A DNA stretch of 64,000 bases. It comes from Burkholderia sp. Bp8992 (GTDB lineage: Bacteria; Pseudomonadota; Gammaproteobacteria; Burkholderiales; Burkholderiaceae). The notes beneath the pieces were generated by a model. The model was not told the DNA's origin. It ran no database searches and saw only the letters and a list, made by a program, of their open reading frames with translations. Shown in pieces: positions 1 to 64,000 of this stretch (position 1 is its first letter; each line of letters starts with the position of its first letter). A program made the position numbers and the translations under genes. The stretch lies in the NCBI RefSeq assembly GCF_003853705.1, contig NZ_QTQI01000031.1:1-64000 (forward strand). The letters are read 5' to 3'.

Positions 1-642
1 CTCGCGCTTTCCGCAACGGCCCTCGCCGCGTGCTCGACCGCCTCCGGCCCGACCTTCAGCGCCTCCGAACTGCAGCCGCGCGACGGCGTGCGCACGTTCC
101 AGGTGGACTGCCACGGCCTGCTGTCGGGCCCGCAGACCTGCATGAAGGCCGCCCGAAAGATCTGCGGCGACGAGCCCGTGCGCGCCGTCGATTCGGCCCG
201 CGCGCTGCGCGACAAATCCGATCCGGCCACGCTGGTCTTCCAGTGCGGCGCGGCGCCGGCCGAAGCGGCCTCGGCCGCCGCACCGGCAACCGCCGCCGTC
301 GAACAGGTGAACCTGTCGGGCGACGCGCTGTTCGCCACCGATCACGCGACGCTCGCGCCGACCGCGCGCGAATCGCTCGACCGGCTGCTGAACGAGCGCA
401 AGGACCACGCGTACTCGCAGGTGTCGGTTACCGGCTTCACCGACTCGGTGGGCAGCGACGACTACAACCTCGCGCTGTCGAAGCGCCGCGCCGAATCGGT
501 CGCCGCCTATCTGAAGGCACACGGCCTGAAGACCGACTCGATGACGGTGTCGGGCCGCGGCAAGGCCGATCCGGTCGCATCGAACGCGACGCCCGAAGGC
601 CGCGCGAGCAACCGCCGCGTCGAAATCCGGCTGCAGCACTGA
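1..642 (+). CDS. OmpA-family outer-membrane lipoprotein (5' end outside window)
   Basis: The reading frame is open from base 1, so the start lies upstream of the window. The visible N-terminus reads LALSATALAAC, a lipobox whose Cys would be lipidated. After a variable segment of about 85 residues comes an OmpA C-terminal peptidoglycan-binding domain: GDALFATDHATL, then TGFTDSVGSDDYN, then LSKRRAESVAAYL, ending in SNRRVEIRL. This is the typical OmpA/MotB fold that binds diaminopimelate in the periplasm. The role is inferred to be anchoring the outer membrane to the cell wall. A GC-rich hairpin follows the stop. Confidence 0.9.
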   Translation, partial: LALSATALAACSTASGPTFSASELQPRDGVRTFQVDCHGLLSGPQTCMKAARKICGDEPVRAVDSARALRDKSDPATLVFQCGAAPAEAASAAAPATAAVEQVNLSGDALFATDHATLAPTARESLDRLLNERKDHAYSQVSVTGFTDSVGSDDYNLALSKRRAESVAAYLKAHGLKTDSMTVSGRGKADPVASNATPEGRASNRRVEIRLQH

Positions 643-1024
643 GCAGCCGGCCGCCGCACCTGCGGCGGCCGATCCGGCAGGCCGCCAGCGGCGCGCCGGA
701 CAACGCGGGCGCCGCAACGCCGGCGCCCCGCTCCCGTGGGGCCGGCGGGGATGTCAAAGTTCGTCACGTCCTGCCAAAACCGGCGATTTCCATGCCACAA
801 TCGCCGCAGACAGTCGCCGGGGCAGCCTGCCCGAATCGCGCGCGCGCCAGGCGCGCCCGACGACACGCCGGAATCCGGCTGCCGCCCTCGCGAACCTCGT
901 CGTCCGATTCGCGTACCGCGACGCACCGGCGCGAATCCAACCATGACAACCCACGGCGCGCCGCTTCCGGGCCAGACGCTCGACGCGATGCCCGGACGCA
1001 CGACGCCGCAGAGGAAACCAACCG
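643..1024. other. Intergenic region before the DUF2827 cluster
   Basis: This 382-base gap holds the post-ompA hairpin and a second GC-rich imperfect hairpin around 718-747 (GCCGG..CCCC / GGGG CCGGC). Just after it, CACAAT near 799 could be a -10 for the DUF2827 cluster, but no convincing -35 is visible. I see no credible coding sequence here; the reading frames are open only because of high GC. Confidence 0.5.
648..671 (+). terminator. Hairpin after the OmpA-like gene
   Basis: A perfect stem starts 6 bases after the stop. GGCCGCCGCA at 649-658 pairs with TGCGGCGGCC at 661-670, and 648/671 add one more pair. The loop is only two bases. No T-run follows, so it may be a 3'-end stabiliser or a Rho-type end rather than a classical terminator. 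Confidence 0.45.
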
Positions 1025-2170
1025 GTGACGGACATCAATGAAGCCGCCGCGGGCGGCACCCGCAAGCAACGGCCGGCTGTCGGCATCTCGCTGTTTGCGC
1101 GCGACGGCCAGGCGATCTGGGAAAACGGCATTCACCAGAACATCGCGTTCCTCGCGATGATGCTCAAGCGCTCGGATCGCGTCGGCCCCGTCTATTTCCT
1201 GAACGGCGGCGATGCGAACGCGCTGCCGGCCGGCCTCGAACTCGACGGCCTCGACATCCCGCTCGTGAAACCCGCCGACGTCACGCACGAACTCGACGTC
1301 GTGATCGAAATGGGCGCGCAGCTGCCGGTCGAATGGCTCCGGCACATGAAGGCACTCGGCAAGAAGATCGCCGCGTTCTTCTGCGGGCACGTCTATGCGG
1401 GCCTGTGCGAAACGCCGATCTTCGGGAAACCGTCGGGGCACGTGTTCAACGGCGCGCCGTTCGACGAAGTATGGCTGCTGCCGCAATACGACAAGACCGC
1501 CGCGCCGATGCTGCAGACCATCCTGCGTGCGCCCGTCCATCTGATGCCGCACATCTGGTCGCCGTACTTCCTCGAGCGCCGCGTCGCCGTGATCGCCGGC
1601 GAAGGTGCGACGTTCGGCTATCAGCCCGGCGCCCGCCCGTGGCGCCTCGCGATGCTCGAACCGAACATCTCGGTCGCCAAGTCCTGCCACTACCCGATGC
1701 TCGCGTGCGACGAGTTCTACCGCGCGCGGCCGGACGCGGTGCAGCACATGTTCGTCGTCAACGCGATGCACATGAAGGAGCATCCGACCTTCGTGCACTT
1801 CGCGAACAGCCTCGATCTCGTCCGCCAGCACAAGGCGACCTTCGAACCGCGCCTCGACCTGCCGGGCTTCATGGCGCGCCACGCGGATGCGGTCGTGTCG
1901 CACCACTGGGAAAACGGGCAGAACTATCTGTATTACGACGTGCTGTACGGCGGCTATCCGCTGATCCACAACTCGACGCTGATCGGCGACGCCGGCTATT
2001 ACTACCCGGATTTCGACGCCGCCGCGGGCGGCCGCGCGCTGCTCGACGCGTGGCTGCATCACGACGAACGCCTCGACGACTACCGCACGAAAGCCGGCCG
2101 GCTGCTGCAATCGGTCTCGATCGACAATCCCGCGAACCTCGACGCGTTTGTCTCGCGTCTGGTCGCCTGA
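1025..2170 (+). CDS. DUF2827 protein, paralogue 1 (possible GT-B-like glycosyltransferase)
   Basis: This 381-residue protein has a GTG start with GAGG about 10 bases upstream. No signal peptide or membrane segment is seen, so it is probably cytoplasmic. It matches the DUF2827 pattern: IWENGIHQN at 31-39, EMGAQL at 95-100, PHIWSPYF at 175-182, LEPNISVAKS at 211-220, SHHWENGQNYLYYD at 292-305, YPLIHNS at 311-317 and GYYYPDFD near 324. The C-terminal SHxWENxxNY...YPLIHN block resembles the donor-sugar site of GT-B glycosyltransferases; that is inference, as the family has no established function. It is the first of three tandem paralogues, 14 bases before the next. Confidence 0.85.
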   Translation: MTDINEAAAGGTRKQRPAVGISLFARDGQAIWENGIHQNIAFLAMMLKRSDRVGPVYFLNGGDANALPAGLELDGLDIPLVKPADVTHELDVVIEMGAQLPVEWLRHMKALGKKIAAFFCGHVYAGLCETPIFGKPSGHVFNGAPFDEVWLLPQYDKTAAPMLQTILRAPVHLMPHIWSPYFLERRVAVIAGEGATFGYQPGARPWRLAMLEPNISVAKSCHYPMLACDEFYRARPDAVQHMFVVNAMHMKEHPTFVHFANSLDLVRQHKATFEPRLDLPGFMARHADAVVSHHWENGQNYLYYDVLYGGYPLIHNSTLIGDAGYYYPDFDAAAGGRALLDAWLHHDERLDDYRTKAGRLLQSVSIDNPANLDAFVSRLVA

Positions 2171-2184
2171 ACCGGAGCATACGC

Positions 2185-3339
2185 ATGTCGGACTCCAATG
2201 CCCGTCAAGCGCCCGGCGAGGGCAAGCGTCTCGTCGTCGGCGTGTCGCTGTTCGTGCGCGGCGCCGGCCAGTCGCTGTGGGAAAACGGCATCTTCCAGAA
2301 CTGCCTGCTGCTGATCCTGCTGCTGCGCCAGTCGCCGCTCGTCGCGGAAGCCGTGATGGTGAACGGCGGCGAGCAGGTTGCCGACCCGCAGATGATGCTC
2401 GGCGAGTGGGACGTGCCGCTGCTGTCGATGGACGAAGCGCTCGAGCGCTGCGACGTGCTGATCGAGATGAGCGCGCAGTTCGGCGCGGACTACCTGCGCG
2501 CGTTCCGCGACCGCGGCGGCAAGGTCGTCACGATGCGGGTCGGCAACGACTACGTGATCGACATCGAACGCGCGATGTTCGACAAGCCGTCGGGCTTCCT
2601 GTTCTCGGGCGCGCCGTACGACGCTGTGTGGACGATTCCCGAGTTCGAGCGCTCGTGCCTGCACTATTACCAGACCGGCCTGCGCGCGCCCGTCACGATC
2701 GTCCCGCACATCTGGCATCCGATGCTGTTCGACAAGGCGCGCGCGACGCTCGGCGCCGGCCTGACGTTCGGCTATCAGCCCGGCAAGCCGCGCTGGCGCG
2801 TGACGATGTTCGAACCGAATATCTGCATGGTGAAGACAAGCGTCATCCCGATGCTGGTCACGGAAGAGGCGTACCGCGCCAATCCGAGGTTCCTCGAGTT
2901 CGTGCGCGTGTGCAACACGATCCACCTGAAGGAACATGCGACGTTCGTCCACTTCGCGAAGAGCCTCGACATCGTGAACCACGGCGTCACGACGTTCGAA
3001 AGCCGCTATGCGGTGTACGAGTTCATGGCTGCGTACGGCGATGCGGTGGTATCGCACACGTGGGAAAACGCGCAGAACTACCTGTACTACGAGCTGCTGT
3101 ACGGCGACTATCCGCTGATCCACAACTCGCCGTTCCTCGGCAAGGCCGGGTATTTCTATCCGGACTTCGACTGCCAGGCCGGCGGCCGCGCGCTGCTGCA
3201 GGCGTTCGACGAGCACGACGCGAATCTCGACGCCTATCGCGAGCAGTCGAAGCACGTGCTCGATTCGGTCAGCATCTACAACCCCGAGAATGTCGCGGCC
3301 TACACGGACGCGATCGCTTCCCTCTATCGCGACGCGTGA
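2185..3339 (+). CDS. DUF2827 protein, paralogue 2
   Basis: 384 residues. The ATG at 2185 is chosen because CGGAG lies 8 bases upstream and the homology with paralogue 1 begins just after it; the frame is open much further upstream only by chance. Shared blocks are SLWENGIFQN, VPHIWHPM, FEPNICMVKTSVIPML, HLKEHATFVHFAKSLDIV, SHTWENAQNYLYYE (Ser290 onward) and YPLIHNSPFLGKAGYFYP. It is clearly a tandem duplicate of the preceding gene but diverged (HHWENG becomes HTWENA), suggesting a different substrate rather than redundancy. No function is known. It is co-oriented with, and only 14 bases from, the first paralogue, so the two are probably one transcript. Confidence 0.85.
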   Translation: MSDSNARQAPGEGKRLVVGVSLFVRGAGQSLWENGIFQNCLLLILLLRQSPLVAEAVMVNGGEQVADPQMMLGEWDVPLLSMDEALERCDVLIEMSAQFGADYLRAFRDRGGKVVTMRVGNDYVIDIERAMFDKPSGFLFSGAPYDAVWTIPEFERSCLHYYQTGLRAPVTIVPHIWHPMLFDKARATLGAGLTFGYQPGKPRWRVTMFEPNICMVKTSVIPMLVTEEAYRANPRFLEFVRVCNTIHLKEHATFVHFAKSLDIVNHGVTTFESRYAVYEFMAAYGDAVVSHTWENAQNYLYYELLYGDYPLIHNSPFLGKAGYFYPDFDCQAGGRALLQAFDEHDANLDAYREQSKHVLDSVSIYNPENVAAYTDAIASLYRDA

Positions 3340-3364
3340 CGCGCCGCCCTTTACGGACTCCGAC

Positions 3365-3832
3365 ATGACCGCACGCCCGCTCCTCACCCGCGCCAAATGG
3401 CTGATCGGCTGCGCCGCCGCTTCGATCGCGATCGGTGCGCACGCGCAAGCCGCCGGCGAATCGGCCGACACGCTGCTCCGCGACTCGGATGCCGTGTTCA
3501 AGCAGCTCGACGCCGGCCAGTACGGCGCGGTGTGGACCGACGCCGCCGCGTTCGTGAAGGCGCGCATCAAGCAGGACCAGTTCGCGGCCGACATGCAGCA
3601 TGCACGCCAGTCGGTCGGCACGGTCAGCCATCGCGGCTGGGCGCAAGTCACGCGCATCCGCTACGAACGTACGCCGGGGATGCCCGACGGGCTCTACGCG
3701 AACGTCGATTACGCGACGACGCTGACGAGCGGCTCCACGGTGTTCGAGAAGCTGAGCTTCCGCCTCGAGGACGACGGCCGCTGGCACCTGACGGGCTACG
3801 TGCCGCGCCAGTCGCAAAACTTCGCGCAATAA
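3365..3832 (+). CDS. Secreted DUF4019-type protein
   Basis: 155 residues starting at ATG 3365, 25 bases after paralogue 2. Residues 1-29 form a signal peptide (KWLIGCAAASIAIGAHAQA), so the mature protein is periplasmic or exported. The rest (ADTLLRDSDAVFKQLDAGQYGAVWTDAAAFVKARI ... WAQVTRIRYER ... VDYATTL ... DGRWHLTGYVP) fits the DUF4019 family, a small cone-like fold of unknown function. It sits between two DUF2827 genes with short gaps on both sides, implying co-transcription. Its job is unknown; as the only exported product of the tandem set it could act at the envelope end of the pathway. Confidence 0.75.
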   Translation: MTARPLLTRAKWLIGCAAASIAIGAHAQAAGESADTLLRDSDAVFKQLDAGQYGAVWTDAAAFVKARIKQDQFAADMQHARQSVGTVSHRGWAQVTRIRYERTPGMPDGLYANVDYATTLTSGSTVFEKLSFRLEDDGRWHLTGYVPRQSQNFAQ

Positions 3833-3865
3833 GCCGCGCGCCGCCCGCCCCACGGAGCCGATCCG

Positions 3866-5002
3866 ATGAAACTCAATGTCGCGATTACGATGAACGTGCA
3901 GCGCGACGCGACGCAGTCGATCTGGTACAACGGCGCGAACCAGCACTGCGTGTACCTGTACATGCTGCTGAAGCAGTCGCCGCTGATCGGCGAGGTCTGG
4001 CTTGCACACGACAACGGCATCACCGAGTATCCGCAGGCGCTGATGATGGACGCGTTCGGCGACGCGCTGCGGCCGCTGTCGGCCGTCGTCCACCAGACCG
4101 ACCTGCTGATCGAGATGAATGCGTTCGTCGATCCGTCGCACACGGACGTCGTGCGCCAGCGCGGCGGCAAGTGCGTGTCGTATCGCTTCGGCAACGACTA
4201 CGTGATCGCGGTCGAGACGATCAACTTCGAGAAGAACGACTGGCGGCCGAACCCGCACCGCGTGCAGTTCGACGAGATCTGGACCAACCCGCAGCACATG
4301 CACACGTGCGCGGCCTATTTCCAGGCCGTGTATCGCGCGCCGGTGATCGAACTGCCGCACATCTGGTCACCGTATTTCATCGAGCGCAGCCTCGACGCCG
4401 ACCCTGAACTGAAGGCGCGCTTCGGCTACCGCAACCACGGCCCGGCCAAGCGCATCGCGTTCTTCGAGCCGAACCTGAACGTCGTGAAAAGCGCGATCGT
4501 GCCGATGCTCGCCGCGAACGCGTGCTACGTCGAACACCCGGAGCTCGTCGAGCACGTGTACATGACCAACACGTTCGACAAGAAGGAAAACGTCGCCTTC
4601 AAGCATCTCGCGCTCGGGCTCGAGATGGTGCGCGACGGCAAGGCGACCGCCGACGTGCGCGCGCCGTTCGTCGCATGGGCCGCGCATCACACCGACATCG
4701 TCGTGTCGCACCACTGGGAAAACGGCCTCAACTACCTGCTGTACGACGCGCTGTACGGCAACTACCCGCTCGTGCACAACTCGCCGTTCCTGCGTGACGT
4801 CGGCTACTACTACCCGGACTTCGAGATCTTCGATGCGGCACGCGCGATCGCGACCGCCGCGCAGACGCACGACGCGCGGCTCGACGACTACGCGGCCGCG
4901 GCCCGCCGCTGCCTGCACCAGGTCGACACGCTCGCCGAGCACAACGTCCGCGCATACTCCGAGCAGATCCAGACGCTGTTCGCCGGCCGCGCGCTCGGCT
5001 GA
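3866..5002 (+). CDS. DUF2827 protein, paralogue 3
   Basis: 378 residues, ATG with GGAG 8 bases upstream, 33 bases after the DUF4019 gene. Conserved blocks are IWYNGANQH (19-27), LPHIWSPYFIERS, FFEPNLNVVKSAIVPML, SHHWENGLNYLLYD (Ser281 onward), YPLVHNSPFLRDVGYYYPDFE. The N-terminal Glu of WENG is replaced by Tyr, and the usual KEHPTFVHFA block is KKENVAFKHLA, so this copy is the most diverged of the tandem three. It is the last gene of the rightward cluster; the next gene faces it. The function is uncharacterised, and the glycosyltransferase-like reading of the C-terminal motif is inference. Confidence 0.85.
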   Translation: MKLNVAITMNVQRDATQSIWYNGANQHCVYLYMLLKQSPLIGEVWLAHDNGITEYPQALMMDAFGDALRPLSAVVHQTDLLIEMNAFVDPSHTDVVRQRGGKCVSYRFGNDYVIAVETINFEKNDWRPNPHRVQFDEIWTNPQHMHTCAAYFQAVYRAPVIELPHIWSPYFIERSLDADPELKARFGYRNHGPAKRIAFFEPNLNVVKSAIVPMLAANACYVEHPELVEHVYMTNTFDKKENVAFKHLALGLEMVRDGKATADVRAPFVAWAAHHTDIVVSHHWENGLNYLLYDALYGNYPLVHNSPFLRDVGYYYPDFEIFDAARAIATAAQTHDARLDDYAAAARRCLHQVDTLAEHNVRAYSEQIQTLFAGRALG

Positions 5003-5030
5003 CCGCCCCTTCGGACGCGCGCCGGCTGCG

Positions 5031-5447
5031 CTACACCAGCACGCGATCGCCGCTTTGCGCGGCGAACACGCGGCCATGCCGCCGTCCCATGCGGGCGAGC
5101 ACGCCAAAACGACGTAGCGCCTGCCCGCTTACGCTGCCGGCTTGCCTGGCGAGGCTGTCGGACACGCCGCGCGCGATCGCCGAATCGTCGCCGCACGCGC
5201 CGGCGATGACGCCCGCGTAATAGTGTCGCGCGGCCAGCTCGCGGTCGTTGGCATCGAGCGGTTTCATCCGCTGGATACCGCGTGCGACGGCTTTCAGGCC
5301 GTCGAGATACGGTGCGACGTCGATCGGCACATCGGTCGACTCGGCGCCCAGTTGCCGCAGCATGTCGGCCAACTCGGCGAGCGCGACGAGGTCGCGCGCA
5401 TCGGTTGCCTGCGTGCCCGTTCCGACTCCGGCCTTCGTCCCCGCCAT
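5031..5447 (-). CDS. Hypothetical protein
   Basis: 138 residues. The start at 5447 (MAGTKAGVGTG...) is supported by AAAGGGG a few bases upstream; the frame extends further up without a better site. It is soluble, rich in Ala, Asp and Arg, with no signal peptide, membrane segment or motif I recognise. The central stretch ALAELADMLRQLGAES and YLDGLKAVARGIQRM is predicted helical. It converges on the third DUF2827 gene with a 28-base gap and lies downstream of the EAL-domain gene on the same strand, 46 bases away, so the two may be co-transcribed. Function unknown. Confidence 0.55.
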   Translation of the reverse strand: MAGTKAGVGTGTQATDARDLVALAELADMLRQLGAESTDVPIDVAPYLDGLKAVARGIQRMKPLDANDRELAARHYYAGVIAGACGDDSAIARGVSDSLARQAGSVSGQALRRFGVLARMGRRHGRVFAAQSGDRVLV

Positions 5448-5493
5448 GCCACACCCCTTTGCGATTCGTCCCGCCGTGCCCGTTTTCACGCCG

Positions 5494-6297
5494 TCACGCG
5501 GCGGCCGGCGACCGCCATGAAAAGCGGATGCCCTGCGCCCATGCAACGCCGGCATCCATGATGATCTGCCGGTCCATCTCGCTCTCCACGCCTTCGACGA
5601 CGACGTGCCGCGCGCCTTCGTGCGCGAACGCGATCAGCCTGCGGAACTGGTAGCGCCCGATCGCGTTGCGCTTGATCATCGACAGGATCGACCGGTCGAG
5701 CTTCACGATGTCGGGATTGCCGACCACCAGATTGTTCAATGCGCTGAAGCCGACGCCGAAATCGTCGATCGCGATCCGGCAACCGGCCTGCTGGAAGCGG
5801 TTCACGAACGACCGGCCCGCGACAGGGTTCAGCGGCCCCGTCTCCGTGATCTCGACCACCAGCCGCGCCGCCACCGACGGCTCGCGCTCGAGCCGCCTGA
5901 AGATCGCCAGCCACGCGTCGTCGACGACCGCGCTCGCAGCCGCGACGTTGCACCCGTAAATCGCGGCCGGATCGGCGCGCAGCGCGTCGATCGTCCGGCC
6001 GACCACGAGCCGGTCGAACCAGCGCATCAGCCCGAGCGCCTCGAGGCGCGGCAGGAAGGCAAGCGGCGGCAGCGCATCGCGCTCGCCCCACCGCAACCGC
6101 GCCAGGCGCTCCTGGTACAGCACGCCGCCCGACAGGTCGGCCCGGCACACCGGTTCATGCGCGAACCCGAGCCGGCTTTCCACGAAACTGCGTACCGATG
6201 CGAGATCGGCATGATCGTCGGGAGCGCCGAACACGAGATCGATCTCGTCACGATTCACTTCCCGATTCGCCTCCAGGCGAGCTTCGACCGCATTCAT
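5494..6297 (-). CDS. Stand-alone EAL-domain protein, probably degenerate
   Basis: 267 residues from ATG 6297, which has GGAG 6 bases upstream; ATG 6351 or TTG 6360 would add an N-terminal extension with weaker signals. EAL-family blocks seen are GCNVAAASAVVDD, RLVVEITETGPL, IAIDDFGVGFSALNNL, DIVKLDRSIL and HVVVEGVESE. EAL enzymes hydrolyse cyclic di-GMP. Here the signature expected as E-A-L-x-R-W reads L-A-R-L-R-W, so the first metal-binding Glu seems absent, and the C-terminal QGY.F..P is QGIRFSWRSP. No GGDEF or sensor domain is present. It may be a c-di-GMP receptor or a protein-binding scaffold rather than a phosphodiesterase. Confidence 0.8.
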   Translation of the reverse strand: MNAVEARLEANREVNRDEIDLVFGAPDDHADLASVRSFVESRLGFAHEPVCRADLSGGVLYQERLARLRWGERDALPPLAFLPRLEALGLMRWFDRLVVGRTIDALRADPAAIYGCNVAAASAVVDDAWLAIFRRLEREPSVAARLVVEITETGPLNPVAGRSFVNRFQQAGCRIAIDDFGVGFSALNNLVVGNPDIVKLDRSILSMIKRNAIGRYQFRRLIAFAHEGARHVVVEGVESEMDRQIIMDAGVAWAQGIRFSWRSPAAA

Positions 6298-6914
6298 CCG
6301 GTGCTCCGGCAAATGGCGAGCCGCCGATCGCGGCTCGACCTCAACAAACATGCGGAGCAAACCGACCCTGACGCGCTCCGCCGCCTACCCGGCCCATCCT
6401 GTTATGTCGATTTTTTCCGGGAGCGTACTGTTCGCTTCGGCGCGCCGTCAAATTCGATATTTTCAACGATATTCGGTTACTGCAAATACACCATGCGCGG
6501 ACCGTGCCGACAGTGCGACAGGTCACACAACACAAAGTACGGAACCACGAATCCTGATCGTTTATTTTCACCACCGAGACCGCTTTATGCGAATCGATTT
6601 CTTTCGCGATACACGGTACTACAAATGGGAAAATCGTTAATTAATCAGACGAATGCACGCCCATGAAGCACCGCCCGCCTTGGGTGCGCAGGCTCGCGGC
6701 AAAGGCCCACGACTCGGGCCGCCAGCCACTGAAAATCGGCCGCCGCACATCATTCGATCGCCGCAGCATTCAATTTTCGCGTTTCAAACGATATTAACTA
6801 ATCTAAAAACGGAATCGGTTGAGATGAATCAATCATATCAAGTTTCATTTATATGATGATTATTAATTGAAACATCTTTAACAATCTTAAAGACTTGTTA
6901 ACCTATAAAATTAT

Positions 6915-6995
6915 TTCCGACGGACTTCCCTCGGAGCCGTCAATTTCGTGCCTTCAAAACCGTCGAACCGATCGGGTTCGGCGGTTTCTTTTTTT
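6915..6995 (+). ncRNA. Candidate small RNA of about 80 nt
   Basis: TATAAA at 6904-6909 is a good -10 in AT-rich DNA; the -35 is weak. About 8 bases on, the sequence folds into a first hairpin (GACGG at 6919-6923 region pairing with CCGTC at 6937-6941, with CUUC/GGAG inside) and ends in a 13-bp terminator hairpin with seven T residues. No reading frame of useful size lies between. The promoter-hairpin-terminator layout is seen; calling it an sRNA is inference. Confidence 0.4.
6957..6995 (+). terminator. Strong intrinsic terminator, possibly bidirectional
   Basis: The left arm 6957-6969 (AAACCGTCGAACC) pairs with 6975-6987 (GGTTCGGCGGTTT) through 13 pairs including one G-U, around a 5-base loop, then T7 at 6989-6995. 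On the other strand the stem ends in A/T-rich sequence giving UUUU, so it may also end transcription of the leftward DUF2827 gene that stops at 7083. Confidence 0.8.
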
Positions 6996-7082
6996 AACGG
7001 CATTATTTCGTCAGACATGAGGGCGGGACAATCCCGATGGCGGCCGGCGGCGCAATGATCATGCGCCGCGGAAAATCGGGCC

Positions 7083-8225
7083 TTACGCGACCGGCGCGCC
7101 GATCAGGTTCGCGAGCAGCCCGTCGTATTCGGCGACGAGCGCCTGATTCGCCGACGTATAGCGGCCGAGGATCTCGCGCTGGCGCCGCGTGTACGCTTCC
7201 CAGTCGTCGTCGTGCGTATGCAGCGCACGCAGCAGCGCGTCGGCGCCCTGCTGCACGTCGTTGTCCGGGTAGTAGTAGCCGAGATCGGGGGCGAGGCTCG
7301 CGTTGTGCACGAGCGGATAGCCTTGCCAGCACACGTCGAAATAGAAGTAGTTCAGCGGGTTCGACCATTGGTGTGACACGACGATGTCGGTCAGGTCGGC
7401 CAGGAACAGCGGCGTGTCGAAGCGCCCGACGAAGCTCGCCTTGCCCGCGCGCACGATGTCGAGATAATTCATCAGCATCACGAACTCGGGGCTGTCGTGC
7501 GCGAGGCGATCGGCGTTCGTTACGTGCGCGAAGCAGATCGCGTCGGGGTCGCGCCGATACGCTTCGTCGATGATCAGCATCGGATACACGCAGAACTTCA
7601 CGACGTTGTGGTTCGGCTCCATCACCGTCAGCCGCTTGCCGGGCTCGCTGCGTGGCCGATATTCGCCGTGCTCGGGCAACGTCTGCGCGCGTGCGCTCAG
7701 GAACATCGGATCCCACACGAACGGCACGACGCGCCCCGGGCAGCGGCGCAGCGACTGCAGGAACGGCAGCGACGACGGCGCGATCTGCGGAATCGCCCAC
7801 ACCTCGTCGTAGCCGCGATTGATGAACAGCGAATCCCACAGCCGGCGGCCGAACAGCATCGACTCCATCGCGTTGATGTACTCGACACCGCAGCAGTAGC
7901 TGACGAGCTTCGCGCCGCGCGCTTTCAGGTAGGCCGTCTGCTCGCCGTTGATCTGCCCGCCCAGCTCGATCACGACGTCGAGCGCATCCTTCATGTCGGC
8001 GAACGCACGCGTGTCGTACACGTTGCGATCCCACGGCAGCGCATCGGTAAGCGGCACGTCGGTGGTGTTGACCAGCGTCACGCGGTAGCCGTGCGGCGAC
8101 GCCATCAGCAGCTTCGCGAGAAACAGCGCGTTCTGCTTGATGCCGTTGATCCACAGGCTTTCGTCGGGGGCACGCAACCCGATCGTGATACCGATGCGCA
8201 GGCCGTTCAGGACAGGAGACGTCAT
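7083..8225 (-). CDS. DUF2827 protein, paralogue 4 (inverted copy)
   Basis: 380 residues, ATG at 8225 chosen where family similarity begins (MTSPVLNGLRIGITIGL). Blocks in order are LWINGIKQN, DVVIELGGQI, VPFVWDPMF, VMEPNHNVVKFCVYPML, EFVMLMNYLDIVRAGKASF, SHQWSNPLNYFYFD (Ser284 onward), YPLVHNASLAPDLGYYYPDND. It is the most divergent of the four: WENG in the C-terminal block becomes WSNP. It lies on the opposite strand from the tandem copies and divergent from the glycosyltransferase gene, with a shared 413-base gap. Family function unknown; a glycosyltransferase-like role is inferred from motif and context. Confidence 0.85.
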   Translation of the reverse strand: MTSPVLNGLRIGITIGLRAPDESLWINGIKQNALFLAKLLMASPHGYRVTLVNTTDVPLTDALPWDRNVYDTRAFADMKDALDVVIELGGQINGEQTAYLKARGAKLVSYCCGVEYINAMESMLFGRRLWDSLFINRGYDEVWAIPQIAPSSLPFLQSLRRCPGRVVPFVWDPMFLSARAQTLPEHGEYRPRSEPGKRLTVMEPNHNVVKFCVYPMLIIDEAYRRDPDAICFAHVTNADRLAHDSPEFVMLMNYLDIVRAGKASFVGRFDTPLFLADLTDIVVSHQWSNPLNYFYFDVCWQGYPLVHNASLAPDLGYYYPDNDVQQGADALLRALHTHDDDWEAYTRRQREILGRYTSANQALVAEYDGLLANLIGAPVA

Positions 8226-8638
8226 CGTCGGCAGGATGGAAGGTTGAGCGGGAGTGGCATGGCGCAGTGTAGCGCGCGAAGCGCCGGCCGCGTCAAGCGG
8301 CGGCGACCAACCCGGCATTCTAGCGGAGCGCCGGCGGCACACTGTCAGGCAGTGTCAGCGGCCGGCCGGCACCTGCGAATCCGCGAAACGGTTATGCGAT
8401 ACTCCGGCGACTGGCCGCGCCATCGGGCGCGCAGTCGAACGGGCGAGCAACGCCCCACAGCAACGCCATCGGGAAACAGGGCTGACAGAATGGAACGCGA
8501 CGCCGCGCAAATCTTCCGTGCCGTCCGCCACGGACAGGCGCGGCACGCACCGGGCTCCATGCCCGGCGGCAGGTCCGTACGCAAGCACGCCGCGCGAATC
8601 GCGCGACGTGCGCCGCTTCCCTGCCCGCGGAGCGCGCG
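8226..8638. other. Divergent intergenic region between DUF2827-4 and the glycosyltransferase
   Basis: 413 bases, GC-rich, with no credible gene. It must hold both divergent promoters, but no good -35/-10 pair could be picked. A repeat-rich spot at 8340-8360 (ACTGTCAGGCAGTGTCAG) contains overlapping direct and inverted copies of CTGTC/CAGTG and is the only sequence that looks operator-like. Confidence 0.4.
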
Positions 8639-9958
8639 ATGATCGTCCTCAGCCACTTCAGCCAGCCTGCCCCCGCCAGCCTCGAGAATCACCGCTGGTA
8701 CGCGCAGGTGCACGGCTATCGTCACGAGATCGTCGACGCGTCCGCGATGCCGCAGGCGCTGCCGTTGCGGCCGCTGTATCGCTACGAATCGCTGCTCCAT
8801 GTGCTGCGCAACGCGCAGCCCGACGAACTCGTGCTGCTGCTCGGCGAAGATGCGGCGATCATCGAGCCGGTTGCACTCGAACGCCTGATGGCCGGGCGCG
8901 ACCGGCTGCTGGTCGACGCGTTGGCGCCGCCGCTGCCGCAGGTCGACGTGCAGATCTGGCGCAACACGCCGGACGTGCGCGCGATCGTGATGCAGCTCGT
9001 GCAGCGCTGCAAGCTCGGCAGCGAGCCGAGGCTGACGTCGGAAGCCGCGCTGTTCGCCGGGCTCGACACGCATCGCTACATGACATTGATCGACGGACTG
9101 TACGCCGTCATGCCGTGCAGCCCGGACCTCGATCCGATGTGGGGCCGCGCACCGACGTTCGCGATCAGCATCGACGACACGCCTCGGGACCCCGAACGCA
9201 AAGGCACGACGCCGCGTTTTCGCGACACGCTCGTCGCGTACGTCAATCGATGCCGCGCCGCCGGCCGGCCGATGTTCTCGTTCGATCACGACGCCGCCGC
9301 ACCGGACGAAGCCGCCGAACGCAGCACGTACAACCCCGGCCGCCCGATTGCGCTGATGATGCTGTACACGCCCAACATCGGCAGCTACGCACGCGTCGCC
9401 GAGCGCAATTTCCGGCGCTACGCCGATGCGCACGGCTACACGCTCTACGTGCATCGCGACATTCCCGCCGAGATCGGGCTGAACGCGACGGGCAACTGGT
9501 TCAAGCCGTGGCTGCTCCATGCGTACCTCCAGCATCACGAATGGGTCGTGTGGCTCGATGCCGACGTGCTGATCGCGGACCAGCAGCAACCGCTGGAGCC
9601 GCTGTTCGAAGGGCGCGACTGGCTGCTCGCGCAGGATATCGGCCAGTGGTCGTTCAACTCCGGCGTGATGGCGTTCCGCCGCACCGAACGCAACGACGCG
9701 ATGCTGCAGGACCTGATGACGACGATCGCCGCGCTGCACGACCGGTCGAGCGTCTATGCGAGCGACGGCGACCAGCTGCATTTCATTCGCGCGATGGAGC
9801 GCGACGGGCAGCTGCAAGGCGAAGGCGTGGCCGATCTCGTCAGCTTCAACACGCCCTGGCTGTTCCGCCGCGCGGACAGCTACATCGTGCACTACTACGG
9901 AATGTGGTCCGCGATGCGCGCGCTGATGATGGCGCACGACGACGGGCTGCTGCGCTGA
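8639..9958 (+). CDS. GMA12/MNN10-like (GT34) glycosyltransferase with duplicated domain
   Basis: 439 residues, ATG with CGGAG upstream. The C-terminal half (about 235-439) is a GT-A-type domain: IALMMLYTPNIGSYARVAERN, RRYADAHGYTLYVHRD, then WVVWLDADVLIAD with the metal/nucleotide-binding DAD at 307-309, and FNSGVMAFRR. This matches galactosyltransferases of the GMA12/MNN10 family. The N-terminal half repeats the layout (NHRWYAQVHGYRHEIVDAS, LVLLLGEDAAII) but has lost a clean DxD, so it looks like a degenerate duplicate. No signal peptide is seen, so it is probably cytoplasmic. It adjoins four DUF2827 genes, suggesting a shared glycan pathway. The acceptor and product are unknown. Confidence 0.8.
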   Translation: MIVLSHFSQPAPASLENHRWYAQVHGYRHEIVDASAMPQALPLRPLYRYESLLHVLRNAQPDELVLLLGEDAAIIEPVALERLMAGRDRLLVDALAPPLPQVDVQIWRNTPDVRAIVMQLVQRCKLGSEPRLTSEAALFAGLDTHRYMTLIDGLYAVMPCSPDLDPMWGRAPTFAISIDDTPRDPERKGTTPRFRDTLVAYVNRCRAAGRPMFSFDHDAAAPDEAAERSTYNPGRPIALMMLYTPNIGSYARVAERNFRRYADAHGYTLYVHRDIPAEIGLNATGNWFKPWLLHAYLQHHEWVVWLDADVLIADQQQPLEPLFEGRDWLLAQDIGQWSFNSGVMAFRRTERNDAMLQDLMTTIAALHDRSSVYASDGDQLHFIRAMERDGQLQGEGVADLVSFNTPWLFRRADSYIVHYYGMWSAMRALMMAHDDGLLR

Positions 9959-9983
9959 CACCGCCGCTTCGGCATCGATACCG

Positions 9984-10022
9984 AATAAAAACGCGCCGGC
10001 CGGCGTCACCCGGCCGGCGCGT
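9984..10022 (-). terminator. Intrinsic terminator for the phospholipase C gene
   Basis: On the minus strand a 13-bp perfect stem (arms 10010-10022 and 9991-10003) with a 6-base loop is followed by TTTTTATT. It lies 18 bases past the phospholipase stop and converges on the glycosyltransferase end. Confidence 0.85.
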
Positions 10023-10039
10023 CGTCGTACCGGTTGCCG

Positions 10040-12154
10040 TCAGACCGGCGTGATCGTCGGCGCCACGGCCGCCGGATCGGTGATGCTGGCCTTGCCGGTT
10101 TCGACGTGCCCGGCGATGCGGCGCGTCCAGCCCGCATTGCCGGCCACCGCGAACTGCAGGTCATACCACTGGCTGCTGCACGACAGGTCCCAGTGCGCTT
10201 CGACGCGTTGCCCCGCCGGGATCGTCAGCGTGCGCGCCGCGCCGCCGTACGCGACATCGGTCGCCGTGACCGTGAGCGGGCCGGTGCCCGCATTGGCGAT
10301 CGTCACGTAGACATCGCCGTTCGCCACGTCGTAGCACGGCGTGATTTCAGGCTTCGCGGCGGCATCCGCGGCGGCCGAACCCGCGAAGCGCCGGAAATAG
10401 CCGTTCGGCCCCCACACGCTCACCAGGTAGTTGCCGTTCGCGTCGAGTGCCCACGTGTCGGTCAGCTGCTTGCCGGCCTCGACCGTGTAACGGCGCGGCA
10501 TCGCAGCCGGATCGCCCGTATAGACCCAGAAGTGCGCGCCCTGCGTGCCCGAATTCGCAAACGTCACCGCATAGCCTTGCGCCTGGAGCTGGCCCGTCAC
10601 GTGCAGTTCGTACGGCAGCGCGCGAGCCGGCCGCGTGCCGGCTTCCTGTGCCGTCACGACCTGCTGCGCGGTGCTGGCCGGTGCGGTCTGCGACGACGCG
10701 CGCGAGCATTGCAGGTCGGCCTGTGCGACATAGGCCTGCGTGCTCGGCAGCGACGGCAGCGTGACATCCGATTTCGAGAAGTCGAGCGCCGACGTCAGGT
10801 CGCCGCAGATCGCACGGCGCCACGGCGAGATGTTGGTTTCCATCACGCCGAAGCGCTTCTCGATGAATTGCAGCACCGACGTGTGATCGAAGACCTGCGA
10901 GCACACGAAGCCGCCCTTCGACCACGGCGACACGACGAACATCGGCACGCGCGGGCCGAGGCCGTACGGCAGGTTGTCGGCCGTATAGGTGCCGGCCTGC
11001 GTCGCGGTCACGACGTTGTGCCGCTCGAGCGATACGTCCACGGTGCTCATGCCCGAGCCCGGCAGCGTCGGCGCCGACGGCGGCACGACGTGATCGAAGA
11101 AGCCGTCGTTCTCGTCGTACATGATCAGCAGGACGGTCTTGCTCCACACCTCCGGATTCGACGTCAGCGCATCGAGGATCGTCGACAGGTAGTACGCGCC
11201 GTACAGCGGCGTGAACTTCGGATGCTCCGAATACGCGGCGGGCGGCAGCAGCCACGACACCTGCGGCAGCGCATTCGCCTGCACGTCGGCCTTCAGCTGC
11301 GTGATCGGGCGCGTGCTCATCCCGCGCGTCTGCAGCGACGAGCCGGCCGGCGCATTCACGAAGTTGTTGAAGCACGCGAGCATGTTCGTGCCGTAGTTGC
11401 CGGTGAAGTTGTCGAACCCGGTGCCCTGCTGGTAGATCTGCCACGAGATGCCGGCCTTTTCGAGCCGTTCCGGGTAGGTCGTCCAGTTGAAGGGCGGCAA
11501 CTTGATCTTGTCGAACTGGTTGTCGATGTAGTCGGTGTTGTCGAGCAGCGGGCCGCCGCCCGTGCCGAGCGGATCGACCATGCCCGTCATCAGGTACATG
11601 CGGTTCGGATGCGTGTTGCCCGGAATTGAGCAGAAGTAGTTGTCGCATACCGTGAACGCATCCGCGAGCGCGTAGTGGAACGGGATGTCGTCGCGAACGT
11701 GATAGCCCATCGTCATGTTCGACTTCTGCACGGCCCACTGGTCCGCGCGGCCGTTGTCGATCGCGCCGTGCGTCGTCGCCCACGTATGCGGCAGGCCGCC
11801 GATGCATTGCGCGTTGACGCCCGGGTTGGTCGTGTCGTAGCGGAACGGCGCGATCACGCTCGACTGGTCCTCCTGCCGCGGCTGGAACCACACCGGCCTG
11901 CCGTTCGGCAGCGTGACCGGGAACCGGTCGTTGTAGCCGCGCACGCCGCTCAGGTGGCCGAGGTAGTGGTCGAACGAGCGGTTCTCCTGCATGAACACGA
12001 CGATGTGCTGCACATCCTGGATCGTGCCCGTCACGGAATTCGGCTCGATCGCCAGCGCCTTGCGGATCGATTCCGGCAGCAGTGCGGTGGCGGCGGTCGC
12101 GCCGGCGAGGCCGGCGGAGAACTTCAGAAAGTCGCGTCGCGAATGGGTGGCCAT
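10040..12154 (-). CDS. plcN: Phosphocholine-specific phospholipase C, Tat-exported
   Basis: 704 residues, the usual length of the bacterial phosphocholine-specific (PlcN/PlcH) family. It hydrolyses phosphatidylcholine and related lipids outside the inner membrane. The N-terminus carries a twin-arginine signal (RRDFLKFSAG at 6-15). The phosphoesterase core includes VVFMQENRSFDHYLG (52-66), NTHPNRMYLMTG and MYDENDGFFDHVVPP. Two beta-rich C-terminal repeats follow (from about 500 and 610), as in family members. The ATG at 12154 is fixed by the Tat signal. It is followed by a strong terminator and preceded by a small lipoprotein gene on the same strand. The gene name rests on family likeness, not proven substrate range. 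Confidence 0.88.
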   Translation of the reverse strand: MATHSRRDFLKFSAGLAGATAATALLPESIRKALAIEPNSVTGTIQDVQHIVVFMQENRSFDHYLGHLSGVRGYNDRFPVTLPNGRPVWFQPRQEDQSSVIAPFRYDTTNPGVNAQCIGGLPHTWATTHGAIDNGRADQWAVQKSNMTMGYHVRDDIPFHYALADAFTVCDNYFCSIPGNTHPNRMYLMTGMVDPLGTGGGPLLDNTDYIDNQFDKIKLPPFNWTTYPERLEKAGISWQIYQQGTGFDNFTGNYGTNMLACFNNFVNAPAGSSLQTRGMSTRPITQLKADVQANALPQVSWLLPPAAYSEHPKFTPLYGAYYLSTILDALTSNPEVWSKTVLLIMYDENDGFFDHVVPPSAPTLPGSGMSTVDVSLERHNVVTATQAGTYTADNLPYGLGPRVPMFVVSPWSKGGFVCSQVFDHTSVLQFIEKRFGVMETNISPWRRAICGDLTSALDFSKSDVTLPSLPSTQAYVAQADLQCSRASSQTAPASTAQQVVTAQEAGTRPARALPYELHVTGQLQAQGYAVTFANSGTQGAHFWVYTGDPAAMPRRYTVEAGKQLTDTWALDANGNYLVSVWGPNGYFRRFAGSAAADAAAKPEITPCYDVANGDVYVTIANAGTGPLTVTATDVAYGGAARTLTIPAGQRVEAHWDLSCSSQWYDLQFAVAGNAGWTRRIAGHVETGKASITDPAAVAPTITPV

Positions 12155-12196
12155 GCTGGTTGCTCTTGATTGGATTTCTGGTGGAAACGGCCGGTA

Positions 12197-12400
12197 TCAG
12201 GAAGCGGGCGAGGATGCCGGTGCAGTGAAACCCGGCGGGCAGTGCATCTGCGCGGTGGCGACGACGGCGCCGCCGCACGCGGCCTTCTGCTGCGCGACGG
12301 GCGCGGCGGGTGCAGTCAGGTCGTCGTTGCAGGCGCCGAGGAGTGCTGTCAGCGCGATCAGGCCAACGACCGCGAAAGGCCGCAGGGCCGACTTTCGCAT
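12197..12400 (-). CDS. Small lipoprotein upstream of phospholipase C
   Basis: 67 residues from ATG 12400, with GGAG 7 bases upstream; a longer frame to 12448 lacks such a site. Residues 1-24 are a lipoprotein signal (VGLIALTALLGAC) with lipidated Cys. The mature part of about 44 residues has two further Cys (AACGG and MHCPP) that could form a disulfide, and is otherwise Ala/Pro-rich. It lies 42 bases before plcN on the same strand, so the two are probably co-transcribed. No family is recognised. It may assist secretion or folding of the enzyme, which is inference. Confidence 0.65.
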   Translation of the reverse strand: MRKSALRPFAVVGLIALTALLGACNDDLTAPAAPVAQQKAACGGAVVATAQMHCPPGFTAPASSPAS

Positions 12401-12713
12401 AACGATTCTCCGTGGGGGTGATGACGTGACACAGGCGCGGGTGCGCACCGGTCATATCGACGGCGAGATGCTAAGTTCGACTTGTTACACGATGGTGTCG
12501 CGGGACAGCGTAGCGCGATGTGCGCACGAGCGGTGACATGCGGGGGCGTGGATGTGGCGGATGATGTAATGCGATCGAAAGATTCGCACTGCTTCGGCAT
12601 GTCGATACGATCGAAGCCGGCCTGATTCGACAGCGGTCGCGCGGGGAATCGCGACGCGTTTTTTTGGGCCGGCAGCCAAGGCAGCCGGCCCGTTCACAGC
12701 GAGAAGGCCGCGC
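12401..12713. other. Intergenic region, lipoprotein/plc promoter side and liu operon end
   Basis: 313 bases between the end of liuD and the lipoprotein start, both leftward. Near liuD lies a strong hairpin (12667-12692: GGGCCGGC, then GCC/GGC inside, then GCCGGCCC) beside a run of seven T at 12660-12666. In the direction of liuD transcription that run reads as A, so it is not a standard terminator. The remainder should hold the promoter for the lipoprotein-plc pair; no clear boxes were found. Confidence 0.45.
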
Positions 12714-14708
12714 TCAGCCTTCCGCCATCATCAGCAACTGCGCGCCATCCGCGACCTGGTCGCCGACGCCGTACAGCACTTCCGCGACGACGCCCGCGCT
12801 CGGCGCGCCGATCGTGTGCTCCATCTTCATCGCTTCCATCACGATCAAGGGCGTGCCGGCCTCGACCTTCTGGCCCGGCTCGACCAGCACCGCGATCACC
12901 TTGCCCGGCATCGGCGCGGTCAAGCGTCCGCCGCCCTGCTCCGCATCGCCCGCATGCGCGAGCAGGTTGCGCCATTCGAACGTCTCGGCCGCGCCCTGCG
13001 TGAACACGTGGAACGTGTCGCCGTCCGCATAGACGCGGCCGCTGCTGCGCACGCCGCCGAGCGTCACGTCGAAATCGAGCGGCGTGGCGCCGCTCGTCCA
13101 TGCGAACGGTTGCGCGGTTTCGCCGCCGGTCGCGATACGCACACCGGCGCCATCGTCCTCATACGTGACCGTCACGTCCGCGTCGCGATCGGCCGCATGC
13201 CATGCGAGCGTGCGGCGATAACCGCCGTTCAGCCGCCAGTCCGGCAATGCGCCCCACGGCGATGGCTCCTCAGCGGCGCCGCGTTCGCGCGCGAGCAGCG
13301 CCGCACACGCAAGCGCAAGCGTCGCGCGCGGCGGCTGTTGCGGCGCGAACAGCGCATCGTGGTTGCGCTCGATCAGCCCCGTGTCGAGATCGGCCGTCGC
13401 GAACGGTTCGCACGCGACGATCCGCTGCAGGAACGCGGCGTTCGTATGCAGGCCGACCACCTCGCATGCGCGCAGCGCGCGCAGCATCAGGCCCAGCGCT
13501 TCCGCGCGATCCGCACCGTGGACGATCAGCTTCGCGATCATCGGATCGTAGAACGGCGTGATCGCATCGCCTTCGCGCACGCCGCTGTCGACGCGCACCG
13601 GCGCGCCGATCGAGAACTCGACGCCGGCCGGCAGCCGCAGGTGCTTCAGCGTGCCCGTCGACGGCAGGAAGCCGCGCGCCGGGTTTTCCGCATAGAGGCG
13701 CGCCTCGAGCGCATGGCCCTGCACGCGCAGCTCGTCCTGCTTCAGCGGCAGCGGTTCGCCGGACGCGACGCGCAGTTGCCATTCGACGAGATCGAGCCCC
13801 GTGACCATCTCGGTGACCGGATGCTCGACCTGCAGGCGCGTGTTCATTTCCATGAAGTAGAACGCGTCGCCCGTCATGATGAATTCGACGGTGCCCGCGC
13901 CGACGTAGCCCACCGCGCGCGCGGCCGCGACGGCCGCTTCGCCCATCGCCTGGCGCACGTCGTCGTGCAGGCCCGGCGCCGGCGCTTCCTCCAGCACCTT
14001 CTGGTGACGGCGCTGCACCGAGCAGTCGCGGTCGAACAGGTACACGGTGTTGCCGTGCGTGTCGCCGAACACCTGCACTTCGACGTGGCGCGGGCGCGTC
14101 AGGTACTTCTCGATCAGCACGCGGTCGTTGCCGAAGCTGCTCGCGGCTTCGCGCTGGCACGATGCGAGCGCCGCCGGGAAATCGCCGGAGCGCTCGACCA
14201 CGCGCATCCCCTTGCCGCCGCCGCCCGCGCTCGCCTTCAGCAGCACCGGATAGCCGATTTCATCGGCTTCGCGATGCAGGTTGCCGGCGTCCTGGTCGTC
14301 GCCGTGATAGCCGGGCACGAGCGGCACCGCGGCCGCATGCATCAGCGCCTTCGCGGCGGCCTTCGATCCCATCGCCGCGATCGCATCGACCGGCGGCCCG
14401 ATGAACACGATGCCGGCCGCTTCGCACGCATGCGCGAAATCTTCGTTCTCCGATAGAAAGCCGTAGCCGGGATGGATCGCCTGGGCGCCGGTCGTGCGCG
14501 CGGCCTCGATGATGCGCTCGATGCGCAGGTAGCTGTCTGCCGCGGCCGAGCCGCCGATGTGCACGGCTTCGTCGCAGGCGGCCACGTGTTTCGCGTTCGC
14601 GTCCGCGTCGGAATAGACGGCGACGCTCGCGATCCCGAGACGTTTGCACGTCGCGGCGACACGGCACGCGATTTCGCCGCGGTTGGCGATCAGAATCTTG
14701 TCGAACAT
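12714..14708 (-). CDS. liuD: Methylcrotonyl-CoA carboxylase, biotin-carrying alpha subunit
   Basis: 664 residues, normal for MccA/LiuD. It carries out the biotin carboxylation half of 3-methylcrotonyl-CoA to 3-methylglutaconyl-CoA in leucine breakdown. Domains in order: biotin carboxylase N-domain (MFDKILIANRGEIACRV), ATP-grasp with KASAGGGGKGMRVV, C-domain with MNTRLQVEHPVTE, a middle region, and a C-terminal biotinyl domain with EAMKMEH, the biotinylated Lys being residue 628. It is the last gene of liuA-B-C-D, 36 bases after liuC. Propionyl- or acetyl-CoA carboxylase look similar, but the neighbours liuA, liuB and liuC settle the assignment. Confidence 0.93.
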   Translation of the reverse strand: MFDKILIANRGEIACRVAATCKRLGIASVAVYSDADANAKHVAACDEAVHIGGSAAADSYLRIERIIEAARTTGAQAIHPGYGFLSENEDFAHACEAAGIVFIGPPVDAIAAMGSKAAAKALMHAAAVPLVPGYHGDDQDAGNLHREADEIGYPVLLKASAGGGGKGMRVVERSGDFPAALASCQREAASSFGNDRVLIEKYLTRPRHVEVQVFGDTHGNTVYLFDRDCSVQRRHQKVLEEAPAPGLHDDVRQAMGEAAVAAARAVGYVGAGTVEFIMTGDAFYFMEMNTRLQVEHPVTEMVTGLDLVEWQLRVASGEPLPLKQDELRVQGHALEARLYAENPARGFLPSTGTLKHLRLPAGVEFSIGAPVRVDSGVREGDAITPFYDPMIAKLIVHGADRAEALGLMLRALRACEVVGLHTNAAFLQRIVACEPFATADLDTGLIERNHDALFAPQQPPRATLALACAALLARERGAAEEPSPWGALPDWRLNGGYRRTLAWHAADRDADVTVTYEDDGAGVRIATGGETAQPFAWTSGATPLDFDVTLGGVRSSGRVYADGDTFHVFTQGAAETFEWRNLLAHAGDAEQGGGRLTAPMPGKVIAVLVEPGQKVEAGTPLIVMEAMKMEHTIGAPSAGVVAEVLYGVGDQVADGAQLLMMAEG

Positions 14709-14744
14709 GGCTTCGATGTCGTCCGGAGAGTGGGGGTCACGCGA

Positions 14745-15530
14745 TCATTCACGCCACGACGGCGTGCGCTTTTCGAGGAAGGACGCGATCCCTTCGCGCG
14801 CTTCCGCGCCGGCGCGGGTCTTCGCGATCCAGCCGGCGGTCTGCTCGATCAGCGTCGCGTCCAGCGCGCGGCCGGCCACGTCGGCGACGAGCCGCTTGCA
14901 CGCCTTCACCGCGTCGGGACCGTTCGCGACGAGCGTCGCCGCCAGCTTCGCGACCGTTTCGTCGAGCGCATCGGCCGGCACCGCATCGTGGATGAAGCCG
15001 AGCGATGCGGCACGCGCGCTGTCGAACACCTCGGCCGTCGTGAAGTAGCGCCGCGCCGCGCGCTCGCCCATCGCGCGCACGACGTACGGCGCAATCGTCG
15101 CGGGAATCAACCCGAGCCGCGCTTCCGACAGGCAGAACTTCACGCCGTCGGCGGCAATCGCGATATCGGCCGCAGCCACCAGGCCCACGCCGCCCGCATA
15201 CGCGTCGCCATGCACGCGCGCGATCACCGGCTTGCCGCAGCGATGGATCGCCTCGAGCATCCGCGCGAGCTTGCGCGCATCGGCACGGTTCTCGTCGTCC
15301 GAGTAACCGGCCATCTTCTTCATCCAGTTCAGGTCCGCACCCGCGCAGAACGCGGCGCCTTCCGCCGCGAGCACGATCGCGCGCACGCCTTCGTGCGCAT
15401 CGAGCCATTCGAACGCGGTGGTCAGCTCGGCGATCGTCGTCTCGTTGAACGCGTTGCGCACGTCGGGGCGTGCGAGCGTGACGGTCGCCACGCGGCCGGC
15501 TTCGCTTACCTTGATCGTTTCGTATCGCAT
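14745..15530 (-). CDS. liuC: 3-methylglutaconyl-CoA hydratase (crotonase family)
   Basis: 261 residues from ATG 15530. Crotonase fold: residues 58-70 (GAAFCAGADLNWM) and the stretch HGDAYAGGVGLVAAAD near 108-123 form the oxyanion hole and acyl-CoA pocket, and SEARLGLIPATIAPYVV holds the usual active-site region. In the leucine pathway it hydrates 3-methylglutaconyl-CoA to 3-hydroxy-3-methylglutaryl-CoA. It lies between liuB (17 bases upstream) and liuD (36 bases downstream), in one operon. Sequence alone cannot separate it from other enoyl-CoA hydratases; gene order does. Confidence 0.9.
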   Translation of the reverse strand: MRYETIKVSEAGRVATVTLARPDVRNAFNETTIAELTTAFEWLDAHEGVRAIVLAAEGAAFCAGADLNWMKKMAGYSDDENRADARKLARMLEAIHRCGKPVIARVHGDAYAGGVGLVAAADIAIAADGVKFCLSEARLGLIPATIAPYVVRAMGERAARRYFTTAEVFDSARAASLGFIHDAVPADALDETVAKLAATLVANGPDAVKACKRLVADVAGRALDATLIEQTAGWIAKTRAGAEAREGIASFLEKRTPSWRE

Positions 15531-15547
15531 CTCGGTCCTCCCGGGCG

Positions 15548-17155
15548 TTACATGCGGAACACGCCGAAGCGCGTATCGTCGATCGGCGCGTTCATCGATG
15601 CGGCCAGGCCGAGGCCGAGCACGTCGCGCGTCTGCGCGGGATCGATCACGCCGTCGTCCCACAGCCGCGCGCTCGCGTAATACGGATGGCCCTGGCGCTC
15701 GTACTGGTCGCGGATCGGCTGCTTGAACGCTTCCTCTTCGTCGGTCGACCACGAACCGCCCTTCGCCTCGATGCCGTCGCGACGCACCGTCGCGAGCACC
15801 GACGCGGCCTGCTCGCCGCCCATCACCGAGATGCGCGCGTTCGGCCACATCCACAGGAACCGCGGGCCGAACGCGCGGCCGCACATCCCGTAGTTGCCGG
15901 CGCCGAACGAGCCGCCGATGATCACCGTGAACTTCGGCACCTTCGCGTTCGACACGGCCGTCACCATCTTCGCGCCGTGCCGCGCGATGCCTTCGTTTTC
16001 GTACTTGCGCCCGACCATGAAGCCCGTGATGTTCTGCAGGAACACGAGCGGGATCTTGCGCTGGCAGCACAGCTCGATGAAATGCGCGCCCTTCACGGCC
16101 GATTCCGAGAACAGGATGCCGTTGTTCGCGACGATCCCGACCGGATGGCCCCAGATGTGCGCGAAGCCCGTGACGAGCGTCGTGCCGAAGCGTGCCTTGA
16201 ATTCGTCGAACTCCGAATCGTCGACGATGCGCGCGATCACCTCGCGCACGTCGAACGGCTTGCGCGTGTCGACGGGAATCACGCCGTACAGGCTCTTCGC
16301 GTCGTAGCGCGGCGGCTTCGGCTCGCGCAGCGCGACCGGCGACGCGATCTTCGGCGCGAGGTGACTGACGATGTTGCGGGCGATCGACAGCGCGTGCGCG
16401 TCGTTCTGCGCGAGATGGTCGGCCACGCCCGACAGGCGCGTGTGCACGTCGCCGCCGCCGAGATCCTCGGCGCTCACTTCCTCGCCGGTCGCGGCCTTCA
16501 CGAGCGGCGGGCCGCCGAGGAAAATCGTGCCCTGGTCCTTCACGATGATCGACTCGTCGCTCATCGCCGGCACGTACGCGCCGCCGGCCGTGCACGAGCC
16601 CATCACGACGGCGATCTGTGCGATCCCCGCCGCGGACATCGTCGCCTGGTTGAAGAAGATGCGGCCGAAATGGTCGCGATCGGGAAACACGTCGTCCTGG
16701 TTCGGCAGGTTCGCGCCGCCCGAATCGACGAGGTACACGCACGGCAGCCGGTTTTCCGCGGCGATTTCCTGCGCGCGCACGTGCTTCTTCACGGTGACCG
16801 GGTAGTAGGTGCCGCCCTTGACCGTCGCGTCGTTGCACACGATCACGCATTCGCGGCCGGCGATGCGGCCGATCCCGGTGATGACGCCCGCGCCCGGCGC
16901 ATCGTCGTTGTACATGCCGTTCGCCGCGAGCTGCGAGAACTCCAGGAACGGCGCGCCCGGATCGAGCAGTTGTGCGATGCGGTCGCGCGGCAGCAGCTTG
17001 CCGCGCGACAGGTGCTTGTCGCGCGCGGCCTGGCCGCCGCCCTGGGCAAGCTGTTCGATCTTCGCGCGCAGGTCGGCGACGACCGCCTCGAGCGCCGCGG
17101 CATTCGTGCGGAAGTCTTCCGAACGCGGGTTCAGTTTCGATTCGATGATCGGCAT
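15548..17155 (-). CDS. liuB: Methylcrotonyl-CoA carboxylase, carboxyltransferase beta subunit
   Basis: 535 residues, the usual size. It transfers CO2 from carboxybiotin on LiuD to 3-methylcrotonyl-CoA. The carboxyltransferase domain is recognisable throughout: [113 protein letters not shown] and [20 protein letters not shown]. It is 31 bases downstream of liuA and 17 bases upstream of liuC. It would form the heteromeric carboxylase with LiuD in the cytoplasm. Confidence 0.93.
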
Positions 17156-17186
17156 CGACGGGGCTCCGTTCGCGTGACGTGGGGCG

Positions 17187-18368
17187 TTACATCGTTTCCG
17201 CGAACAGCTCGCGGCCGATCAGCATCCGGCGGATCTCGCTCGTGCCGGCGCCGATCTCGTACAGCTTCGCATCGCGCCACAGCCGGCCGACCGGGTATTC
17301 GTTGATGTAGCCGTTGCCGCCGAGGATCTGGATCGCCTCGCCGGCCATCCACGTCGCCTTCTCGGCCGTGTAGAGGATCACGCCCGCGCAGTCCTTGCGC
17401 ACCTGGCGGATGTGGTCGCTGCCAGCCGAGTCGAGATGGCGGCCGACCGCGTACAGGTAGGCACGGCATGCCTGGAACGTGGTGTACATGTCGGCGACCT
17501 TGCCCTGGATCAGCTGGAATTCGCCGATCGACTGGCCGAACTGCTTGCGGTCGTGGATATACGGCACCACGGCGTCGAGGCACGCGGCCATGATGCCCGT
17601 CGGGCCGCCCGACAGCACCGCGCGCTCGTAGTCGAGGCCGCTCATCAGCACCTTCACGCCGCCGTTCAGCTGGCCGAGGATGTTCTCTTCCGGCACCTCG
17701 ACGTCCTGGAACACCAGCTCGCCCGTGTGCGAGCCGCGCATGCCGAGCTTGTCGAGCTTCTGCGCGACCGAGAAGCCCTTCATCCCCTTCTCGACGATGA
17801 ACGCGGTGATGCCGCGCGAATTGGCTTCGATGTCGGTCTTCGCGTAGACGACGAGCGTGTCGCAATCGGGGCCGTTGGTGATCCACATCTTCGTGCCGTT
17901 CAGCACGTAGCGATCGCCGCGCTTGTCGGCGCGCAGCTTCATGCTGACGACGTCGGACCCGGCGTTCGGCTCGCTCATCGCGAGCGCGCCGATGTGTTCG
18001 CCCGACACGAGCTTCGGCAGGTATTTCTGCTTTTGCGCTTCGGTGCCGTTGCGGTGGATCTGGTTCACGCACAGGTTCGAGTGCGCGCCGTACGACAGGC
18101 CGATCGACGCCGATGCGCGCGAGATCTCCTCCATCGCGACCATGTGCGCGGTGTAGCCCATGTTCGCGCCGCCGTATTCCTCGGCGACCGTCATGCCGAG
18201 CACGCCGAGATCGCCGAACTTCTTCCACAGATCCATCGGAAACTGGTCGGTGCGGTCGACCTCCGCCGCGCGCGGCGTGATTTCCTTCGCCGCAAACGTC
18301 GCGACGGCGTCGCGCAGCATCTCGATGTCTTCACCGAGCATGAATTGCACGCCGGGCAGGTTGATCAT
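17187..18368 (-). CDS. liuA: Isovaleryl-CoA dehydrogenase
   Basis: 393 residues, an FAD acyl-CoA dehydrogenase that oxidises isovaleryl-CoA to 3-methylcrotonyl-CoA. Seen are [18 protein letters not shown] (FAD/substrate region), [18 protein letters not shown], and [16 protein letters not shown], in which Glu248 sits where isovaleryl-CoA dehydrogenases keep their catalytic base; the C-terminal [21 protein letters not shown] completes the FAD site. It is first in liuABCD, and the 170-base divergent promoter shared with the TetR regulator carries two matching palindromes. Regulation by that TetR protein is likely. Confidence 0.93.
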
Positions 18369-18410
18369 GTCTCCTCCGTCTCCAGAAAGTGTGTCGCACT
18401 CACTGATTTC

Positions 18411-18423
18411 TGAGTTTCGCTCA
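18411..18423. promoter_or_regulatory. Palindromic operator near liuA start of transcription
   Basis: TGAGTTTCGCTCA is a near-symmetric 13-mer (TGAG/CTCA arms). It lies directly downstream of a possible liuA promoter on the minus strand, TTGTCA (18448-18453) and TTTGAT (18425-18430) with 17 bases between. It matches the second site at 18512-18524 in size and arms, which suggests binding by the neighbouring TetR regulator. Confidence 0.6.
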
Positions 18424-18511
18424 AATCAAATGAATGCACCGATTCATTGACAAATACAGCGTAAATTTTGCACAGTTTCGCGCCTCGTCGGGTTCGGCGT
18501 CAATAGTTTTT

Positions 18512-18524
18512 TGAGTGCCACTCA
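18512..18524. promoter_or_regulatory. Palindromic operator in front of the TetR regulator gene
   Basis: TGAGTGCCACTCA is a perfect palindrome around a central base, of the same form as the site at 18411-18423. It ends 14 bases before the proposed ATG of the regulator, so binding would block its own transcription. Confidence 0.65.
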
Positions 18525-18538
18525 GATATCATGCGAAC

Positions 18539-19285
18539 ATGACAGCCGCTACCGCCGACACCATGACCGACACCGTCAAAGCCGACCGCGCCGACGCGCC
18601 GCGCGCCCCCGCCGGGCGCAAGTCCCAGCAGCGCGTGCAGGACATCCTGCGCGCCGGTCGTGAAGTGTTCGCTGAAAAGGGTTACGAGCATGCGACGGCC
18701 GCCGAGATCGCGCAGCGCGTGGGCGTGTCGGAGGCGACCGTGTTCAGCTACTTCCGCGGCAAGCGCGAGCTGTGTGCACGCGTGATCGCGGACTGGTACG
18801 ACGAAATCATCGCCGCGTTCGAGCACGGGATGCCGCAGGATGCGTCGGTGCAGCAGCAGTTCGCGTTCATCGTGCGCACCCACCTGCGGCTGATGCTCGT
18901 GAACGGCACGGGGCTGTGCGCGCTGGTGCTGTCGGAAGGCCGCGCGAAGCAGCATGCGCTGAGCAACGAGCTCACCGCGCTGCAGCGCCGCTACACGGCG
19001 CCGCTGATGGACGTGCTCGCGCGCGGCCAGGCAGCCGGGCAGGTGCGTGCGGACCTGCCGCTGAGCCTGCTGCGCTCGATGGTGTTCGGGCCGATCGAGC
19101 ACGTGCTGTGGGATGCGATCCTCGGGCACCGCAAGCTCGATACGGAAACGACGGCCGCGCAGCTGATCGACATGCTGTGGGCCGCCGTGCAGCCGCCGGC
19201 GCCGGAACAGGCTGCGCTCGTGCGCTTCAGGAACGAAGTCGCGGAAGCCGTGCGGCGGCTGGAAGCCGAAGGCCCGCGCGCGTGA
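18539..19285 (+). CDS. TetR-family regulator of the liu operon (LiuQ-like)
   Basis: 248 residues from ATG 18539; the GTG at 18515 falls inside the operator and ATG 18563 is an alternative. The N-terminal TetR helix-turn-helix is clear: RVQDILRAGREVFAEKGYEHATAAEIAQRVGVSEATVFSYFRGKRELC, about residues 32-80, followed by an all-helical ligand domain. It diverges from liuA. Betaproteobacteria are known to control branched-chain degradation genes with a TetR protein called LiuQ, and this position fits. The effector is probably an acyl-CoA of the pathway, inferred from known LiuR/LiuQ logic. Confidence 0.8.
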   Translation: MTAATADTMTDTVKADRADAPRAPAGRKSQQRVQDILRAGREVFAEKGYEHATAAEIAQRVGVSEATVFSYFRGKRELCARVIADWYDEIIAAFEHGMPQDASVQQQFAFIVRTHLRLMLVNGTGLCALVLSEGRAKQHALSNELTALQRRYTAPLMDVLARGQAAGQVRADLPLSLLRSMVFGPIEHVLWDAILGHRKLDTETTAAQLIDMLWAAVQPPAPEQAALVRFRNEVAEAVRRLEAEGPRA

Positions 19286-19357
19286 CGCGCGGCGGCGGGG
19301 TTGCGCCGCTGCGATGCGGCCGCGGCAGCGTGCGGTCGCAATCGCAATCGCAGTCGA

Positions 19358-19804
19358 TCAGTTGGCGAGACGGCAGTGCGCCAGCTTCAACCCCGGCAAC
19401 ACGGGCGCATCGATGTAGCCCTCGTTCACGCAGCTGAACCGGAACGCCGCCGACGTGACGAACGGCTTGATCTCCCCGCCGGGGAATTTCGGCTTCAGCG
19501 CTGCCTGGTCGTCCACGTCGAAATGCGTATCGAACTGCTCGCCGTCGGCCGTCAGCGCGCCGAAGTACGTGCCGCCCGGGTCGCCGCCCATCCGGATCAC
19601 GGCGCCGACGAATACGAGGCGCTTGCCGTCGTATTTCGTCTTCGCGGCGGCCATGTCCTGCGTATAGGCCTCGATCACGGCGCCGTAGTGCGCGTCGATC
19701 GCGGGCTCGGCGTCCGACGCCGCACAAGCGGACTGGTGAATCCCTGCCAGCAGCGTGCAGGCCGCAAGCGCGGCCGCCGCGAACGGCGCGGAAATCTTTT
19801 TCAT
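19358..19804 (-). CDS. Small secreted protein, possibly tRNA_anti-like OB fold
   Basis: 148 residues with a Sec signal peptide (MKKISAPFAAAALAACTLLAGIHQ..., cleavage near ACA-A). The mature part contains AHYGAVIEAYTQDMAAAKTKYDGKRLVFVGAVIRMGG, a helix followed by a beta-strand pattern like the exported tRNA_anti-like OB-fold proteins, and two Cys (FSCVNEGY, LAHCRLAN) that could pair. The function is unknown and the family suggestion is tentative. It is convergent with the TetR gene and divergent from the TonB receptor gene, and appears to be a single-gene unit. Confidence 0.65.
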   Translation of the reverse strand: MKKISAPFAAAALAACTLLAGIHQSACAASDAEPAIDAHYGAVIEAYTQDMAAAKTKYDGKRLVFVGAVIRMGGDPGGTYFGALTADGEQFDTHFDVDDQAALKPKFPGGEIKPFVTSAAFRFSCVNEGYIDAPVLPGLKLAHCRLAN

Positions 19805-20201
19805 GATGGTCTCCCGTCTAGCGTGGTGGTTGAAGTGATTGAAGCCCGGCGCTCGTGCAGGCCGAATTCGCTTCCGTTGCTCTAATCGTTCGAATGGCGG
19901 AATACGGCTGCGATCACTTCATCGCCCGCATGGTCGTGCGCGGTGCGTGGCGCCGCGCGGAACGCGACGTGACAGGAAGATGACATGGTGCGGCCCCCGG
20001 CTCTCTCATTGGTTTTCACTGCGTCTGATTTTGGCCGCTACGGTAGCAGACGGCCGACGGCCCGGCAACCAATGGCCGCGCGCAGCCGGACAGGTCATTA
20101 CAATTGCAAATGATTCTCATTACATATATCATGCGCCACCTGACTGCAACAAAACGCTGCGGCCCGCGACACGATCCTTAGTACTCCTCCTGCCTCGATT
20201 C
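19805..20201. other. Divergent region upstream of the TonB receptor
   Basis: 397 bases between the small secreted protein gene and the receptor start. The right half (20090-20140) is AT-rich and contains a Fur box. Frames that run through this region in phase with the receptor are not called as its N-terminus because they would place the Fur box inside the gene and lack a signal peptide. Confidence 0.55.
20106..20124. promoter_or_regulatory. Fur box upstream of the TonB receptor
   Basis: GCAAATGATTCTCATTACA matches 13 of 19 positions of the classical Fur consensus, with the core AATGAT and TCATT intact. It sits 77 bases before the receptor ATG in AT-rich DNA, where it would overlap the promoter. 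Iron repression is the expected effect. Confidence 0.75.
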
Positions 20202-22370
20202 ATGCCATCCCGTCGAACGCCCCGCCGCGCCCGGACCCTGTGTCCGTGGCGCACGAGCCTGCCTGCCCTGATCACCCTGTGCGTCGCGAGCGGCGCGCAT
20301 GCGGCCGATACCGAACCCGCCACGCCCGCCTCGACTCCCGCGACACCCGCCGGACAGGAACTCCCCGCGATCAGCGTCAACGCATCGTCGGCCGTCGAGC
20401 CGACAGTCGGCTATCAGCCGCGCACCACCGGCATCGCGGGCGGTGACGACCGTTCGCTGAAGGAGATTCCGCAATCGGTCGCAGTGGTCAGCAGCAGCGT
20501 GCTGCAGGACCAGCAGGCACGCTCGCTCGACGACGTGCTCGGCAACATCAGCGGCGTCACGCAGACGAATACGCTCGGCGGCACGCGCGACGCGTTCATC
20601 AAGCGCGGCTTCGGCTCGAACAACGACGGCTCGGTGCTCGTCGACGGCGTACGCACGCCGGTGCTGCACAGCTATCTCGCGACGATCGACCGCGTCGAAG
20701 TATTGAAGGGCCCGGCCTCGCTGCTGTACGGGATGCAGGATCCCGGCGGCGTGATCAATCTCGTCACACGCAAGCCGGAAGACACGTTCGGCGGCTCGGT
20801 CTCCGCGTCGCGCACGAGCCACGGCGGCAGCAGCGCGCAGTTCGATCTCACCGGCCCGCTCGGCAAGCGCGGCCAGGTCGCGGGCGGCACGCTCGCGTTC
20901 CGGCTGACCGGCGAATACGACACGAGCCGCTACTGGCGCAGCTTCGGCCGCGAACGCCATGCGCTGATCGCGCCCGCGCTGTCGTGGCACGACGCGAACA
21001 CGTCGATCGACGTCAGCTACCAGTACGTCGACTACACGATGCCGTTCGACCGCGGCACCGTGCTCGTGAACGGCCAGCTCGACGATGCGCTGCGCTATCG
21101 CCGCTACGAGGAAGCGTGGTCGCAAAGCGGCGGCATCCAGGAAACGCTGCGCACGCGCATCGAGCACCGCGTCTCCGATGCCTGGCGCGTCCGCGCGACC
21201 TACGGTTGGGGCCGCGACCGCTACGACCAGTTCATCACTCGCGCCACCGCATTCAACAGCAGGACCGGCGCGCTGACGCGCTCGTCCGATGCGAACCTCG
21301 GACGCAACGACTCCGACCAGATCGCGACGCTCGGCCTGCTCGGCAACGTGACGCTCGCGGGGATGAACCACGCGATCTACGTCGGTGGCGAATACGAGCG
21401 GCAGCGCAGCTTCCGCGGCGACACCATCCGCGGCAAGGCGACGACGGGCTTCGATCTCTACGATCCCGTATACGGGCTGCTCGCGGCGGGCGGTACGCCG
21501 AACGCGAAGCAAAGCGATTCGCGCTCGGTCGTGCATGCTTACTCGACGATCGTGCAGGACTCGGTGAAGATCACCGATCGCCTCACCGCAGTGGGCGGGC
21601 TGCGCTGGGAAAACTGGCAGCAGGAATCGGGAATGGGGCGGCCGTTCGTATTTGCCGACCGCTCGCGCGGCAGCGTCTGGCTGCCGCAGTTCGGACTCGC
21701 GTATGCGCTCACTCCGGCACTGACCGCCTACGCGAACGTGAGCCGCTCGTTCAAGCCGAACGTCGCATCGAACGTCGCCGCACCGCTCGCGCCGGAATAC
21801 GGCCGCGTGCTCGAGGCCGGGCTGAAGTTCAGCCTGAAGCCCGCGATCACCGGCACGCTCGCGGTGTACCAGATCGACAAGCGCAACGTCGCGATCACGG
21901 TCGGCGACCTCACGTCGACGATCGGCACCGCGCGCTCGCGCGGGATCGAGCTCGACGTGGCGGGGCAGATCACGCGCCACCTGAGCGTGATCGGCAGCTA
22001 TGCGTATACGAACGCGACCGATCGCGACAGCAACACGCCGCTCGTCAACGTCGCGCGGCACACGGGCAGCCTGTTCGCCGTGTACGACACGGCCATCGCG
22101 AACCTGCCCGGCCGCTGGCGCTTCGGCGGCGGCGCGCGCGTGGTCGGCGCACGCGCCGGCGACACCGCGAACAGCTTCACGCTGCCCGGCTACGTGACCG
22201 TCGACGCGTTCGCGGCGTACGAAACGACGATCGGCAAGTTCCCGACGCGCTTCCAGCTCAATGTGAAGAACCTGCTCGACAAGACCTACTACCCGTCGAG
22301 CAACAACAACCTGATCGTCGCGGTCGGCGAGCCGCGGCTCGTCACGCTGACGACGACGGTGTCGTTCTGA
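20202..22370 (+). CDS. TonB-dependent siderophore receptor
   Basis: 722 residues from ATG 20202, chosen because a signal peptide follows (LPALITLCVASGAHAA). It is an outer-membrane ferric-siderophore importer. The plug domain shows EIPQSVAVVSSSVLQDQQARS, SLDDVLGNISGVTQTNT, VLVDGVRTPVLHSYLATIDR and VEVLKGPASLLYGMQDPGG; the 22-strand barrel ends in the canonical aromatic residue (VTLTTTVSF). The layout fits the FhuA/FoxA/FpvA type with no N-terminal signalling extension that I can recognise. The Fur box upstream implies iron control. No siderophore genes are adjacent, so the ligand is probably imported from other microbes, which is inference. Confidence 0.92.
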   Translation: MPSRRTPRRARTLCPWRTSLPALITLCVASGAHAADTEPATPASTPATPAGQELPAISVNASSAVEPTVGYQPRTTGIAGGDDRSLKEIPQSVAVVSSSVLQDQQARSLDDVLGNISGVTQTNTLGGTRDAFIKRGFGSNNDGSVLVDGVRTPVLHSYLATIDRVEVLKGPASLLYGMQDPGGVINLVTRKPEDTFGGSVSASRTSHGGSSAQFDLTGPLGKRGQVAGGTLAFRLTGEYDTSRYWRSFGRERHALIAPALSWHDANTSIDVSYQYVDYTMPFDRGTVLVNGQLDDALRYRRYEEAWSQSGGIQETLRTRIEHRVSDAWRVRATYGWGRDRYDQFITRATAFNSRTGALTRSSDANLGRNDSDQIATLGLLGNVTLAGMNHAIYVGGEYERQRSFRGDTIRGKATTGFDLYDPVYGLLAAGGTPNAKQSDSRSVVHAYSTIVQDSVKITDRLTAVGGLRWENWQQESGMGRPFVFADRSRGSVWLPQFGLAYALTPALTAYANVSRSFKPNVASNVAAPLAPEYGRVLEAGLKFSLKPAITGTLAVYQIDKRNVAITVGDLTSTIGTARSRGIELDVAGQITRHLSVIGSYAYTNATDRDSNTPLVNVARHTGSLFAVYDTAIANLPGRWRFGGGARVVGARAGDTANSFTLPGYVTVDAFAAYETTIGKFPTRFQLNVKNLLDKTYYPSSNNNLIVAVGEPRLVTLTTTVSF

Positions 22371-22616
22371 CGCACCGGCTCGGCCGAAGCCGGCAAGCAG
22401 CATTCGTCGGCCGCGCATCCCGCACCGCCGTCACGCCGCCGCACAACGCGGCGGCGCCCGCCTCCTGCGCAATCATCGTCCCCCCGAATATCTCCCATCC
22501 GATATCGCGATTTCCGGTATCGATTGCGCGCCTCTAGACTGGCTACGCGACAGTGACGCCGCGCCGCCGCACGGCAACGCGGCACGCCTCCACAAAAACG
22601 ATTCCGGGAGATATCC

Positions 22617-23408
22617 ATGTCCGACCGGCAGGCGCGCCGAGGCGCGCTCAAGACACTCGGCCTCGCGGCCGGCACCGCATTGCTCGCCGCTGCGCGTCAC
22701 GCGCACGCTGCTGCCCCCGAAACCGGTGCGCTGCTGCCCGGCGGCGCCGCGCACCTCGCCGACCTCACGCGCCGCCTCGCGGCCACCCCGCGACGGCGCG
22801 ACTTCAAGACGGTGCCGATGATTCTCGAACGCCCCGACCAGTGGGATCACGCGGCGCTTGCCGAAGTGATCGGCTATCGCGGCGGTCCGAAGCAGGTGTG
22901 GGACAACACCGACCTTGGCGGCCCGTGGCTGAACCTGATGCGCAATTCGCTGAACGCGCAGATCTGGTCGTACGGTCACCCGGATTTTCTCGTCGTTTCG
23001 GCCACGCACGGCAGCGCGCATCTCGCGCTGTTCGACGAGGTTGCGTGGGACAAATACGGCCTCGCAAAGCTCGCCGGCGCCGCGTTCCCGACCAACACGC
23101 TGCTCGACGCAAGGCCCGCGCAATCGAAAGGCGCGCAGGACCACGAAGCACCCGACGGCGCATTCTCGTCGCACGACAACAGCCTCGCCGCGCTGCAGCA
23201 GCGCGGCGTCGTGTTCCTGTCGTGCCACAACGCGATCTGGGAACTCGCGGAACGGCTCGACGGCGCGAACGCAAACCCCGACAAGCTGCCGCTCGACGCA
23301 CTGGCGGCCGACCTGACCAACCACGTGATCCCGTCGGCAATCGTCACGCCGGGTGCAGTCGGCACGCTACCCGAGCTGCAGCAGGCCGGTTTCACGTACG
23401 CGAAATGA
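22617..23408 (+). CDS. Tat-exported protein of the thiosulfate cluster (DsrE-like?)
   Basis: 263 residues. The N-terminus has a twin-arginine signal (RRGALKTLGLAAG). The mature part includes SYGHPDFLVVSATHGSAHLALFDE and LQQRGVVFLSCHNAIWELAERL, with a single conserved-looking Cys in a beta-strand/helix context resembling DsrE/DsrF-type sulfur-carrier folds. That resemblance is a motif impression, not a firm family call. Its stop overlaps the start of the next gene (ATGA), giving translational coupling to the solute-binding protein, and the cytochrome and TsdA genes follow. A role in periplasmic sulfur handling is plausible from context. Confidence 0.7.
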   Translation: MSDRQARRGALKTLGLAAGTALLAAARHAHAAAPETGALLPGGAAHLADLTRRLAATPRRRDFKTVPMILERPDQWDHAALAEVIGYRGGPKQVWDNTDLGGPWLNLMRNSLNAQIWSYGHPDFLVVSATHGSAHLALFDEVAWDKYGLAKLAGAAFPTNTLLDARPAQSKGAQDHEAPDGAFSSHDNSLAALQQRGVVFLSCHNAIWELAERLDGANANPDKLPLDALAADLTNHVIPSAIVTPGAVGTLPELQQAGFTYAK

Positions 23409-24499
23409 GACCCGTGATGACAACGATCCGCACGAAACCGCCATTGCAATCGCCTTCGCGCCGCCGCACGTATACGCTGCGGGCCGCACTGGCCGCACTG
23501 GCCGCGCTGACCGCCGGGCTGTGCGGAATGTCGGCGCTCGCGCTCGCCGCGCCTTCCACCACCGACGCAACCTTCTTTCCGCCCTGGCAGGACGGCCGCA
23601 ACAACGATGCGATCCATCGCGGCCTCGAATTCACGGTGCCGCAAGTCGACGTGCTCGCCGATTTCCATGGCGACCTCACCGCGCCGAAGCTCGTCCTGTA
23701 CGTCGGCGGCAACTACTTCTTCGCGATGGCGCCGCTCGTCGCGAAGTTCGAGGAAGACCATCCCGAGTACCGCGGCCGCATCTACTGGGAAACGATCCCG
23801 CCCGGCCTGCTCGTGAAGCAGATTCAGGCAGGCGGCACGATCACCGTCGGCAACATGACGTGGACGGTCAAGCCCGACGCGTATTTCGCGGGGCTCGGCA
23901 AGATCAACGGCCTGATCGCGGACGGCACGCTCGCGGGCCCGGCCGTGCCGTACGTGACGAACCAGCTGACGATCATGGTGCGCGCCGGCAATCCGAAGCG
24001 CATCGCGTCGCTGAACGATCTCGCGCGGGCCGACGTGAAGCTCGCGATGCCGAACCCCGCATTCGAAGGCGTCGCGCGGCAGATCCGCGCGTCGCTCGTG
24101 AAGGCCGGCGGCGACACGCTCGCCCGCACCGTCTATGACGACAAGGTGCACGCCGGCACGACCGAACTCACGCACATCCATCATCGGGAAACCGCGCTGT
24201 TCCTGATGCAGGGGCGCGCGGACGCGGGCGTGCTGTGGCAATCCGAAGCCGCGTTCCAGGAACAGGCCGGGCATCCGTTGATGCACGTCGACATTCCGGC
24301 CGAGCAGAATACGACGGCGATCTACGCAGGTGCGATGGCGAAGGACGCGCCGCACCCGGAAGCCGCGCGCGCATGGCTCGCGTTCATCCGGTCGCCGGAA
24401 GCGTTCCGGATCTTCGCGCGCTACGGCTTCGGCCGATATGATGCGAACCAGCCGACACCGCGCCTCGCACCGGGGCAGGACGGGCCCGCCGCAGGCTGA
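23405..24499 (+). CDS. Extracellular solute-binding protein (ModA-like fold)
   Basis: 364 residues starting at ATG 23405, overlapping the previous stop by 4 bases. A long signal peptide (TLRAALAALAALTAGLCGMSALALAA) directs it to the periplasm. The body reads like a type II substrate-binding protein: LVLYVGGNYFFAMAPLVAKFEEDHPEYRGRIY, VTNQLTIMVRAGNPKRIASLNDLARADVKLAMPNPAFEGV, and ADAGVLWQSEAAFQEQ. Molybdate- or sulfate-type binders share these blocks. No ABC permease or ATPase gene lies nearby, which is unusual; it may deliver to a distant transporter or act as an accessory protein for the thiosulfate system. The ligand is unknown. Confidence 0.8.
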   Translation: MRPVMTTIRTKPPLQSPSRRRTYTLRAALAALAALTAGLCGMSALALAAPSTTDATFFPPWQDGRNNDAIHRGLEFTVPQVDVLADFHGDLTAPKLVLYVGGNYFFAMAPLVAKFEEDHPEYRGRIYWETIPPGLLVKQIQAGGTITVGNMTWTVKPDAYFAGLGKINGLIADGTLAGPAVPYVTNQLTIMVRAGNPKRIASLNDLARADVKLAMPNPAFEGVARQIRASLVKAGGDTLARTVYDDKVHAGTTELTHIHHRETALFLMQGRADAGVLWQSEAAFQEQAGHPLMHVDIPAEQNTTAIYAGAMAKDAPHPEAARAWLAFIRSPEAFRIFARYGFGRYDANQPTPRLAPGQDGPAAG

Positions 24500-24551
24500 C
24501 GGCCTCGCCGCCGCCCGGCGCGCACGCTACATACAACAAGGAGGGGGACAC

Positions 24552-25250
24552 GTGAACGATACGGTCGAAACACGGCGCGAACCATCGCGACGCCGGTTCG
24601 CGCCGCTGCTGCTCGCCGCGGCCGCGCTGCTGGCCGGGAATGCACACGCGGAGGACGCCGCGTCCGGCAAGACAATCGCGACACAGGGCACGTCGACGGG
24701 CGTCGCCGCCTGCATCGGCTGCCACGGCGGCCAGGGCGAAGGCAACGCGGCGGCCGGCTTCCCGCGCCTCGCGGGCACGAATGCCGCGTACCTGTCCGCG
24801 CAGCTCGCCGCGTTCGCGGACGGCAGCCGCCAGAACCCGGTCATGCAGCCGCTCTCGAAACTGCTGTCGCCGCACGAGCGCGATGCAGTCTCCGCGTATT
24901 TCGCGAGCCTGCCCGCGCCGGCCGGCGTCTTCACGCCCGACGATGCATCGATCGATCCGGCGAGTACCGGCGCGTGGCTCGCGACGCGCGGGCGCTGGTC
25001 GCAGGGCCTGCCCGCGTGCGCGCAATGCCACGGCGCCGGCGGCCTCGGCGTGGGCACCGCGTTTCCGCCGCTCGCGGGCCAGCCGGCCGCGTATGTCGCC
25101 GGCCAGTTGAACGGCTGGAAACACGGCACGCGGCCGCCCGGGCCGATGGGATTGATGCCGGTGATCGCCGGCAAGCTGTCCGACGCCGACATCGACGCAG
25201 TGGCCGCCTACTATGCGCGCAGCGGCGCCGCCCAAGGAGACAAGCGATGA
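24552..25250 (+). CDS. Dihaem c-type cytochrome (c4/TsdB-like electron acceptor)
   Basis: 232 residues, GTG start preceded by AAGGAGGGGG, a near-perfect ribosome site. Signal peptide at about 15-33 (FAPLLLAAAALLAGNAHA). Two haem-attachment motifs, CIGCH (54-58) and CAQCH (156-160), each lie in similar halves of the protein (CHGGQGEG.. and CHGAGGLG..), the duplicated layout of cytochrome c4. Periplasmic electron transfer is expected. Its stop overlaps the tsdA start (ATGA), so the pair is translationally coupled and it is the likely electron acceptor for TsdA, as TsdB is in other bacteria. Confidence 0.85.
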   Translation: MNDTVETRREPSRRRFAPLLLAAAALLAGNAHAEDAASGKTIATQGTSTGVAACIGCHGGQGEGNAAAGFPRLAGTNAAYLSAQLAAFADGSRQNPVMQPLSKLLSPHERDAVSAYFASLPAPAGVFTPDDASIDPASTGAWLATRGRWSQGLPACAQCHGAGGLGVGTAFPPLAGQPAAYVAGQLNGWKHGTRPPGPMGLMPVIAGKLSDADIDAVAAYYARSGAAQGDKR

Positions 25251-26188
25251 TCGACCGCACGACGCTGATCCGCCACGCCCGCGCGACGCTGCTCGGCGCA
25301 GCCTGGTTGCCCGCGCTCGCGTGCGCGGCGACACCGCAGGACGCACCGACGGCCGCTTCCGCCGCCGCAATACCGCCCGCCGTCGCCGTGCCGGCAGCCA
25401 GGCCGTTCACGCCGCCGCCCGAATCGGCGATCCCGGCCGACGACTTCGGCAAGACCGTCAGGCTCGGCGAGCAGATCTTCCTGCACACGCCCGAGTTCGC
25501 GGGCAAGTACGTCGGCAACAAGCTGACCTGCGCGAGCTGCCACCTCGACGCCGGCCGCCGGCCCGATTCGAGCCCGATGTGGGCCGCGTACCTGCTGTAT
25601 CCGGCGTACCGCGCCAAGAACGGCCACGTGAACACGTTCTCCGAACGCCTGCAGGGCTGCTTCCGGTACAGCATGAACGGCAAGGCGCCGCCGGCCGGCG
25701 ACCCGATCCTCGTCGCGCTCGAGACGTATTCGTACTGGCTTGCGAAGGGCGCGCCGGTGGGCACGAAGCTGCCGGGCCAGGGATTCCCGAAATTGCCGCC
25801 GCCCGCGCAGAAGGCCGACTACGCACGCGGCGCGGCCGTCTACACGCAGCACTGCGCGCTGTGTCACGGCGCGGACGGCCAGGGCCAGTCGAGCGGCGGC
25901 AAGCCGGTGTTCCCGGCACTGTGGGGCACGCGCTCGTTCAACTGGGGCGCGGGGATGGGCGACATCCGCAACGCGGCCGGCTTCATCAAGGCCAACATGC
26001 CGCTCGGGCTCGGCGGCACGCTGACCGATCAGGAAGCGTGGGACGTCGCGACGTTCATGGACAGCCACGAACGCCCGCAGGACCCGCGCTTCACGGGCTC
26101 CGTGCAGGACACACGCGCGAAGTTCCACGATTCGCCCGACTCGATGTACGGGCGCAGCGTGAACGGCCGCGTGCTCGGCGCGCCCTGA
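25247..26188 (+). CDS. tsdA: Thiosulfate dehydrogenase, dihaem
   Basis: 313 residues with an N-terminal signal peptide. It couples two thiosulfates to tetrathionate in the periplasm. Haem motifs are CASCH (95-99) and CALCH (203-207). Between them RLQGCFRYSMNGK (135-146) is the TsdA signature; its Cys138 occupies the place of the Cys that ligates haem 1 iron in characterised TsdA enzymes. Candidate Met ligands of haem 2 are Met237 and Met251. The start is set by the 4-base overlap with the cytochrome gene. It ends a four-gene rightward set; the convergent beta-propeller gene ends 16 bases away. Confidence 0.88.
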   Translation: MIDRTTLIRHARATLLGAAWLPALACAATPQDAPTAASAAAIPPAVAVPAARPFTPPPESAIPADDFGKTVRLGEQIFLHTPEFAGKYVGNKLTCASCHLDAGRRPDSSPMWAAYLLYPAYRAKNGHVNTFSERLQGCFRYSMNGKAPPAGDPILVALETYSYWLAKGAPVGTKLPGQGFPKLPPPAQKADYARGAAVYTQHCALCHGADGQGQSSGGKPVFPALWGTRSFNWGAGMGDIRNAAGFIKANMPLGLGGTLTDQEAWDVATFMDSHERPQDPRFTGSVQDTRAKFHDSPDSMYGRSVNGRVLGAP

Positions 26189-26204
26189 CGATCGGCCGGG
26201 CCGG

Positions 26205-28130
26205 TCACGGACGCCAGCGGTACACGACGATGCTCGATCCGTTGTAGTTGTCCTTCGTGATCACGTACTCGCCGGTCGAGCGCAGGTAGGCCCGCACGCC
26301 GTACATCGAGTCGACGTCGTTGCCGACGTCCATCGCCGACGTGTTCGAGTTCGTCAGCGTCGTGACGAGCGCACCGGTGTTCAGGTCGAACACGTCGATG
26401 TTCGGCACCGTGTGCACGTAGCCGACGAACAGGTAGTGACCGGCCGCCGCGATCGATTTCGGGTTCGCGCTCGTCAGGTTGATCACCGGGTTCGGCGCGC
26501 TCGTGTTGCCGTTCTTCCAGCCGTGATAGACCTCGATGTGCCCGTTCATCGCCGTCCAGTCCCAATTGCCCGCGAGACCCTGCGCGAGAATCATCGTGTC
26601 GCTGTCGGCCTGGTAGATGATGCGCGTGACGGGCGCGACGCCGGTCGGCACGGGCGTCGTCGTCGGCTTGCCCCACGACGGCTTGCCGGTCGCGTCGAAG
26701 CCCGTCATCGGGTAGCGCGCGATCACGTTCGATCCGTTCAGCCCGGCCCACACGTCGCCGTTGCCGTCGATGTCGAAACCGGCCGTGACCTGCAGCGTCG
26801 TGTTGAACGGCTTGCCCGGCAGAGACCCGGCCGGGATCGCGATGTAGCCGCTCGCGGCGTTGAAGTAATAGAAGTTGAAGTTGCCCGGGTTCTGGCCCGA
26901 CGCGACGAGGATCCGGTTGCCGCCGACGTTCACGAGCTGGCCGAAATGCTGGCCGCGCTGATAGTCGTTCATGTCGAGGCGCGGGTCCTTCGGATAGGTG
27001 AACGGGTCGACCGTGTTCGCGACGAACGTGCCGCCCGCCGAGCCCGTATACACGTTGTTGCCGCTGTAGAACAACGTACCGTCCGTGACCGGATCGGGCG
27101 CGGCGATCCCCTCGAAGTTCAGCGCCTGCAGCTTCCACTGCAGCGCGCCCGTCGGGCTGTACGAATGGAGGTCGGTGCTGCCGTTGCGGCCGAGATCCCA
27201 GCCGCCGCCCCACGCGTTGTTCAGCACGTACAGGTTGCCGGCCGAATCCTTGCCGAGCGCGGCGACGCGCGTGAAGCGCTTGTCGCCGACCTGCCCCTTG
27301 ATGCCCGTCGTCGTGTCGAGATAGCCGCCCTGCACACCGAACGTGCCGACCTGGACCGGCAGGCCGAGCAGCCCGCTGTAGACCTTGATGTTCATGTCGG
27401 GCCCTTCGTCGCCCACCATCAGCCGGCCCAGCGACGCATCGAAGTACAGCGACGCCGGCCGTGCGCCGGCCGCCATCTGGATCGTGCTCATCGCGGCGCC
27501 GGTCGCGCTGAACTGCGCGACGACGCCCGCGCTCTTGCGCGCGACCCACAGGTTGCCGGCCGCATCGAGCGCCAGCGCGCCCGGTCCCGATACGCCGATG
27601 TCGCGCTGCCATACGCCATCGGTCGTATAGACGCGCACGCGGTTGCCGTAGAAGTCGCTCACGTACAGCAGGTTGCCGCCTGTCGCGAGGCCCGTGATCA
27701 CGTCCGCGTACTGGATGCCCGTCCACGTGCTGACCGGGATGCGCAGGTCGCGCTGGTTCGAGCTTCGGTTGTAGCGGCCCACCGAGCCGCTGCCGAACGT
27801 GCGGTTGTAGCCGAGCGCGACGAACAGCGACGTCGAATTGCCGGTGATCGCCCCGCCCTGGAATTCGTCGTGGATGCCGATCGTGCCGAGCGGCTGGCCG
27901 TTCTGGTAGATCGCGACGCCGCCCGCGTTCTCGTCCCAGCGCGACGCCGTGTAGATCACGCCCTCGGGCGCGACCCACATCGAGCGCGCGCCGTTGCCGA
28001 CGTGCGAGACCAGCGTGCCGTACGTGTTCGCGAGCCAGTCCGTCGAGTACTGCACCTGTGCGTGACTCGCCGGCGCCAGCATCGCCATGCACATTCCCAG
28101 CAACGCCGCGCGAATTTGTTTCATTGACAT
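26205..28130 (-). CDS. Secreted NHL-like beta-propeller protein
   Basis: 641 residues. ATG 28130 is chosen because GGGAG lies 8 bases upstream and a Sec signal follows (MKQIRAALLGMCMAMLAPASHAQ). The mature protein is a run of propeller-type repeats: GVAIYQNGQPLGTIGI, LLYVSDFYGNRVRVYTTDG, ALDAAGNLWVARKSAGVVAQF, VAALGKDSAGNLYVLNN, AGFDIDGNGDVWAGLNGSN and others, with D-x-x-G-N-x-W/Y motifs typical of NHL or SMP-30-like blades. No catalytic residues or haem sites are recognised. It is probably periplasmic or extracellular and binds a ligand or another protein. It is a single gene with an AT-rich upstream region. Confidence 0.75.
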   Translation of the reverse strand: MSMKQIRAALLGMCMAMLAPASHAQVQYSTDWLANTYGTLVSHVGNGARSMWVAPEGVIYTASRWDENAGGVAIYQNGQPLGTIGIHDEFQGGAITGNSTSLFVALGYNRTFGSGSVGRYNRSSNQRDLRIPVSTWTGIQYADVITGLATGGNLLYVSDFYGNRVRVYTTDGVWQRDIGVSGPGALALDAAGNLWVARKSAGVVAQFSATGAAMSTIQMAAGARPASLYFDASLGRLMVGDEGPDMNIKVYSGLLGLPVQVGTFGVQGGYLDTTTGIKGQVGDKRFTRVAALGKDSAGNLYVLNNAWGGGWDLGRNGSTDLHSYSPTGALQWKLQALNFEGIAAPDPVTDGTLFYSGNNVYTGSAGGTFVANTVDPFTYPKDPRLDMNDYQRGQHFGQLVNVGGNRILVASGQNPGNFNFYYFNAASGYIAIPAGSLPGKPFNTTLQVTAGFDIDGNGDVWAGLNGSNVIARYPMTGFDATGKPSWGKPTTTPVPTGVAPVTRIIYQADSDTMILAQGLAGNWDWTAMNGHIEVYHGWKNGNTSAPNPVINLTSANPKSIAAAGHYLFVGYVHTVPNIDVFDLNTGALVTTLTNSNTSAMDVGNDVDSMYGVRAYLRSTGEYVITKDNYNGSSIVVYRWRP

Positions 28131-28537
28131 GAATAATGCTCCCAGACGATCAATGGTCGACACTGTAAATCGCGGCGCATGAAATATTGGTGATTCCGGC
28201 AAAACCGTATTCGCCGGCATCCCGAATTATTCACTCCGCGCCATTTGCCGTCCGGTGCTTTTTCGTCAACGAAGGTCAAACCCGCGAAACCACGCCGCAA
28301 CGGCATGCCGGCCGCGCGATTTCGGCGCCTTTCCCGGCATTTTCTTCCGGGCGCCCAATGCGGATACGTCATTTTTTCTGACATGCCCGCATTGCATTTT
28401 CATTCCCCGGAAATCGCTTCAATGATTACAAATCGAAATTGAAATGAAAGGGAAAAAATAATATCCGGCGCAATCGCTTTTTCGCGATTCGGCGCACCGG
28501 ATAAACGGCAGGAAAAGAGGAACGCGGCAGCGATCGT
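28131..28537. other. AT-rich intergenic region before the beta-propeller gene
   Basis: 407 bases with lower GC than the neighbourhood, especially 28140-28200 and 28380-28470 (ATTACAAATCGAAATTGAAA, GGGAAAAAATAATA). It lies downstream of the leftward GFA gene and upstream of the propeller gene, so it should hold the terminator of the one and promoter of the other. No clean hairpin plus T-run or box pair stood out, and no coding frame has a ribosome site. Confidence 0.45.
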
Positions 28538-28969
28538 TCAGGTCGCCGGGTCGAGCGTCGGGCCATCCCAGCCGTCGACGTATTTCGGCAGCGCGTCGAC
28601 GACGTCGATCACGCGTTGCCGGTAGAACAGGTGCATCGTCGGCTGCAGGTCGCCGGGCAGTTGCCCGCCGTGTGCTCGCGCGGCCAGGCTGTTCGGCACG
28701 ACACGCATGTCGAGCCGGTTCGTCCCGAACACGATCTCGCCGCACGACGCGCACCACGTGCGCGACATCGACTTCTCCGGATGCGGGAACGTCGCGTGGC
28801 TGCCGTCGATGCTCACCTGCTCCGGCGGCCATGCGGTTGCGGACAGCATCGGCGTGCCGTAGAAATCGCGGCACGTCGCGCAATGGCAGTTCGCGCGCGC
28901 CGCCGGTTCGCCATGCAGCGTGACGGTCACGGCGCCACACAGGCAGCGCGCGGAAAGCGTTCGGGTCAT
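28538..28969 (-). CDS. GFA-family (glutathione-dependent formaldehyde-activating-like) protein
   Basis: 143 residues, ATG 28969 with AGGAG upstream. The zinc-binding Cys pattern of the GFA/CENP-V fold is clear: ARCLCGAV, NCHCATCRDFYG and CASCGE. Family members are named for glutathione-formaldehyde adduct formation, although that activity is disputed for many, so the substrate is open. It is cytoplasmic, with no signal peptide. It is a lone gene between the propeller gene and the porin, all leftward; the gap to the porin is 93 bases. Confidence 0.82.
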   Translation of the reverse strand: MTRTLSARCLCGAVTVTLHGEPAARANCHCATCRDFYGTPMLSATAWPPEQVSIDGSHATFPHPEKSMSRTWCASCGEIVFGTNRLDMRVVPNSLAARAHGGQLPGDLQPTMHLFYRQRVIDVVDALPKYVDGWDGPTLDPAT

Positions 28970-29062
28970 GTCGTCTCCTGTGAAAGGGAGACGGCAGTAT
29001 AGGAGCATGCATCGAGGCCCGCATCGACCGCGCGCCCCGTTGCGGCTACAACGACCGCTGCG

Positions 29063-30256
29063 TCAGAACTTCTGGCGCAGCCCGAGGCTGACGATCGCCT
29101 GCGAGCGCGAGTCGGACGAGTGGCCGTTCGCCTTGTCGGACACCGACGCAGTCGCAGCCACCGGCCGGCCGAGCGCGTCGAGCGTCATGCCCGATGCATG
29201 CTGGTACGCGCCGAGCAGGTACACGCTGGTGCGCTTCGACAGGTCGTACACCGCGCCGAGCGTGACGTTGTGATACTGCGCGCGGTCGTCGACGCCATCG
29301 ACATCGCTGCCGCGCGTGTAGCTGTAGCCCGCGAACAGCTGGGTCTGCGGCTGCACGTTCCAGCGCGTGAACACGCCCGCGACGTTGAATGTCGCATGAC
29401 CGCTGAACAGCGACTGGCCGCCGCTGCGGTACTGCACGTTGCTGTAGTTCACGCCGACGACGGCCGGGCCGAAGTCGTACGTCGCGCCCGTCGCGATCAC
29501 CTGCTGCGATTGCGCGCTCGCATAGCCTTCGTTGATCGACGAGTTGAAGAGACCGTCGTCGGTGCTCCGCCACTTGCCGGCCGTCGGGTCGGTCGCGCCC
29601 GTCTTGCTGTTGTCCGAGCGCTCGTAGCCGACGCCGACGCGCAGCGGGCCCGCCGCGTACGCCGCGCCGACGCTCCACGTGTTGCGCTGCTTCATGCTGC
29701 CCGGCTGGCCGCCGAAGCCGTACAGCGCGCCGAACGTGAAGCCCGAGTAGTTCGCGCTCGTGTACTTGATCGAGCTGTCGACGCGCGCGGTCTGGTCGAG
29801 ATCGTCGATGTCGCCGGGGTGCGCGCCGAAGCCGCCGATGAACGACGACGGCCCGACCGGGCTCACGAAGTCGTCGAGCGACGTGTACTGGCGGCCGAGC
29901 GTGACCGTGCCGTAGCGGTCGCTGCCGACGCCGACGAACGCCTGGCGGCCGAACTGGCGGCCGCCCTGGCCCGACGTGCCGTTCGTGATGTCGAAGCCGT
30001 TCTCGAGCACGAACAGCGCGCGCATCCCGCCGCCGAGATCCTCGGAACCCTTGATGCCCCAGCGGCTGCCGGACAGGTTGCCGGTCGTGAGCCCGACGTT
30101 CGAATGGCCGGTGTACGCGCCCGCCGAGCCGACCCGTTCGTTGCTGCGATAGGTCACGCCCGCGTCGACGATGCCGTACAGCGTGACGGAGCTTTGCGCA
30201 GCGGCGATACCGGCGAGCGAGAGCAGCAGCGGCGCTGCGATCAGTTGCTTGTTCAT
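29063..30256 (-). CDS. Trimeric outer-membrane porin (betaproteobacterial type)
   Basis: 397 residues, ATG 30256 with GGAG upstream. Signal peptide MNKQLIAAPLLLSLAGIAAA, then QSSVTLYGIVDAGVTYRSNERV, the standard first strand of Burkholderia porins. Further signatures are SRWGIKGSEDLGGGMRALFVLENGF, FGRQAFVGVGSDRYGTVTLGRQY, and the terminal phenylalanine in IVSLGLRQKF needed for outer-membrane insertion. It forms a 16-strand channel for small hydrophilic solutes. Two clear palindromes in its upstream region point to specific regulation rather than constitutive expression. Confidence 0.92.
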   Translation of the reverse strand: MNKQLIAAPLLLSLAGIAAAQSSVTLYGIVDAGVTYRSNERVGSAGAYTGHSNVGLTTGNLSGSRWGIKGSEDLGGGMRALFVLENGFDITNGTSGQGGRQFGRQAFVGVGSDRYGTVTLGRQYTSLDDFVSPVGPSSFIGGFGAHPGDIDDLDQTARVDSSIKYTSANYSGFTFGALYGFGGQPGSMKQRNTWSVGAAYAAGPLRVGVGYERSDNSKTGATDPTAGKWRSTDDGLFNSSINEGYASAQSQQVIATGATYDFGPAVVGVNYSNVQYRSGGQSLFSGHATFNVAGVFTRWNVQPQTQLFAGYSYTRGSDVDGVDDRAQYHNVTLGAVYDLSKRTSVYLLGAYQHASGMTLDALGRPVAATASVSDKANGHSSDSRSQAIVSLGLRQKF

Positions 30257-30561
30257 GGTTGTATGTCTCCGGGCGGTGAACCCGTTGTTCTGGCTTGCTG
30301 TTGCGAGTAGCGCGCGCGGGCGCCGACATCCGCCGGCGGTGCGAGGCCGGCGGCGTCCGCGCGCGACGACGCGGCGGGCATGCCCGCTGCGGCCGCCATG
30401 GTAGATGGAACCGGTTCTATTCCACAGTGGAATAACGACAACAGTTTTTTGCCAAAATCGAGATAGTCGGCGCACGGCGGAAGTTGATGGCTGCCGCGCC
30501 TGTACAGCGCGGGCCGGCGCACCCGATAATCGAGCGCACACCTTCCGCCGGGAGCGCCGTC
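30257..30561. other. Divergent region between porin and LysE-type gene
   Basis: 305 bases serving two promoters. It contains two adjacent palindromes at 30408-30417 and 30419-30433 and an AT-richer stretch at 30415-30460 that would suit the porin promoter. No coding frame with a ribosome site is seen. Confidence 0.5.
30408..30433. promoter_or_regulatory. Paired palindromic operator sites
   Basis: GAACCGGTTC (30408-30417) is a perfect 10-base palindrome. One base later ATTCCACAGTGGAAT (30419-30433) is a perfect 7+1+7 palindrome. TTCCAC/GTGGAA arms are of the type bound by IclR-family regulators. The site lies about 150 bases before the porin start and 130 before the LysE start, so it could act on either. 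Confidence 0.6.
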
Positions 30562-31194
30562 ATGCATGAAACGACCTTGCTGATCTTTGCCGCCGTCGCG
30601 TTCGTCGGCATCGCGACACCCGGCCCGACCGTGCTGCTCGCGCTGACCAACGGCTCGCGCTACGGCGTGCGCCGCGCGGCCTACGGTTTCGCGGGCGCGA
30701 TGCTGTCCGACTTCGTGCTGATCGTCGCGGTCGCGCTCGGCCTCGGCGCGCTGCTGATGGCGTCCGCGTTCTGGTTCTCGGTGGTGAAGTGGCTCGGCGC
30801 CGCTTACCTCGCGTATGTCGGCATCCGGCTGCTGATGTCGAAGGGTTCGCTCGATGTCGCCGCCGCGCAAAACGGCACGGCAACCGAACGCAATGCGTCG
30901 ATCTTCGCGAAGAGTTTCCTCACGGCGGTGACGAACCCGAAGGGCTATCTGTTCTTCTCCGCGTTCCTGCCGCAGTTCCTCGATCCGTCCGCGCCGCTCG
31001 CGCCGCAGTACGTCGCGCTCGCCGTCACGTTCGCGCTGCTCGACGGCGCGGTGATGTTCGGCTACGCGCTGCTCGGCGCACGCGCGGTGCGGCTGCTGAA
31101 GCGCTCGGGTGCGCTGTGGCTCGAGCGCACGTGCGGCGCGATGCTGCTCGCGCTCGCCGGTTCGCTGGCGCTGTACCGGCGTCATGCAGCGTAG
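30562..31194 (+). CDS. LysE/RhtB-family amino-acid exporter
   Basis: 210 residues, ATG 30562 with GGGAG 9 bases upstream. Six hydrophobic helices span the protein. The family signature GIATPGPTVLLALTNGSRYGVRRAAYGFAGAM lies at about 16-47, and FLTAVTNPKGYLFFSAFLPQF at about 118-138 matches the second conserved block. Such proteins export amino acids or homoserine lactone-like compounds through the inner membrane. A GNAT acetyltransferase gene follows 12 bases later in the same direction, implying an operon. The substrate cannot be read from the sequence. Confidence 0.87.
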   Translation: MHETTLLIFAAVAFVGIATPGPTVLLALTNGSRYGVRRAAYGFAGAMLSDFVLIVAVALGLGALLMASAFWFSVVKWLGAAYLAYVGIRLLMSKGSLDVAAAQNGTATERNASIFAKSFLTAVTNPKGYLFFSAFLPQFLDPSAPLAPQYVALAVTFALLDGAVMFGYALLGARAVRLLKRSGALWLERTCGAMLLALAGSLALYRRHAA

Positions 31195-31206
31195 GAGCAG
31201 GTTCCG

Positions 31207-31743
31207 ATGAAAATTGCCGCACCGCCCCGCTCCGGCTTCCCCGGCCTGTCGCTCCGGCAACTCGAACGCGCCGACCTCGACGCGTGGTACGCGTACCTGA
31301 CGAACCCCGACGTCTTCCGTCACACGAGCTGGAACCTGCGCACGCCCGACGATCTGCTGCCGCTGTTCGACAACATCGAATCGGCCGACCCGGATTCGAT
31401 CCGGCGCCTCGCGATCGTCGATACCGCATCGGGCGCGCTCGCTGGCACGATCGGGCTGCACACGGTATCCACCGTGAACCGCTCGGCGGAAATTGCGTAC
31501 GACCTCGCGCCGTCGCACTGGGGGCGCGGCATCGCGAGCGCGGTGTGCGAAGCCGTCACCGCGTGGGCGCTCGCGAACGGCGGCTTCATGCGCATGCAGG
31601 CCGTCGTGCTGACCAGCAACGCGGGCTCCGCGCGTGTGCTGCAGAAGTGCGACTACCGCTACGAGGGCCTGTTGCGCGCCTACAGGATGGTGCGCGGCAC
31701 GCCGGGCGATTTCGCGATGTACGCACGGCTCGCGACCGACTGA
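31207..31743 (+). CDS. GNAT-family N-acetyltransferase (RimJ/RimL-like)
   Basis: 178 residues, ATG with GGAG 9 bases upstream. LRQLERADLDAWYAYLTNPDVFRHTSW is the common start of RimJ/RimL-type acetyltransferases; the acetyl-CoA pyrophosphate loop is HWGRGIASAVCEAV, near residues 102-115, and VVLTSNAGSARVLQKCDYRYEGLLR is the C-terminal motif. It transfers acetyl from acetyl-CoA to an amine of unknown acceptor in the cytoplasm. It is probably co-transcribed with the LysE-type gene 12 bases upstream. Confidence 0.85.
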   Translation: MKIAAPPRSGFPGLSLRQLERADLDAWYAYLTNPDVFRHTSWNLRTPDDLLPLFDNIESADPDSIRRLAIVDTASGALAGTIGLHTVSTVNRSAEIAYDLAPSHWGRGIASAVCEAVTAWALANGGFMRMQAVVLTSNAGSARVLQKCDYRYEGLLRAYRMVRGTPGDFAMYARLATD

Positions 31744-31783
31744 CGCGCCGTACGCGGCATCGCGCGCCGATGCCGTGAAGCGA

Positions 31784-31813
31784 TTGGACGACCCGTGCCG
31801 AATTGGCGACAAT
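31784..31813 (+). promoter_or_regulatory. Candidate promoter of the metallophosphoesterase gene
   Basis: TTGGAC (31784-31789) and GACAAT (31808-31813) are spaced by 18 bases, close to sigma-70 consensus, and lie 27 bases before the ATG at 31841. Confidence 0.4.
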
Positions 31814-31840
31814 CGCCGTTCCCCTCATCGACGCTCCGCC

Positions 31841-32575
31841 ATGAAAATCGCCGCGCTTTCCGACATCCACGGAAACCTCGCCGCGCTCGACGCGGTGCTC
31901 GACGACGTCCGTCGCCGCGGCGCCGACGTGATCGTCAATCTCGGCGACATCGTATCGGGCGCGCTCCATCCGGCCGAAACGGCCGACCGCCTGATCGCGC
32001 TCGACTTGCCGACGGTCAAGGGCAATCACGAACGCCAGTTGCTCACCCACGATCGCGAAGCGATGCGGCTGTCCGATCGCTGGGCGCACGACACGCTGCG
32101 CGACGACCACCGCGCGTGGATCGCCGCGCTGCCCGAACGCATGATGCTCGACGACGACGTATTGATGGTGCACGGCACGCCGGACAGCGATCTCGTCTAC
32201 TTCCTCGAAACGGTCACGCCCGACGGCTGCCGCGCGGCAACGCCCGCCGAAGTCGCGCAGCGCGCAGGCGACGAGGCGGCATCGCTGATCCTGTGCGGCC
32301 ACACGCACGTGCCGCGCACCGCGAAGCTCGACGACGGCCGCTTGATCGTCAATCCCGGCAGCGTCGGGCTGCAGGCGTACGCGGACGACCTCCCGCATCC
32401 GCACCGGATCGAGACGGGCTCGCCGCATGCGCGCTACGCGATGGTGTCGCGCACGGCGGGCGGCTGGAACGTCGAATTCCATGCGGTCGAATACGACTGG
32501 CACACGGCCGCCGTCACCGCGGCTTCGCGCGGGCGCGACGACTGGACCGTCGCGCTACGCACCGGCCGGTGCTGA
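31841..32575 (+). CDS. Metallophosphoesterase (YfcE/MJ0936-like)
   Basis: 244 residues starting at ATG 31841. All metal-binding motifs of calcineurin-like phosphoesterases are present: SDIHGN (Asp8, His10), GD at 35-36, GNHE (Asn62, His63), the HGTP segment with its His, and CGHTHVP. They hold two metal ions that cleave phosphomono- or diesters. It is cytoplasmic. The next gene, an alpha/beta hydrolase, starts 57 bases on in the same direction. The physiological substrate is unknown. Confidence 0.87.
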   Translation: MKIAALSDIHGNLAALDAVLDDVRRRGADVIVNLGDIVSGALHPAETADRLIALDLPTVKGNHERQLLTHDREAMRLSDRWAHDTLRDDHRAWIAALPERMMLDDDVLMVHGTPDSDLVYFLETVTPDGCRAATPAEVAQRAGDEAASLILCGHTHVPRTAKLDDGRLIVNPGSVGLQAYADDLPHPHRIETGSPHARYAMVSRTAGGWNVEFHAVEYDWHTAAVTAASRGRDDWTVALRTGRC

Positions 32576-32631
32576 TACTCGCGCCGCCCGACCGCCCCGC
32601 TTCGCTTCTTTCGAAGGAGAACCGACTCGCC

Positions 32632-33243
32632 ATGCCCGTTCCGTCGCAACTGCTCTTCCTGCCCGGCGCATCGGGCAGCACCGCCTTCTGGCAGCCGCTG
32701 GCCAACCTGCTGACGCATCCGGCCGAGCGGCGGATCGTCGCCTATCCGGGTTTCGGCGACACGCCGCGCGATCCGGCTGTCGACGATTTCGACAGCCTCG
32801 TGCGTGAGGTCCTCGATAAAATCGACCGGCCGACCGCCGTGATCGCCCAATCGATGGGCGGCGTGATCGCGATGCGCGCGGCGCTCGACAAACCCGGGCT
32901 CGTCACGCACCTCGTGCTGACGGTCACGTCCGGCGGCCTCGACATGGCAACGCTCGGTGCGCAGGACTGGCGGGCCGGTTTCGCCGAAGCGAACCCGCAG
33001 TTGCCCGACTGGTTCCTGACGTTCCGCGCGGACTTCTCGCACGAGATCGGCCGCATCGCGCAGCCGACGCTGCTGCTGTGGGGCGACGACGATCCGATCA
33101 GCCCCGTCGCGGCCGGCCGGCGCCTGCTCGAACGGCTGCCCGATGCGCAGTTGCATGTCGTACCGGGCGGCCGGCACGATCTCGCGGCCGTGCATGCGCA
33201 AGCGCTCGCGCCGCTCGTCGACGCGCATCTGCAGCGCGTGTGA
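32632..33243 (+). CDS. Alpha/beta-hydrolase
   Basis: 203 residues, ATG 32632 with GAAGGAGA about 9 bases upstream. Compact alpha/beta-hydrolase fold: LLFLPGASGSTAFWQPLA (oxyanion region), nucleophile elbow AQSMGG with Ser near 84, acid in LLLWGDDDPISP, and His in PGGRHDLA. It is small for the family, with little or no cap domain. Esterase, thioesterase or lactonase activity is possible; nothing in the neighbours decides. It converges on the sensor kinase gene, with an unusual interleaved inverted repeat between them. Confidence 0.82.
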   Translation: MPVPSQLLFLPGASGSTAFWQPLANLLTHPAERRIVAYPGFGDTPRDPAVDDFDSLVREVLDKIDRPTAVIAQSMGGVIAMRAALDKPGLVTHLVLTVTSGGLDMATLGAQDWRAGFAEANPQLPDWFLTFRADFSHEIGRIAQPTLLLWGDDDPISPVAAGRRLLERLPDAQLHVVPGGRHDLAAVHAQALAPLVDAHLQRV

Positions 33244-33251
33244 CATCGCGC

Positions 33252-33297
33252 GCTTCAGGTTCGGCTTGCACGTCGGCATGAACCTGAAGCCGTGCAA
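33252..33297. repeat. Interleaved inverted repeats at a convergent gene junction
   Basis: GCTTCAGGTTC at 33252-33262 pairs perfectly with GAACCTGAAGC at 33280-33290, and TTGCACG at 33266-33272 pairs with CGTGCAA at 33291-33297. The arms alternate (A-B-A'-B'), so in RNA they would form alternative hairpins or, less likely because no spacer precedes the last arm, a pseudoknot. The site lies just past the hydrolase stop and just before the kinase stop on the other strand. Confidence 0.7.
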
Positions 33298-33317
33298 CCG
33301 CCCCCCCGCGCGTCGCG

Positions 33318-34640
33318 TCACCCCGCGCTCCTCAGCGTGAGCCTCGCCTCCAGCCCGCCGCCGTCGGGCCGGTTGTTCAGCGTCAGCGTGCCGCCCATCG
33401 CGAGCGCGAGCTGCTTCGCGATCGCCAGGCCCAGCCCCGTGCCGCCCGTATCGCGGTTGCGCGACGTCTCCACGCGCCGGAACGGCTCGAACACGGCGTC
33501 GAGCTGATCGGCCGGAATGCCGGGCCCGCGGTCGAGCACGGCAATCACCGCGCCGCCGTCCGGCGCGGCCCGCACGTCGATCTCGGCCGCACCCGCGAAC
33601 TTCAGCGCGTTGTCGACGAGGTTGCCGACGATGCGGCGCAGCGCCTTCGGCCGCGTGACGAGCGCGAGCGGCGCACGGCTGTGCAGCGCGACGTCCTGCC
33701 CCGCGTCCATGTAGTCGCACACGATGCTGTCGAGCAGCGCGTCGAGATCGATGCGGCGCGCGGCTTCCTCGGTGCCGTGCAGCGTCCGCGCGTACGCGAC
33801 GCCCTCCTTCACCAGATGCTCCATCTCGAGCAGGTCCTGGCGCAGCTTCGCGCCCTGCGTGTCGTCGTCCATCACGTCGACGCGCAGCCGCATCCGCGTG
33901 ATCGGCGTCTGCAGGTCGTGCGAGATCGATGCGAGGATCTGCATGCGTTCGGCCATGTACTGCGCGATACGGTCCTGCATCGCGTTGAACGCCCGCGCGG
34001 CACGCGCGACTTCCGACGGCCCGCCTTCGTTCAGCCGCTCGCCCTTCAGGTCGGGGCCGAGCGCATCGGCGGCCTGCGCGAGCTGCTTGAGCGGCCGCGT
34101 CGCGAGCCGCACCGCGAGCCAGCAGCATGCGGCCAGCACCGCGAGCTGGACCACGAGCACGGCCGGCAGCCAGCCCGACAGCGGCACCGTCGACATCGGA
34201 TGGATGTCGATCGTCAGCGGCGACCCGTCGGTCAGGCGCAAATGCACCTGCAGATGCTCGCGGTCGCCGGGGATCGCGTTCGCGGTCAGCGGGTAGTCGC
34301 CGCCGATGCCGTCCGAGATCGAGCGCTCGACGCGTGCCGACAGCCGCGCTTCCGGCGGCGTGCCGGTCTCGCCGGGCCCGAGGATGAACGTATAGCTGCG
34401 CCGCGCGAGACGCGGCAGCCACGCGGCGCGCTCGGCCGGCGGCAGATGATCGAGCAGCGCGACCGAACTCGCGACCTCGCGCTCGATGTAGCCCATCATC
34501 AGATTGGTGGTCGCCTGGTCGCGCTCGGTCACGGTGAGCCAGAACGACAGCGTCTGCGCGAGCGCGAGGCCCACGCACAGGATCAGCGCGAGCCGCGCGA
34601 ACAGCGAACGCGGCCAGTGCCACGGCATGCGCACGCTCAT
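33318..34640 (-). CDS. Sensor histidine kinase (EnvZ-like)
   Basis: 440 residues from ATG 34640, overlapping the response-regulator stop by 4 bases. Domains in order: membrane segment (about 15-36), periplasmic sensor (about 40-155), second membrane segment (about 157-178), HAMP (VRLATRPLKQLAQAADALG...), dimerisation helix with SISHDLQTPITRMRLRV (His241), and catalytic ATPase with NLVDNALKF, DRGPGIP and TGLGLAIAKQL. It autophosphorylates and passes phosphate to the partner OmpR-type regulator. The signal is unknown; the overall form resembles EnvZ or RstB-type osmotic or envelope sensors. Confidence 0.92.
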   Translation of the reverse strand: MSVRMPWHWPRSLFARLALILCVGLALAQTLSFWLTVTERDQATTNLMMGYIEREVASSVALLDHLPPAERAAWLPRLARRSYTFILGPGETGTPPEARLSARVERSISDGIGGDYPLTANAIPGDREHLQVHLRLTDGSPLTIDIHPMSTVPLSGWLPAVLVVQLAVLAACCWLAVRLATRPLKQLAQAADALGPDLKGERLNEGGPSEVARAARAFNAMQDRIAQYMAERMQILASISHDLQTPITRMRLRVDVMDDDTQGAKLRQDLLEMEHLVKEGVAYARTLHGTEEAARRIDLDALLDSIVCDYMDAGQDVALHSRAPLALVTRPKALRRIVGNLVDNALKFAGAAEIDVRAAPDGGAVIAVLDRGPGIPADQLDAVFEPFRRVETSRNRDTGGTGLGLAIAKQLALAMGGTLTLNNRPDGGGLEARLTLRSAG

Positions 34641-35377
34641 GGCGTACCGTCGACGGCGGTCACGGCCGACGAGAACACGTAGCCCTCGTTGCGCAGCGTC
34701 TTGATGTAGCGCGGTTCGCGCGCGCCGTCGCGCAGGCGCTGGCGCAGCCGGCTCACGAGCAGGTCGATCGAGCGGTCGAACGGGTCGGACTGGCGCCCCT
34801 GCGTGAGGTTGAGCAGCTGGTCGCGCGTCAGCACGCGCTGGGGATTGTCGAGGAACACGCGCAGCAGCCGGTATTCGGCGCCGCTCAGCGCGACCAGCGT
34901 GCCTTCGGTATCGAGCAGGTGGCGCCCCGTCGTGTCGAGCCGCCATTCGCCGAACGCGAGCATCCCGGCCGTTTCCGTCACCTGCATGCCGGGCGGCAGC
35001 ATGCGCGCGCGGCGCAGCACCGAGCGGATCCGCGCGAGCAGCTCGCGCACCGCGAACGGCTTGGCCAGGTAGTCGTCGGCGCCCATCTCGAGGCCGATGA
35101 TGCGGTCGGTTTCCTCGCCGCGCGCGGTCAGCATCAGCACGGGCACCGTACGAAACTTGCCGGCGCGCAGGTCGCGGCACAGCGTGAGGCCGTCCTCGCC
35201 CGGCATCATCAGGTCGAGCACGATCAGGTCGGGCGCGCCGTCGTCCAGCGCGTTGCGCATCTCGCGACCGTTCGCGGCCAGCGACACGCGCATGCCGTTC
35301 TTTTCCAGGTAGTCCGCGATCAGTTCGCGAATCGCGCGATCGTCGTCGACGATCAGCACGTGGTCGATCTTGTCCAT
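34637..35377 (-). CDS. OmpR-family response regulator
   Basis: 246 residues from ATG 35377. Receiver domain with acidic pocket VDDD (10-13), phospho-acceptor Asp55 in VLDLMMPGEDG, Thr in MLTARGE and Lys in LAKPF. The C-terminal winged helix (about 140-240) includes EYRLLRVFLDNPQRVLTRDQLL, FDRSIDLLVSRLRQRLR and YIKTLRNEGYVF. Its gene overlaps the kinase gene by 4 bases, so the pair is translationally coupled. Targets cannot be named; the divergent thioredoxin-like gene 224 bases away is a candidate. Confidence 0.93.
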   Translation of the reverse strand: MDKIDHVLIVDDDRAIRELIADYLEKNGMRVSLAANGREMRNALDDGAPDLIVLDLMMPGEDGLTLCRDLRAGKFRTVPVLMLTARGEETDRIIGLEMGADDYLAKPFAVRELLARIRSVLRRARMLPPGMQVTETAGMLAFGEWRLDTTGRHLLDTEGTLVALSGAEYRLLRVFLDNPQRVLTRDQLLNLTQGRQSDPFDRSIDLLVSRLRQRLRDGAREPRYIKTLRNEGYVFSSAVTAVDGTP

Positions 35378-35601
35378 GAGTCGTGGTCGGTGTCGTGGTT
35401 CGGGCAGGCGATGTCCGCTGTTATACCGCAAGGCAGGCACGCGTTTGTATCCCAATGTATCGCGCCGCCGCGACGACACACAACATTGCACACGGGCGGC
35501 TGGCCGGACACATCGCAGATACGTCGACGCAGCTTAATGGGGCCTGTCGAAACCCGTCCGGCCGCGCCCCCGAGCAGCGGCCCCCCGATCAGGAGAACGC
35601 C

Positions 35602-36189
35602 ATGCTGCCCCGACTCAAGACCGCCGCCATCGTCATCGCCCTCGCCGCCACGGCCGGGCTCGCCGCCTTCGCCGGCACCCGCGACGACGCGGGCATGCAG
35701 CCCTCGCAGGCCGGCATGCCCGCGCCCGATTTCACCGGCATCGACCGCTGGCACAACAGCGCGCCGCTGACGCTCGGCCAGCTGCACGGCAAGGTCGTGC
35801 TCGTCGATTTCTGGACGTACTCGTGCATCAACTGCATTCATACGATTCCGTTCGTGAAGGAGTGGGACCGGAAGTATCGCGACCAGGGGCTCGTCGTGGT
35901 CGGCGTGCATACGCCCGAATATCCGTTCGAGCGCGACGCGGGCAACGTCGCCGACGCGATCAAGCGCTTCGGCATCCGGTACCCGGTCGCGCAGGACAAT
36001 CGCTACGACACGTGGCGCGCGTACGGGAACCAGTACTGGCCCGCGCTGTACCTGATCGACGCGAACGGCAAGGTCGTCTATACGCGCTATGGCGAAGGCG
36101 GCTACGACCAGACCGAGGCCGCGATTCGCGGCGCGCTCGCGCAGGCGCAGGCGGGCACACCGGCGAAGGACGCGACGCGCACGCAGTGA
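35602..36189 (+). CDS. Thioredoxin-like periplasmic protein with CINC active site
   Basis: 195 residues, ATG 35602 with AGGAGA upstream. N-terminal signal or anchor (TAAIVIALAATAGLAAFAG). The thioredoxin fold contains VVLVDFWTYSCINCIHTIPFVKEW, with the redox pair Cys-Ile-Asn-Cys, and YGNQYWPALYLIDANGKVVYTRYGEGGYDQ. The WTYSCINC form is that of the DipZ/TlpA-like group, which reduces periplasmic disulfides. It diverges from the two-component pair and may belong to its regulon, which is inference from position. Confidence 0.87.
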   Translation: MLPRLKTAAIVIALAATAGLAAFAGTRDDAGMQPSQAGMPAPDFTGIDRWHNSAPLTLGQLHGKVVLVDFWTYSCINCIHTIPFVKEWDRKYRDQGLVVVGVHTPEYPFERDAGNVADAIKRFGIRYPVAQDNRYDTWRAYGNQYWPALYLIDANGKVVYTRYGEGGYDQTEAAIRGALAQAQAGTPAKDATRTQ

Positions 36190-36241
36190 CCCGTGCGGCG
36201 TGCGGGCGCTGTGCGCGCCGGCACGCACGGCGTGCCCTCGC

Positions 36242-36880
36242 TCACTCGCGTTTCGCGTCGGCCGCCGCGAGCATCGCCTCGCCGATCGCGAGGTTGCCGT
36301 CCGCGACCAGCGCTTCGCCGGCGCCCCGGATATCGGCCTCGGCCTTGTTCTGCCCGAGCTTGCGCTTGCCGACGAGCCGCGTGATCTCGATCTGCAGCCC
36401 GACGATCGACTGCAGCATCGTGTCGATGTAGTCCTTCGGCGCGTCGCCCATCTTCCACGGCAGCGGCTGCGACGCCTCGTGCGTGCGCGTGAGCCGCGCG
36501 ACCACGCCGCGCACGAACTTCTCGTCGTCACGCACCGTGATGCGGCCGTGCGCATGCACGACCACGTAGTTCCACGTCGGCACCTGCCGGTGCGCGACGT
36601 GCTTGCTCGGGTACCAGTTCGGCGAGATGTACGCGTCGCCGGCGCGGAAGATCACGAGCACCTCGTCGCCGTCCGCGACGTCCTGCCAGACCGGATTCGC
36701 GCGGGCGACGTGCGCATGCAGTTCACCGAGCCCGCCGTCAGCGGGCAGCAGTTCGAACGGAATGTGGTTCGCGTCGAGCCCGCTTTTCCCGTGCGTGATC
36801 AGGCTGCCGAACGGATGCTGCACGATCAGCTCGCGCAGCGCGTCGGGATTGGGCTCGTTGAAATCGGCGGGGACGTACAT
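36242..36880 (-). CDS. PaiB-family FMN-binding protein
   Basis: 212 residues from ATG 36880. MYVPADFNEPNPDALRELIVQHPFGSLITHGKSGLDANHIPF and AYISPNWYPSKHVAHRQVPTWNYVVVHAHG are the hallmarks of the PaiB family (FMN-binding split barrel, negative regulators in Bacillus). The C-terminal part LQSIVGLQIEITRLVGKRKLGQNK is also typical. It is divergent from a MocR-type regulator gene with a 123-base gap carrying an inverted repeat, so that regulator probably controls it. The true enzymatic role in this organism is unknown. Confidence 0.87.
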   Translation of the reverse strand: MYVPADFNEPNPDALRELIVQHPFGSLITHGKSGLDANHIPFELLPADGGLGELHAHVARANPVWQDVADGDEVLVIFRAGDAYISPNWYPSKHVAHRQVPTWNYVVVHAHGRITVRDDEKFVRGVVARLTRTHEASQPLPWKMGDAPKDYIDTMLQSIVGLQIEITRLVGKRKLGQNKAEADIRGAGEALVADGNLAIGEAMLAAADAKRE

Positions 36881-36948
36881 GTCGGCTCCACGGTCGTACG
36901 GGGTTGGAAATGGCGCGGGCGCGAGCCCGTCATGCGCCGATTGTGATC

Positions 36949-36980
36949 CCAAACTGGTTTATGCTGTAGAGCCGGTTTGG
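36949..36980. promoter_or_regulatory. Inverted repeat in the PaiB/MocR divergent promoter
   Basis: CCAAACTGG (36949-36957) and CCGGTTTGG (36972-36980) form a 9-base inverted repeat with one mismatch and a 14-base spacer. It ends 23 bases before the MocR ATG at 37004. MocR regulators bind such sites in divergent promoters. Confidence 0.55.
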
Positions 36981-37003
36981 AACAATTTCAGCAGACCAGA
37001 ATC

Positions 37004-38512
37004 ATGGCAAGAACGGCCCGGATCGTCGAAATCCCGTCGCTCGGCGCGCTCGACCGCGCGGCCGGTGACCTGAGCCGCCAGCTCGCGCAGGCGCTGCGCG
37101 ACGCCGTGCGCCGCGGCGACGTCCGGCCGGGCGATACGCTGCCGTCCACGCGGCTGCTGGCGGCGGCGCTGCAGGTCGCGCGCGGCACCGTCGTCGATGC
37201 GTATGCGCAGCTCATCGCCGAAGGTTTTCTCGAATCGCGCGGCGGCGCCGGCACGCGGGTCGCGAACGCGCTCGCCGAACCACCGCCCGGTGACGCGCCC
37301 GAGCCGCCGACGCGACGCCAGCCCCCGTCGCACGCCGGGTTGCCCGAACCCGCCGCCACCTTCGCGCGGATCGCCCGCGAATTCAGCCCGTTGCCGGCCA
37401 TGCCGTTCGCGATCTCGGTGCCGGTCGGCCTTACCGCGCCCGACGACATCTGGCGCCGGCTCGGCAACCGCCTGCGCGCCCGCGGCGCCGGCGCGCCGTC
37501 CGGCTATGCCGATCCGCAGGGCGCGTTGCCGCTGCGCGAAGCGATCGCCGACTATGTGCGCCGGTCGCGCTCGGTGCGCTGCGATGCCGGCCAGGTCGTG
37601 ATCACGAGCGGCACGCAACAGGGGCTGCATCTCGCGAGCCAAGTGCTGCTCGGCGACAACGACCGCGCATGGGTCGAGAATCCTGCCTATCGCGGCATCA
37701 CCGCGCTGCTCGAAAGCACCGGGCGGCGCGATGCGATGGTGCGCGTGCCGGTCGATGCCGACGGCCTCGACGTCGACGCCGGCATGCGGCTCGCCCCGGA
37801 TGCGCGCGCCGCGTTCGTCACGCCTTCGCACCAGTACCCGCTCGGCATGCCGCTGAGCATGGCGCGGCGCAACGCGCTGCTCGCGTGGGCGCGCGCGCAC
37901 GGCGCATGGGTCGTCGAAGACGACTACGACAGCGAGCTGCGCTACGAGGGCTATCCGTTCCCGTCGCTGCAGGGGCTCGACCCCGACCGCGTGATCTACC
38001 TCGGCACGTTCAGCAAGATCCTGTTTCCGTCGCTGCGGCTCGGCTACGTGATCGCACCCGACGATCTCGTGCCCGCGTTCTGCGGCGCACGCGTGCTGAT
38101 GGATCGCCACGCACCGACCGCGGACCAGCACGTGCTCGCCGCGTTCATCGCGGAAGGCCATCTCGACCGCCACATCCGCCGCGTGCGCGGCGTGTACGCG
38201 GAACAGCGCGCGCTGCTGATCGACACGCTCGGCGCGCGGCTGCCGCGCGAACGCGCATGGGTGCAGCCGGGCGACCAGGGAATGCACGTCGTGCTGTGGC
38301 TTGCCGACGGCATCGACGATCTCGACGTGGTCGCGCGTGCCGCGCAGGCCGGCGTCGCGGTGCGTGCGGTGTCGCCGATGTTCGCGCCCGGCACGGCACG
38401 ACCGGGGCTCGTGCTCGGCTTCGGCGGGTTCGGCCGCGCGCAGATGGAGGCCGCCGCGCAACGGCTCGCGGCAGTGGTTTCGTCAGCGGAATCGTGCCCC
38501 CGCACGCGGTAA
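37004..38512 (+). CDS. MocR-family regulator (GntR helix-turn-helix plus aminotransferase domain)
   Basis: 502 residues from ATG 37004; a TTG at 36977 lies within the operator and is less likely. The N-terminal GntR winged helix (about 12-82: LSRQLAQALRDAVRRGDVRPGDTLPSTRLLAAALQVARGTVVDAYAQL) is joined by a Pro-rich linker to a fold-type I aminotransferase domain (about 120-500) with ITSGTQQGLHLAS, EDDYDSELRY and the PLP-binding Lys338 in GTFSKILFPSLRLGY. PdxR and GabR are known members and usually sense PLP or an amino compound. The divergent PaiB-like gene is the likely target. Confidence 0.88.
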   Translation: MARTARIVEIPSLGALDRAAGDLSRQLAQALRDAVRRGDVRPGDTLPSTRLLAAALQVARGTVVDAYAQLIAEGFLESRGGAGTRVANALAEPPPGDAPEPPTRRQPPSHAGLPEPAATFARIAREFSPLPAMPFAISVPVGLTAPDDIWRRLGNRLRARGAGAPSGYADPQGALPLREAIADYVRRSRSVRCDAGQVVITSGTQQGLHLASQVLLGDNDRAWVENPAYRGITALLESTGRRDAMVRVPVDADGLDVDAGMRLAPDARAAFVTPSHQYPLGMPLSMARRNALLAWARAHGAWVVEDDYDSELRYEGYPFPSLQGLDPDRVIYLGTFSKILFPSLRLGYVIAPDDLVPAFCGARVLMDRHAPTADQHVLAAFIAEGHLDRHIRRVRGVYAEQRALLIDTLGARLPRERAWVQPGDQGMHVVLWLADGIDDLDVVARAAQAGVAVRAVSPMFAPGTARPGLVLGFGGFGRAQMEAAAQRLAAVVSSAESCPRTR

Positions 38513-38636
38513 AAGGTTGTCGGCGGGCAACAAACGTAATCGTCTGTAAATCCTGCAAGCAAACGGCCGTTTCGGCCGCCGGCGCGCATGCGCCGTTTGC
38601 TAGGATCGCGCGTCTTCCATCCGCGCTCCTGCCGCC

Positions 38637-40865
38637 TTGAATCGCTTCGTGCCGTTTCTCCGAGACGCGTGGCTCCGTTGCCGCGCCCGTGTCGCACCGC
38701 TCGCCGCCGCCGGCGCCGCGCGCCTGAGCGCACTGTGCGCGGGCGTGCTGCGTCGCCTGCGCCACCCGACGCGCCGCGGCGTAGCGCTGACGCTCGCCGC
38801 GATACCGGTGCTGGGCCTGCTGGTCCTGCTTGCGTTCGTCCCGTTCACGCCGAGCATCGGCGACATCCGCAAGGCGCGCATCGACCGCCCCGCACGCGTG
38901 TTGTCGGCCGACGGCCAGCTGATCGCCGAGTTCCGGCCCGTCAACCGCGAATGGGTGCCGCTCAAGCAGATCTCGCCGCACATGGTCGACGCGCTGATCG
39001 CGACCGAAGACCACCGCTTCTATTCACACCACGGCATCGACTTGCGCCGTACGCTCGCGGCCGGACTGCGTACCTTCTCGGGCGACCGCCAGGGCGGCTC
39101 GACGATCACGCAACAGCTCGCACGCAACCTGTATCCGGATGAAGTCGGCCGCGCGCCGACGCTCACGCGCAAGGTGAAGGAGCTGATCACCGCGTTCAAG
39201 ATCGAGTCGGTGTACAGCAAGGACGAGATCCTCGAGACCTACCTGAACACGGTACCGTTCCTCTACAACGCGTACGGTGTCGAAATGGCCGCGCGCACCT
39301 ACTTCGGCAAGTCGGCAGACCAGCTCGACATCGCGGAAAGCGCCACGCTCGTCGGGATGCTGAAGGGCAACAGCTACTACAACCCGGTGCTGAATCCGGA
39401 GCGCGCGGTCCAGCGGCGCAACATCGTGCTCGGCCGGATGGCGCAGATGGGCATGCTCACGCCGCAGCAGCTCGCGAAACTGCAGCGCCAGCCGCTGCGC
39501 GTCGACTTCGAACCGCAGACGGCGCAGCCGAGCCTCGCGCCGCATTTCGCGGTCCAGCTGCGCAAGTGGCTGATCGCGTGGGCCGACCGCAACAACTACG
39601 ATCTCTACGCCGACGGGCTCGTCGTGCGCACCACGCTCGACGCGCAGTTGCAGGACATGGCCACGCAGGCACTGACGCGGCAGACCGAACGGCTGCAGTC
39701 GATCGCCGACAGCGCGTGGCGCGGGCCGTCCGGCTGCGGGCTGCGCAACGATCTGTTTCGCGGCTTCATCCGCCAGACGCCCGAATACCGCCAGGCACGC
39801 GACGCGGGCGTTGCCGATGTGCCGGCGCTGAAGCAGCTCGGCGCAAACCGCGCGTTCATGCGCGCGCTGTGCGAGCGCAAGATCCAGGTACAGGCCGGCT
39901 TCGTCGCGATCGATCCGCGCAACGGCGCGATCCGCGCATGGGTCGGCAGTCCCGATTTCGGCAGCGAGCCGTTCGACCACGTCACGCAGGCGCGCCGCCA
40001 GCCGGGTTCGACGTTCAAGCCGTTCGTCTATGGCGCCGCGTTCGCGGACGGCATGCGGCCGGACGATACGTTCGTCGACCGCCCCGTCGCCATTCCGATC
40101 GGCGGCCGCGCCGTGTGGCATCCGACCGACGCGGAGCCGCCGACCGGCGAGCCGATGACGCTGCGCGACGCGCTCGCGCTGTCGCGCAACCGCATCACCG
40201 CGCAGGTCATGCAGCACGAAGGCGCCGCGAAGGTCGCGCAGCTTGCGCGCGCGATGGGCGTGCGCGACAGCCCGCTCGACGCGGTGCCGTCGCTCGCGCT
40301 CGGCACGAGCCCCGTCACGCTGAAGGAAATGGTGTCCGCGTACGGCACGATCGCGAACCGCGGCGTGTACGTCGCGCCGCAGATGATCACGCGCATCGAG
40401 GACCGCGACGGCAAGGTGCTCGCCGCCTTCGGCAGCGCACCGCCTGAACGCGCGCTGCCGGCGGCCGCAGCGCAGACGCTCGTCGACGTGATGCGCGGCG
40501 TCGTCGATTACGGCACCGGCGCCGACATTCGCTCGCGCTACGGAATCCGGATCGACGTTGCCGGCAAGACCGGCACGACGCAGGACAACACGGACGGCTG
40601 GTTCGTCCTGATGCATCCGCAGCTCGTGGCCGGCGCATGGGTCGGCTTCGACGACGGCAGCGTGACGCTGCGCAGCGACTACTGGGGCGCGGGCGCGCAC
40701 AGCGCGCTGCCGATCGTCGGCTCGTTCTACGACGCGGCGCTGCGCGCGCGGGCGATCGATTCGCACGTGCAGTTCTCGCCCGACTTCCGGCCGCGCAGCG
40801 CGCCGGCGCCAAAGCGGCGCGCGCAGCATTCGGGCCTGTTCGACTGGCTGCGGTTCTTTCGCTGA
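38637..40865 (+). CDS. Class A penicillin-binding protein (PBP1A-like)
   Basis: 742 residues from a TTG start. One membrane anchor at about 49-71. The transglycosylase domain has Glu124 in ATEDHRFYSHHG, then QGGSTITQQLARNLY and LETYLNTVPF. The transpeptidase domain has GSTFKPF with nucleophile Ser458 and Lys461, SRN (516-518) and KTGTTQDNTDGWF (644 onward). It polymerises and cross-links peptidoglycan in the periplasm. The C-terminus is Arg/Lys-rich and ends soon after the transpeptidase core. It appears to be a single-gene unit. No better ATG is found in frame upstream of the membrane segment. Confidence 0.9.
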   Translation: MNRFVPFLRDAWLRCRARVAPLAAAGAARLSALCAGVLRRLRHPTRRGVALTLAAIPVLGLLVLLAFVPFTPSIGDIRKARIDRPARVLSADGQLIAEFRPVNREWVPLKQISPHMVDALIATEDHRFYSHHGIDLRRTLAAGLRTFSGDRQGGSTITQQLARNLYPDEVGRAPTLTRKVKELITAFKIESVYSKDEILETYLNTVPFLYNAYGVEMAARTYFGKSADQLDIAESATLVGMLKGNSYYNPVLNPERAVQRRNIVLGRMAQMGMLTPQQLAKLQRQPLRVDFEPQTAQPSLAPHFAVQLRKWLIAWADRNNYDLYADGLVVRTTLDAQLQDMATQALTRQTERLQSIADSAWRGPSGCGLRNDLFRGFIRQTPEYRQARDAGVADVPALKQLGANRAFMRALCERKIQVQAGFVAIDPRNGAIRAWVGSPDFGSEPFDHVTQARRQPGSTFKPFVYGAAFADGMRPDDTFVDRPVAIPIGGRAVWHPTDAEPPTGEPMTLRDALALSRNRITAQVMQHEGAAKVAQLARAMGVRDSPLDAVPSLALGTSPVTLKEMVSAYGTIANRGVYVAPQMITRIEDRDGKVLAAFGSAPPERALPAAAAQTLVDVMRGVVDYGTGADIRSRYGIRIDVAGKTGTTQDNTDGWFVLMHPQLVAGAWVGFDDGSVTLRSDYWGAGAHSALPIVGSFYDAALRARAIDSHVQFSPDFRPRSAPAPKRRAQHSGLFDWLRFFR

Positions 40866-40902
40866 TCGCGGTACCGCCGGCCGGTCACGCCGGCGGCCCG
40901 TC

Positions 40903-42792
40903 TTACCGGCGCGCCGTCGACACGTGCCCGTCCGCGTACAGCCAGACGGGTACGCCGTCGTCGCGCAAAGCCGCGACCGGCTCGCCGTTGCGCCAGTTCT
41001 GCGCGATCGCAATGCGGCGGACATACCACGGCATCAGGAATGCCTGCGCCGTACCGTCGAACAGCGCGCCGTCGCCGATCCGCACGTAACGGGCCGGATG
41101 CAGGACGGTGCCGTCCGCACGCAATATCGTCGCGTGCACGTCGTCGCCGTCTTCGTCCTGCACCCATCCCAGCCAGCCGCGATCGGCTCCCCAGTACAGG
41201 CCGGACACGATGTCGTACGGCCCTTGCGCGATCGTCGCCCCCGTATCGAGATCGCAAATCGCCAGTTGCACCGGCTCGCCCGGCAGGACGCCGAGCGCGT
41301 AACGCTTGGACAGCGCGCCCGGCACCGCTTCGTCGTCGGACAACCACGACAGTGCGCCGAGGTTCACGAAATCGAACGGCACCAACGCGCGGCCGTGCCC
41401 GTCGACGACCGCGCAACGCCCGTCGTCGCGCCGCACGATATGGCGGATCGCGCCGAGGTCTGCCACGCGCTCCGTCGGCGTGTCGTCGAGCTTCGCGATT
41501 TCCGCGTAACGCGGCTCGACGACCGTGCGACCGTTCAGATCGACGAGGCCGACGTGATCGTCGTCTCGCTGCGCGAGAAACGCGCCGCACTCGGACGACC
41601 ATTCGAGCGACGCCCATTCGGGTTTCGTCAGCCATTGCCCGTCGCGGCCGACCAGCCCCCAGCGCTCGCCTTCGCATGCCGCGACGGCGGTGTCGTTCAC
41701 GAACTCGTGCGTATCGTCGAAACGCGGCGGAATCACCCACGCGCCCTGCGTATCGACGAAGCCCCAGCGGCCGTCCACGCTCGCGGACGCCAGGCCGCCG
41801 GAGAATTCGCCGAAATTGTCGAGGGTCGGTTCGAGCACCCACGTGCCGTCCGTGCGCACGAGCCCGAACCGCTCGCCCACGCGTACGCATGCGACGTCAC
41901 CGCTGAAATCCCACACGGCGTCGAACGCCGGTTCGCGCACGATCCGCGTCTCGTCGCCGTCGCCATCGGCGAGCAGCAAACCGACCTTCCCGTCGCGCGC
42001 GGCCCACAGCAGCCGGTCGTCGCGTGCGCCGCTCGCCCACAGGTTCGTCCACTCGGGCGGCACGATCACGTCCCACGCATCGTCGGTTTCGCGCCGCACG
42101 CCCCACAGTCCGTTACGCCCGCGAAAGCTGAACGTGTCGTGATCGAGCCAGTTGCCGTGCAGTTCGCCGGCGTCGAACATCTCGGCGAACGTCACGCCGC
42201 GCGGCGGATTCTGGCGCTGGAAATAATGATGCGACACGCCGCCGAACCCGAAGCCCCACGCCCAGTCGCCCCAGTCCGCGGGTGTATCGATCTCGAGCGC
42301 ATCGCGCACGCCGCGCACGTCGCGAAAGTCCATGCAGTTCGCGACCTGCCACCACAGGCGCGTGCAGTTGTCGCGTTCCGCGTCGATGAAGTCGTCCGGA
42401 TCGCCGCCGTCGAGCCATGACAGCTCGTCGAGGTTCGCAGACAGCCGCGGCGCGCCGTGCGCATCGCCGATCGCATCGATCGACTCGCCGAGATGGCGCA
42501 CGAGCGCATCGAACTGGCGCGCGAGCGCCGGATCGTCGCCCGGCAACGGATACGCGGTGACGAACGCCGCAAGCCGGCTGATGCGCGCATGTGCGGCGCG
42601 CGCGTCGCTGGAAAGATTCGGCGTGCCCGCGTCGCCGAACACGCGCTGATCGGTAATCGCGTCGCCCGCGCCGCCGTCGGCGAGCAGCACGCGCCACAGC
42701 AGCGGAAAGTGATTGTTGGATTCCGCGAACTCGACCGTTCGCGCGTCGTCTCCGTCACCTGGCTGGAGATAGAGCCATGCTCGATTGCCCAT
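40903..42792 (-). CDS. WG-repeat protein
   Basis: 629 residues, no signal peptide or membrane segment, probably cytoplasmic. The central part (about 220-430) has WG beta-hairpin repeats: WGVRRETDDAWDVIVPP, FGLVRTDGTWVLEP, WGFVDTQGAWVIPP, WGLVGRDGQWLTKP and VGLVDLNGRTVVEP. Such repeats build a solenoid or propeller used for binding. The N-terminal 220 residues are acidic and Trp-rich and match no family I know. It converges on the penicillin-binding protein gene with a GC-rich inverted repeat (about 40871-40893) between. Function unknown; some WG-repeat proteins are linked to toxin-immunity loci, but nothing here shows that. Confidence 0.78.
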   Translation of the reverse strand: MGNRAWLYLQPGDGDDARTVEFAESNNHFPLLWRVLLADGGAGDAITDQRVFGDAGTPNLSSDARAAHARISRLAAFVTAYPLPGDDPALARQFDALVRHLGESIDAIGDAHGAPRLSANLDELSWLDGGDPDDFIDAERDNCTRLWWQVANCMDFRDVRGVRDALEIDTPADWGDWAWGFGFGGVSHHYFQRQNPPRGVTFAEMFDAGELHGNWLDHDTFSFRGRNGLWGVRRETDDAWDVIVPPEWTNLWASGARDDRLLWAARDGKVGLLLADGDGDETRIVREPAFDAVWDFSGDVACVRVGERFGLVRTDGTWVLEPTLDNFGEFSGGLASASVDGRWGFVDTQGAWVIPPRFDDTHEFVNDTAVAACEGERWGLVGRDGQWLTKPEWASLEWSSECGAFLAQRDDDHVGLVDLNGRTVVEPRYAEIAKLDDTPTERVADLGAIRHIVRRDDGRCAVVDGHGRALVPFDFVNLGALSWLSDDEAVPGALSKRYALGVLPGEPVQLAICDLDTGATIAQGPYDIVSGLYWGADRGWLGWVQDEDGDDVHATILRADGTVLHPARYVRIGDGALFDGTAQAFLMPWYVRRIAIAQNWRNGEPVAALRDDGVPVWLYADGHVSTARR

Positions 42793-42872
42793 CGGAAGGA
42801 ATCGCCTCGTTGTCGTGTCGTCGTGTGCAGCAACCTGCCGGTCCGCGCGCCGTCAGCGCGCGGTAACCGCCT

Positions 42873-43319
42873 TCACGGCGCCGTCGGCGAATCGCCGCTG
42901 CGCGCGACCCGATACAGTTCGATGCCGTCGACCTGGAAGCCTTGTGTCATCAGCAGCAGGACACCGGTGGTCGAATGCTTCGTCGTGAAGTTGCTGCCCG
43001 TGATCGACGTGACCTGATAGGGCGAGCCGATCGGCATCCTGATCAGCTCGCCTCCCGGCACGTCGAGCACGCACGCGTCGGCAGGCGGCTTCTCCGGACC
43101 GTCCATATCGAGCTCCGCCACGCGCGCCGGGGCCGTTTCGGCACTCCAGCGGCCGGCATCACGCGCGCGCAGCACGAAGCCGTCGCCCGCCTTCTCCACC
43201 CGCAGGGTCGCGGGCTTGCCGGCGGCCGGCGCGTAGTCGCCCAGCAGCCCATCGCAGGCACTGCCGGCTCGCGCGGACAGCGAGACGAACAACATCAGAC
43301 AGAAGACGGGGATGCGCAC
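42873..43319 (-). CDS. Small secreted hypothetical protein
   Basis: 148 residues with a Sec signal (MRIPVFCLMLFVSLSARAGSA). The mature chain has two Cys (ACDGLLGDY and DACVLDVPG) that may form a disulfide, and short beta-type segments: ATLRVEKAGDGFVLRAR, ELIRMPIGSPYQVTSI, MTQGFQVDGIELYRVAR. No family is recognised. It lies 80 bases upstream of the WG-repeat gene on the same strand and could be co-transcribed with it. The 259 bases before its start hold no gene I can support. Confidence 0.6.
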   Translation of the reverse strand: MRIPVFCLMLFVSLSARAGSACDGLLGDYAPAAGKPATLRVEKAGDGFVLRARDAGRWSAETAPARVAELDMDGPEKPPADACVLDVPGGELIRMPIGSPYQVTSITGSNFTTKHSTTGVLLLMTQGFQVDGIELYRVARSGDSPTAP

Positions 43320-43578
43320 GTAAAGCCTCTCAGATTCGAATTATTGTCGGAATGCCGGCGCGGGCGCGCGCGGCGGCAGCGACACGCTCGGGCGCTGCCG
43401 GACGCCAATATAGCGAATGCGATCGAGGTATGCCAGCCTGACACGCGCAGCGCGGTGCGGTGCGGAGAGACGACAGGACGCGTGCGCGGCACCCTGTTGC
43501 GGCCGTGCACGGCCCGGAGCCGTGTGAACGAAGCGCCGACCGGTCGAGCGACCGGCCGGAATGCACGCGCAGTCGCGC

Positions 43579-44679
43579 TCAGCCCGCCGCGAGCGTATCA
43601 GCCAGCCTGTCGAACTCCGGCGCCCATGCCGCACGCCACGCCGCCTTCGCCGCCTCGTCGGCCCATGCGCCGTCGATCCCGTTCAGCATGAACTGCTTCA
43701 GCTCGGCCACGGCGAAGCCGAAGTGGCTGAACATCAGTTCCCACGCTTCGCTCGGATTGACCTTGTGCAGCGTCGGATCGTCGGTGTTCGGATGGATCTT
43801 CAACCCGAGCCCCGGCATCCTGCGCATCGGATGCAGTTCCGCCCATTGCTCCGGCGGCAGCGTGCGCAGGTAGTACGAATTCGTCGGCACGACGGTGAAG
43901 ACGATCCCGCGCTCCGCATAGCGTGCGCACAGCTCGGGGTTGTCGACGATCGTATAGCCGTGATCGACGCGATCGACCTGCAGCAGGTCGACGGCCGTCT
44001 CGACGTTGCGCCACGGCATCCCGAACTCGCCCGCATGCGCGGTCGTGCGGAAGCCGGCCGCGCGCGCATTGCGGTACGCCTTCCAGAACAGTTCCGGCGG
44101 CCGGTCGTTCTCGCGATAGTCGATCCCGAGCCCTGCGACTTCGTCCGCGCGATTCGTCTTCATCCACTCGACGATCGCAACGGCTTCGTCGGGATCCTGC
44201 TCACGGTCGATGCTCGGAATCAGGCGCGCGCCGATCCCGAAGTCGCGCGCGGCATCGCGGATCGCGGTGACGATCGCGGCCTGCGCGTCGGCATACGCAA
44301 TGCCCGATACGCGAACCGTGCCGGTCGGATTCCAGAAGAATTCTGCATGCCGAACGTTGTGCGCGGCTGCATCCTCCAGATACTCGTACGCGATCCGCCG
44401 CAGGTCGTCGGGCTGCGTGAGCAGATACTTGTCGAGCGCGCGCAGCACGTGCAGCACGCCGACCGGTTTCTCGCCGCGTGCGTAGAACGCGTCGATCTCC
44501 GCGCGCTCGATCGGCGCGCCGCTGCGCTCCGCGAGTGCGATGAACGTGTCGTGCCGCACCGCGCCGAGCAGGTGGCAATGCAGCTCGACCTTCGGCAGTG
44601 CGTGGAAGAACGCCCGATGGGCCGGCGTGATCTCGATGCCCGTGCGCGCGGCCGGGACGTTGCCTGGTGTTGCCTTCAT
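43579..44679 (-). CDS. add: Adenosine deaminase
   Basis: 366 residues. Deaminates adenosine (or possibly adenine) in purine salvage. Zinc and catalytic residues of the family are present: HCHL with His34 and His36, TAHAGEFG with His215 and Glu218, DHGYTIVDNPEL, and TDDP with Asp300 and Asp301 for zinc and substrate. Family members mostly read SLNTDDP; here it is HPNTDDP, a mild departure. It is 45 bases downstream of the AzgA-type permease gene on the same strand, so import and deamination are coupled. Adenine deaminase activity cannot be excluded from sequence. Confidence 0.88.
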   Translation of the reverse strand: MKATPGNVPAARTGIEITPAHRAFFHALPKVELHCHLLGAVRHDTFIALAERSGAPIERAEIDAFYARGEKPVGVLHVLRALDKYLLTQPDDLRRIAYEYLEDAAAHNVRHAEFFWNPTGTVRVSGIAYADAQAAIVTAIRDAARDFGIGARLIPSIDREQDPDEAVAIVEWMKTNRADEVAGLGIDYRENDRPPELFWKAYRNARAAGFRTTAHAGEFGMPWRNVETAVDLLQVDRVDHGYTIVDNPELCARYAERGIVFTVVPTNSYYLRTLPPEQWAELHPMRRMPGLGLKIHPNTDDPTLHKVNPSEAWELMFSHFGFAVAELKQFMLNGIDGAWADEAAKAAWRAAWAPEFDRLADTLAAG

Positions 44680-44724
44680 GTCAGTCTCTTTCAGGTGGTG
44701 CCATTGCGTCGCGAAAGCCGTCTC

Positions 44725-46074
44725 TCAGTGCGGCTTCACGACGGTCCAGAAGTAGTAGCCGAGCGGAATCGCAAGCACGACGAGCCCCCACGACACGTCG
44801 CGCCAGCGGCCGGCCAGCAGCTTGACGAGCACGTAGCACAGCAGTCCGCCCGCAATGCCGGTGCCGAAGCTGTTCGACATCAGCGTGAGCAGCACCATCG
44901 ACATCACGGGCAGCGCGTCGGTGAAGTCGTCGAAATGCGTATGGCGGATCGTCGCGAACATCGACAGCCCGATCAGGATCAGCGCCGGTGCGGTCGCCTC
45001 TTTCGGGATCGCGAGCGCGACCGGCACGAACAGCAGCATCGCGGCGAACAGCACGGCCGCGGCCAGCGACGACAGTCCGCTGCGGCCACCGGCCTCGACG
45101 CCCGCCGCCGATTCGATCAGCGCGGTCAGCGCGGGAATGCCGAACACGGGCCCGAGCGTCGCGGCGAGCGAATCGACGAGGAACGGCCGGTTGATGTTCG
45201 GCAGGTTGCCGTGTTCGTCGAGCAGGTTCGCCTTCGCGCCGACCGCGAGCGCGGTGCCGAGCGTCGAGAAGAATTCCGCCGCGAAGAACGCGAACAGGTA
45301 CGGTGCGGCCGCGAGGCTCAGTGCGCTGCGGATGTCGAGCTTGAACGCGATCGGCGCGATGCTGTGCGGCAGCGACACGAACGACGCGGGCAGGTGCGTG
45401 ACGCCCAGCGGCACGCCGGCCGCGGCTGCGACGAGAATCGCGATCAGGATCGCCCCGGGCACCTTGCGCGCCTGCAGCACGATCGCCACCGCGAGCCCGA
45501 TCAGCGCGACGAGCGCACCCGGCCGCGAGAAGTCGCCGAGTGCGAACGCGTTGGTCTTCGCGTTCGCGACGACCATGCCCGCATTGCGCAGCCCGAGCAT
45601 CGTGACGAACAGCCCGATCGACGCGCCGAGCCCGAGCTTGATCTGCACCGGTATCAGCCGCACGACGACGCCGCGTGCGCCAAGTATCGTCAGCAGGAAG
45701 AACAGCACGCCCGACACGCATGCGATGCCGAGCCCCGTCTGCCAGCCGACGTGTTCCGTCGTCGCGAGCGTCACGCCGATGATCACCGAGCCGCCGATGC
45801 CGGGGCCGACGAGGAACGGCAGGTTCGCGTAGAGCCCCATCAGCGTCGTGAACAGCACGAACACGATGATGGTCGCGGTCGTTGCCGCGCCGCGCTCCAT
45901 GCCGCCCGTCGCGAGCAGCGACGGGATCACGACGAGCAGATACGCGGCCGCGAGGAACGACGTGACGCCCGCGATCGTCTCGGTGCGCACGCTCGTGCCG
46001 CGCGCGGCGAGCGCGAAGCGGCGTTCGAGCCAGCTGGCCGGCGCGCGCGCCGGGATCGTGTCAGTCGCTGACAT
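44725..46074 (-). CDS. NCS2-family purine permease (AzgA-like)
   Basis: 449 residues with about 12 to 14 hydrophobic helices. Early signature ETIAGVTSFLAAAYLLVVIPSLLA is that of AzgA-type purine transporters; TTATIIVFVLFTTLMGLYANLPFLVGPGIGG and FFAAEFFSTLGTALAVGAKANL are the two substrate-region blocks. It imports adenine, guanine or hypoxanthine by proton symport. It heads an operon with add, and diverges from a LysR regulator across 95 bases. The Asn/Thr-rich site differs somewhat from classic AzgA (GPGIGGSVI instead of GPGMGLNA), so substrate range may differ. Confidence 0.87.
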   Translation of the reverse strand: MSATDTIPARAPASWLERRFALAARGTSVRTETIAGVTSFLAAAYLLVVIPSLLATGGMERGAATTATIIVFVLFTTLMGLYANLPFLVGPGIGGSVIIGVTLATTEHVGWQTGLGIACVSGVLFFLLTILGARGVVVRLIPVQIKLGLGASIGLFVTMLGLRNAGMVVANAKTNAFALGDFSRPGALVALIGLAVAIVLQARKVPGAILIAILVAAAAGVPLGVTHLPASFVSLPHSIAPIAFKLDIRSALSLAAAPYLFAFFAAEFFSTLGTALAVGAKANLLDEHGNLPNINRPFLVDSLAATLGPVFGIPALTALIESAAGVEAGGRSGLSSLAAAVLFAAMLLFVPVALAIPKEATAPALILIGLSMFATIRHTHFDDFTDALPVMSMVLLTLMSNSFGTGIAGGLLCYVLVKLLAGRWRDVSWGLVVLAIPLGYYFWTVVKPH

Positions 46075-46169
46075 GGTGGTTCTCCTGTGATTCCGAATAT
46101 TGTCCTGTGCCGGTTTCCGCGGCGCAGGTCTTATACTGCCGCGTACCGCATCCCGACCGTCATTGCCCG

Positions 46170-47081
46170 ATGTCGTCCGACCGCTCGTCGCTGCTGCCCG
46201 CGCTCACGCTGCGGCAGGTCCAGCACTTCGTCGTCCTTGCCCACGCACGCAGCTTCACGCAGGCCGCGCAGGCGCTGTCGCTCACGCAGCCCGCGCTCAC
46301 CGCGTCGATTCGCCAGATCGAATTCCTGCTCGGCGGGCGCCTGTTCGCGCGTACCGCGCATCGCCTCACGCTCACCACCGCGGGCGAAGCCGTGCTGCCG
46401 CTCGCCGAACGCCTGCTCAACCAGGCGCGCGGCACTTTCGACGACATGACGCGGCTCATCGGCGAACGCATCCAGACCGTGCGCATCGCGTTCATCCCGT
46501 CGGTCGCGGGCCGCCTGCTGCCCGCGCTCAACGCACTGCGCGGCACGCACCCGACGCTGCGCTTCACGCTCACCGATTTGCCGAACAGCGCGCTCGTCGA
46601 AGCCGTGCGCGACGGCGTCGCGGATCTCGGCATCGGCGTGCGCGAACCCGACAGCGACGACGGCACGCTGCGCTACCAGCAGTTGTTCGAGGACGAGATC
46701 GTGATCGTCGTGCGGCATGACGATCCGCTCGCCCGCGCGAAGAGCGTCACGTGGGCGAAGCTCGTCGATCGCGAGCTCGCGGTATTCGTGCGCGGCAGCG
46801 TCAGCGAATCGCTGCATCGCACCGGCGGCGCCGAAAAGCTGCGCCTGAACGTCACGTACCGGATGGAGTACACCGAGCCGCTCTACGCGCTGGCGCGCAA
46901 CGGCCTCGCGACCGCCGTGCTGCCGAGCCTCTACACGATGCATCTGCACGATCCCGAACTCGTCGCGCTGCGCGTCGACAAACCGCGCGTCACGCGCGCG
47001 ATCTCGCTGATCTCGCTCGCCGCCGACGATCGCGGCCCGCACGTGCGCGCGTGCCGCGAGTGGATTGCGAAACACATCTGA
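46170..47081 (+). CDS. LysR-family transcriptional regulator
   Basis: 303 residues from ATG 46170. The N-terminal helix-turn-helix is LTLRQVQHFVVLAHARSFTQAAQALSLTQPALTASIRQIEFLLGGRLF (about 13-60), followed by the effector-binding domain with VRIAFIPSVAGRLLPALNALR. It is divergent from the purine permease-deaminase operon, the classic layout for LysR control of a neighbour, and faces the nucleoside hydrolase gene. A TATACT at 46133-46138 may be its -10. The effector is probably a purine or nucleoside, by context only. Confidence 0.87.
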   Translation: MSSDRSSLLPALTLRQVQHFVVLAHARSFTQAAQALSLTQPALTASIRQIEFLLGGRLFARTAHRLTLTTAGEAVLPLAERLLNQARGTFDDMTRLIGERIQTVRIAFIPSVAGRLLPALNALRGTHPTLRFTLTDLPNSALVEAVRDGVADLGIGVREPDSDDGTLRYQQLFEDEIVIVVRHDDPLARAKSVTWAKLVDRELAVFVRGSVSESLHRTGGAEKLRLNVTYRMEYTEPLYALARNGLATAVLPSLYTMHLHDPELVALRVDKPRVTRAISLISLAADDRGPHVRACREWIAKHI

Positions 47082-47108
47082 TCCCGATTGCGTTGCAATG
47101 GCCCGCGC

Positions 47109-48161
47109 TCAGGGCAGCGTCGCGATGCGCTCGACGAGCGTCGCATAGAAACGGTCCGCGTCGACCTCGTTGATCCACGTCGCGTTCGCCGCGCGGCCGC
47201 TGCGGCCGTTCCAGTCGACGATCGTCTCGCCAAGCGTCCACTGCCCGGCCGTCTCGACCACCACGTTCACCTTCCGCCCGCCGAACAGTGTCGGGTCGAC
47301 GAGATAGCCGACGGCCGTCGGGTCGTACATCGGCGCATCTTCGACGCCGCGCCGCTTCTTGTTGTATGCAAGCTCGGCATCCATGATGTCCGCGACGATC
47401 GCGCCGCAACGGTTGCCGAGTGCACGGAACGGCGCAACGCGCGCCGGCGTGATCGGCGCCTTCACCGCGACGTCGCGCGGCAGCACGACGACCGGCACGC
47501 CGCTGCCGAACACGACTTCGGCCGCCTGCGGATCGACGTAGATGTTGAACTCGGCAGCCGGCGTGATGTTGCCGCGCTCGAAGAACGCGCCCCCCATCAG
47601 CACGATCTCGCGCAGCGCGCCGCGAATCTGCGGCGCTTCGACCAGCGCAGTCGCGATGTTCGTCAGCGGGCCGAGCGCGCACAGCGTCACGCTGTTCGGC
47701 GCCGCGCGGCTCAGCATGTCGACGAGGTACGACACGGCGTGACCGGCAGCAAGCGGCGCGCGCGGCTCGTGCAATTCGACGCCTTCGAGCCCTGTCTTGC
47801 CGTGCACGTTCGCAGCCGTCACGAGCTCGCGCACGAGCGGACGCGGGCAGCCCGCGTAGACCGGCAGCGTCTTCGTGCGACCGGCCCAGTCGCGGATGAT
47901 TCGTGCATTGCGTTCGGTCAGGTCGAGCGGCACGTTGCCCGCAACGGCCGTCAGCGCGCGCACGTCGAGCCGGTCCTGCGCGCCCAGCGCGAGCAGGATC
48001 GCGATGGCGTCGTCCTGCCCCGGGTCGGTATCGATGATCACCGTGCGGCGCGCGGCGTCGCCGCCTGCCGCGAACGCGCCCGCTTCGGGCAGCAGCGCGG
48101 TGCCGGCCAGCGCGGCGGACTGTTTCAGGAAGGTGCGACGGGATGCGATCGGATAGGTCAT
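47109..48161 (-). CDS. Tat-exported nucleoside hydrolase
   Basis: 350 residues from ATG 48161. A twin-arginine signal (ASRRTFLKQSAALAG) sends it to the periplasm. The calcium-binding DTDPGQDD at 44-51 is diagnostic for nucleoside hydrolases; LCALGPLTNIATAL and EFNIYVDPQAAEVVF are further family blocks. It cleaves ribonucleosides to base and ribose outside the inner membrane. It is 8 bases downstream of a porin gene on the same strand, so porin entry and periplasmic cleavage form one unit. Most family members are cytoplasmic, so Tat export is notable. Confidence 0.9.
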   Translation of the reverse strand: MTYPIASRRTFLKQSAALAGTALLPEAGAFAAGGDAARRTVIIDTDPGQDDAIAILLALGAQDRLDVRALTAVAGNVPLDLTERNARIIRDWAGRTKTLPVYAGCPRPLVRELVTAANVHGKTGLEGVELHEPRAPLAAGHAVSYLVDMLSRAAPNSVTLCALGPLTNIATALVEAPQIRGALREIVLMGGAFFERGNITPAAEFNIYVDPQAAEVVFGSGVPVVVLPRDVAVKAPITPARVAPFRALGNRCGAIVADIMDAELAYNKKRRGVEDAPMYDPTAVGYLVDPTLFGGRKVNVVVETAGQWTLGETIVDWNGRSGRAANATWINEVDADRFYATLVERIATLP

Positions 48162-48169
48162 GGTCGAAC

Positions 48170-49282
48170 TCAGAAAACGTGCCGGACGCCGAGCGTTGCC
48201 ATCATCTGGCGCGTGCTGGTCGAGCGTGCGTAAGCGAAGATCTGCGCATGGTCCGCGTCGCCGGCCGCCTGCTGCGCGATCACCGTCAGCGCGACGTCGG
48301 TGCGCTTCGACAGGAAGTAGTCGGCCTGCAGGTTCACCTGGTGCCATCTCGGACGCTTGTCGATCACGTCGTACTTGCCGTTCGTGAACGCATACGCGGC
48401 GCCGAGAAAGAGCTGCGGCGTCATCGTGTAGACGACGTTCACGCCGAGGTTCTGCAGGCGCAGGTGCGAATTGTCGAGGTAATCGTAGCGCACGTCGGTG
48501 AACATCGCGGCGAACTGCGCGCGGCCGATCGTGTAGAAGCCGCCCGTGCCCGCGATCCGCTGCCGGCTTGCATACGCCGCCGGCGTCATCGCACTCTTGC
48601 TGAAGATCAGCAGCGGCGACGCGTAGTCGTTCGCAATCGCGCCGTCCTGGTTCGTCGCGCTGTAAGGATGGTTGTACTGAGCATAGACCACGCTCCAGCG
48701 CAGCGGGCCGCGCTCATAGCCAAGTCCGAAGCTGTATGCGCTGTTGTTCGCGAAACCGGTCGCGTTGCTGAAGCCGTACAGTGCGGTGAACTTCAGCCCG
48801 TAGTAGACGGGGCTCACGTACTTCACCGAATTCTGCACGCGGATGTCGTTGTAGCCGTTGTCGTTGTCGCCGATGTTCACGCCGTTGCTCGCGATGATCA
48901 CGGGCCCGATGTAGTCGTGGATCGCATCGTACTGGCGGCCGAACGTCAGCGAGCCGTAGGTGCGGTCGGCAAGGCCCACGTAGGCCATGCGCCCGAACTC
49001 GCGGCCGTTCTGCGCGGCCGTGCCCGTCATCACGTTGAAGCCGTTCTCGAGCTGGAAGATCGCGGACAGCCCCTGCCCGAGATCCTCCTTGCCCTTCAGC
49101 CCCCAGCGCGGGTTCTGGTTCGTGCCCGACAGCGCCTGCCAGGCGTTCTTGCCGCCCTGGTTGGTTGCGAACCCGACGCCTGCCGAGATGAGACCGTACA
49201 GCGTGATGCTGCTTTGCGCACAGGCATGGGTCGCGAAGGCGCCGAGCATCGCGAGCGGAGCGAGCTTGTAGAGAGTTTTCAT
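48170..49282 (-). CDS. Outer-membrane porin linked to nucleoside hydrolase
   Basis: 370 residues. Signal peptide (MKTLYKLAPLAMLGAFATHACA), then QSSITLYGLISAGVGFATNQGG, GLKGKEDLGQGLSAIFQLENGF and FGRMAYVGLADRTYGSLTFGRQY, and a terminal Phe (TLGVRHVF): a standard betaproteobacterial trimeric porin. It is co-transcribed with the nucleoside hydrolase 8 bases downstream, which suggests a nucleoside-permeable channel. Its upstream region has an AT-rich palindrome that could be an operator. Confidence 0.9.
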   Translation of the reverse strand: MKTLYKLAPLAMLGAFATHACAQSSITLYGLISAGVGFATNQGGKNAWQALSGTNQNPRWGLKGKEDLGQGLSAIFQLENGFNVMTGTAAQNGREFGRMAYVGLADRTYGSLTFGRQYDAIHDYIGPVIIASNGVNIGDNDNGYNDIRVQNSVKYVSPVYYGLKFTALYGFSNATGFANNSAYSFGLGYERGPLRWSVVYAQYNHPYSATNQDGAIANDYASPLLIFSKSAMTPAAYASRQRIAGTGGFYTIGRAQFAAMFTDVRYDYLDNSHLRLQNLGVNVVYTMTPQLFLGAAYAFTNGKYDVIDKRPRWHQVNLQADYFLSKRTDVALTVIAQQAAGDADHAQIFAYARSTSTRQMMATLGVRHVF

Positions 49283-49360
49283 GCGGGTCGTGTGGTCGGT
49301 GGTGGTCCAGGCGCGGCAGGGTTCCGCGAAACTGGACTCGACTATACGAACCCGAATCGG

Positions 49361-49384
49361 ATAATAAAAGTTTGCTTTTGTTAT
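49361..49384. promoter_or_regulatory. AT-rich palindrome in the porin promoter
   Basis: ATAATAAAAG (49361-49370) and CTTTTGTTAT (49375-49384) form a 10-base inverted repeat with one mismatch around TTTG. It is 79 bases before the porin start, overlapping a plausible minus-strand promoter (TTGAAC upstream, TATTAT downstream). A second small repeat, AATAAA/TTTATT, follows around 49390-49405. Confidence 0.5.
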
Positions 49385-49444
49385 GGTTCAATAAAACGGA
49401 TTTATTCTCATCCCTGCATCTCCACCGGGCCGGCGCACCGGCGG

Positions 49445-50656
49445 TCAGTCCGCCGTGTCGCCGCCCTTCGGCACCTTCGACCATGCCTTGCGCCCCGGCA
49501 TCGGCGCCCAGGCCGGGCGGGCCTTGCGCGCGCTGTCGATCACGACCAGGTAGCGGCCCGCGATCGGCGTGATGTCGCGATCGCGGCGCAGCACCCACAG
49601 CGACTTGCCGGCCTCGACGCGCGCCTGGTAGTCGTCGTCGAGCAGCCCGTGACGGTCGAAGAACGTGTTCAGCGACGCCGGAATCCGCACGCAGCCCTTC
49701 GAGTGCCGGATGCCGAGCAGCGCTTCGAGGCGGTCGGGGTCGGTCGCATGCATCTGGAAGCGCATCGGCGACACGCCGCCCTTGCCCCAGCCGCGCTCGC
49801 CGTCGACCCAGCCGAAGTCGTAGATACGCATGTCGCGGTGCCCGTAGCCGCGAATGCCGTTCTCGTTCGTCGTCCCTTCCGCGCGGAAATCCATGTTGTC
49901 GGGCGAGTGATGGAACACGCCCAGCGGCGTCAGGAAGTGATCGTACTTGCCCGGCAGCCCGGTGCCGACCGGCGATGCGCCGATCATCATCCATGCGTTG
50001 GCCGGTGTTGCGCGGAAGTAGATGAAGAGCGCCTGTACGTTCGGCGTGCGGTCAACCATCGCAACGTATTCGCCGGCGAGGTCGCCGAGGTCCGCATCGA
50101 CGAGTGCTCTCTGGAGCCGCTCGCCGTAGGCGCGCTGCTCGCTCGCGGGTACGTTCAGGCGGCGCGTGACTTCCTGCATGAAGCGCTTGCGCATGTCGAC
50201 CGCACGCTCCGTTGCGTTCTTTGCTTCGTCGGCCGAGAGTGGCGGATGGCGACGCGGCGGGGTCGGTGCCGGTGCTTCAGCCTCGCTGGCCGCGGTCGCC
50301 GATGCGGCCGACGCCGGTTCAGCAGCGGACGCCGCGGAAGCAGCCGATGCGCCCGATGCCGTGCTGGCCGGCTCCGCAGGATGCGCATGTGACGCGGCGG
50401 GCGCCGCAGGCGCGGACGATGCGCCCGACGACGCATGCGCAGCCGAGGCGGGATGCGCATTAAAAACCGCCGACGCGGGCGACGCAGCTGATGAGGATGA
50501 CGTAGCAACTGGCGACGATACGTCGGACGCGGCAAAGGCAGGCCGCCCGGCAAGAATGGAAATCGGCAGCGCGGCCGCGAGCCATACGTACATGGCTGCC
50601 GCGCGGGCAAGGCGGTTCGGCTTCGCAAATGGCCGCTTCAGGCTGGACAGGATCAT
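49445..50656 (-). CDS. L,D-transpeptidase (YkuD family) with long Ala/Ser-rich linker
   Basis: 403 residues from ATG 50656; an alternative start at 50746 would add 30 residues and lacks a better ribosome site. Residues 1-43 give a signal peptide (AAAMYVWLAAALPISILAGRPAFAA). Residues 43-136 are low complexity, almost all Ala, Ser and Pro with His, and should be an unfolded spacer. The catalytic domain (about 205-380) has HDRG-type segment GIRGYGHRD and the active-site RHSKGCVRI with Cys322. It would form 3-3 cross-links or attach proteins to peptidoglycan in the periplasm. It stands alone on the minus strand. Confidence 0.83.
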   Translation of the reverse strand: MILSSLKRPFAKPNRLARAAAMYVWLAAALPISILAGRPAFAASDVSSPVATSSSSAASPASAVFNAHPASAAHASSGASSAPAAPAASHAHPAEPASTASGASAASAASAAEPASAASATAASEAEAPAPTPPRRHPPLSADEAKNATERAVDMRKRFMQEVTRRLNVPASEQRAYGERLQRALVDADLGDLAGEYVAMVDRTPNVQALFIYFRATPANAWMMIGASPVGTGLPGKYDHFLTPLGVFHHSPDNMDFRAEGTTNENGIRGYGHRDMRIYDFGWVDGERGWGKGGVSPMRFQMHATDPDRLEALLGIRHSKGCVRIPASLNTFFDRHGLLDDDYQARVEAGKSLWVLRRDRDITPIAGRYLVVIDSARKARPAWAPMPGRKAWSKVPKGGDTAD

Positions 50657-51133
50657 ACGTTCGAAGCCATCGGCCGATCCGGCCGCCGCAGGGTGCTGTT
50701 GCGAGCGGCGCATCTTCCGCGCGAGCCATCGACACGTCCGGCGCATCGTGTGCGCCCGGCGCCGACGCCTCTTTGCGGCGGAGCCGTTCGCTGATGCAAC
50801 GCGTGCGGTCCGATGGCGGCTAATGAGTCGTCAGGCCCTTCATTTTACGCGTCAGTGCAGGATTCAGCAGCGGCAAAAGTCGCGGTTCTACGGCAGTTTT
50901 TCGCTTCGTCACGCTTTGTTTCAACTCGTTGCCCTTTGCGGCTTCGTTGCGTGTCACGCTTATAGGTTGGACGGTTTGGCGCGCGGCCCCCGGCGCCCGT
51001 GCGTTCGATACGAAACGCATGCTCCGGCATAATCAATTCGCATGTCAAATCATTATGGCGATGCGATGTCCGCATTGAAACCACATCGCACGCATGCCGC
51101 ACAAACGAGGCGACACGCATGCGCACCTGCCGA
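50657..51133. other. Intergenic region between MFS and L,D-transpeptidase genes
   Basis: 477 bases. Both flanking genes are leftward, so it holds the end of the MFS gene and promoter of the transpeptidase. AT-richer patches occur at 50830-50960 and 51020-51060. No clear terminator hairpin with T-run and no small gene with a ribosome site was found. Confidence 0.4.
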
Positions 51134-52552
51134 CTACTTCGAAATGGTTTCGAGCGCGATGCCCTTCGTGCGCGGGCCCATGAACCCGATCGCGGCCATC
51201 ACGATCACCATCGCGCCTGCGATGAACGCGAACACGCCGAGCGTGCCGAAGCCGCGCAGCACGGCCGCGATCACGAACGACGAGAAGATCGCCGAGAAGC
51301 GGCTCCACGAATAGACGAAGCCGACGGCTCGCGCGCGGATCGACGTCGGGAACAGCTCGGCCTGGTATGCGTGGAAGCTGTACGACATGATGTTGCTCGC
51401 GAGCGTGAGGCCGATGCCGAGCACGATCAGGAACGCCCCTACCGTCGTCTGGCTGAACAACAACCCGCAGACGACGATCGCCGCCGCCATCGCGACGATC
51501 ACCGACTTGCGCTCGAAGCGGTCGGCGATCACGAGGCCGATCAGCGGGCCGATCGGTGCCGCGAGTGCGATCACGCTCGAATACATCAGGCTCGACGTGA
51601 TCGTGATGCCCTGCTTGATCAGCAGCGTCGGCACCCAGTTCGCGAAACCGTAGAAGCCGACCGTCTGGAACACGTTGAAGATCGTCATCATGATCGTGCG
51701 GCTGCGATACGGCGCAACCCACATGTCGCGGAAGCGGCCGCGCGGCGGCACGGGCTCGGCCGGCGCGGGCGTCGGCAGCGGCCGGCCGTACTCGGCTTCG
51801 ACCTTCGCCTCGAGTGCGCGCATGATGCGATCGGCTTCGTCGACGCGCCCCTGCTGCGCGAGCCAGCGCGGGCTTTCCGGCAGTTCGCGGCGGATCCACC
51901 ACACGAACAGCGCGCCGTGCGCGCCGATCAGCACGACCCAGCGCCAGCCGTCGAGGCCGAGCGGCGCGTGCGGCACGAGCAGGTACGCGAGGAACGCGAC
52001 CACCGGCACCGCGACGAACCCGACCGCCTGTTCGCACGCGAACGCGCGGCCGCGGATCTGCTTCGGCACGAGTTCGGAGATGTACGTGCCGATCGTCACC
52101 ATCTCGACGCCGAGGCCGAGACCGACGACGAAGCGCCAGAAGTTCAGCCCAGCCGCGGTGTCCTGGAACGCCATCACGACGTTGGCGGCCGTGTACCACA
52201 ACAGCGACCACGTGAAGATCGCGCGGCGGCCGAAGCGGTCGGCGAGGAAGCCGCACGCGATCGTGCCGATGAAGAGCCCGGAGAACAGCGCGGCGATGAA
52301 GCTCGCGACGCCCGTGGTGCCGAACAGGCCGTGCGTCGTCGCGGAAAGGATGCCACTTTTCACGAGGCCGGGCGCGACGTAGCCGCTGTAGAGCAGGTCG
52401 TACAGTTCGAAGAAGAAGCCGAGGCTCAGCAGGACGACGAGTTTCCAGACGCTGCGGGTCGGCGGCAGGCGGTCGAGGCGGGCCGAGATGGAGCCGGGGT
52501 CGATGGAGGGGGATGGGGCTGCTGCCTGCGGAAGGCTGTCCGTTGAGGCCAT
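51134..52552 (-). CDS. MFS transporter (metabolite:H+ symporter-like)
   Basis: 472 residues from ATG 52552, with 12 hydrophobic helices. LSLGFFFELYDLLYSGYVAPGL begins helix 1, and GFLADRFGRRAIFTWSLLW is the MFS loop 2-3 motif; the repeat in the second half is LIGLVIADRFERKSVIVA. ELVPKQIRGRAFACEQAVGF is the sugar-porter-like motif common in the SV2/aromatic-acid and shikimate groups. It imports a small organic acid or sugar. No catabolic genes sit beside it, so the substrate is open. It diverges from the MscS-type gene. Confidence 0.85.
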   Translation of the reverse strand: MASTDSLPQAAAPSPSIDPGSISARLDRLPPTRSVWKLVVLLSLGFFFELYDLLYSGYVAPGLVKSGILSATTHGLFGTTGVASFIAALFSGLFIGTIACGFLADRFGRRAIFTWSLLWYTAANVVMAFQDTAAGLNFWRFVVGLGLGVEMVTIGTYISELVPKQIRGRAFACEQAVGFVAVPVVAFLAYLLVPHAPLGLDGWRWVVLIGAHGALFVWWIRRELPESPRWLAQQGRVDEADRIMRALEAKVEAEYGRPLPTPAPAEPVPPRGRFRDMWVAPYRSRTIMMTIFNVFQTVGFYGFANWVPTLLIKQGITITSSLMYSSVIALAAPIGPLIGLVIADRFERKSVIVAMAAAIVVCGLLFSQTTVGAFLIVLGIGLTLASNIMSYSFHAYQAELFPTSIRARAVGFVYSWSRFSAIFSSFVIAAVLRGFGTLGVFAFIAGAMVIVMAAIGFMGPRTKGIALETISK

Positions 52553-52991
52553 CTTGGGCGCGTCTCCTGGTCGTGTCGTGTTGTGTATTGTTGTCCGGCG
52601 ACCGTCGAGCCGCCGTCCGGCGAATCGCTGCATTGTACCGGCACCCCGTTCGGCGTACGCGCCGGCAAGCCGCGCAGCAGGCGTCCAAGCGGTTCGGACA
52701 CCCCATTTTCGCGCGGGATAATGTGTAACTTGCGTAACCGTGTGTCGGGGACGGATAACGCACCGGACCGGCCCGCCGGTGCTGCCCGCCCCTAGCCGCT
52801 GGCGGCGCAGGCCCGGCGGTACGGGCCTGCCGTCGGGTTTCGCGCAAACGCGCGTCGCAGGCTTCGCGACAAACGGGGTACGCAATCGGTACAACCACGC
52901 CTTCCGCGGCCCGGTAACATGCTACCGGGCCAACTACCGGCTTCCGGCTGCCTTTCGGCATCCGATATTGTCGGCAAATCGTAAGCATTCC
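52553..52991. other. Divergent region between MFS and MscS genes
   Basis: 439 bases with two promoters expected. The strongest structure is a perfect hairpin at 52908-52931 in the MscS leader. No coding frame with a ribosome site was found, though long frames in phase with MscS run upstream by chance. Confidence 0.45.
52908..52931 (+). repeat. Perfect hairpin in the leader of the MscS gene
   Basis: GGCCCGGTA (52908-52916) pairs fully with TACCGGGCC (52923-52931) around a 6-base loop, 60 bases before the ATG at 52992. A further TACCGG follows at 52936-52941, allowing an alternative pairing. It may be an operator or an RNA leader element. Confidence 0.5.
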
Positions 52992-55436
52992 ATGTCCATA
53001 CAACGACTCTCCACGTACGCCCGCCGGATCGCGCTGATCGCGTTGCTGCAGTTCGCCGCGATCGCCACCGCATCGGCGTTTCCGGCAGCCGCTTCCGCCC
53101 CAGGCGCGAGCGGCGTCGGCGCGCCCGTGCCGGCCATCTCGCTGAACGACGCCGTCGCGCAACTCAAGCAGATGCAGGTCGAGCTCGACCGCATCAAGCA
53201 GCAGACTTCGACGTCGACCAACAGCAAGGAACTCGATGCGCTCGGCGACTCGGCGCAGGAGCTGAGCAGCGACGTCGCGAAACTGCAAAGCGATCTCACG
53301 CCGCAACGCGCGCAGATCCAGGCGCAACTCGACGTGCTCGGCCCGCCGCCTGCCGAGGGCGCCGCGCCGGAAACGGCGGCCGTCGCGAAGCAACGGGCCA
53401 CGCTCGACGCGCGCAAGACGCAGATCGATGCGGCGCTGAAGCAGGCGGCAGACCAGAAGACCAGCCTCACGAACCTGACCGAGCAGTTCGCGAAGCTCCA
53501 TCGCGGCCTGCTGAAGAACCAGCTCGCGTTCCGTTCGGGCAGCATCTTCAGCGCGCAGTTCTGGCTGCCGCTGTTCCACCTGTCGCCGGACGACCGCGAG
53601 CGGCTCGATGATTTCAACGGCGAACTGTTCGACATGCTGCGTTCGTCGTGGGTGCCCGGACAACGGGCGATCACCACGCTGCTGCTGATTGCCGCGTTCG
53701 CGGCGTGGCTCGGCGGCCGCAGGCTCATCGAGCGCTGGCTCGCCTGGATCGCGCTGAACCGCCTGCCGCACACCCGCCTGCGCCGCAGCGCGCTGGCGCT
53801 GACGACAGCCCTGTCGACCTTCCTGGCGACGGCCATTGCGATTCAGATCCTCTACCTCGCCGTCGCGCGCCACTACGAGCTCACGCCGTCGCTGACCGAT
53901 CTGTGGGACCAGTTCGCGAAGCTCGCCGCGACCTGCGCGTTGATCGCCGGGCTCGGCCGCGCCCTGCTCTGCACGAAGCATCCGTCGTGGCGCCTGCCCG
54001 CGCTCGCCGATCCCGTCGCACTCGCGATGAAGCCGTTCCCCGCCATCCTGGCTGCGCTACTGCTGGTGTCGGGCACGCTCGAATCGATCAACCGGATCGT
54101 CGACACCAGCCTGTCGGTCACGCTGTTCGGTCGCGGCATCGTATCGCTCGTCGTCGCGCTGACGGTCGGCGCATCGCTGTTGCGCGCAAACCGCGCACGC
54201 ACCGCGCTCGCGGCGGCCGGCGAGGCGCCCGAACAGCGCTCGACGCTCGCGGGGCTGATCCATGCCGGCGTCACGCTCGCGATCATCGCATCGCTGATCG
54301 CACTCCTGATCGGTTACATCACGGTCGCGCGCTTCATCACGTACGAACTCGTGTGGTTCGAGATCGTGCTGTGCGCGACCTACATCCTGATCCAGTTGAC
54401 GCGCGACGCGAGCGAAAGCCTGTTCTCGTCGAGCCTGTCGACGGGCCAGCAGATCAAGCACCTGTTCGCGCTCGAAGACCGCCACCTCGACCAGGCGCGC
54501 ACGGTCCTGTCCGGATTCGGCACGAGCCTGCTGATGCTGATTGCCGCCATCGCGCTGCTGACGGGCGGCTTCGGCACGACGCCGGGCGACCTGCTCGACA
54601 GCGCGGTCGCGATGATCGGCAGCCAGCGGCTGCAGAGCCTGAACATCATGCCCGACCGGATCCTGAACGCCGTGATCGGGTTCGCGATCGGCTTCTACCT
54701 GTTGCGCTCGCTGCGGCGCTGGCTCGACGGCGAGTTCATGCCCGCGCTCGGCATGGACACGGGGATGCGCGTGTCGCTGATCACGCTGTTCACCAATGTC
54801 GGCTACGTGCTGCTCGTGCTGATGACGCTCGGGCTCCTCGGCGTGCGGTGGAGCAACCTCGCGTGGATCGTCAGTGCGTTGTCGGTGGGTATCGGCTTCG
54901 GCCTGCAGGAAATCGTGAAGAACTTCGTGTCGGGGCTGATCCTGCTGACCGAGCGTCCGGTGAAGGTCGGCGACATGGTCAGCATCGCGGGCGTCGAAGG
55001 CGACATTCGCCGCATCAACGTGCGCGCGACCGAGATCCAGCTGAGCGACCGCTCGACCGTGATCGTGCCGAATTCGCAGTTGATCTCGCAGAACGTGCGC
55101 AACGTGACGATGGGCAACAGCACGCAGGGCGTCGCGACGCTGGTGCTGACGTTCCCGCTGAACACCGATCCCGAGCAGGTGCGCGACCTGCTGCTCGACG
55201 CGTACCGCGAACACCAGGCGATTCTCGAGAAGCCGGCGCCGTCGGTGACGTTCAGCCAGCTCACGCCGGAAGGCATCACGCTGAGCGTGACGGGTTACGT
55301 GTCGAGCCCACGGATTGCGAGTTCGACGAAGAGCGATCTGCTGTTCGAGATCCTGAAGCAGTTGCGCGCGGCCGGGATCACGCTGTCGAGCCCGCAGATG
55401 CTGGTCGTGCAGAACATGCCGGCGGCGGAGAAGTGA
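52992..55436 (+). CDS. Large MscS-family mechanosensitive channel (DUF3772 type)
   Basis: 814 residues from ATG 52992, where a signal peptide starts (ALIALLQFAAIATASAFPAAA). A periplasmic coiled-coil region (about 50-200: LKQMQVELDRIKQQTS..., LTNLTEQFAKLH) corresponds to DUF3772, then about 10 membrane segments, then the MscS domain (about 620-800) with ALSVGIGFGLQEIVKNFVSGLILLTERPVKVGDMVSI and STVIVPNSQLISQNVRN. Such long forms (MscK/YjeP-like) protect cells against osmotic downshock. It is a single gene; the leader carries a perfect hairpin. Confidence 0.9.
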   Translation: MSIQRLSTYARRIALIALLQFAAIATASAFPAAASAPGASGVGAPVPAISLNDAVAQLKQMQVELDRIKQQTSTSTNSKELDALGDSAQELSSDVAKLQSDLTPQRAQIQAQLDVLGPPPAEGAAPETAAVAKQRATLDARKTQIDAALKQAADQKTSLTNLTEQFAKLHRGLLKNQLAFRSGSIFSAQFWLPLFHLSPDDRERLDDFNGELFDMLRSSWVPGQRAITTLLLIAAFAAWLGGRRLIERWLAWIALNRLPHTRLRRSALALTTALSTFLATAIAIQILYLAVARHYELTPSLTDLWDQFAKLAATCALIAGLGRALLCTKHPSWRLPALADPVALAMKPFPAILAALLLVSGTLESINRIVDTSLSVTLFGRGIVSLVVALTVGASLLRANRARTALAAAGEAPEQRSTLAGLIHAGVTLAIIASLIALLIGYITVARFITYELVWFEIVLCATYILIQLTRDASESLFSSSLSTGQQIKHLFALEDRHLDQARTVLSGFGTSLLMLIAAIALLTGGFGTTPGDLLDSAVAMIGSQRLQSLNIMPDRILNAVIGFAIGFYLLRSLRRWLDGEFMPALGMDTGMRVSLITLFTNVGYVLLVLMTLGLLGVRWSNLAWIVSALSVGIGFGLQEIVKNFVSGLILLTERPVKVGDMVSIAGVEGDIRRINVRATEIQLSDRSTVIVPNSQLISQNVRNVTMGNSTQGVATLVLTFPLNTDPEQVRDLLLDAYREHQAILEKPAPSVTFSQLTPEGITLSVTGYVSSPRIASSTKSDLLFEILKQLRAAGITLSSPQMLVVQNMPAAEK

Positions 55437-55442
55437 TGCAGG

Positions 55443-55886
55443 CTACACGCCGGGTGGAATCCCGCTGAACGGCCGGGCAGGCTGTCCGCGGTCGATGCGC
55501 AGGTTCGCGACATCGTCCGCGGACACGACCCACGCATCGCCGGCCTGCGTCACGAATGCGATGGCGCCGTCCGCATGCCGGGCGGCGACGAACGGCTCCG
55601 ACGTCGTCGACATCACGACCCAGTCGACCTGGTTTCCCGTTCGCTTGTAGAAGAACCCGTATGACCCGTGCACGGCGCCCTCGCCGCCCGCATAGGTCGC
55701 GCCGTCGATCTCGATCGAGAATCGCTCGAACGCATCGGTGACATCGGATTCGTCGATGCCGATCGCGTCATCCAGCGCCAGTCGCGCACCGGCCGTCGTA
55801 TAGCCGATCACGCGCGTGCGGCTCAACGCGATGCAGTCGGCGTAGAAAAGCGACTCGCTCCGTATCAGGTCCGCGAGCGTGTCCAT
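55443..55886 (-). CDS. Hypothetical protein of a three-gene set
   Basis: 147 residues from ATG 55886 with GGGGA upstream. It is soluble, acidic, with no signal peptide. Recognisable stretches are LIRSESLFYADCIALSRTRVIGYTTAGARLALDD and GSYGFFYKRTGNQVDWVVMSTTSEPFVAA. No family is known to me. It follows the VOC-like gene by 22 bases on the same strand and is the last of the set. It ends 6 bases from the MscS stop on the other strand. Role unknown. Confidence 0.6.
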   Translation of the reverse strand: MDTLADLIRSESLFYADCIALSRTRVIGYTTAGARLALDDAIGIDESDVTDAFERFSIEIDGATYAGGEGAVHGSYGFFYKRTGNQVDWVVMSTTSEPFVAARHADGAIAFVTQAGDAWVVSADDVANLRIDRGQPARPFSGIPPGV

Positions 55887-55908
55887 TCGTGTCCCCGTCC
55901 TGATCCGG

Positions 55909-56316
55909 TCAAGCGATCGTGACCGTCTCTTTCCAGCCGTAGACGATCTCGTCGTTCGTCTCGTCGTCCACATCACACAGGATCGTGATCAGGTTTCCGC
56001 TGGGATCCAGAACGCGCGCAGCATATCCGGCTGGCATTCGCGCGATCTCCTTGAACGTCGCACCGACCTCCTTCAGATGCTGGCAAAAGACACCGAAGTC
56101 TTTTTCGACCCGGACCCGAAGGATCGAGATGCCACTCACCGGATCGCATTTTTCCCGAGAAACGAACTGACCAGTTCCGCCGTCGCCCCCGAACAAGACT
56201 TCCCGTTCGTCGACGACCTGAAAGCCCAGGCCACGGCCATAAAAATCCACCATGGCCCGAATACCCTTCGGCTTCACCGGAATGACAAACCTGACCTTGT
56301 TTTTGATGTCGTCCAT
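55909..56316 (-). CDS. VOC-fold (glyoxalase/bleomycin-resistance-like) protein
   Basis: 135 residues from ATG 56316. The pattern KVRFVIPVKPKGIRAMVDFYGRGLGFQVVDEREVLFGGDG, ISILRVRVEKDFGVFCQHLKEVGATFKEI and AARVLDPSGNLITILC follows the beta-alpha-beta-beta-beta VOC module twice. Members are metal-dependent isomerases, dioxygenases or drug-binding proteins. One usual metal ligand (the N-terminal His of strand 1) is not obvious here, so it may be non-enzymatic. It lies between two hypothetical genes on the same strand. Confidence 0.75.
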   Translation of the reverse strand: MDDIKNKVRFVIPVKPKGIRAMVDFYGRGLGFQVVDEREVLFGGDGGTGQFVSREKCDPVSGISILRVRVEKDFGVFCQHLKEVGATFKEIARMPAGYAARVLDPSGNLITILCDVDDETNDEIVYGWKETVTIA

Positions 56317-56366
56317 ATCGTCCCGCTTGCCTGCGGTTGGTTTGGCGGTATTCAGCGAGATGCCGA

Positions 56367-56789
56367 TCAACCCGACGCATTCGTCAATGGTGGCAACGAA
56401 ATCCCGCCCTGCTCCAGGACAGCGATCGTCGTGCGAAGAAAAGCCAGCGGCTGATCGGTTCTCGCACCATACAAATCGACGATCCCGACCTCGACAACGG
56501 CCTCGACCAGCGTCATAAACCTTTGCAACTCTCCATCCGGCAGTGCCGATTCGACTCCTGCCGGAACGGGATCGCCTCTGCCGTTGAGTTCGAGCAGTGC
56601 CCCTTTGCGCTCCCACTCGGGCAGGCTCCCGGCGACAGCGATGGAATCGAGATGAGCCAGAAGCGCATCGATGGCCGCGTGCGAAAGCCCGTTTGCGTCG
56701 CAATAACGACGCAAACACGAAGACGCATAGACCTGCATGCCGACTGGCGACAACATCGCCAGTCTCTCGATAAGCTCTTGTCCGTTCAC
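56367..56789 (-). CDS. Hypothetical protein, first gene of the three-gene set
   Basis: 140 residues from ATG 56789. Mostly helical by pattern: ELIERLAMLSPVGMQVYASSCLRRYCDANG, AIDALLAHLDSIAVAG, RFMTLVEAVVEVGIVDLYGARTDQPLAFL. It is cytoplasmic, with no signal peptide or known motif. Base composition of 56000-56800 looks a little less GC-rich than the flanks, compatible with more recent acquisition. It is 50 bases upstream of the VOC-like gene and probably heads its operon. The C-terminal segment resembles no family I can name. Confidence 0.55.
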   Translation of the reverse strand: MNGQELIERLAMLSPVGMQVYASSCLRRYCDANGLSHAAIDALLAHLDSIAVAGSLPEWERKGALLELNGRGDPVPAGVESALPDGELQRFMTLVEAVVEVGIVDLYGARTDQPLAFLRTTIAVLEQGGISLPPLTNASG

Positions 56790-56949
56790 GATCTCGGCAC
56801 CGTCAACCGGGGCCGGCAGATCCTTTCGCCGGAGAAAGCGTCTGTCGACGTGTCACCCGCGCGCTCCCGGCCCGTCATCGATCAATCCCCTGCGTCAATC
56901 GCCCCGATCGACGCCCACGCGCACGATACCGCATTGCGCCGTCCCAAAC

Positions 56950-56990
56950 ACAAACGGCCGGCACCGCAACGCGGCAGCCGGCCCTTTCTA
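56950..56990 (-). terminator. Hairpin after amaB
   Basis: GGCCGGC and GCCGGCC arms around 56957-56982 enclose a short inner pairing. On the minus strand the stem is followed by GTTTGTGTTT, so it can end amaB transcription 35 to 40 bases past its stop. On the plus strand CTTTCT follows, which is weaker. Confidence 0.6.
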
Positions 56991-57022
56991 CTCACACGCA
57001 GCGCCCGTCCGGGCGCCCAGTA

Positions 57023-58534
57023 TCACACGTCGAACTTCACGCCCTGCGCCAGCGGCAGTTGCCGGCTGTAGTTGATCGTGTTCGTCGCACGACGCATATA
57101 CGCCTTCCACGCATCCGAACCCGACTCGCGGCCGCCGCCGGTTTCCTTCTCGCCGCCGAACGCGCCGCCGATTTCCGCGCCGCTCGTGCCGATGTTCACG
57201 TTGACGATCCCGCAGTCGCTGCCGGCCGCCGACATGAACTGCTCGGCTTCACGCATGTCGTTCGTGAAGATCGCCGACGACAGGCCTTGTGGCACCGCGT
57301 TGTGCAGCTCGATTGCGTCGTCGAAGTTGTCGTAGACCATCACGTACAGGATCGGCGCGAACGTCTCGCGCTCGACCACCGCCGATTGCTTCGGCATCCG
57401 CACGATTGCCGGACGCACGTAGTACGCATCGGCATGACCAACATCGACGCGCTCGCCGCCTTTCACTTCGCCGCCCTGCTCGCGCGCATCGCCCAGCGCC
57501 TTCTGCATCGCGTCGAACGATGCGCGATCGACCAGCGGGCCGACCAGCGTGCCTTCTTCAAGCGGGTTGCCGACCTTCACCGACGTGTAGGCCTTCTCGA
57601 TGCGCGGCAGCAGCTGCTCGACCAGGCTGCGATGCACGATCAGGCGGCGCAGCGTCGTGCAGCGCTGGCCGGCCGTGCCGACCGCCGCGAACGTCACGGC
57701 ACGCACGACGAGATCCAGATCGGCGCTCGGCGCGACGATCATCCCGTTGTTGCCGCCGAGTTCGAGGATGCCGCGTGCAAGACGCTGGCTCAGCACCTTC
57801 GCGACTTCCTGGCCCATCCGCACGCTGCCCGTCGCGCTGACGACCGGCACCTTCTTCGACGCCGTCAGCACCTCGCCGACATCGCGCATGCCGAGCACCA
57901 GCTGGCTCAGTTCCGCCGGCGCGACGCCCGGATGCGTCTTCTCGAATTCGCGGATCGCCTTCTGGAGCAGCACGTGGCACGCGATCGCGGTGAGCGGCGT
58001 CTTCTCGGACGGCTTCCACACGACCGAATCGCCGCACACGAACGCGAGTGCCGCGTTCCATGCCCACACCGCAACCGGGAAGTTGAACGCCGAGATCACG
58101 CCGCACACGCCGATCGGGTGCCACGTTTCCATCATCCGGTGGCCCGGGCGCTCGGACGCGATCGTCAGGCCGTAAAGCTGGCGCGACAGACCGACCGCGA
58201 AATCGCAGATGTCGATCATTTCCTGCACTTCGCCGAGGCCTTCCGACGTGATCTTGCCGGCCTCGAGCGTGACGAGGCGGCCAAGCTCGGCCTTGTGCTC
58301 GCGCAGGACGTTGCCGAACACGCGCACGAGTTCGCCGCGCACCGGCGCCGGCACCGTGCGCCACTTGAGGAATGCGTCGTGCGCGGCGTCGATCTTGCGT
58401 TCCGCGTCGGCCGGCGTGTCGACAGCCAGCGTCGCGAGCGTCGCGCCGTCGAGCGGCGAACGCGCGGTCAGCGCATTGCCTTTCCACTGGGCGAGATCGA
58501 TGTCGAGCGCGGCAAGAATGTCGTTGAATTGCAT
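57023..58534 (-). CDS. amaB: 2-aminoadipate-semialdehyde dehydrogenase (ALDH7 family)
   Basis: 503 residues, ATG 58534 with GAGGAAG upstream. It oxidises 2-aminoadipate 6-semialdehyde (in ring form, piperideine-6-carboxylate) to 2-aminoadipate with NAD in lysine breakdown. Seen are the NAD-site Asn151 in ISAFNFPVAVWAWN, VWKPSEKTPLTA, SATGSVRMGQEVAK, catalytic Glu258 in LELGGNNG and Cys292 in TAGQRCTTLRR, and GGAFGGEKETGGGRESGSDAWK near the end, typical of ALDH7/antiquitin. It diverges from the permease gene. The permease and amaA nearby support the pathway call. Confidence 0.9.
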   Translation of the reverse strand: MQFNDILAALDIDLAQWKGNALTARSPLDGATLATLAVDTPADAERKIDAAHDAFLKWRTVPAPVRGELVRVFGNVLREHKAELGRLVTLEAGKITSEGLGEVQEMIDICDFAVGLSRQLYGLTIASERPGHRMMETWHPIGVCGVISAFNFPVAVWAWNAALAFVCGDSVVWKPSEKTPLTAIACHVLLQKAIREFEKTHPGVAPAELSQLVLGMRDVGEVLTASKKVPVVSATGSVRMGQEVAKVLSQRLARGILELGGNNGMIVAPSADLDLVVRAVTFAAVGTAGQRCTTLRRLIVHRSLVEQLLPRIEKAYTSVKVGNPLEEGTLVGPLVDRASFDAMQKALGDAREQGGEVKGGERVDVGHADAYYVRPAIVRMPKQSAVVERETFAPILYVMVYDNFDDAIELHNAVPQGLSSAIFTNDMREAEQFMSAAGSDCGIVNVNIGTSGAEIGGAFGGEKETGGGRESGSDAWKAYMRRATNTINYSRQLPLAQGVKFDV

Positions 58535-59166
58535 CACTTCCTCTTCAGGGACAGATTGATCGGTGCGGCGGCAGCGCCGCCCGCGTGATTCGATTGGAGC
58601 GCGTTCGCGCGCCCTGTGCAAGCGGATGCGCCGCGCGGCGGGCCCGGTGCGCCGTACGGCGCATCGCGCTGCGCCGCCGCCGGAAGCCCGGCCGGACGGC
58701 GCGCACCCGCCTCGCAAGGCACGATCCATGAAACACATTGTCGGCGGCCACAAGTCGGGCCGCTATTGATATTAACTCACGACTTCATTCTCAAAACGCA
58801 ACAACTCGGCAGTCCACCCCGTGCGTTTCCATCCCGATATGGGACGTATCCGAAGCCCGCAGCCATGCCGTCAGACAGGTCGAGGCACGACTCAAGTTGA
58901 TGACAAACCCGCATCACCCTGTTCGGAAATATCGTTTGCCCGCGGCGCATCGGGCACACACAATCGGGGCGGCGTCGAGGTGCAGCGCACCCGGCGCGCC
59001 GCCGGCCGCCGCTACGGCAGCCGGACGCCAGACGAACGCGACACGCATCGCGGCCCGGTTCATCCGGCCCGTTTCGCACCGTATCACCGCTGCCCGGCCC
59101 GCGCCCGGCAACGCGTCGCGCTTCGTCACCGAAAAACAATCCCGGAGACAGCGCCCAGCGCCCGCC
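58535..59166. other. Long divergent region between amaB and the permease gene
   Basis: 632 bases, no credible gene. It contains a perfect 16-base palindrome TGCGCCGTACGGCGCA at 58648-58663, about 115 bases before amaB, and a small inverted repeat TCCC-GATAT-GGGA at 58832-58844 in an AT-richer section (58760-58810) that is a likely promoter area. No riboswitch-like fold known to me was recognised. Confidence 0.45.
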
Positions 59167-60747
59167 ATGCATTCAGATGCCCGCCCCGATTCGCCCCGTC
59201 CTTCCGGCTCGCCGCCCGCGAAGCCGTCCCTCCACCGTGCGCTCCAGGCCCGCCATCTGCGCATGATCGCGATCGGAGGCTCGATCGGCACGGGCCTGTT
59301 CGTCGCGTCCGGCGCGTCGATCTCGCAGGCCGGCCCCGGCGGCGCGATGCTCGCGTACATGGTGATCGGCCTGATGGTCTATTTCCTGATGACGAGCCTC
59401 GGCGAGATGGCCGCGTTCATGCCGGTGTCGGGCTCGTTCGCGACCTACGGCGCGAAGTTCGTCGACGAAGGCTTCGGCTTCGCGCTCGGCTGGAACTACT
59501 GGTACAGCTGGGCCGTGACGTTGGCGGTGGAGCTCGTCGCCGGGCAGCTCGTGATGGGCTACTGGTTCCCGCACGTGCCGGGCGTCTGGTGGAGCGCGCT
59601 GTTCCTCACCTTGATCTTCGCGCTCAACGCGCTCTCGGTGCGCGGCTTTGGCGAAGCCGAATACTGGTTCGCGCTGATCAAGGTGCTGACGGTGCTCGCG
59701 TTCGTCGGCGTCGGCCTGCTGATGATCTTCGGGATCATGCAGGGCGGCCCGAGCGCCGGCTGGGGCAACTTCACGATCGGCGACGCACCGTTCGCCGGCG
59801 GCTGGGCGACGATGCTCGGCGTCGCGATGATCGCGGGCTTCTCGTTCCAGGGCACCGAGATGATCGGCGTCGCGGCCGGCGAATCGGAGAACCCGCGCAC
59901 GACGATTCCGCGCGCGGTGAGCCAGATCTTCTGGCGCATCCTGCTGTTCTACGTGTTCGCGATCTTCGTGATCGGCGTGCTGATTCCCTATACCGACCCG
60001 AGCCTGCTGAAAAGCGACGTGACCGACATCGGCGTGAGCCCGTTCACGCTGGTGTTCCGCCACGCGGGCCTCGCCTTCGCGGCCGGCGTGATGAACGCGG
60101 TAATCCTGACGGCCGTGCTGTCGGCCGGCAACTCGGGCATGTACGCGTCGACGCGGATGCTCTTCAACCTCGCGGTCGAAGGCCGCGCGCCGAAGCTGTT
60201 CGCGAAGCTGTCGCCGGGCGGCGTGCCGCGCAACGCGCTGTATGCGACCACCGCCGTCGGCGCGCTGTGCTTCCTCACATCGTTGTACGGCGACAAGACC
60301 GTGTACATGTGGCTGCTGAACACGTCGGGCATGGCCGGCTTCATCACGTGGCTCGGCATCGCGGTCAGCCACTACCGGTTCCGCAAGGGCTTCCTGAAGC
60401 AGGGCTACCGGCTCGACCAGCTGCCGTACCGGTCGAAGTGGTTCCCGTTCGGCCCGCTGTTCGCGTTCGCGCTGTGCGCGGTCGTCGCGCTCGGCCAGGA
60501 CTACCAGGCGTTCCTCTCCGACAAGATCGACTGGGTCGGCGTCGCCGCGACCTACATCGGCCTGCCGTTCTTCCTCGCGATCTGGCTCGGCTATGCGCTC
60601 GTGCGCAAATGCCGCCTCGTGCGCTACGAAGACATGGAGATCGCGCCGTGGATCGAACGCAACGCGACGCCCGAAACCGCGCCGCAGGCCGACACCGGCT
60701 ACGCGGGCTACGTCGCGCGCCCGGCCAACCCGACGCCGGGCGCCTGA
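59167..60747 (+). CDS. Amino-acid permease (LysP/APC family)
   Basis: 526 residues, 12 hydrophobic helices. LHRALQARHLRMIAIGGSIGTGLFVASGASISQAGPGGAMLAYMVIG is the amino-acid transporter signature of basic and aromatic permeases; SLGEMAAFMPVSGSFATYGAKFVDEGFGFALGWNYWY and FSFQGTEMIGVAAGESENP are the next conserved blocks. It is a close relative of lysine permease LysP. Position between amaB and amaA makes lysine or pipecolate the likely substrate. The ATG at 59167 lies rather far from the nearest GGAG. Confidence 0.87.
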   Translation: MHSDARPDSPRPSGSPPAKPSLHRALQARHLRMIAIGGSIGTGLFVASGASISQAGPGGAMLAYMVIGLMVYFLMTSLGEMAAFMPVSGSFATYGAKFVDEGFGFALGWNYWYSWAVTLAVELVAGQLVMGYWFPHVPGVWWSALFLTLIFALNALSVRGFGEAEYWFALIKVLTVLAFVGVGLLMIFGIMQGGPSAGWGNFTIGDAPFAGGWATMLGVAMIAGFSFQGTEMIGVAAGESENPRTTIPRAVSQIFWRILLFYVFAIFVIGVLIPYTDPSLLKSDVTDIGVSPFTLVFRHAGLAFAAGVMNAVILTAVLSAGNSGMYASTRMLFNLAVEGRAPKLFAKLSPGGVPRNALYATTAVGALCFLTSLYGDKTVYMWLLNTSGMAGFITWLGIAVSHYRFRKGFLKQGYRLDQLPYRSKWFPFGPLFAFALCAVVALGQDYQAFLSDKIDWVGVAATYIGLPFFLAIWLGYALVRKCRLVRYEDMEIAPWIERNATPETAPQADTGYAGYVARPANPTPGA

Positions 60748-60889
60748 AGCCTGACGTCACGCTTCGCGCCGGCTGCCGCCCGACCGCGGCGGCCGGCCCC
60801 TGACAACCCCCATTCGACGCGGCGCGCGCGTTCAGGCAAGATCGACGCGCGCCGTCCGTTTCTCCGCCGTCACGAATCATCGAAATCGC

Positions 60890-62158
60890 ATGCAGAACTT
60901 CTACGAAGCCACCGTTACCCGCCAGCCGTACCCGCAACTGACCGGCACGATCGATACGCAGGTCTGCATCGTCGGCGGCGGCCTCGCCGGCCTGTGCACG
61001 GCGCTCGGCCTCGTCGAGCGCGGCGTGCACGACGTCGTCGTGCTCGACAGCGAACGGGTCGGCTTCGGCGCGTCGGGCCGCAACGGCGGCTTCGTGTTCG
61101 GCGGCTACAGCCTCGACAACGCCGACCTGCTGCGCATGCTCGGCCGCGACGAAGGGCGCCGGCTGTACCGGCTCACCGTCGATGCGGTCGACCTGATCCG
61201 CACGCGCATTGCACGTTACGGAATCGACTGCGACATCGTCGACCAGGGCGTGATGCTGGCGAACTGGTTCGACGACCCGTCGCGGCTCGACGGCGTGCGC
61301 ACGCTGATGAAGAACGAACTCGGCGTCGACTGGGAACCCGTCCCGACCGGCGCGCTGCGCGAGCGGCTGAAGACGCAACGCTATTACGGCGGCCTGTTCG
61401 AGCCGAACGCGTTCCACTTCCATCCGCTCAAGTACGTGCTCGGCGTCGCGGCGGCCGCGTCGCGCGGCGGCGCACGCGTGTATGAACGCTCGGCGGCGCT
61501 CGGCATCGCGCGCGAAGGCGCCGGGTACGTCGTGCGCACGGCGCAGGGTGCGGTGCGCGCAAAGGACGTCGTGTTCGCCGGCGGCGGTTACGCGCGCGGC
61601 GTGTCGCCGCGCATCGAGCGCGCGGTGCTGCCGATCGCGACCTACGTGATCGCGACCGAACCGCTCGGCACGCGGCTGCCCGACGCGATCGACGCGCCGT
61701 ACGCGATCTACGACACGCGTTTCGCGTTCGACTACTACCGCCCGCTGAAGGACACGCGGATCCTGTGGGGCGGCCGGATCTCGGTGCTCGACCGCGGCCC
61801 CGACGCGATCGCGCGCCTGCTGCGGCGCGACCTGCTGCGCGTGTATCCGCAACTGGAAGGCGTGAAGGTCGACTACGCGTGGGGCGGGCTGATGAGCTAC
61901 GCGCGGCACAAGATGCCGCAGATCGGGCGCGACGCGGACGGCGTGTGGCACGCAATCGCGTTCGGCGGCCACGGAATGGCGCCGACCACGGTGGCCGGCG
62001 AAGCGCTCGCCGCCGCGCTGGCCGAAGGCCGGCCGGTGCCGGACGGCTTCGCCGCGTTCGGGCTCACACGCACGTTCGGGCTGGCCGGCCTCGCCGCCGC
62101 GCAGCTCACGTACACCGCATACCAGGCCCGCGACGCGCTCGCATCGTGCCGCCGCTGA
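60890..62158 (+). CDS. amaA: L-pipecolate oxidase (FAD-dependent)
   Basis: 422 residues. A DAO-type flavoprotein: FAD-binding Rossmann motif CIVGGGLAGLCTALGLVERG (26-45), VVLDSERVGFGASGRNGGFV, and C-terminal FGGHGMAPTTVAGEALA. It oxidises L-pipecolate to piperideine-6-carboxylate, feeding AmaB. The layout amaA, permease, amaB matches known lysine-catabolic loci of pseudomonads. Sequence cannot exclude a sarcosine oxidase or other secondary-amine substrate. It follows the permease by 142 bases and precedes a TetR regulator. Confidence 0.85.
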   Translation: MQNFYEATVTRQPYPQLTGTIDTQVCIVGGGLAGLCTALGLVERGVHDVVVLDSERVGFGASGRNGGFVFGGYSLDNADLLRMLGRDEGRRLYRLTVDAVDLIRTRIARYGIDCDIVDQGVMLANWFDDPSRLDGVRTLMKNELGVDWEPVPTGALRERLKTQRYYGGLFEPNAFHFHPLKYVLGVAAAASRGGARVYERSAALGIAREGAGYVVRTAQGAVRAKDVVFAGGGYARGVSPRIERAVLPIATYVIATEPLGTRLPDAIDAPYAIYDTRFAFDYYRPLKDTRILWGGRISVLDRGPDAIARLLRRDLLRVYPQLEGVKVDYAWGGLMSYARHKMPQIGRDADGVWHAIAFGGHGMAPTTVAGEALAAALAEGRPVPDGFAAFGLTRTFGLAGLAAAQLTYTAYQARDALASCRR

Positions 62159-62285
62159 GCGGCCGCGGCAGCGGAAACGGCCCGCCGGGCGGCCTTGCCG
62201 ATTAGAGCGGAAGGTCGGCCGGGCGGCGATTTCCCGCATGCTAGAATGCCTCTTCCAAGCCGCCGCGAAGCCACAACAAAGTCAC

Positions 62286-62960
62286 ATGAAAGCAGGAAGC
62301 AAGGCCGCCACGTCCGATACCCGCGCGCTTGCGTCCGAAGCGCGGCGTAAATACGATCCCGAGCAAACCAAGCGCAACATCCTCGATGTCGCCACGCAGG
62401 AATTCTCTGCGATGGGCCTCGCCGGTGCACGCGTCGACGCGATCGCCGAGCGCACGAACACGACGAAGCGCATGCTCTACTACTACTTCGAAAGCAAGGA
62501 AGGCCTGTACGAGGCCGTGCTGGAGAAGGTGTACGGCGACATCCGCGCGCTCGAGCAGGAACTGCACGTCGGCGACATGGAGCCGCGCGAAGGCATGCGC
62601 CGCCTCGTCGAATTCACGTTCGACTATCACGACAAGCATCGCGACTTCGTCCGTCTCGTGTCGATCGAGAACATCCACGGCGCGAAGTATGTCGAACAGC
62701 TGAAGTCGTTCAAGAACCGCAACGTCAGCATCATCAAGACGCTCGAGGAACTGGTCGAGCGTGGTGCGGCCAGCGGCGTGTTCCGCAAGGACATCGACGC
62801 CTTCGACCTGCACCTGCTGATCAGCTCGTTCTGCTTCCATCGCGTGTCGAACCGCTACACGTTCGGCGCCGCGTTCGGCCGCGATCCGTCGGCGCCGCGC
62901 CTGCGCGCGCGGCATCGCGACACGATCGCCGACGCCGTGCTGCGCTACGTCGCCGCATAA
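62286..62960 (+). CDS. TetR-family regulator, probable control of the lysine cluster
   Basis: 224 residues from ATG 62286. The DNA-binding domain is PEQTKRNILDVATQEFSAMGLAGARVDAIAERTNTTKRMLYYYFESKEGLYEAVL (about 24-80), followed by a long helical ligand domain with a RutR-like C-terminal region. It is 127 bases downstream of amaA in the same direction. The nearest targets are the ama genes; the 16-base palindrome before amaB is a possible site. The effector is unknown. Confidence 0.83.
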   Translation: MKAGSKAATSDTRALASEARRKYDPEQTKRNILDVATQEFSAMGLAGARVDAIAERTNTTKRMLYYYFESKEGLYEAVLEKVYGDIRALEQELHVGDMEPREGMRRLVEFTFDYHDKHRDFVRLVSIENIHGAKYVEQLKSFKNRNVSIIKTLEELVERGAASGVFRKDIDAFDLHLLISSFCFHRVSNRYTFGAAFGRDPSAPRLRARHRDTIADAVLRYVAA

Positions 62961-63017
62961 GCAGCGATAACCGCCGGCCGGGGCACGCACCCTCTGCGCC
63001 CGTCGCGCTTCAGCGCG

Positions 63018-64000
63018 TCAGTCCGTCGGCGCGGTCGACGCCAGCGCGATCCGCGCCTTCTCTTCCGGGCTTCCCGCCACGTAATACTTCTTCGCCCAGC
63101 TCGAATCGGGCGCGAGCGCGAGCCGCGCATGCGCGCCCGTCCCGGCATCCGTGCCGTGCTGCTTCGCGTTGATCGCCAGCGCCCGCGCGCGATAGTGCTC
63201 GTAGAGCCGCAGGAATTCCGCGAGATAGATCGCCGCGATCCGCTGGTCGCGGATCTCGAGCAGGTTCTCGTCGTTGTATTGCTCCGAATTGCGGCTCATG
63301 TTCGCCGAGCCCGTATAGACGACCGGATGCGCGCCTTCCGCATCGATCACGATGAACTTGTGATGGATCACGACGGGCGGAAAGGCCGGCGCCGGCTCGC
63401 CCGGAAAGAGCCGCAGCTCCGGCGCGAAGCCCTGCGGCACGGTGGCCGGCGAGAAATACGCGGCATCGATCACGTCGTGGTTGTCGCGGCTGCGGTGGTA
63501 CAGCTCGAGGTTCGCGAGCGTCGCCGCATCGAGCGCCTGGCCCGCCTGCTGCGCGGTATCGGCCTTCGTCGCACTGCCGACGTTGATCCTGTTCACCAGC
63601 CCGAACATCATCAGCCCGCGGTCGCCGGCCGCGAAACAGGCGTCGCGCAGCGCCGCATCGGTCGGCATGAACAGGCAGAACGACACCGAATGCTTCGCGG
63701 CCGCGATCGCGGCGACGATCGTGTCGATCTCCGTGCGCTGCCCCGCCGGCTCCGGCGAAAACGCGACGCGCACCTGCGCACTGCCGATCGTCATCGGCGC
63801 CGACCAGCCCGACGTCAGCTTCGCCGTCTCCGCAATCGACGGATTCCCGGCCAGCGCATGCGCGCGGTCGTTGTACAGCGCGGCCAGCACGGACGAGTCG
63901 AATGCGTGCAGCACGTTGGCCTGCTCGGTCAGCCCCTCGGTCGTGAAGTTCGCGGACCCGGTCAGCACGCGCGCGGGCGCCGGATTCGACGGTGCGTCGG
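63018..64000 (-). CDS. Phospholipase D-like protein (5' end outside window)
   Basis: The frame is open to the window edge, so the start lies beyond base 64000. The visible C-terminal 327 residues include one full HKD motif, HHKFIVID followed by VVYTGSANMSRNSEQYNDENLL, and the tail of the first one (VLTGSANFTTEGLTEQ), so the intact protein has the normal two HKD halves. PLD-like enzymes cleave or transfer phosphodiester groups, through a His nucleophile in each half. The target (lipid, nucleic acid or cardiolipin synthesis) is not evident. It converges on the TetR gene. Confidence 0.85.
   Translation of the reverse strand, partial: DAPSNPAPARVLTGSANFTTEGLTEQANVLHAFDSSVLAALYNDRAHALAGNPSIAETAKLTSGWSAPMTIGSAQVRVAFSPEPAGQRTEIDTIVAAIAAAKHSVSFCLFMPTDAALRDACFAAGDRGLMMFGLVNRINVGSATKADTAQQAGQALDAATLANLELYHRSRDNHDVIDAAYFSPATVPQGFAPELRLFPGEPAPAFPPVVIHHKFIVIDAEGAHPVVYTGSANMSRNSEQYNDENLLEIRDQRIAAIYLAEFLRLYEHYRARALAINAKQHGTDAGTGAHARLALAPDSSWAKKYYVAGSPEEKARIALASTAPTD

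Follow-up and report, generated by a model that had tools for sequence, protein, structure and literature searches.

Glycosyltransferases of the HMW1C/NGT class have the GT-B fold. HMW1C-like NGTs are described as modifying the asparagine in NxS/T sequons, and the bacterial autotransporter heptosyltransferases (BAHT) TibC, Aah and BimC as O-glycosylating Ser/Thr residues, often of an autotransporter with which they are co-encoded; a 2021 review counts two dedicated autotransporter glycosylation routes (PMC8151025). The BimC gene adjoins that of BimA, a trimeric autotransporter adhesin (TAA) of Burkholderia (PMC11499645). GtfA and GtfB are described as a cooperating transferase pair that, together with accessory transferases, is encoded next to a very large Ser-rich adhesin with a stalk (PMC7661464). 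In Burkholderia cenocepacia, the Ser/Thr-rich TAA BCAM2418 is built of SLST repeats, and its authors speculate on O-glycosylation; unlike for the TAAs considered here, no transferase is named in the available part of that report (PMC7142374). SLST TAAs are being studied as Burkholderia adhesins and antigens (PMC7142374, PMC10224339), so that an unrecognised sugar coat would change the reading of binding data.

Here we analysed a window of 64,000 nucleotides (the whole stretch of DNA under study) from Burkholderia sp. Bp8992, which carries a cluster of DUF2827 genes. An earlier note on this DNA had described three tandem copies and an inverted fourth within 7.2 kb, next to a GMA12/MNN10-like enzyme. 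This arrangement was confirmed: all four copies match PF10933, the Pfam family of DUF2827 (cut-off 25 bits), the profile extending over almost all of each protein, and the neighbour matches Glyco_transf_34 over residues 256–320 only. The features are:

1 to 642, forward strand: OmpA-family lipoprotein (Pfam OmpA, E 5.6e-23), its 5′ end just beyond the window edge
1025 to 2170, forward strand: DUF2827 paralogue A (clade A2), predicted GT-B glycosyltransferase (PF10933, 536 bits)
2185 to 3339, forward strand: DUF2827 paralogue B, tandem partner of A (PF10933, 522 bits; likely start 2185)
3365 to 3832, forward strand: DUF4019 gene, a cluster accessory between B and C (PF13211, 91.7 bits)
3866 to 5002, forward strand: DUF2827 paralogue C, fast-evolving (PF10933, 368 bits)
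5494 to 6360, reverse strand: EAL-domain protein, putative c-di-GMP phosphodiesterase, between C and D (PF00563, 132 bits)
7083 to 8225, reverse strand: DUF2827 paralogue D, inverted (PF10933, 483 bits; likely start 8225)
8639 to 9958, forward strand: two-domain GT-A glycosyltransferase (Glyco_transf_34, GMA12/MNN10, E 7e-8)

The reading frame of the DUF4019 gene is open from 3290, and the start at 3365 is our choice. By tblastn, this gene has a match in 26 of 84 DUF2827 loci and the EAL-domain gene in 34 of 84.

The DUF2827 cluster is not a chance assembly, since all 25 same-genus genomes searched have three to seven matches each, some of them fragments. Loci were retrieved by an A-led query (the best 80 of 232, with Burkholderia over-sampled), which is why A is present in every locus. 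Of the 85 loci, 82 retain A and B as an intact pair. Paralogue C is present in 29 of 85, the window included, and among the named loci in Burkholderia only; its tree branch is long (1.7). A, B and D form separate clades, each spanning several genera, with D making up 15 of the 62 tree rows at a support of 100/100; as judged from this tree, the three arose as paralogues before the genera separated. The paralogue tables leave out proteins below 1000 bp or with a stop or X, and the alignment used below holds 55 of the 62 representatives, some of the seven omitted rows being from plasmid loci.

The motifs EPNxxxxK and SHxW(E/S)N..NY...YPL(I/V)HN are kept in all four copies, as noticed earlier, with the variants WENG, WENA, WENG and WSNP. 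The earlier suggestion that these differences reflect distinct substrates finds no support in this form: W and N are constant, and E varies inside clade D (WSNP 27, WENP 17, WANP 2, WENA 1) and has given way to other residues in most of clade A1 (WQND 10, WGND 10 and others), as counted with a text pattern that missed 49 of 320 proteins. The separate multi-genus clades of A, B and D are a stronger argument for distinct roles.

The same note had guessed a GT-B fold, and the structure check bore this out. The AlphaFold2 model of A is confident (pLDDT 91.4, pTM 0.89) and gave 200 PDB matches in Foldseek at E<=1e-3, the best at E 1.5e-8. BshA, WaaG and MshA lead the 50 matches listed, which also include OGT homologues and which we take to be GT-B-fold proteins, nearly all of them glycosyltransferases; the non-transferase 5enz (MnaA) was matched as well, and GT-B folds include non-transferases. 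The model has two Rossmann-like domains and matches solved GT-B enzymes, as expected of the GT-B superfamily. By homology to A (48, 40 and 39% identity), B, C and D are also predicted to have this fold.

Membership in PF10933 was seen for all 55 aligned DUF2827 members, none of which matched another Pfam glycosyltransferase family at E<=1, and a sequence search of PDB with the DUF2827 profile returned no solved relative at E<=10. Searched with NCBIfam, A, C, D and the GT-A protein had nothing above cut-off (for C a chance-level match alone, TrbN, E 0.09), and protein C, used as query, matched no phage record. Homology to GtfA/GtfB was accordingly found neither among PDB sequences nor among the other Pfam glycosyltransferases. 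The same Pfam and PDB searches, and NCBIfam for A, C and D, did not place DUF2827 with the BAHT (TibC) either, whose heptose donor and iron-finger cysteine motif set them apart from DUF2827.

The likely substrate gene lies just left of the window and would encode a YadA-type TAA, as judged from relatives that are 91–96% identical over window positions 1–1400 (14 best rows). In one of them, L037, the TAA reading frame stops some 150 bp to the left of where window base 1 aligns, and the signal peptide of the lipoprotein, with its LAAC, starts about seven codons left of that base. In close relatives the gene of the OmpA-family lipoprotein separates the TAA gene from the DUF2827 gene nearest to it; the lipoprotein matches the TAA partner model TpgA weakly (49.5 bits, cut-off 350).

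A TAA anchor was detected in 65 of 84 DUF2827 loci with a profile self-built from two plasmid TAAs and iterated three times, and 11 of the 84 had no TAA-like reading frame in the flank examined. The anchor is followed by a same-strand DUF2827 gene in 60 of the 65 cases, at less than 500 bp in 26, at 500–1500 bp in 31 (many of these gaps hold an OmpA gene) and farther in 3. The Pfam model YadA_anchor independently places anchors beside DUF2827 sets, for instance 63 bp apart in genome G007, and was found in all 26 DUF2827-positive genomes searched; the linked TAA L117 has both YadA_stalk and YadA_anchor and is thus a trimeric autotransporter. The link recurs in contigs of Burkholderia, Variovorax, Ralstonia, Frateuria and Caballeronia and in conjugative plasmids. 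It is not universal, because G032, a DUF2827-positive genome of another family, keeps an SLST TAA 2 Mb from its DUF2827 set.

The TAA of the close relatives has a Ser/Thr-rich stalk of SLST repeats. Linkage was assigned from anchor coordinates by a 3.5 kb rule in 60 TAA regions, with L160 (broken DUF2827 fragment) counted as not linked; 13 genomes gave 76 anchors in the count, and the 60 reading frames belong to 60 of these, picked among the matches listed (e.g. two of seven in G032 and two of four in G014, where the cluster-side anchor was left out). Of the 15 linked TAAs, 14 reached at least 25 SLST per 1000 residues, as did 2 of the 45 unlinked ones, and the median Ser content was 30% in linked versus 10.5% in unlinked TAAs. 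The linked TAA L121 is SLST-poor, with 7 per 1000; among the unlinked TAAs, L131 and L143 exceed 25 and a further group lies near 20. The 15 linked TAAs have 1276 SLST spacings no longer than 40 residues, of which 1270 can be written as sums of 7 and 11, a register as in a coiled-coil stalk.

At genome level, at least two matches of an SLST-array DNA pattern were found in 28 of 40 DUF2827-positive but in 1 of 110 DUF2827-negative genomes of the family (150 genomes, Fisher p 8e-20); with the genus itself excluded the counts were 15 of 25 versus 1 of 110, and the association stratified over seven genera gave z 5.3. The DUF2827-negative genome G379 had three pattern matches. Twelve of the 40 positive genomes fell below two matches, four of them having fragments only. 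Among the other eight, SLST-like or Ser-rich reading frames lie beside the DUF2827 genes in G280, G423, G442 and G337, and no SLST signal was seen in G395, G426, G427 and G445 (the last on pattern count alone). In an order-wide draw, arrays occurred in 3 of 6 positive and 0 of 294 negative genomes, and the three positive genomes without arrays again had SLST-like or Ser-rich reading frames beside their DUF2827 genes.

We consider it probable that the DUF2827 proteins work in the cytoplasm as GT-B glycosyltransferases whose dedicated targets are the SLST stalks of TAAs. A glycan-assembly locus acting on a surface glycan or protein had been proposed earlier. The first part agrees with the gene context and with the GT-A homologue, present in 13 of 21 DUF2827-positive versus 0 of 79 DUF2827-negative genomes, sugar transfer itself being what we infer; for the second, the evidence points to one protein, the SLST-repeat stalk of the TAA. 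An obligate A–B pair would act on this stalk in the cytoplasm, before export, and would most likely put the first sugar or sugars in O-linkage on its Ser/Thr residues, possibly with A and B taking different parts in this step; C and D, together with the two-domain GT-A enzyme, would extend or vary the glycan.

In its way of working only, this arrangement resembles GtfA/GtfB, as a pair of GT-B paralogues adjoins a Ser-rich adhesin. It differs in its hosts and in relying on type V secretion, whereas GtfA/GtfB belong to Gram-positive hosts with accessory Sec, and the linked stalk has trimeric-autotransporter domains and a coiled-coil register, unlike the GtfA/GtfB adhesins. With HMW1C/NGT it would share the GT-B fold and dedicated adhesin glycosylation, TAAs included, and with TibC, Aah and BimC the proposed Ser/Thr O-glycosylation of a co-encoded autotransporter. 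A wider reading, which we judge somewhat likelier to be right than wrong, is that DUF2827 constitutes a third dedicated class of autotransporter glycosyltransferases and does in Gram-negative bacteria what GtfA/GtfB do in Gram-positive ones: two GT-B proteins forming an obligate heteromer would lay dense O-glycans on heptad/hendecad SLST coiled-coil stalks, giving a glycan bottlebrush, and the paralogues and the tandem GT-A enzyme would build lineage-specific glycans. If true, a family of unknown function would gain a function and a testable substrate, the SLST Ser/Thr-rich stalks a reason for their existence, and autotransporters a third dedicated glycosylation route beside HMW1C/NGT and TibC/BAHT; results from unglycosylated recombinant TAA fragments would also be read differently.

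The DUF2827 enzymes might instead build lipopolysaccharide, capsule or exopolysaccharide, with the adhesin as a bystander neighbour. WaaG, a lipopolysaccharide core transferase, is among the best fold matches of A, and for some DUF2827 sets the examined flank contains no TAA, as in five Collimonas loci that adjoin genes resembling pilus assembly, judged by eye. We regard this as improbable, given the recurrence of the TAA link across genera, contigs and conjugative plasmids, the gain and loss of DUF2827 with SLST arrays inside genera, and the nine scanned reading frames of the region, none of which Pfam identified as a sugar-nucleotide, flippase or polymerase gene.

N-linked glycosylation of NxS/T sequons in the manner of HMW1C/NGT seems similarly unlikely. 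TAAs are modified by HMW1C-like enzymes (PMC5303269; PMC8151025), NSS or NST occurs in many repeats, and sequon density is higher in linked than in unlinked TAAs (26.9 versus 19.0 per 1000, p 1e-5). However, this raw excess is what Ser/Thr content alone gives: the observed/expected ratio is 1.02 in the 15 linked TAAs (range 0.57–1.76) and 1.10 in the unlinked ones. Two Caballeronia stalks moreover contain SLS arrays, 150 and 157 residues long, that lack Asn altogether. The absence of sequon enrichment over what composition gives, and the missing Pfam relation of all 55 DUF2827 members, also separate this system from HMW1C/NGT.

About as little probability falls to DUF2827 proteins being non-catalytic, stalk-binding chaperones that retain just the GT-B fold. 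Most of A1, and most of the D proteins where the text pattern detected the motif, carry another residue in place of the E of WEN, and one pair member could be non-catalytic, as is the case in GtfA/GtfB. Against this stand the GT-A enzyme that co-occurs with DUF2827 and the 23 of 381 alignment positions that never vary among the 55 members; the C-terminal half, where GT-B enzymes have their donor site, holds 13 of these. A crowding of invariant residues behind strand ends (13 of 23, p 0.02) was given no weight. Least probable is that Ser-rich stalk and DUF2827 merely co-travel as a mobile adhesin island with no biochemical link: the module does occur on conjugative plasmids, but G032 retains both parts at their 2 Mb distance, and G370 has 406 SLST-pattern DNA matches and no TAA in the 20 kb round its DUF2827 genes. 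BCAM2418 could not be linked to this locus as its TAA through neighbouring locus tags in the literature.

On the proposed O-glycosylation of the stalk, the GT-A enzyme at 8639–9958 would be an additional transferase. It is duplicated: its two halves align with E 0.001 (single comparison), and the C-terminal domain keeps WLDADV, while the N-terminal copy lacks DxD. Since its model is modest (pLDDT 64.3), the GT-A matches returned by Foldseek are taken as supporting only. D307 and D309 are invariant in all 13 aligned rows.

The four DUF2827 (PF10933) genes, A to D, and the two-domain glycosyltransferase (GT-A protein) described in the earlier note were all found in the window, together with the neighbours listed here.

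Genes of the DUF2827 cluster
1-642: OmpA-family lipoprotein gene, left of the DUF2827 genes, cut by the window edge
1025-2170, + strand: DUF2827 A, full-length
2185-3339, + strand: DUF2827 B, full-length
3866-5002, + strand: DUF2827 C, full-length
Among the DUF2827 genes: DUF4019 gene
5494-6360, - strand: EAL-domain gene, inverted, among the DUF2827 genes
7083-8225, - strand: DUF2827 D, full-length
8639-9958, + strand: two-domain glycosyltransferase
10040-12154, - strand: phosphocholine-specific phospholipase C (TIGR03396, 948 bits), adjacent to the cluster on its downstream side

That these proteins adopt a GT-B fold had been a guess, and it was tested by structure prediction and Foldseek using an AlphaFold2 model of A, the one DUF2827 paralogue modelled, from an alignment of 55 members (pLDDT 91.4, pTM 0.89). 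The PDB search returned 200 matches at E ≤ 1e-3, and the 50 matches listed, all of which we take to be GT-B folds, bear out the guess for A; they include BshA (E 1.5e-8, TM 0.60 of the query), WaaG, MshA, trehalose- and sucrose-phosphate synthases, plant UGTs and OGT homologues. Since at least two listed matches are not ordinary transferases, the epimerase MnaA (5enz) and the pseudo-glycosyltransferase VldE, the fold alone is no proof of sugar transfer.

A tree of 62 representatives separated D, B and two A-type groups (A1 and A2) as clades, every one spread across several genera, and placed C on a single long branch close to B; clade assignment covered 320 DUF2827 proteins. The glutamate of the WEN motif is variable among D proteins and has mostly given way to other residues in A1 (the text pattern did not recognise the motif in 49 of the 320 proteins), a substitution pattern that makes it an unlikely universal catalytic residue. 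We compared 84 related loci (L031-L114; A-led query, best 80 of 232), in which A is present by construction of the search and B is not. With the window included, the A-B tandem is intact in 82/85 loci; L073, L096 and L106 retain one intact member and the other as fragments or a shortened copy. The halves of the GT-A protein are duplicates (E 0.001 on mutual comparison), of which the C-terminal one alone retains DxD. The model of the protein was modest (pLDDT 64.3), and its GT-A matches, LH3 and mimivirus R699 among them, had low TM-scores. Homologues (E ≤ 1e-10) occur in 13/21 genomes with DUF2827 versus 0/79 without (p 3e-11), the best exceeding 200 bits in nine of the 13 and being weak, partial or broken in the other four; in two Hydromonas loci the homologue lies between DUF2827 genes.

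OmpA-A-B is preceded, in close relatives, by a gene for a YadA-type trimeric autotransporter adhesin (TAA). An iterated anchor profile, built from two plasmid TAAs, detected an anchor in 65/84 loci, and in 60 of these a same-strand DUF2827 gene follows downstream (26 at <500 bp, 31 at 500-1500 bp, 3 farther). Among the 19 anchor-less loci, a contig edge cuts close to the cluster in two (L041, L042), a Ser-rich SLS-repeat ORF lies downstream and runs off the locus in five (L087, L088, L089, L092, L093) or lies upstream (L091), and the flank covered holds no TAA-like ORF in 11 (L035, L056, L078, L079, L081-L084, L086, L101, L113). Pfam YadA_anchor found 176 anchors in 26 DUF2827-containing genomes, some of them immediately adjacent to DUF2827 sets (for example at 63 bp in G007 and 54 bp in G015); at about 6.8 per genome, the chance of an anchor ≤10 kb from a random point is roughly 2% by arithmetic estimate.

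Truncated DUF2827 genes, shortened as if by deletion, were seen in L096 (11173-11544), L106 (11173-11712) and L108 (12344-13115), with a TAA anchor nearby in L096 and L108.

The linked TAAs have stalks with many repeats of sequences such as SLSTSTSTGLSSANSSIT. The comparison set comprised 60 TAA ORFs, representing 60 of the 76 anchors counted in 13 genomes; 15 were linked (≤3.5 kb from a DUF2827 gene) and 45 unlinked. Median Ser content was 30.0% versus 10.5%, the median number of SLST motifs per 1000 residues 38.3 versus 3.3, and 14/15 linked versus 2/45 unlinked TAAs reached ≥25 per 1000. The sole linked TAA under this threshold was L121 (7 per 1000); the dense unlinked L131 and L143, and a further unlinked group near 20 per 1000, may be trans substrates. 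In the 15 linked TAAs, 1270/1276 SLST-to-SLST spacings ≤40 residues are sums of 7 and 11, which is the register of heptad/hendecad coiled coils; YadA_stalk and YadA_anchor both matched in one linked TAA. N-glycosylation sequons numbered 26.9 versus 19.0 per 1000, with no excess over composition in linked TAAs (observed/expected 1.02), and two stalks contain SLS arrays, 150 and 157 residues long, that lack Asn.

DUF2827 and SLST arrays also co-occur across genomes, a pattern of shared gain and loss. A DNA pattern encoding SLSTSTSTG (≥2 matches required) was found in 28/40 family genomes with DUF2827 and 1/110 without (Fisher p 8e-20, overstated owing to common ancestry); outside the genus the counts were 15/25 and 1/110, the exception being G379 (3 matches). 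The within-genus test, stratified by seven genera and treating broken copies as absent, is fairer and gave z 5.3. Of the 12 DUF2827-containing family genomes below two matches, four have DUF2827 fragments only, G280, G423, G442 and G337 carry SLST-like or Ser-rich ORFs near DUF2827 genes, and no SLST signal was detected in the remaining four (G395, G426, G427, G445; one locus inspected in each of G395 and G426). Order-wide, the pattern occurred in 3/6 genomes with DUF2827 versus 0/294 without; in G280, G138 and G305, the three that fell short, DUF2827 immediately adjoins a TAA or Ser-rich ORF containing SLST-like motifs.

We propose that A and B most likely work jointly in the cytoplasm and would place O-glycans on outward-facing Ser/Thr of the SLST coiled coil; D, C and the GT-A enzyme might afterwards lengthen or vary these glycans. 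The pair would resemble GtfA and GtfB, which act together on serine-rich repeats (PMC7661464), and the NGT and BAHT enzymes, which glycosylate autotransporters in the cytoplasm ahead of export (PMC8151025). For the SLST repeats of BCAM2418, O-glycosylation was proposed by its authors, and the part of that paper covered names no enzyme (PMC7142374). A precedent exists in Burkholderia, where the TAA BimA has a dedicated transferase, BimC, of the BAHT family (PMC11499645). A full-text search found DUF2827 named in one cysteine database, and among papers on TAAs, glycosyltransferases and Burkholderia, most subscription journals being outside its scope, no title or abstract opening tied DUF2827 to adhesins. 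On these grounds we file DUF2827 as putative dedicated adhesin glycosylation, a known kind of system, the new part being a predicted GT-B family without assigned function.

DUF2827 was present in 25/25 same-genus genomes searched (3-7 matches each), in 1/16 other genomes of the order in the same draw (G032, 3 matches), in 6/300 order-wide, in 40/150 of the family (four with fragments only: G338, G339, G358, G377) and in 0/14 control genomes. A named-genome search extended it to Frateuria (Rhodanobacteraceae) and one Verrucomicrobiota MAG; phage records gave no match with C as query, and among 18 plasmid records it occurred in B. glumae and B. ambifaria. Type VI secretion genes lie no more than a few genes beyond the TAA-OmpA-DUF2827 module of a B. 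ambifaria plasmid (L033, 18376-25119). A solitary DUF2827 gene on another replicon (L178, 9962-11113; G001:C3:338021) had no TAA detected in the surrounding 20 kb fetched, and similar single copies occur in G014, G019 and G024.

TpgA ties the TAA AtaA to peptidoglycan. By analogy, the OmpA lipoprotein could be an anchor partner of the TAA, although it scores far below the TpgA model cut-off (49.5 bits against 350). The EAL-domain gene recurs beside DUF2827-TAA clusters, including other arrangements (L063-L065, L067, plasmid L032), which suggests c-di-GMP control of the adhesin. The phosphocholine-specific phospholipase C gene lies within the flank covered in 10/84 loci.
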